Origin: Frankiales bacterium
GTDB lineage: Bacteria > Actinomycetota > Actinomycetes > Mycobacteriales > Jatrophihabitantaceae
Assembly: GCA_025963265.1 (NCBI GenBank)
Contig: JAOPUY010000503.1
Coordinates: 1-13,127 of the forward strand
DNA length: 13,127 bases
Reading direction: 5' to 3'
The notes beneath the pieces are model-generated. The model saw nothing but the letters and a program-made list of their open reading frames with translations, had not been told where the DNA came from and made no database searches. The position numbers and the translations under genes were made by a program. Numbering within the stretch: the stretch's first letter is position 1; every line of letters starts with the position of its first letter. Shown here piece by piece: positions 1 to 13,127 of the stretch.

Positions 1-851
1 CCCGTGCCGAGGTACTTCTTGTGGAACTTCCCCTGGTCGTAGGTGCGGCCGATCCGCTCGACGTAGTCGTGGGCCTTCGCCCAGGCCAGCTCGTCGGTCT
101 GGGCGACGATCGGACGGAAGGTCACCCAGATCTTGGGCAGCGTGCTGCGCCCGGCCGCCCGGGCGATGGCGTGCACCCGCTCGATCTCGCTGCGCAGGTC
201 CTCCAGCGGCTCGCCCCAGAAGGAGAAGATGTCGGCCTTGGCCCCGCCGACAGCGAAGGCCTCATCGGACTGGCCGCCGATCGAGATCGGGATGGGCGAC
301 TCGTACGGGGCGAAGCCCGGTCCGAAGTCGTCGAACTTGTAGAACTGGCCCTCGTGGCTGAACGGGGCGGGCTCGGTCCAGGACCGGCGCAGCACGTCGA
401 TGAACTCCGAGGTGCGGGCGTAACGCTGCTCCTTGGGCAGGTAGTCGCCCTGTCGGGCCTGCTCGGCGTCGCTGCCGCCGGAGATGAGGTGGACGACCGC
501 GCGGCCCTCGGTGAGCTGGTCCAGGGTGGCCAGTTTCTGCGCTCCGACGGTCGGGAACGTGGTGTTCGGGCGGAGCGCCACGATCGGCCGGAGGTGCTCG
601 GTCAGCTGACCGACCGCGCTGGCGACGACAAACGAGTCGGCGCTGTTGGAGCCGTAGGGCAGCAGGGTGTAGTCATAGCCGCCTTCTTCTAGCGAGCGGA
701 CGTATTTGCGGAAGTACTTCAGGTCGATCCCGCGGCTGGGAACCGGGTTCAGCTCGGTCGAGGCGTTCAGGTGCGAGAGGCTGATGAAGCCGACCTCGTC
801 CGATGCCGTGGCCGGCAGGCTCGAGTCAAAGTTCGGGTTGGGGTTGGTCAT
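1..851 (-). CDS. FMNH2-dependent LLM-class monooxygenase, SsuD-like (second copy, 3' end cut by window edge)
   Basis: The first 283 residues of a bacterial-luciferase-like (LLM) flavin-dependent oxidoreductase are visible; the C-terminal quarter lies beyond the left edge. Family members of the alkanesulfonate monooxygenase (SsuD) type use reduced FMN from a partner reductase and O2 to cleave a C-S bond, giving sulfite and an aldehyde. Seen here: ALRPN, DQLTEGRAVVHLISGGSDAE, QRYARTSEFID, IGGQSDEAF and FWGEPLEDLR, all matching the SsuD core. It is a close paralog of its upstream neighbour (31 of 40 residues identical across the GGSDAEQ region). Its ATG (851-849) overlaps the neighbour's TGA as ATGA, so the two are probably translationally coupled. 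A roughly 30-residue N-terminal extension precedes the first strand. By eye, the SsuD active-site Cys position is Ser here. The substrate could be a sulfonate, a sulfone or another compound; the LLM class is certain, the substrate is not. Confidence 0.88.
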   Translation of the reverse strand, partial: MTNPNPNFDSSLPATASDEVGFISLSHLNASTELNPVPSRGIDLKYFRKYVRSLEEGGYDYTLLPYGSNSADSFVVASAVGQLTEHLRPIVALRPNTTFPTVGAQKLATLDQLTEGRAVVHLISGGSDAEQARQGDYLPKEQRYARTSEFIDVLRRSWTEPAPFSHEGQFYKFDDFGPGFAPYESPIPISIGGQSDEAFAVGGAKADIFSFWGEPLEDLRSEIERVHAIARAAGRSTLPKIWVTFRPIVAQTDELAWAKAHDYVERIGRTYDQGKFHKKYLGT

Positions 852-2035
852 GCGAAGGTCCTCTCGGCCAGGTGCGGTTCGGTCTTGGCAGTGTTGGCAT
901 AGGCGCCGGGGTGGTCCTCCTGCAAGGTGCCGCGCTGGCCGGTGGCCTCGCGGTGGGCCAGTTCTTGCCGCACCAGCGGCACGACGTAGCGGCCGTAGTC
1001 GATGAGGTCGTTGAGGTTGTCATAGCCGCGGATGGAGATCAGCTCGGCGCCGAGGTCGACGTAGTCGAGGATGGCCGCGGCCACCGTCTCGGGCGTGCCG
1101 ACCAACGCGGTGGACGCGCCGGCGGCGCCGGTCGCCGACGCGGTCGGCGTCCAGAGCGCCCGGTCGTGGACGTCTTGGCGGGAGGCGATCTCCAATAGCC
1201 GTTGCGAGCCGACGTTCTGCGGCGCGCCCCCGCCGAGGATGTTGCGGGGCGAGGTCATGCCCGCCAGCCCGGACTGACCGTTGGACAGCACGCCCAATGT
1301 CCGGTGCGCTTTCTCCCAGGCCAGCTCCTCGGTGGCCGCGATGATCGGACGGAAGGTGACCCAGATCTGCGGCCGGTCGGTCCGTCCGGCCTTCTCGGCC
1401 TCGAGGTTCACCGCGTCGATTTGCTGCCGGGTGTCGGCCAGCGGCTCGCCCCAGAGGCCGAAGATGTCGGCCCGCGAGCCGCCGACCCGGTAGGCGTCGG
1501 CCGAGGATCCGCCCACCGAGACCGGGATGGTCCCGTTGGTCGGGCGCACCGTGCTCAGGAAACCGTCGAATTTGTAGAACTCGCCCTCGTGGTCGAACGG
1601 CTCGGTGCTGGTCCAGACCTGACGCACGATGTCGATGTACTCAGCCGTGCGGGCGTAGCGCTGCTCTTTAGTGAGGAAGTCGCCCTCGCGGGCCTGCTCG
1701 GCGTCGCTGCCCCCGGAGATGAAGTGGACGACCGCCCGACCGCCGCCGAACTGATCGAGGGTGGCCAGCGCCTTGGCCGCCACTGTGGGGTACATGATGT
1801 TCGGCCGCAACGCGATGATCGGCGCCACTCGCTCGCTGCGGGCCACGATCTGGTTGGCGATCGCGAACGGGTCCTGGAACACCGAGGCGTAGGCGCACAA
1901 GGTGTAGTCGAAGTCGGCGTCCTCGAGCGCGTTGACGTACCGCTTGAAGAACGGCAGGTCGATCTCGGCCCGTCCGAGTCGGTTGAGTTCGTTGCTGGGG
2001 TTGACGTTGACGGCGCTGATGAACTTGACGGCCAT
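848..2035 (-). CDS. FMNH2-dependent LLM-class monooxygenase, SsuD-like (first copy)
   Basis: A complete 395-aa LLM flavin monooxygenase, close to the usual 380 aa of alkanesulfonate monooxygenases. SsuD landmarks are ALRPN (75-79), GGRAVVHFISGGSDAEQ (98-114), QRYARTAEYID (125-135), GGSSADAY (175-182), LWGEP (194-198), STALVGTPETVAA (308-320) and RGYDNL (336-341). Against E. coli SsuD aligned by eye, Tyr331 is kept (Tyr338), but the residues at Cys54 (Phe53), Arg226 (Thr227), His228 (Arg229) and Arg297 (Gly/Ala in the TGAAGASTALVG loop) differ. This is therefore unlikely to be a plain SsuD and may act on another sulfonate or sulfone. It starts 36 bp after the sulfurtransferase fusion gene and overlaps the next paralog by ATGA, so it is the middle gene of a sulfur operon. 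A GGAGAG purine stretch lies upstream of the ATG. No FMN reductase is visible in the window. Confidence 0.9.
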   Translation of the reverse strand: MAVKFISAVNVNPSNELNRLGRAEIDLPFFKRYVNALEDADFDYTLCAYASVFQDPFAIANQIVARSERVAPIIALRPNIMYPTVAAKALATLDQFGGGRAVVHFISGGSDAEQAREGDFLTKEQRYARTAEYIDIVRQVWTSTEPFDHEGEFYKFDGFLSTVRPTNGTIPVSVGGSSADAYRVGGSRADIFGLWGEPLADTRQQIDAVNLEAEKAGRTDRPQIWVTFRPIIAATEELAWEKAHRTLGVLSNGQSGLAGMTSPRNILGGGAPQNVGSQRLLEIASRQDVHDRALWTPTASATGAAGASTALVGTPETVAAAILDYVDLGAELISIRGYDNLNDLIDYGRYVVPLVRQELAHREATGQRGTLQEDHPGAYANTAKTEPHLAERTFA

Positions 2036-2071
2036 GGGGTTTCGCTCTCTCCGGTGTGGGTCTGATCGACT

Positions 2072-3922
2072 TCAGGACGGCTGGGATCCAGCTTCGGGGC
2101 CGGTCGCGATGGGACGGCTCGGATCGGCCGACCAGGCCGACCAGGATCCGGGGTAGAGCGCCGCGTCCACGCCCGCGACCTGCAACGCCGCGATCTCGTG
2201 GGCCGCCGTGACCCCGGAGCCGCAGTACACGCCGACGTCCGATGCCCCGACTCCGGCCGCCGCGAAGCGCTCGCGCAGCTCGGCTCCCGAGCGGAATCGG
2301 CCGTCAGCGTCGAGGTTTCCGGCGGTGGGCACGCTGATCGCGCCCGGCACGTGGCCCGCGCGGGAGTCGACCGGTTCCACCTCGCCGCGGTAGCGCTCCC
2401 CGGCTCGGGCGTCCAGGAGCACTCCGTGCGCAGGCAGCGCCGCGGTCGCCTCGATGTCCAGCACGGGGAGGTGCCCCGCGCTCAGCGAGACGTCCCCGGC
2501 GTCGGGCCGGGTCGCATCGGTGGCGACCGGCCCGCCGCCGGCCAGCCACGACCGCAGCCCCCCGTTAAGGATGCGGACGTGGCTGACGCCGGCCCAGCGC
2601 AGCAGCCACCACGCGCGGGCCGCGCTCTGTCCACCGTTGTCGTCGTAGACGACGACGGACTGTCCCTGCCGCAGACCCCAGGTCCGCGCCGCCGCCTGCA
2701 GTTCACTCAGCTCCGGCAAGGGGTGGCGGCCCTGCTCGGCGGTGGCCGGCGCGGCGAGCTCGGTCTCGAGGTCGACGAAGACGGCGCCCGGAACGTGGCC
2801 GTCCAGGAAGTGCTTCTCGCCGTCCGGGTCGCCCAGCGCCCAGCGCACGTCGAGCAACGCCGGTGGGTTCCCGCCCGCCAGTTCGGCCCGCAGCGTCGCC
2901 GGCTCGACCAGCACGCTCGCCCCGGCGAGGACGTCGGCCAAGTCGGCCAGCGGCAGCGACCCCGGTTGGGTTCCCTCCTGCACCGCCTGGTGGACCCGGC
3001 TCAGCAGCGCCTCGTTGATCGGGGCCCGCCGGCGCAGCTGACGCGCCAGCAGCGCGATCTCGCCGTTCAGATAGTCGGTCTCCACGCCGCGCCCGCGGGC
3101 CAGGCTCTGGAAGGTCGAGCTCCCGGGCCGTTCGTGGCCCGCGATCGGGGCGTGGCCGAAGCGGTCGAGCTGGACGGTGCTCTCGGTCGCGGTGTCGGCT
3201 GGGTCAAAGCCGGCCGCGGTGAGAATCTCGCGGGCCTCGGCCTGGACCAGGCGGGCGGCCCGGTCCCGCTCCGGACCCGCCGGGTAGAGGGCGTCCAGGA
3301 CGAAGGTGGCGCTGCCCAGCAGCTTGCCGGCCTTCCAGCGCGAGAGGTCCTCGACCACCTGCACCTCGAAATCAGCGGCGACCAGGTCCGCGGCGATGAT
3401 CTGGGTCGCGGCCGAAGCCGGCTGACCCACCGAATCGGGATAGCCGCCGAGCCAGAACACCCCGGCCGCGGGCGTGGACGGCGTGGCGACCACGCCGTCG
3501 CTGACGTAGGTCGAGGGCACCCACACCACCGAGCCGATGACCGTCGCGAACCGGCGCAACGCGCTGCGTTCGGCGTCCAGTCCGTTCTGCATGGTGAAGA
3601 CCGGTAGCACCTCGCCGGCCCGGGCTCGGCCGCCGTCGACTGGTTGGCCGGCCCACTGTCCGAGCACGGCGTCGGCGTCCTGGGTCTTGGTGGCCAGCAC
3701 CAACACGTCCGCGCTGGTCAGGCTGAGCTCGTCCGGGCCTGCGGCGATGGGCACGTCGACCGTCCACGCCGCGTCCGGCCGGAGGTAGCGCACGCCGCCC
3801 GTCCGCAGCAGTTCCAGCTGACGGCCGCGGCCGACGAGGACGACCTCACGGCCGCCGCGCTGTAGCTCCGCGGCCAGCGTCACCCCGACCGCGCCGGCGC
3901 CGATGATCACGTACCTGGTCAT
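2072..3922 (-). CDS. Fusion: ketopantoate-reductase-like (ApbA/PanE) domain plus tandem-rhodanese 3-mercaptopyruvate-type sulfurtransferase
   Basis: One uninterrupted 616-aa frame joins two proteins usually encoded separately. Residues 1 to about 320 form an ApbA/PanE-like NAD(P)-dependent 2-oxoacid reductase: Rossmann GAGAVG (8-13), FTMQNG (109-114), WKAGK with Lys200 at the catalytic-Lys position, and ETDYLNG (281-287) in the C-terminal domain. The two Asn that normally follow that Lys are Ser and Val by eye, so true ketopantoate reduction is doubtful. Residues about 337-465 are an inactive rhodanese domain (DDNGGQSAARAWWLLRW, Asp427 at the Cys position). Residues about 486-605 are the catalytic rhodanese with YCGSGVTA (Cys567). 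CGSGVT is the 3-mercaptopyruvate sulfurtransferase signature, as opposed to CRKGVT of thiosulfate sulfurtransferases. It is the first large gene behind the Cys-Cys leader peptide. No good Shine-Dalgarno precedes the ATG; the start is fixed by the Rossmann strand. The product is probably cytosolic. Confidence 0.9.
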   Translation of the reverse strand: MTRYVIIGAGAVGVTLAAELQRGGREVVLVGRGRQLELLRTGGVRYLRPDAAWTVDVPIAAGPDELSLTSADVLVLATKTQDADAVLGQWAGQPVDGGRARAGEVLPVFTMQNGLDAERSALRRFATVIGSVVWVPSTYVSDGVVATPSTPAAGVFWLGGYPDSVGQPASAATQIIAADLVAADFEVQVVEDLSRWKAGKLLGSATFVLDALYPAGPERDRAARLVQAEAREILTAAGFDPADTATESTVQLDRFGHAPIAGHERPGSSTFQSLARGRGVETDYLNGEIALLARQLRRRAPINEALLSRVHQAVQEGTQPGSLPLADLADVLAGASVLVEPATLRAELAGGNPPALLDVRWALGDPDGEKHFLDGHVPGAVFVDLETELAAPATAEQGRHPLPELSELQAAARTWGLRQGQSVVVYDDNGGQSAARAWWLLRWAGVSHVRILNGGLRSWLAGGGPVATDATRPDAGDVSLSAGHLPVLDIEATAALPAHGVLLDARAGERYRGEVEPVDSRAGHVPGAISVPTAGNLDADGRFRSGAELRERFAAAGVGASDVGVYCGSGVTAAHEIAALQVAGVDAALYPGSWSAWSADPSRPIATGPEAGSQPS

Positions 3923-4130
3923 GCGCGCTCATTCGGGATCGCGGTGCAGACGGTGTCAGAGCGGGTGAGAGTCATCAAGCACTTTCCCTGTGGGCGGCGG
4001 ACCACGCGGCGTCACTAGCTCGCGCGGCGGTTGGGCGCAATCGAAGGGGCTGGCGCGTTGGCGAAACATCACGACACGCGGATTGCGCGGTGAGGCTAAG
4101 CGCACGATCCAGCCAGTTGAGGTTCTAGCG
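3923..4130 (-). promoter_or_regulatory. Structured leader between leader peptide and sulfur operon (candidate attenuator)
   Basis: About 208 nt without a gene separate the leader-peptide stop from the fusion gene. Read on the minus strand it can form an 8-bp perfect stem GCGCAATC/GATTGCGC (4081-4088 with 4035-4042). Within its loop is a further perfect 5-bp stem, 4076-4080 with 4054-4058. A second 7-bp hairpin with one G-U pair follows (4021-4027 with 4002-4008, 12-nt loop). Also, GGCTGG after the stop can pair with CCAGCC lying inside the first loop, which would compete with that stem. No U-tract is present, so if this is an attenuator it is Rho-dependent or acts on translation. The mechanism is inference. 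Confidence 0.45.
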
Positions 4131-4274
4131 TCAACAGCAGCTGGTGCCGCGCCGCTGTAGATCGATCACTCGACGCTGGGTCAGGTGCTGCGAGACCAAC
4201 GTCTGGACCGGCCGGACGAGCCGAGCGTGGGCCGAACGCGACGCCAGGCCGCACCCGCACTCCACCTCTATCAT
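4131..4274 (-). CDS. Cysteine-rich leader peptide of the sulfur operon (47 aa, ends Cys-Cys-stop)
   Basis: A short frame begins at ATG 4274 and encodes 47 residues ending LTQRRVIDLQRRGTSCC then TGA. The C-terminal pattern LTxRRxxDLxR followed by terminal Cys codons matches the short peptides annotated as putative leader peptides upstream of sulfur and sulfonate genes in actinomycetes. Tandem UGC-UGU directly before the stop suits ribosome stalling when Cys-tRNA is scarce, as described for polycysteine upstream ORFs in mycobacteria. Two more Cys codons (residues 6 and 8) sit near the start. The frame is probably leaderless: a TAGATT -10 box ends exactly 7 nt before the ATG, so transcription should begin at or next to the A. 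Shorter starts (GTG at residue 4, TTG at residue 26) are possible but do not fit the promoter spacing. The peptide itself is probably only regulatory. Confidence 0.75.
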   Translation of the reverse strand: MIEVECGCGLASRSAHARLVRPVQTLVSQHLTQRRVIDLQRRGTSCC

Positions 4275-4281
4275 GTCTAGG

Positions 4282-4311
4282 AATCTAGTGGACATTGCAA
4301 TCGGTGTCCAA
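4282..4311 (-). promoter_or_regulatory. Promoter of the sulfur operon with overlapping inverted repeat
   Basis: Minus-strand -35 TTGGAC (4306-4311), 18-nt spacer, -10 TAGATT (4282-4287), then 7 nt to the leader-peptide ATG. TANNNT is the actinobacterial sigma-A type -10. A perfect 6-bp inverted repeat TGGACA-N10-TGTCCA (4289-4294 and 4305-4310) lies over the -35 and spacer and contains a central TTGCAA. A dyad in this place is operator-like, so the operon may be under both repressor and leader-peptide control. The regulator is not identifiable from the window. Confidence 0.6.
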
Positions 4312-4326
4312 CGCAGGCGTGGTCGC

Positions 4327-4354
4327 CGCGCCGCTCCAGCTGTCCCGCGGCGCG
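4327..4354 (-). terminator. GC-rich hairpin after the acyl-CoA/SDR operon
   Basis: A perfect 8-bp inverted repeat CGCGCCGC/GCGGCGCG with a 12-nt loop begins 2 nt after the SDR stop codon and lies before the leader-peptide promoter. It has no T-tract, as is usual for actinobacterial terminator-like hairpins. It probably separates the two minus-strand operons. Confidence 0.5.
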
Positions 4355-4356
4355 CC

Positions 4357-5136
4357 CTACGTGACGGGACTGAGCCCGCCGTCGAAGTTGATTCCCACGC
4401 CGGTGATGAAGGCGCTGCGCTCGGAGAGCAGGAACAGGGCCAGATCGGCGAATTCCGACGGCAGGCCGACTCGGCCGACCGGGATATTGGCCGTCACGCC
4501 GATCTTGTCGTAGTACTCCTCGACCGTGACGCCCTGGGCGGCGGCGCCGCGTTGCCCTTGCCCGCTGCGGACTATTCCGATCAAGACGGCGTTGACCCGG
4601 ATCTGATCCGGTCCAAACTCGCGCGAGAGCGCCTTGGTGAGCGCCAATCCGGCGGCTCGGCTGACCGAAGTCGGGGTCGACCCCGCCCCGGGCGCCTTGC
4701 CCGAGATGGCCAGGACGTTGACAATGCTGCCGGCGCCCGCGGTTCGCAGGTGCGGCAGCGTCAGGCGAATCAAGCGAATGGCCGCCCGCAGCTTGAGGTC
4801 TAGGTCCTCATCCCACAGGGACTCGGTCTGGGCGTCAAAGGGCACGGCCGAGCTCGCGCCGGCGTTGTTGACCAGCCCGTCGATGCGTCCCCAGCGGTCG
4901 AGCGCCGCGGCCACGAAACGCTCGAGATCGGCCTCCTGGCGCACATCGGCTCGCACGCCGATCACGTCGCCGCCGGCGGCGACCAGCTCGCCGGCTAAGG
5001 CCTGAACCCGATCTTCGCTGCGCGCGCAGAACGCGACCTTGGCCCGCTCCTGGGACAGCGCGCGAACCAGCGCGGCGCCGAGGCCATCCGATCCACCGGT
5101 GACGAGGACGACCTTGCCGGCCAGCCCGAGCTCCAT
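4357..5136 (-). CDS. SDR-family protein lacking the usual Tyr-Lys catalytic pair
   Basis: 259 aa, the normal length for a classical short-chain dehydrogenase/reductase. Seen: TGGSDGLG cofactor loop (13-20), ADV (63-65), NNAG (90-93), SIVNVLAISG (137-146) with the conserved Ser145, and a C-terminal ITGVGINFDGG (244-254). The YxxxK box is replaced: the aligned stretch reads TPTSVSRAAGLALTK (154-168), with Thr156 at Tyr and Arg160 at Lys. The codons are clean, so this is not a sequencing slip. A subfamily of SDRs with the same TPTSVSRAA segment exists, so the loss is probably inherited. It may work with other catalytic residues or bind acyl-CoA or cofactor without classical chemistry. It is the last gene of the TetR-dehydrogenase cluster, 95 bp after the acyl-CoA dehydrogenase. 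A GAGG site precedes the ATG. Confidence 0.88.
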   Translation of the reverse strand: MELGLAGKVVLVTGGSDGLGAALVRALSQERAKVAFCARSEDRVQALAGELVAAGGDVIGVRADVRQEADLERFVAAALDRWGRIDGLVNNAGASSAVPFDAQTESLWDEDLDLKLRAAIRLIRLTLPHLRTAGAGSIVNVLAISGKAPGAGSTPTSVSRAAGLALTKALSREFGPDQIRVNAVLIGIVRSGQGQRGAAAQGVTVEEYYDKIGVTANIPVGRVGLPSEFADLALFLLSERSAFITGVGINFDGGLSPVT

Positions 5137-5231
5137 GACAACCGCCTCACTGTCGCTGAGTTTCGCAGCGCTAGCGTAGTTCCTCGGCCAACGCGGCTGT
5201 CCCGGCGGTCAGGCCGGCGGCACCGAGCCCG

Positions 5232-6512
5232 CTAGCTGTCGCCGGCCCAGTTCTGCCCGGCGTCCTGAACCTGCCGGAAGGTCTTTCCCCGGTCGAAGCT
5301 GGGCTCCCTAGGCAAGCCGAGCACCCGTTCGCCCAACGCGTTGCGCTGGATCTCATTCGTGCCGCCGGCAATGGCCGTGACCCGGGAGTTCAGGTACCCG
5401 AGGGAGAAGGTGAGCGCGTCACGGTCACCGGGCTCCCAAGCGAGCGCGGCCGCACCGCCCACGTGCATGGCCTTTTTCGCGCGCTCGGGCTCCATCAGCC
5501 CGACCGCGAGCTTGGAGTAAGAGATGATGGCGGGCCCGGCGGGGTGCCCGGCGAGCATGAGCCGGGCCAGCCGCGCGCCGAGCGCGCGCACGGCGAAGTC
5601 GCCGGTGTGCGAGGTCGCGATCAGTTGGCGGGTGTGCGGGTCGCCGGTGCGCCCGGTGCGACGGGCCATCTCGACCAGATCTGGGGCGAGCGGACCGGGG
5701 CCGGTCAGGGTGAGCACGGAGGTGAGACCGCCTGAGCTTGCCTCTCGTTCGTACTGCAACACGCTTTGCGCGACGGCCCACCCCTCGCCCACGCCGCCGA
5801 TGCGCTCGCTGTCGGCGATGACGACGTCGTGGAACTCCTCGCGGCAGAACTCGGCGTCACCGGTGATCTCAGTCAGCGGTTCCACCGTCACGCCGGGCAA
5901 CGCGGTGCCGACCGCGAACCAGGTCAGCCCTTTGTGCTTGGGGACGTCCCAATCGGTGCGGGCCAGGCAGAGTCCGAAATCGGCGTAGTAGGCGCCGCTG
6001 CTCCAGACCTTCGACCCATTCAGCACCCAGTGATCGCCCTCGCGGACCGCGGTGGTGGTGACGCCGGCTAAGTCCGAACCGGCACTGGGGTCCGACAGGA
6101 ACTCGGCCCATAACTCCTCCCCGGCCAAGATCGGGCCGAGATGGCGTTGCTTGAAGTCCTCGCTGGCGTGCCGCAGCGCGGTCTGCGCGATCACCGCGAG
6201 GGTCACGACGCCGGCGATTCCCAGATCGGGCGTGATGAAGTCCTTGGCCTCGTCGAGATAGGCGAGTTCATGGGCTCGGGTCAGGCCGCGACCGCCGTAC
6301 TCGACCGGCCAGGTGATGCCGGCGTAGCCGCCGCGATGGACCAGGGCCTGCAGCGCGCGCTGCTCGGCGATATCCTCGACGGTGCGGTGGACCAGCCCGC
6401 GCGTTCTCTTGAGCGCGTCGGTGCGCCGCTCCAGATTGGCCTCCAGCCAGGCCCGGGCCTGCGCGCGGAATTGTTCGACTGAGATGGACGCGGGGGCTGC
6501 GGTTTCGGTCAT
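5232..6512 (-). CDS. Acyl-CoA dehydrogenase family protein (long subunit)
   Basis: 426 aa, FAD-dependent alpha,beta-desaturation of an acyl-CoA. Family features: helical N-domain, GITWPVEYGGRGL (65-77), the beta-domain FAD/substrate segment FLSDPSAGSDLAG (138-150), WVLNGSKVWSSGA (162-174), and the C-terminal AGGTNEIQRNALGERVLGLPREP (382-404). At the site where medium-chain enzymes carry the catalytic Glu (YEGT) this protein reads AGGT. Glu255 in LQYERE may serve instead, as in isovaleryl-type enzymes. Its ATG overlaps the stop of the upstream dehydrogenase as ATGA. Adjacent unequal pairs like this form heterotetramers in actinobacterial steroid side-chain degradation (FadE/ChsE type), so a two-gene enzyme is likely. 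The substrate is not deducible; a bulky acyl-CoA (steroid, terpenoid or aromatic side chain) is a guess from family habit. Confidence 0.92.
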   Translation of the reverse strand: MTETAAPASISVEQFRAQARAWLEANLERRTDALKRTRGLVHRTVEDIAEQRALQALVHRGGYAGITWPVEYGGRGLTRAHELAYLDEAKDFITPDLGIAGVVTLAVIAQTALRHASEDFKQRHLGPILAGEELWAEFLSDPSAGSDLAGVTTTAVREGDHWVLNGSKVWSSGAYYADFGLCLARTDWDVPKHKGLTWFAVGTALPGVTVEPLTEITGDAEFCREEFHDVVIADSERIGGVGEGWAVAQSVLQYEREASSGGLTSVLTLTGPGPLAPDLVEMARRTGRTGDPHTRQLIATSHTGDFAVRALGARLARLMLAGHPAGPAIISYSKLAVGLMEPERAKKAMHVGGAAALAWEPGDRDALTFSLGYLNSRVTAIAGGTNEIQRNALGERVLGLPREPSFDRGKTFRQVQDAGQNWAGDS

Positions 6513-7660
6513 GACTGCTCACCCGTCGGTTGGGCCGCGAGCGAATGCAGCTCGCAGATGCGTTCGTTATGCCATTGCGCAGTGCCGAACAGCGCGGCGT
6601 CGGTGGTGATCCGGCGCAGGAACAGGTGAAAGTCGTTCTCCCACATGTAGGAGATGCCCCCCAGCGATTGCCAGACCGCGTGCGCGACGTCCACGCCCGC
6701 GTCGGCGACGTAGGCCTTGGCCATGCTGACGATCTCATCGGCGTCGGGCGTTTCCTCGTCAACTGCCTGGGCCGCCGCGTCGCACATGGCTCGGCTCGTC
6801 TCGAGCTTCAGGCTCGCGTCCACCAACAGATGCTTGATGGCCTGGAAGGACCCGATCGGCCGGCCGAACGCGGTGCGGTCCTTGGCGTATTGCAATGCGA
6901 CGTCGAAGATGTGGCCCATGGAGCCGGTGGTCATGGCCGTTGCCAGGACCAGGGCCGTGCGCACCTGGCGCGCGACGCCGTCCGTGCCCACGGCCCGGGC
7001 GCCGACCAGCGAGGTCACGGGCACCTCGACGTTGGTCAGCGTGACGGTGTAGAAGGCCCGGGTGATGTCGAGGCTGTCCAGTCGGTCGAGCCGCAGGCCC
7101 GGTTGCCCGGTCGGGATCAGGAATTGGCTGACCCCGGCACCGTCCCGGGCCGACATCAGGATCCAATCCACCGCCCCGGCGTCGAGCACCATCGGCAGGC
7201 TTCCGTTGAGCACGAAGCCAGCCGGCGATGACTCGGCCTGGACGTCTGACCCGCTTCCCCAGTAACCCGGGATGCTGCTCGCGGCCCAGGTCGCGAGTTG
7301 GCGCCCAGCCACGATGTCCGGGCCGACCTTCGTGCGGTGAGACTCAGAGCCGAGCTGCGACAGGGCCAATTGGACGACGACGGACTCCACGAACGGACCC
7401 TGCCCGAGGGCCCGTCCAAACTCCTCGGCCACGACGGCCGAGCGGGCCAGCGACTGCTCGCCGCCGGCCGGCAGGAAGTGCCCGCTCGCGCCGAGTTCGC
7501 TCCAGCGCGGCCGGTCCAGCACCGCCCCGGCTTCGGCGAGGGCCCGCACCTCGGTGAGCGACCAGCCGCTCTCGTCGAAAAAGCCGAGCACCGGATCAGT
7601 GATCGGGCGCCGGTCTGGCTCGATCCATCGTCCGGCCGCGCGCGAAGCATCGTCTGCCAT
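6509..7660 (-). CDS. Acyl-CoA dehydrogenase family protein (short partner subunit)
   Basis: 383 aa from the ATG at 7660, which has a GAGG ribosome site 6 nt upstream. The frame stays open for another 155 codons, but that extension reads antisense-like Arg/Ser/Pro-rich sequence inside the TetR gene and is not homologous to the family. C-terminal FAD-contact motif RTAFGRPIGSFQAIKH (262-277) is intact, and GGISYMWENDFHLFLRRI (334-351) takes the place of the usual G-x-G-T-x-E region. The N-terminal and middle domains are poor matches to the canonical WxxTEP/GSD segment, as in the non-canonical subunit of heteromeric FadE pairs. It is the first gene of a three-gene unit (this gene, the longer dehydrogenase, the SDR), 79 bp downstream of the TetR stop. 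A 25-nt imperfect palindrome lies just before it. Confidence 0.9.
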   Translation of the reverse strand: MADDASRAAGRWIEPDRRPITDPVLGFFDESGWSLTEVRALAEAGAVLDRPRWSELGASGHFLPAGGEQSLARSAVVAEEFGRALGQGPFVESVVVQLALSQLGSESHRTKVGPDIVAGRQLATWAASSIPGYWGSGSDVQAESSPAGFVLNGSLPMVLDAGAVDWILMSARDGAGVSQFLIPTGQPGLRLDRLDSLDITRAFYTVTLTNVEVPVTSLVGARAVGTDGVARQVRTALVLATAMTTGSMGHIFDVALQYAKDRTAFGRPIGSFQAIKHLLVDASLKLETSRAMCDAAAQAVDEETPDADEIVSMAKAYVADAGVDVAHAVWQSLGGISYMWENDFHLFLRRITTDAALFGTAQWHNERICELHSLAAQPTGEQS

Positions 7661-7688
7661 TCTCGACCTCGCCGTCCACAGCGGTTCG

Positions 7689-7713
7689 CTACCGATCCGA
7701 TCGGGACCGGTAG
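7689..7713. promoter_or_regulatory. Imperfect palindrome before the acyl-CoA dehydrogenase pair (candidate TetR operator)
   Basis: CTACCG-N13-CGGTAG is a perfect 6-bp dyad; with the inner bases, 18 of 25 positions are symmetric. It ends 29 bp before the ATG of the first dehydrogenase gene and lies in the 79-bp gap after the TetR gene. Size and place suit a TetR-family operator, but no binding evidence exists. Confidence 0.4.
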
Positions 7714-7739
7714 AAGTGTGGGCCAAGGCTACCGCCTGG

Positions 7740-8384
7740 CTAGCGCCGCGCCCGCTTGACGACGAGGCCGCCGAGTAGCCGATCGACGGTGAGGACCGAT
7801 TCGTCGCGGGCGGCGATGGGGTCCTCGGCGTTGGCGATGTACAGCGCGGCCTCGTCGATCGCGGCGAGCAGCACGTGGGCCAAAACGCTGGTCGGCTGCG
7901 GGCTGAGGGTCTTCTCGGCGACGGCCAAGTCGAGCAGGCCCTGGATGCTGCCGAGGCCGTATTGCTCCTCCAACTCACGCCACTCCTGCCAGCCGAGCAC
8001 GGCGGGGCCGTCGATGAGCAGGATCCGCTGGACCTCGGGGGTGAGCGAGGCGTCGAGGAAACCCAGCAGCCCTTCGCGCAACCGTCCGTAGGCGTCCTTC
8101 GGCGCCGGGGTGGCGCGAGCGGCATCGGGCGTGGCGGTGGTGACCAGATCGGTCTCGACGCGTTCGAAGACGGCGCGAAAGAGCGCCCGCTTGTCGGCGA
8201 AGTGGTGGTACAGCGCGCCCCGGGTGCCGACCCCGGCGGCGGCCACGATCTCCTCGGTGCCCGTCTCGAAGTAGCCCTTCTCCACGAACAGCCGCCGCGC
8301 CGCGACGATGATCGCCTCTCGCGTCGCCTCGGCCTTCTCCGCGCGCGCGTAGAGCGCTGACGGGCCGGGCTTCGGGCTGCTCAC
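7740..8384 (-). CDS. TetR-family transcriptional regulator
   Basis: 214 aa from GTG 8384, a typical TetR length. The N-terminal helix-turn-helix is clear: ATREAIIVAARRLFVEKGY (20-38), then TEEIVAAAGVGTRGALYHHF (43-62) and ADKRALFRAVFE (63-74). The rest is helical and would bind a ligand, perhaps an acyl-CoA given the downstream genes. The frame is open up to 8549, but those 55 upstream codons have no family similarity. The GTG is chosen because about 20 residues before the first helix is usual; it lacks a strong Shine-Dalgarno. It heads the run of minus-strand genes with the dehydrogenases and SDR and is divergent from the dienelactone-hydrolase gene, so control of either or both is likely. 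Confidence 0.9.
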   Translation of the reverse strand: MSSPKPGPSALYARAEKAEATREAIIVAARRLFVEKGYFETGTEEIVAAAGVGTRGALYHHFADKRALFRAVFERVETDLVTTATPDAARATPAPKDAYGRLREGLLGFLDASLTPEVQRILLIDGPAVLGWQEWRELEEQYGLGSIQGLLDLAVAEKTLSPQPTSVLAHVLLAAIDEAALYIANAEDPIAARDESVLTVDRLLGGLVVKRARR

Positions 8385-8442
8385 TCGCTCAGTCTGACAG
8401 GTCCGAGCGCATTCCTCAGACGGCCCTTTCGGCCCTCGCCCG

Positions 8443-8520
8443 ACTCTAGCGAGATCAGGTCTCGATGCGTTAGCGTCACCGAGACGGCGGCTCAGCCCAG
8501 GTGAGGTGCGGTGGTCTCGG
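8443..8520. promoter_or_regulatory. Promoter/operator cluster upstream of TetR gene
   Basis: Minus-strand TAGAGT (8443-8448) fits a TANNNT -10 for the TetR gene. Directly upstream is CGAGA-N5-TCTCG (8450-8464), a small dyad lying in the promoter spacer. The same half-site recurs as CCGAGAC-N28-GTCTCGG (8479-8485 and 8514-8520). Four RTCTCG half-sites therefore fall within about 70 bp, which suggests an autoregulatory operator. No -35 is convincing. Confidence 0.35.
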
Positions 8521-8602
8521 CCGTCTGACCTCGCTCGTCCTACCGTCATGGAGAGGGAACTGAGTTGAGAGCTGGCCTGGCGAGTTCACTCGACTCGTTC
8601 GC

Positions 8603-8646
8603 CGTCCAGGACGCTGCTCAACCCGACCACGTGGCCGTCCGGACGG
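8603..8646. promoter_or_regulatory. Two related palindromes upstream of the dienelactone-hydrolase gene
   Basis: CGTCC-A-GGACG (8603-8613) and the perfect 12-mer CCGTCC-GGACGG (8635-8646) share the GTCC/GGAC core. Their centres are about 32 bp apart, near three helical turns. They lie 60-100 bp before the gene start in the divergent 321-bp gap (8385-8705), which holds no gene I can support. Confidence 0.35.
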
Positions 8647-8705
8647 TCATCATTGCCTGATTTTCACACCCTCGCGCACCGCGACTTCCCCGAAGGATGA
8701 GGCCC

Positions 8706-9482
8706 ATGACCGTCGAATTGCCCACGACCGACAAGTACACCGACGTGCAGGAATCCGCGGTGGAACTCACCTCGCGCTACGCCGGGACGGTGCCGGCCCT
8801 GGTGTTTCGGCCGACGGGGGACGGTCCGTACCCAGCTGTGGTGATCGGCGTGGAAGCCTATGGGATTAACGACTTTGGGCGACGGGTGGCGGCCAGTTTG
8901 GCCCACCGCGGATACGTCGTCGTCGTGCCGGACTACTACCGCGGCCACGGTCTGAAAGACCCGGAGAACTACCTCGACTTCACCGAGGTCATGGGGGCGA
9001 TCGACGGCCTGGATTTCACCGCTGGCGCGCACGATCAGCTCGCGGCCATCGACTACGCGGCTGGACTCGACTATGTGGATGCCGACCGCATCGCCGTCTG
9101 GGGCTACTGCACCGGCGGCACGTTGTCGCTGCTGGCCGCGGAGCTGTCCGATCGCATCGCCGCCGCCGTCCTGTTCTTTCCCAGCCAGCCGACCTTCCCA
9201 GAGCTCAACCGGTCGCGTCCGGTGAACGCGATTGATCTGCTCTGGGCTATCCGTTGTCCGGTGTTGGTCATCTACGGCGACCAAGACGACATCATGCCGG
9301 CCGCTGGCATCGCCGACCTCCGCGAGCGTTTCACCCGCTGGGGTGTCGATCACGAGATTAGGGTTTACGCCGGCGCCGGCCACGCGTTCTCGGCTCCGGT
9401 GGCGCCGCTTCGCAACGACGCCGCCGATCGGCTTGCGTGGCCCGACGCGGTGGGCTTCCTCGACTCGCACCTCGCGCGGTAA
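8706..9482 (+). CDS. Dienelactone hydrolase family protein
   Basis: 258-aa alpha/beta hydrolase. The nucleophile elbow is GYCTGG with Cys135, the acid is in YGDQDDIMP (Asp194 most likely) and the His is in GAGHAF (His226), the Cys-Asp-His triad of dienelactone hydrolases. Glu50 in GVEAYG matches the Glu that holds the Cys in the resting enzyme. Known members hydrolyse dienelactone to maleylacetate in chlorocatechol routes, but many paralogs act on other esters or lactones. The ATG at 8706 is preferred to the in-frame ATG at 8697 because GAAGGA sits 8 nt upstream of it and would be too close to the earlier one. It ends with a double stop, TAATAG. It is divergent from the TetR gene and no ring-cleavage genes are visible, so the pathway is unknown. 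Confidence 0.9.
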   Translation: MTVELPTTDKYTDVQESAVELTSRYAGTVPALVFRPTGDGPYPAVVIGVEAYGINDFGRRVAASLAHRGYVVVVPDYYRGHGLKDPENYLDFTEVMGAIDGLDFTAGAHDQLAAIDYAAGLDYVDADRIAVWGYCTGGTLSLLAAELSDRIAAAVLFFPSQPTFPELNRSRPVNAIDLLWAIRCPVLVIYGDQDDIMPAAGIADLRERFTRWGVDHEIRVYAGAGHAFSAPVAPLRNDAADRLAWPDAVGFLDSHLAR

Positions 9483-9488
9483 TAGCTC

Positions 9489-9581
9489 ATGACAGTGCTC
9501 GTAACGGCGGATCTACCGGTGGACGGGCCCCCACCGCCGTTCACGGTCACCGAGGCGTTCGACCTCATTCGCGGGCGGTAG
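9489..9581 (+). CDS. Possible 30-aa peptide or gene remnant
   Basis: An ATG 6 nt after the hydrolase stop opens a 30-codon frame ending in TAG. The product is Pro-rich in the middle (GPPPPF) and then reads TVTEAFDLIRGR. It has no Shine-Dalgarno of its own and could be read by reinitiation. I do not recognise it; it may be the stump of a lost gene or chance. Confidence 0.2.
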   Translation: MTVLVTADLPVDGPPPPFTVTEAFDLIRGR

Positions 9582-9632
9582 CAGCGACCTCCGCCACCAG
9601 CGAGGTGTGGGCCGCGGCGGCAGCCGAGCAGT

Positions 9633-9638
9633 TAACGT
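9633..9638 (+). promoter_or_regulatory. -10 box placed for a leaderless transcript
   Basis: TAACGT fits TANNNT and ends 7 nt before the GTG at 9646, the spacing at which transcription would begin at the start codon. No ribosome site precedes that GTG. No -35 is evident. Confidence 0.45.
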
Positions 9639-9645
9639 CGTTGGG

Positions 9646-9882
9646 GTGAGCACACCGCAGGAAGAACGGGACGCCGCCTTGGTCGCGTACCGGAGCGCCT
9701 GTGCCGAGTTCGAACAAGCCCAAGAGCACTGGGATTCGTTCTTGGCCCGGCCCGAGCTGACCGAGACCGAATCGGTGGCTGCCGACGCTGCCTTCGACCG
9801 GCTCAAGCAAGCGAACCAGGCGCGGCAGGACGCGCTGGACTGGCTATGGGTGGCCTGGCGTAACCGTCCGGAGTTGGCTTAG
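9646..9882 (+). CDS. Small helical protein of unknown function (78 aa)
   Basis: From GTG 9646 the frame encodes 78 residues beginning STPQEERDAALVAYRSACAE. It is rich in Ala, Glu, Gln and Arg with Trp near the end (DWLWVAWRNRPELA). The heptad-like spacing suggests one long or two short helices with no membrane segment or signal peptide. The frame is open 13 codons further upstream, but the TAACGT box 7 nt before the GTG makes a leaderless start there more likely. Codon third positions are strongly GC, as in true genes here. It converges on cbtA with 37 bp between the stops. I do not recognise a family. Confidence 0.6.
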   Translation: MSTPQEERDAALVAYRSACAEFEQAQEHWDSFLARPELTETESVAADAAFDRLKQANQARQDALDWLWVAWRNRPELA

Positions 9883-9919
9883 GCGCGCAAGCACGAGGGC
9901 GCGGGGTGGGCCCGGAGCG

Positions 9920-10789
9920 TTAGGGGTTCACCGTCTGGCGGGGGACGCGGTCCGGGTTCGGCGCCGTTCCGACGACCCGCTCGAGGAGGTTGGAGAAGAT
10001 CAGCCCGATGACCGACCAGATGATCAGTTGGTTGATGATCGAGTAGAACCGGAACTTCCACAGCACGTCGGCGTCAAAGCCGGGGTACACCAACTGCCCA
10101 GCCGGATTGGTGATCGGCTGCGGGGTCTCGGTCGCGGCCCGCGCGTAGCCGGTCGCGCTGGACTGGACCACGTTGGCGTGCAGGTTGCCCAGGCTGGGCA
10201 GCACCGCCATCAGCGCGCAGAACAGCACGAGCAGGGCGCCGGCCGACAGCAACGTCGCGTGGAAAACCCCGAAGCGCCGCGTCAGCCGGCGGCCGAGCAC
10301 GACTGAGAGTCCGAGCAAGATCAGGCTCCCTGCGACCATCGTCAAGTAGAGATGCCCCCGAGTGGCGATGGTGAAAGTGTGCCCGATGGCCGGCGGGTTG
10401 GCCGGGTACTTGACGAAGGGCAACAGGTAGACGCCGAGGAAGCCGAAGCCCGCGATCAACAGGCCGAGGGTGCGAGGCCGCACGCCGAACCGGCCGTGCA
10501 ACACCAGGTAGGTCACGGCGACGAGCGCGCCCATCGCGGTCGAGAAGGCGATGATGCCGGTCGCCATGCCCACCGTCGACTGGATGCTCCGGCTGAAGAT
10601 CTCCGGCCCGTCAAGGCTGACCGCCACGCCCTGGGCCTTGTCGATCGCCGTGATCGCGGCGTCGCGGCCGGACTCGTAGTCGATCGCTTTGTCGATATAG
10701 GGCTCGGCAAAGATTCGGGCGAAGACGAAGCCGAGGATGCCGGCGATGAAGCCAGCTAGGGCGCCGCGCAGGATTACACGAATTTCCAT
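9920..10789 (-). CDS. cbtA: CbtA, membrane subunit of a cobalt transporter
   Basis: 289 aa with five to six hydrophobic segments (about 8-27, 72-97, 107-127, 144-165, 178-200 and 250-272). The family mark FVKYPANPPAIG follows the third segment. CbtA proteins are proposed cobalt importers that work with the small CbtB and supply cobalt for vitamin B12. Gene order here is cbtB then cbtA with 34 bp between them, and the pair sits behind a cobalamin riboswitch, which supports the role. AGGA lies about 9 nt before the ATG. The C-terminus is a short polar tail. The transport role is from family knowledge; the mechanism of the family is not well established. Confidence 0.92.
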   Translation of the reverse strand: MEIRVILRGALAGFIAGILGFVFARIFAEPYIDKAIDYESGRDAAITAIDKAQGVAVSLDGPEIFSRSIQSTVGMATGIIAFSTAMGALVAVTYLVLHGRFGVRPRTLGLLIAGFGFLGVYLLPFVKYPANPPAIGHTFTIATRGHLYLTMVAGSLILLGLSVVLGRRLTRRFGVFHATLLSAGALLVLFCALMAVLPSLGNLHANVVQSSATGYARAATETPQPITNPAGQLVYPGFDADVLWKFRFYSIINQLIIWSVIGLIFSNLLERVVGTAPNPDRVPRQTVNP

Positions 10790-10800
10790 CGGACTTAGTC

Positions 10801-10820
10801 CTGTCTAGGTAGGTAGACAG
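10801..10820. repeat. Hairpin between cbtB and cbtA
   Basis: Perfect 7-bp inverted repeat CTGTCTA-N6-TAGACAG fills most of the 34-bp gap between the two cobalt genes. It is AT-richer than its surroundings and has no T-tract. It could stabilise the cbtB part of the mRNA or lower read-through into cbtA; its function is not known. Confidence 0.6.
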
Positions 10821-10823
10821 CGA

Positions 10824-11045
10824 CTAATGGCAGGGGAAGCCGAGGAAGTGGCGCGCGTCGTGGACCCACTCATGGACGACCAACGTCTTGCCGAAGACCG
10901 AGCTCATACCCTCGTCAATGCCGACGAAGTAATAGGCGAGCAGCGCCAGCAGCACCGTGAAACCGAGGATCATCGCGACTCGAGTGGCCGGCAAAACCGC
11001 CGGAATGGTCACGGTCTGAGTGGGGTTCTGAACGGCAGAGGTCAT
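10824..11045 (-). CDS. cbtB: CbtB, small His-rich partner of the cobalt transporter
   Basis: 73 aa with one membrane segment (about 23-42) and a C-terminal metal-binding tail, HEWVHDARHFLGFPCH, with His58, His62, His66, Cys72 and His73. The tail and length are typical of CbtB, which is thought to bind Co2+ and hand it to CbtA. AAGGAG (11052-11057) lies 6 nt before the ATG, a strong ribosome site. It is the first gene after the cobalamin riboswitch and is followed by cbtA in the same direction. Confidence 0.92.
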   Translation of the reverse strand: MTSAVQNPTQTVTIPAVLPATRVAMILGFTVLLALLAYYFVGIDEGMSSVFGKTLVVHEWVHDARHFLGFPCH

Positions 11046-11079
11046 GTCAGTCTCCTTCGGGATGGATGCGTCCCGCTAG

Positions 11080-11212
11080 ATCGGATGTGCGCTCCGAGGA
11101 GGTCTGGCTCCTGGCGACGATGCCAGTCACAGTGGCGCGACCGTGTCGGATTCTCACCGACTTCTCCTCGGGGTGCGGCTCAACTTCAAGCCGTGCCCGC
11201 GTATGCGGATAC
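11080..11212 (-). promoter_or_regulatory. Cobalamin riboswitch upstream of cbtBA
   Basis: Read on the minus strand: closing helix CCGAGGAG/CTCCTCGG (11164-11171 with 11094-11101), hairpin GTCGG-N7-CCGAC (11157-11161 with 11145-11149), helix CGGTC/GACTG (11139-11143 with 11124-11128) whose loop carries the conserved GCCACTG (11130-11136), and a B12-box-like GCCAGGAGCCAGACC (11101-11115). These are hallmark elements of the adenosylcobalamin/cobalamin riboswitch. The outer ends are uncertain. When bound it should lower cobalt uptake. The CTCCT of the closing helix could also pair with the AGGAG ribosome site of cbtB, but which fold hides that site cannot be told by eye. Confidence 0.88.
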
Positions 11213-11219
11213 GGGGTAC

Positions 11220-11248
11220 AACCTACCGCGAACCGACAGCGGAGTAAA
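11220..11248 (-). promoter_or_regulatory. Promoter of cbtBA
   Basis: Minus-strand TTTACT (11243-11248), 17-nt spacer, TAGGTT (11220-11225). Transcription would start near 11213, just upstream of the riboswitch, leaving a 5' leader of about 170 nt. Confidence 0.45.
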
Positions 11249-11438
11249 TCGCCGCAGCAAGCTCGTGCCTCACGCTCCGGCGGCACGGTGCCTGACGGTG
11301 TGTCGCGGGCCCGCGCGTGCTCATGCGACGCGGGTGACGCGGCTGCACTTGAGGGCTACTAAACCAACTAACAACGCCGGGTAGCCATTCGGCTCTCGTC
11401 GGAAATTGGGTCTGAGATCGATTCGGAGCGGGGTCACC
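11249..11438. other. Non-coding stretch between cbtBA promoter and the 70-aa gene
   Basis: No gene, RNA or clear promoter is visible. Together with the riboswitch and promoter it forms a 393-bp gap between divergent genes. A GGAG lies about 10 nt before the ATG at 11439; no TANNNT box is convincingly placed for that gene. Confidence 0.4.
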
Positions 11439-11651
11439 ATGACATTGCTGAGGTTCATAGGCGGTCCGTGGCACGGGACCGAGCGCGAGATGCGGCCGGT
11501 GGAGACCGGCTCGGCGACTGAAGAGGCGTTCTACACCGATGACCCCGGCGCCGGGTTTTATCGAGCCGACCCGGCGCCGGGCCGCGCCGAGGACCACGCC
11601 GCGCAGACCGTCCCGCTCGCGGTCCGCTGGCACCCGTCCGCGCTGCGCTGA
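11439..11651 (+). CDS. Small protein of unknown function with GGPWHG motif (70 aa)
   Basis: 70 aa from ATG 11439, starting TLLRFIGGPWHGTEREMRP, then an acidic middle (TDDPGAGFYRADPAPGR) and a basic end (VRWHPSALR). Small actinobacterial proteins that open with a GGPxDG- or GGPWHG-like turn are common, but I know of no assigned function. Codon third positions are GC-rich, and a GGAG lies upstream of the start, which supports this strand over the opposite open frame. No membrane segment or signal peptide is visible. It converges on the arylsulfatase gene with a long inverted repeat between them. Confidence 0.55.
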   Translation: MTLLRFIGGPWHGTEREMRPVETGSATEEAFYTDDPGAGFYRADPAPGRAEDHAAQTVPLAVRWHPSALR

Positions 11652-11681
11652 AATGCGGGCCGCCGTGAACGCTGCCGTGAA

Positions 11682-11757
11682 GCCCCGAGTTACGCCCTAG
11701 TCGATGGTGTTCCGGCCGGCCGGCCTTAGGACCACGGAGTTGGGCGTAACTCGGGGC
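11682..11757. repeat. Long-armed inverted repeat between convergent genes
   Basis: A perfect 16-bp inverted repeat GCCCCGAGTTACGCCC / GGGCGTAACTCGGGGC (11682-11697 and 11742-11757) flanks 44 nt. Inside are a further near-complementary pair (about 11707-11713 and 11729-11735, one mismatch) and a central CCGGCCGGCCGG palindrome. The whole can fold as one imperfect 76-nt hairpin. It fills the 120-bp gap between two converging genes. It could be a bidirectional terminator or a dispersed REP/MITE-like element. Confidence 0.7.
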
Positions 11758-11771
11758 ATCCCCCCGACCCG

Positions 11772-13127
11772 CTAGTCTCGCGACATCGCGGCCGCATAGT
11801 GGCTCTCCAGATCGACGTAGGCGTCGTCGGCCACGTCGAACACCACCTTGACGATTTCACCGCCGGTGAACTCGAACTTCGGCGAGTACTCACTCGACAC
11901 GGCGTCGCCGCCGTCGTAACCGATGCACAGGCCCTCTCCGCACAGCGAGAAGTGCCCGGTCATGGTGCGAATCTCCTGCTCGGCCACCACCTGGTCGTCG
12001 ACGTGCAGCCGCAGCGGACCGTAGGACTCGTGGTGCTCACCCAGCCGTTCTTTGGTGAACTCCACTCCCAACAGGTGCCGCCCGGACTGGGGCACCGGTC
12101 CCACCACTCGGGTCTCGGGCGCAATGCCGAGGAAGTTGTAGGCATAGACCAGCTGGCGGTCCTTGATGTAGAGCGAGTGGCCGCCAAAGCGTGAGCCGCA
12201 GGCGAAGATGACGCCCCGCGCCTGCGGACCGAGCTCCACTTCCGCGATGATCTTGTACGAGACGGCGTGCACGTTGGCCGCCGAGCGCTCCGGGACCTCC
12301 GTGGTGCCCGGGTAGTAGACGTACTGCCCCGACGGCGGCACCGGCACCTTGAACTCCATCTCCAGGAATTTCTCGAGGTCCGCGCCCACGACCTGCATGT
12401 CATTGAGCGGCAGCACGTTGTTGGCCTGCGCCTCGGACATCCACAGCTGCTTGAGCTGGGCCACCTTCTCCGGGTATTGCTCGGCCACGTCGTGCGCCTC
12501 GGCCCGGTCGGAGTCGGTGTGGAAGAGCTGCCAGCGGTCGGAGTCGAACTTGCTCATGCCGCTGATCGGCCCGTGCTCGGTGACCGCCTTCCAGCCCTGA
12601 TGCCAGATCCCGCGCATGCCGAACATCTCGTAGTACTGGGTCTCCTTCGTCGTGGGCGCATCGGCCGAGTCGAAGGAATACCGCATGGACACCCCCGCGA
12701 GCGGTGACTGCGTCACGCCGTTGATCTGCTCGGGCATCTCGAGGCCGCAGCAATCGAGGATGGTCGCCATGATGTCGGTCGAGTGGTGATACTGCTCGCG
12801 CACCTCGCCGCGGGACTGCATGCCGGCCGGCCAGGAGATCACCAGCGGGTCGCAGATCCCGCCCTGATAGGTGTAGCGCTTGAACATCCGGAACGGAGCC
12901 GAGAAGCCGACCGCCCAGCCGGTGGGGTAGTGGTTGTACGTCGCCGGCGTCCCGAGCTGGTCGATCAGAGGCAGGTTGTCGGCCATCTCGTCCGGGAAGC
13001 CGTTGAAGAACTTTCCCTCGTTCACCGAGCCGTTCGGACTGCCCTCGCCCGACGCGCCGTTGTCCGCGCAGTAGATCACGATCGTGTTCGCCAGCTGACT
13101 GGACTCCTCGAGGTAGTCGATGATGCG
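11772..13127 (-). CDS. Arylsulfatase (sulfatase family), C-terminal part; 5' end beyond the window
   Basis: The last 451 residues of a large sulfatase are visible; reading continues past the right edge without a start. Seen: VIYCADNGASGEG near the edge (the Asp-Asn metal-ligand motif), FKRYTYQGGICDPLVISWP (the usual K-x-T-x-x-GG-x-x-x-P-L region) and HSTDIMATILDCCGLEMP, then a long C-terminal beta-rich domain with RGVIFACGSRFGGHSLYI. This layout matches the roughly 780-aa AslA/AtsA-type arylsulfatases of actinomycetes. The formylglycine motif CxPxR lies outside the window, so activity cannot be judged. The family cleaves sulfate esters to sulfate. A GTG near 13079 is internal, not the start. 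Sulfate release fits the sulfur theme of the left block, though the two are 7.5 kb apart. Confidence 0.93.
   Translation of the reverse strand, partial: RIIDYLEESSQLANTIVIYCADNGASGEGSPNGSVNEGKFFNGFPDEMADNLPLIDQLGTPATYNHYPTGWAVGFSAPFRMFKRYTYQGGICDPLVISWPAGMQSRGEVREQYHHSTDIMATILDCCGLEMPEQINGVTQSPLAGVSMRYSFDSADAPTTKETQYYEMFGMRGIWHQGWKAVTEHGPISGMSKFDSDRWQLFHTDSDRAEAHDVAEQYPEKVAQLKQLWMSEAQANNVLPLNDMQVVGADLEKFLEMEFKVPVPPSGQYVYYPGTTEVPERSAANVHAVSYKIIAEVELGPQARGVIFACGSRFGGHSLYIKDRQLVYAYNFLGIAPETRVVGPVPQSGRHLLGVEFTKERLGEHHESYGPLRLHVDDQVVAEQEIRTMTGHFSLCGEGLCIGYDGGDAVSSEYSPKFEFTGGEIVKVVFDVADDAYVDLESHYAAAMSRD

What the first reader, a model, noticed from the sequence alone, without database searches (positions are those of the whole stretch)
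2072..3922. Ketopantoate-reductase-like domain fused to a 3-mercaptopyruvate-type sulfurtransferase
A single 616-aa frame joins an ApbA/PanE-like 2-oxoacid reductase to a tandem rhodanese with CGSGVT. I know of no characterised enzyme with this order. Both halves would handle small 2-oxo acids (3-mercaptopyruvate is one), so the reductase may act on the substrate or product of the sulfur transfer. The Asn pair after the reductase Lys is changed, which argues against real ketopantoate reduction.
Basis: partly seen in the sequence, partly recalled or inferred. Interest (0 to 1): 0.75.

Follow-up and report, generated by a model that had tools for sequence, protein, structure and literature searches.

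The report
Fused oxoacid reductase and sulfurtransferase enzyme
Soil bacteria such as Frankia and some relatives carry one protein that joins a small-acid reductase to a sulfur-moving enzyme, often beside genes resembling those that strip sulfur from organic compounds, so it probably belongs to an uncharacterised route for scavenging sulfur.

Summary
The gene lies on the minus strand (2072-3922, 616 aa): a ketopantoate-reductase-fold domain followed by a tandem rhodanese with CGSGVT. It is no assembly accident: all 120 listed proteins of 784 found (the query is one; the rest 57-81% identical) carry both halves. Some genomes encode the halves as two adjacent genes or two genes of one operon.

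Context tells more than the domains. In 25 of 34 fused loci at least one of five recurrent families lies within 9 kb: SsuD-like flavin monooxygenase, acyl-CoA-dehydrogenase-fold flavoenzyme, GlcD-like 2-hydroxyacid dehydrogenase, alpha/beta hydrolase, Dpp-type binding protein; 19 of 34 have one of the two flavoenzymes. Six of the other nine have a DMSO-reductase-family S/N-oxide reductase. In the window two SsuD-like genes follow directly. So an organosulfur-scavenging role is most likely.

Reductase catalytic residues are kept, but the Asn residues expected to hold ketopantoate are gone. The sulfurtransferase has the MST loop and one substrate Arg, not the second, so 3-mercaptopyruvate is plausible, not shown. 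That both halves act on one 2-oxo acid is inference. I found no description of this fusion in the library searched. Verdict: real, conserved, uncharacterised; a new variant of known families.

The parts
2072..3922 (-). Fusion gene, 616 aa: KPR-fold reductase + tandem rhodanese (MST-like)
2975..3922 (-). Reductase half, about residues 1-316 (ApbA + ApbA_C); N113, K200, S269, E281 invariant
2513..2914 (-). First rhodanese domain (without the catalytic Cys), about residues 337-470
   Evidence: borders approximate
2099..2473 (-). Second (catalytic) rhodanese domain, about residues 484-608
   Evidence: borders approximate
2207..2224 (-). CGSGVT active loop, residues 567-572; Cys567 codon 2222-2224
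   Evidence: sequence; C in 119 of 120, one gap
848..2035 (-). SsuD-like (LLM) flavin monooxygenase, 36 bp downstream on the same strand
3..851 (-). Second SsuD-like (LLM) monooxygenase, overlaps the first by 4 bp; cut by the contig end

Best explanation
The gene makes a bifunctional enzyme of an actinobacterial organosulfur-scavenging gene set. SHOWN by sequence and context: both halves keep core catalytic residues, and the gene recurs with SsuD-like and acyl-CoA-dehydrogenase-fold flavoenzymes, a GlcD-like FAD 2-hydroxyacid dehydrogenase, an alpha/beta hydrolase and an importer. INFERRED: an imported organosulfur compound is oxidised by the flavoenzymes and becomes a small 2-oxo acid that carries sulfur, 3-mercaptopyruvate or a near relative. 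In the C-terminal half Cys567 takes that sulfur as a persulfide, with R510 and S569 holding the donor, and passes it to a thiol or sulfite acceptor. In the N-terminal half NADPH reduces a 2-oxo acid of the same pathway (the desulfurised product such as pyruvate, or surplus donor) to the R-2-hydroxy acid; N113 and K200 hold the carbonyl. The GlcD-like enzyme works on the same hydroxy/oxo couple. Fusion keeps the two activities together and co-regulated.
Against: No substrate is known, and co-occurrence does not prove a shared metabolite. 15 of 34 fused loci have neither LLM nor acyl-CoA-dehydrogenase-fold gene within 9 kb; L005, L010 and L014 have only the GlcD-like gene; L012, L046 and L154 have nothing. 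The three adjacent split pairs (L155, L203, L206) have no core gene within reach, though the L155 and L203 contigs end just after the rhodanese. Five Streptomyces control loci and Cellulomonas L076 have the rhodanese and GlcD-like gene but no PanE in reach. A reductase beside a dehydrogenase for the same hydroxy/oxo couple looks futile unless they act at different steps. The second MST substrate Arg is missing. The donor loop 509-511 is modelled with pLDDT under 50; the distance between active sites was not measured. The rhodanese halves are not monophyletic.
Confidence: 0.45

Rival explanations
1. Same gene set, unlinked halves: the reductase reduces the carbon fragment left by the monooxygenases, while the rhodanese handles sulfane sulfur from elsewhere. 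The fusion serves only co-expression and stoichiometry.
For: Rhodanese and PanE genes lie apart in L061, L068, L073, L077 and L209. Five Streptomyces loci and L076 have the rhodanese without a PanE gene in reach.
Against: Adjacency in the same order in three loci, and a conserved end-to-end fusion.
Confidence: 0.27
2. Sulfite handling: the monooxygenases release sulfite, which the persulfidated rhodanese half converts to thiosulfate; the reductase half removes the 2-oxo acid made in the process.
For: Adjacent SsuD-like enzymes; rhodaneses accept sulfite as thiophilic acceptor (PMC10962793 passages).
Against: L149-L153, with the S/N-oxide reductase and no LLM gene within the fetched flanks of about 8 kb, would not make sulfite by that route.
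Confidence: 0.12
3. The reductase half is the cell's ketopantoate reductase for coenzyme A, fused to a sulfurtransferase by accident.
For: KPR fold and core residues kept. In 4 of 9 genomes searched the fusion is the best TIGR00745 match: G258 (148.9, over the 141.35 cut-off), G159 (139.6), G609 (96.9), G432 (94.1).
Against: The window protein scores 106.8, below the cut-off. Positions of Asn184, Asn194 and Asn241 are F, A and P. In 5 of 9 genomes another gene scores higher: G490 194.1 against 114.1, G519 189.5 against 107.3, G144 168.7 against 138.9, G000 121.4 against 108.8, and by a hair G333 139.8 against 139.3. The neighbours fit sulfur metabolism better.
Confidence: 0.08
4. Assembly or sequencing artefact joining two genes.
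For: Some relatives are two genes.
Against: Fused copies in many independent genomes, some of one contig.
Confidence: 0.01

Closest known systems
Ketopantoate reductase (PanE/ApbA; E. coli PanE, T. kodakarensis 5ayv/5hws)
   Different: Positions of Asn184, Asn194 and Asn241 are F, A and P; below the TIGR00745 cut-off; C-terminal sulfurtransferase.
KPR-fold D-mandelate (D-2-hydroxyacid) dehydrogenase, 5x20, 8wl1
   Different: 18% identity; substrate of the window protein not tested; to my knowledge not fused (recalled).
3-mercaptopyruvate sulfurtransferase (E. coli SseA 1urh, human MPST 4jgt)
   Same: Tandem rhodanese, CGSGVT loop, first substrate Arg (R510), Ser569, His376.
   Different: Second substrate Arg (human R197) is V, I or A in all 120 examined; 131.9 bits against a cut-off of 250.
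SsuD/SfnG-type organosulfur operons (make-up of the known operons recalled)
   Same: LLM monooxygenases, an acyl-CoA-dehydrogenase-fold flavoenzyme with weak SfnB kinship, SsuC-type permease in 3 of 34 fused loci.
   Different: Adds GlcD-like dehydrogenase, alpha/beta hydrolase, MST-like and PanE-like parts; the importer is more often Dpp-type; the LLM scores far below the SsuD and SfnG cut-offs.

Membership tests
Ketopantoate reductase (TIGR00745) | Curated score cut-off 141.35 bits | tested here: not met
   106.8 bits for the window protein; of the fused proteins in nine genomes only G258 passes, 148.9
Ketopantoate reductase | Catalytic Lys176, Glu256, Asn98 and NADP-binding GxGxxG/Arg31 (Asn98 and Lys176 roles: PMC10127515; Glu256 and Arg31 recalled) | tested here: met
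   K200, E281, N113 in 127 of 127 fused; the three glycines 123-124 of 127, the rest gaps; R32 aligned. The Lys assignment follows the T. kodakarensis WKWAK spacing; MAFFT against E. coli put W196 opposite Lys176, so the alignment is ambiguous there
Ketopantoate reductase | Asn184 (carboxylate), Asn194 and Asn241 (4-OH), from a model of a 4-hydroxy-2-oxo acid in E. coli PanE (PMC10127515 passages) | tested here: not met
   F207, A215, P266 in the window protein; position 207 is N in 19 of 127 fused
Ketopantoate reductase | Reduces ketopantoate with NADPH | not testable with these tools
   needs an assay
KPR-fold D-2-hydroxyacid (D-mandelate) dehydrogenase | Fold and sequence kinship | tested here: inconclusive
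3-mercaptopyruvate sulfurtransferase (NF008557) | Curated score cut-off 250 bits | tested here: not met
   131.9 bits
3-mercaptopyruvate sulfurtransferase | CG[S/G]GVT active loop (motif recalled) | tested here: met
   CGSGV in 119 of 120; the other has a gap
3-mercaptopyruvate sulfurtransferase | Two substrate Arg (human 188 and 197; PMC12926118 passages) | tested here: not met
   R510 in 120 of 120; position 518 is V 92, I 27, A 1 of 120 (alignments)
Thiosulfate sulfurtransferase | CRKGVT-type loop (recalled) | tested here: not met
   CGSGVT
SsuD alkanesulfonate monooxygenase (neighbours) | Curated cut-offs 510 and 518.2 bits | tested here: not met
   best 157.9 and 149.7 bits; the second gene is cut by the contig end

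The most novel reading that the evidence does not exclude
The gene set is an undescribed actinobacterial route that breaks down an S-substituted or S-oxidised three-carbon acid (mercaptolactate, sulfolactate or a thioether of them). Sulfur leaves as protein-bound sulfane sulfur on the fused enzyme, and its own reductase half removes the 2-oxo acid at once, so desulfuration and carbonyl reduction are coupled in one chain.
Probability: 0.3. Interest if true: 0.75.

Novelty: new variant of a known kind. Interest (0 to 1): 0.5.

Why it matters
It ties an MST-like family of unclear donor and a KPR-like family usually named 2-dehydropantoate 2-reductase to one candidate organosulfur gene set in actinobacteria, including Frankia. 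The gene set gives a short list of genes to delete and substrates to test. If right, genes of this kind that databases-dehydropantoate 2-reductase or thiosulfate/3-mercaptopyruvate sulfurtransferase are misnamed.

Tried and rejected
Rejected: assembly artefact; plain ketopantoate reductase, although the genome test was mixed; thiosulfate sulfurtransferase by its loop. A plasmid search found 14 records, none covering 80% of the query in one place. A sample of 296 genomes of the phylum held the fusion only in the own genome, at E <= 1e-115, a cut-off that would miss distant fusions. A first gene caller gave spurious frames and was replaced. Rfam, PADLOC and PHROGs were not used. The distance between active sites was not measured: model coordinates were not among the files of the Python box. 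Papers: the library searches returned nothing that I recognised as this fusion; I read listings, not the listed papers, except as follows. PMC8557817: section 6 read and passages. PMC12926118, PMC10962793 and PMC10127515: passages only. All others: search listings only.

Rows dropped: L167 (same contig as L008) from all counts and trees; two fused genomes at contig ends (G563, G625) were not fetched for context; L010 (reductase piece too short) and L164 (rhodanese piece too short) each from one tree. Loci whose fused gene is broken in the record (L010, L025, L164) were counted as fused, searched as pieces and not mended. Neighbour thresholds were set after seeing the scores.

Full report
OBSERVATION. 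The gene is real and lies on the minus strand, ATG at 3922, stop ending at 2072. Pfam gives ApbA (5-145), ApbA_C (217-312) and two rhodanese stretches. NCBIfam's best matches are 3-mercaptopyruvate sulfurtransferase (131.9 bits, cut-off 250) and 2-dehydropantoate 2-reductase (106.8 bits, cut-off 141.35), both under the curated cut-offs.

CONSERVATION. A search of 5.8 billion proteins found 784 relatives with E <= 1e-3; the best 120 are listed, query included, and all 120 carry both halves. In whole genomes a full-length match occurs in 1 of 24 genomes of the window's family, its own (E <= 1e-30); 9 of 397 sampled from its order, own included (E <= 1e-80); 16 of 394 sampled from its class, own included (E <= 1e-115), of which one, G709, matches only residues 1-513 in one piece, and the other 15 hosts are all of one family, f32; and 1 of 296 sampled from its phylum, its own (E <= 1e-115). 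A genome-contig scan, limited to its 80 best rows, adds Actinocorallia, Amycolatopsis, Actinoplanes and Paractinoplanes among 13 fused loci.

SPLIT FORMS. Four fetched loci have both halves as separate genes close together. In L155, L203 and L206 PanE is followed by the rhodanese; a possible rhodanese start (Met in L155 and L203, another start codon in L206) overlaps the PanE stop by 4 bp. In G034 of the same genus the two genes are far apart. In a FastTree of 58 reductase sequences, midpoint-rooted, the smallest clade with all 33 fused sequences also holds the 4 split ones, L204 (G034) and L207, which suggests fission after fusion, though several inner supports are low (0.28-0.72). The rhodanese tree does not make the fused halves monophyletic: their smallest clade also holds 54 unlinked, 9 operon-type and 3 split rhodaneses. 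The number of fusion events is open.

ACTIVE SITES. Among 127 listed fused proteins N113, K200, S269 and E281 are invariant. The position of E. coli Asn184 is F in 106 and N in 19 of 127; among 107 unfused relatives it is N in 52 and F in 51, so the change is not special to the fusion. Against E. coli PanE the positions of Asn194 and Asn241 are A215 and P266. In a model of a 4-hydroxy-2-oxo acid in E. coli PanE, Asn98 and Lys176 hold the 2-oxo group, Asn184 the carboxylate, Asn194 and Asn241 the 4-hydroxyl (PMC10127515 passages). So the chemistry looks kept and the ketopantoate pocket does not. The alignment around the Lys is ambiguous by up to three residues. In the C half, C567, G568, S569 and G570 are in 119 of 120 (one gap) and R510 in 120 of 120, but the second Arg that holds 3-mercaptopyruvate in human MPST (PMC12926118 passages) is V, I or A in all 120. 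It is MST-like, with the donor open.

GENOME CONTEXT. In the window two SsuD-like monooxygenase genes follow on the same strand (36 bp gap, then a 4-bp overlap), and the contig ends inside the second. The first one's nearest solved relatives are alkanesulfonate monooxygenases, then a methanesulfonate sulfonatase and dimethylsulfone monooxygenase. I scored the flanks of 34 fused loci (the window, 13, 20) and 69 rhodanese-only controls (67, plus L157 and L205) with profiles built from the recurring clusters. Within 9 kb: any of five core families 25 of 34 fused against 10 of 69 controls; GlcD-like 18 of 34 against 9 of 69; acyl-CoA-dehydrogenase-fold 16 of 34 against 8 of 69; LLM 14 of 34 against 9 of 69; hydrolase 15 of 34 against 8 of 69; family-5 binding protein 14 of 34 against 4 of 69. 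LLM or acyl-CoA-dehydrogenase-fold: 19 of 34 against 9 of 69; three or more core families: 18 of 34 against 8 of 69. Fisher p for any core is 5e-9. This overstates the evidence: related genomes are counted singly, the profiles were built mostly from fused loci, thresholds were set after seeing scores, and some contigs are short. The 10 control loci with core genes are themselves gene sets of this kind with an unfused rhodanese: Streptomyces L044, L045, L047, L053, L064 and L077, R. jostii L061, Nocardioides L068, Rathayibacter L073, Cellulomonas L076. Four of them (L061, L068, L073, L077) also carry an unfused PanE in the fetched stretch; six do not. Of 17 PanE-only loci 2 had core genes (L207, L209). 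Of the 4 split loci only L156 had core genes; L155, L203 and L206 had none. The neighbours were named by Pfam and NCBIfam; the acyl-CoA-dehydrogenase-fold gene has only weak SfnB kinship (87.8 bits, cut-off 430.9).

THE NINE EXCEPTIONS. L007, L012, L046 and L149-L154 lack the core families. Six of them (L007, L149-L153) have a gene of the BisC/DMSO-reductase family close by; it also occurs in fused L006 and L148, on the contig of split L156, and in 1 of 69 controls, L068 (family). So 31 of 34 fused loci have at least one core-family or S/N-oxide-reductase neighbour, 26 of 34 an LLM, acyl-CoA-dehydrogenase-fold or S/N-oxide-reductase neighbour. L012, L046 and L154 have none. L149-L153 largely share one gene order, so they are hardly five independent cases.

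IS IT THE CELL'S KPR? In nine genomes searched with TIGR00745 the fusion is the best match in four: G258 (148.9, over the cut-off; another gene 146.6 also passes), G159 (139.6), G609 (96.9), G432 (94.1). In five another gene scores higher: G490 194.1, G519 189.5 and G144 168.7 (all over the cut-off), G333 139.8 against 139.3, G000 121.4 against 108.8. The test is mixed.

OWN GENOME. G000 is a 63% complete bin in 632 contigs. The fusion is absent from the other 23 genomes held of its family, and its closest named relative is from Pseudofrankia. Horizontal transfer or a mis-binned contig are both possible; G+C (68.6%) does not set the contig clearly apart from three others of the bin (69.4-70.1%). 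The bin also holds a stand-alone rhodanese (C57, 62% identity to the C half), and a PanE-like gene between a Dpp-type ATPase and another LLM gene (C357).

INDEPENDENT HINT. In Rhodococcus IGTS8 a protein annotated ketopantoate reductase PanG is among those up more than four-fold in dibenzothiophene against inorganic-sulfate culture (PMC8557817 Table 1). Two rhodanese-annotated proteins in the same table go down. Whether PanG belongs to this family was not tested.

CONCLUSION. A conserved bifunctional protein, most likely of an uncharacterised actinobacterial organosulfur gene set (about 0.75 for the setting). That both halves serve one 2-oxo acid is the best explanation (0.45), not a result.

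Noticed in passing
window 11772-13079 (-): C-terminal part of an arylsulfatase-like protein (SGSH_C, end of Sulfatase) that appears cut by the contig end: another possible sulfur-scavenging gene about 8 kb from the fusion.
   Followed up: no
window 4357-8549 (-): SDR, two acyl-CoA dehydrogenases and a TetR_C_41 regulator on the same strand upstream of the fusion. Near the other fused loci only SDR matches of 30-32% were labelled, so probably a separate cluster.
   Followed up: partly
window 9920-10789 (-): CbtA-like putative cobalt transporter (PF09490).
   Followed up: no
window 4282-4310 (-): One sigma-70-like promoter match upstream of the fusion (mean of shuffles 0.0, sd 0.2).
   Followed up: no
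L149-L153, L007, L006, L148, L156: BisC/DMSO-reductase-family S/N-oxide reductase on the same stretch as the fusion or its split form; in six loci it is there without the core organosulfur families.
   Followed up: partly
L044, L045, L047, L053, L064: Streptomyces version of the gene set: LysR, hydrolase, rhodanese, SsuC-type permease, LLM, acyl-CoA-dehydrogenase-fold enzyme and GlcD-like enzyme, without a PanE gene in reach.
   Followed up: partly
L158 (G000 C357) 1-3686: Own-genome PanE-like gene between a Dpp-type ATPase and an LLM gene; its sequence falls with the operon-type unfused PanE clade.
   Followed up: partly
L025, L010, L164: Fusion gene broken in these records (a metagenome bin and draft genomes); may be sequencing error or decay.
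   Followed up: no
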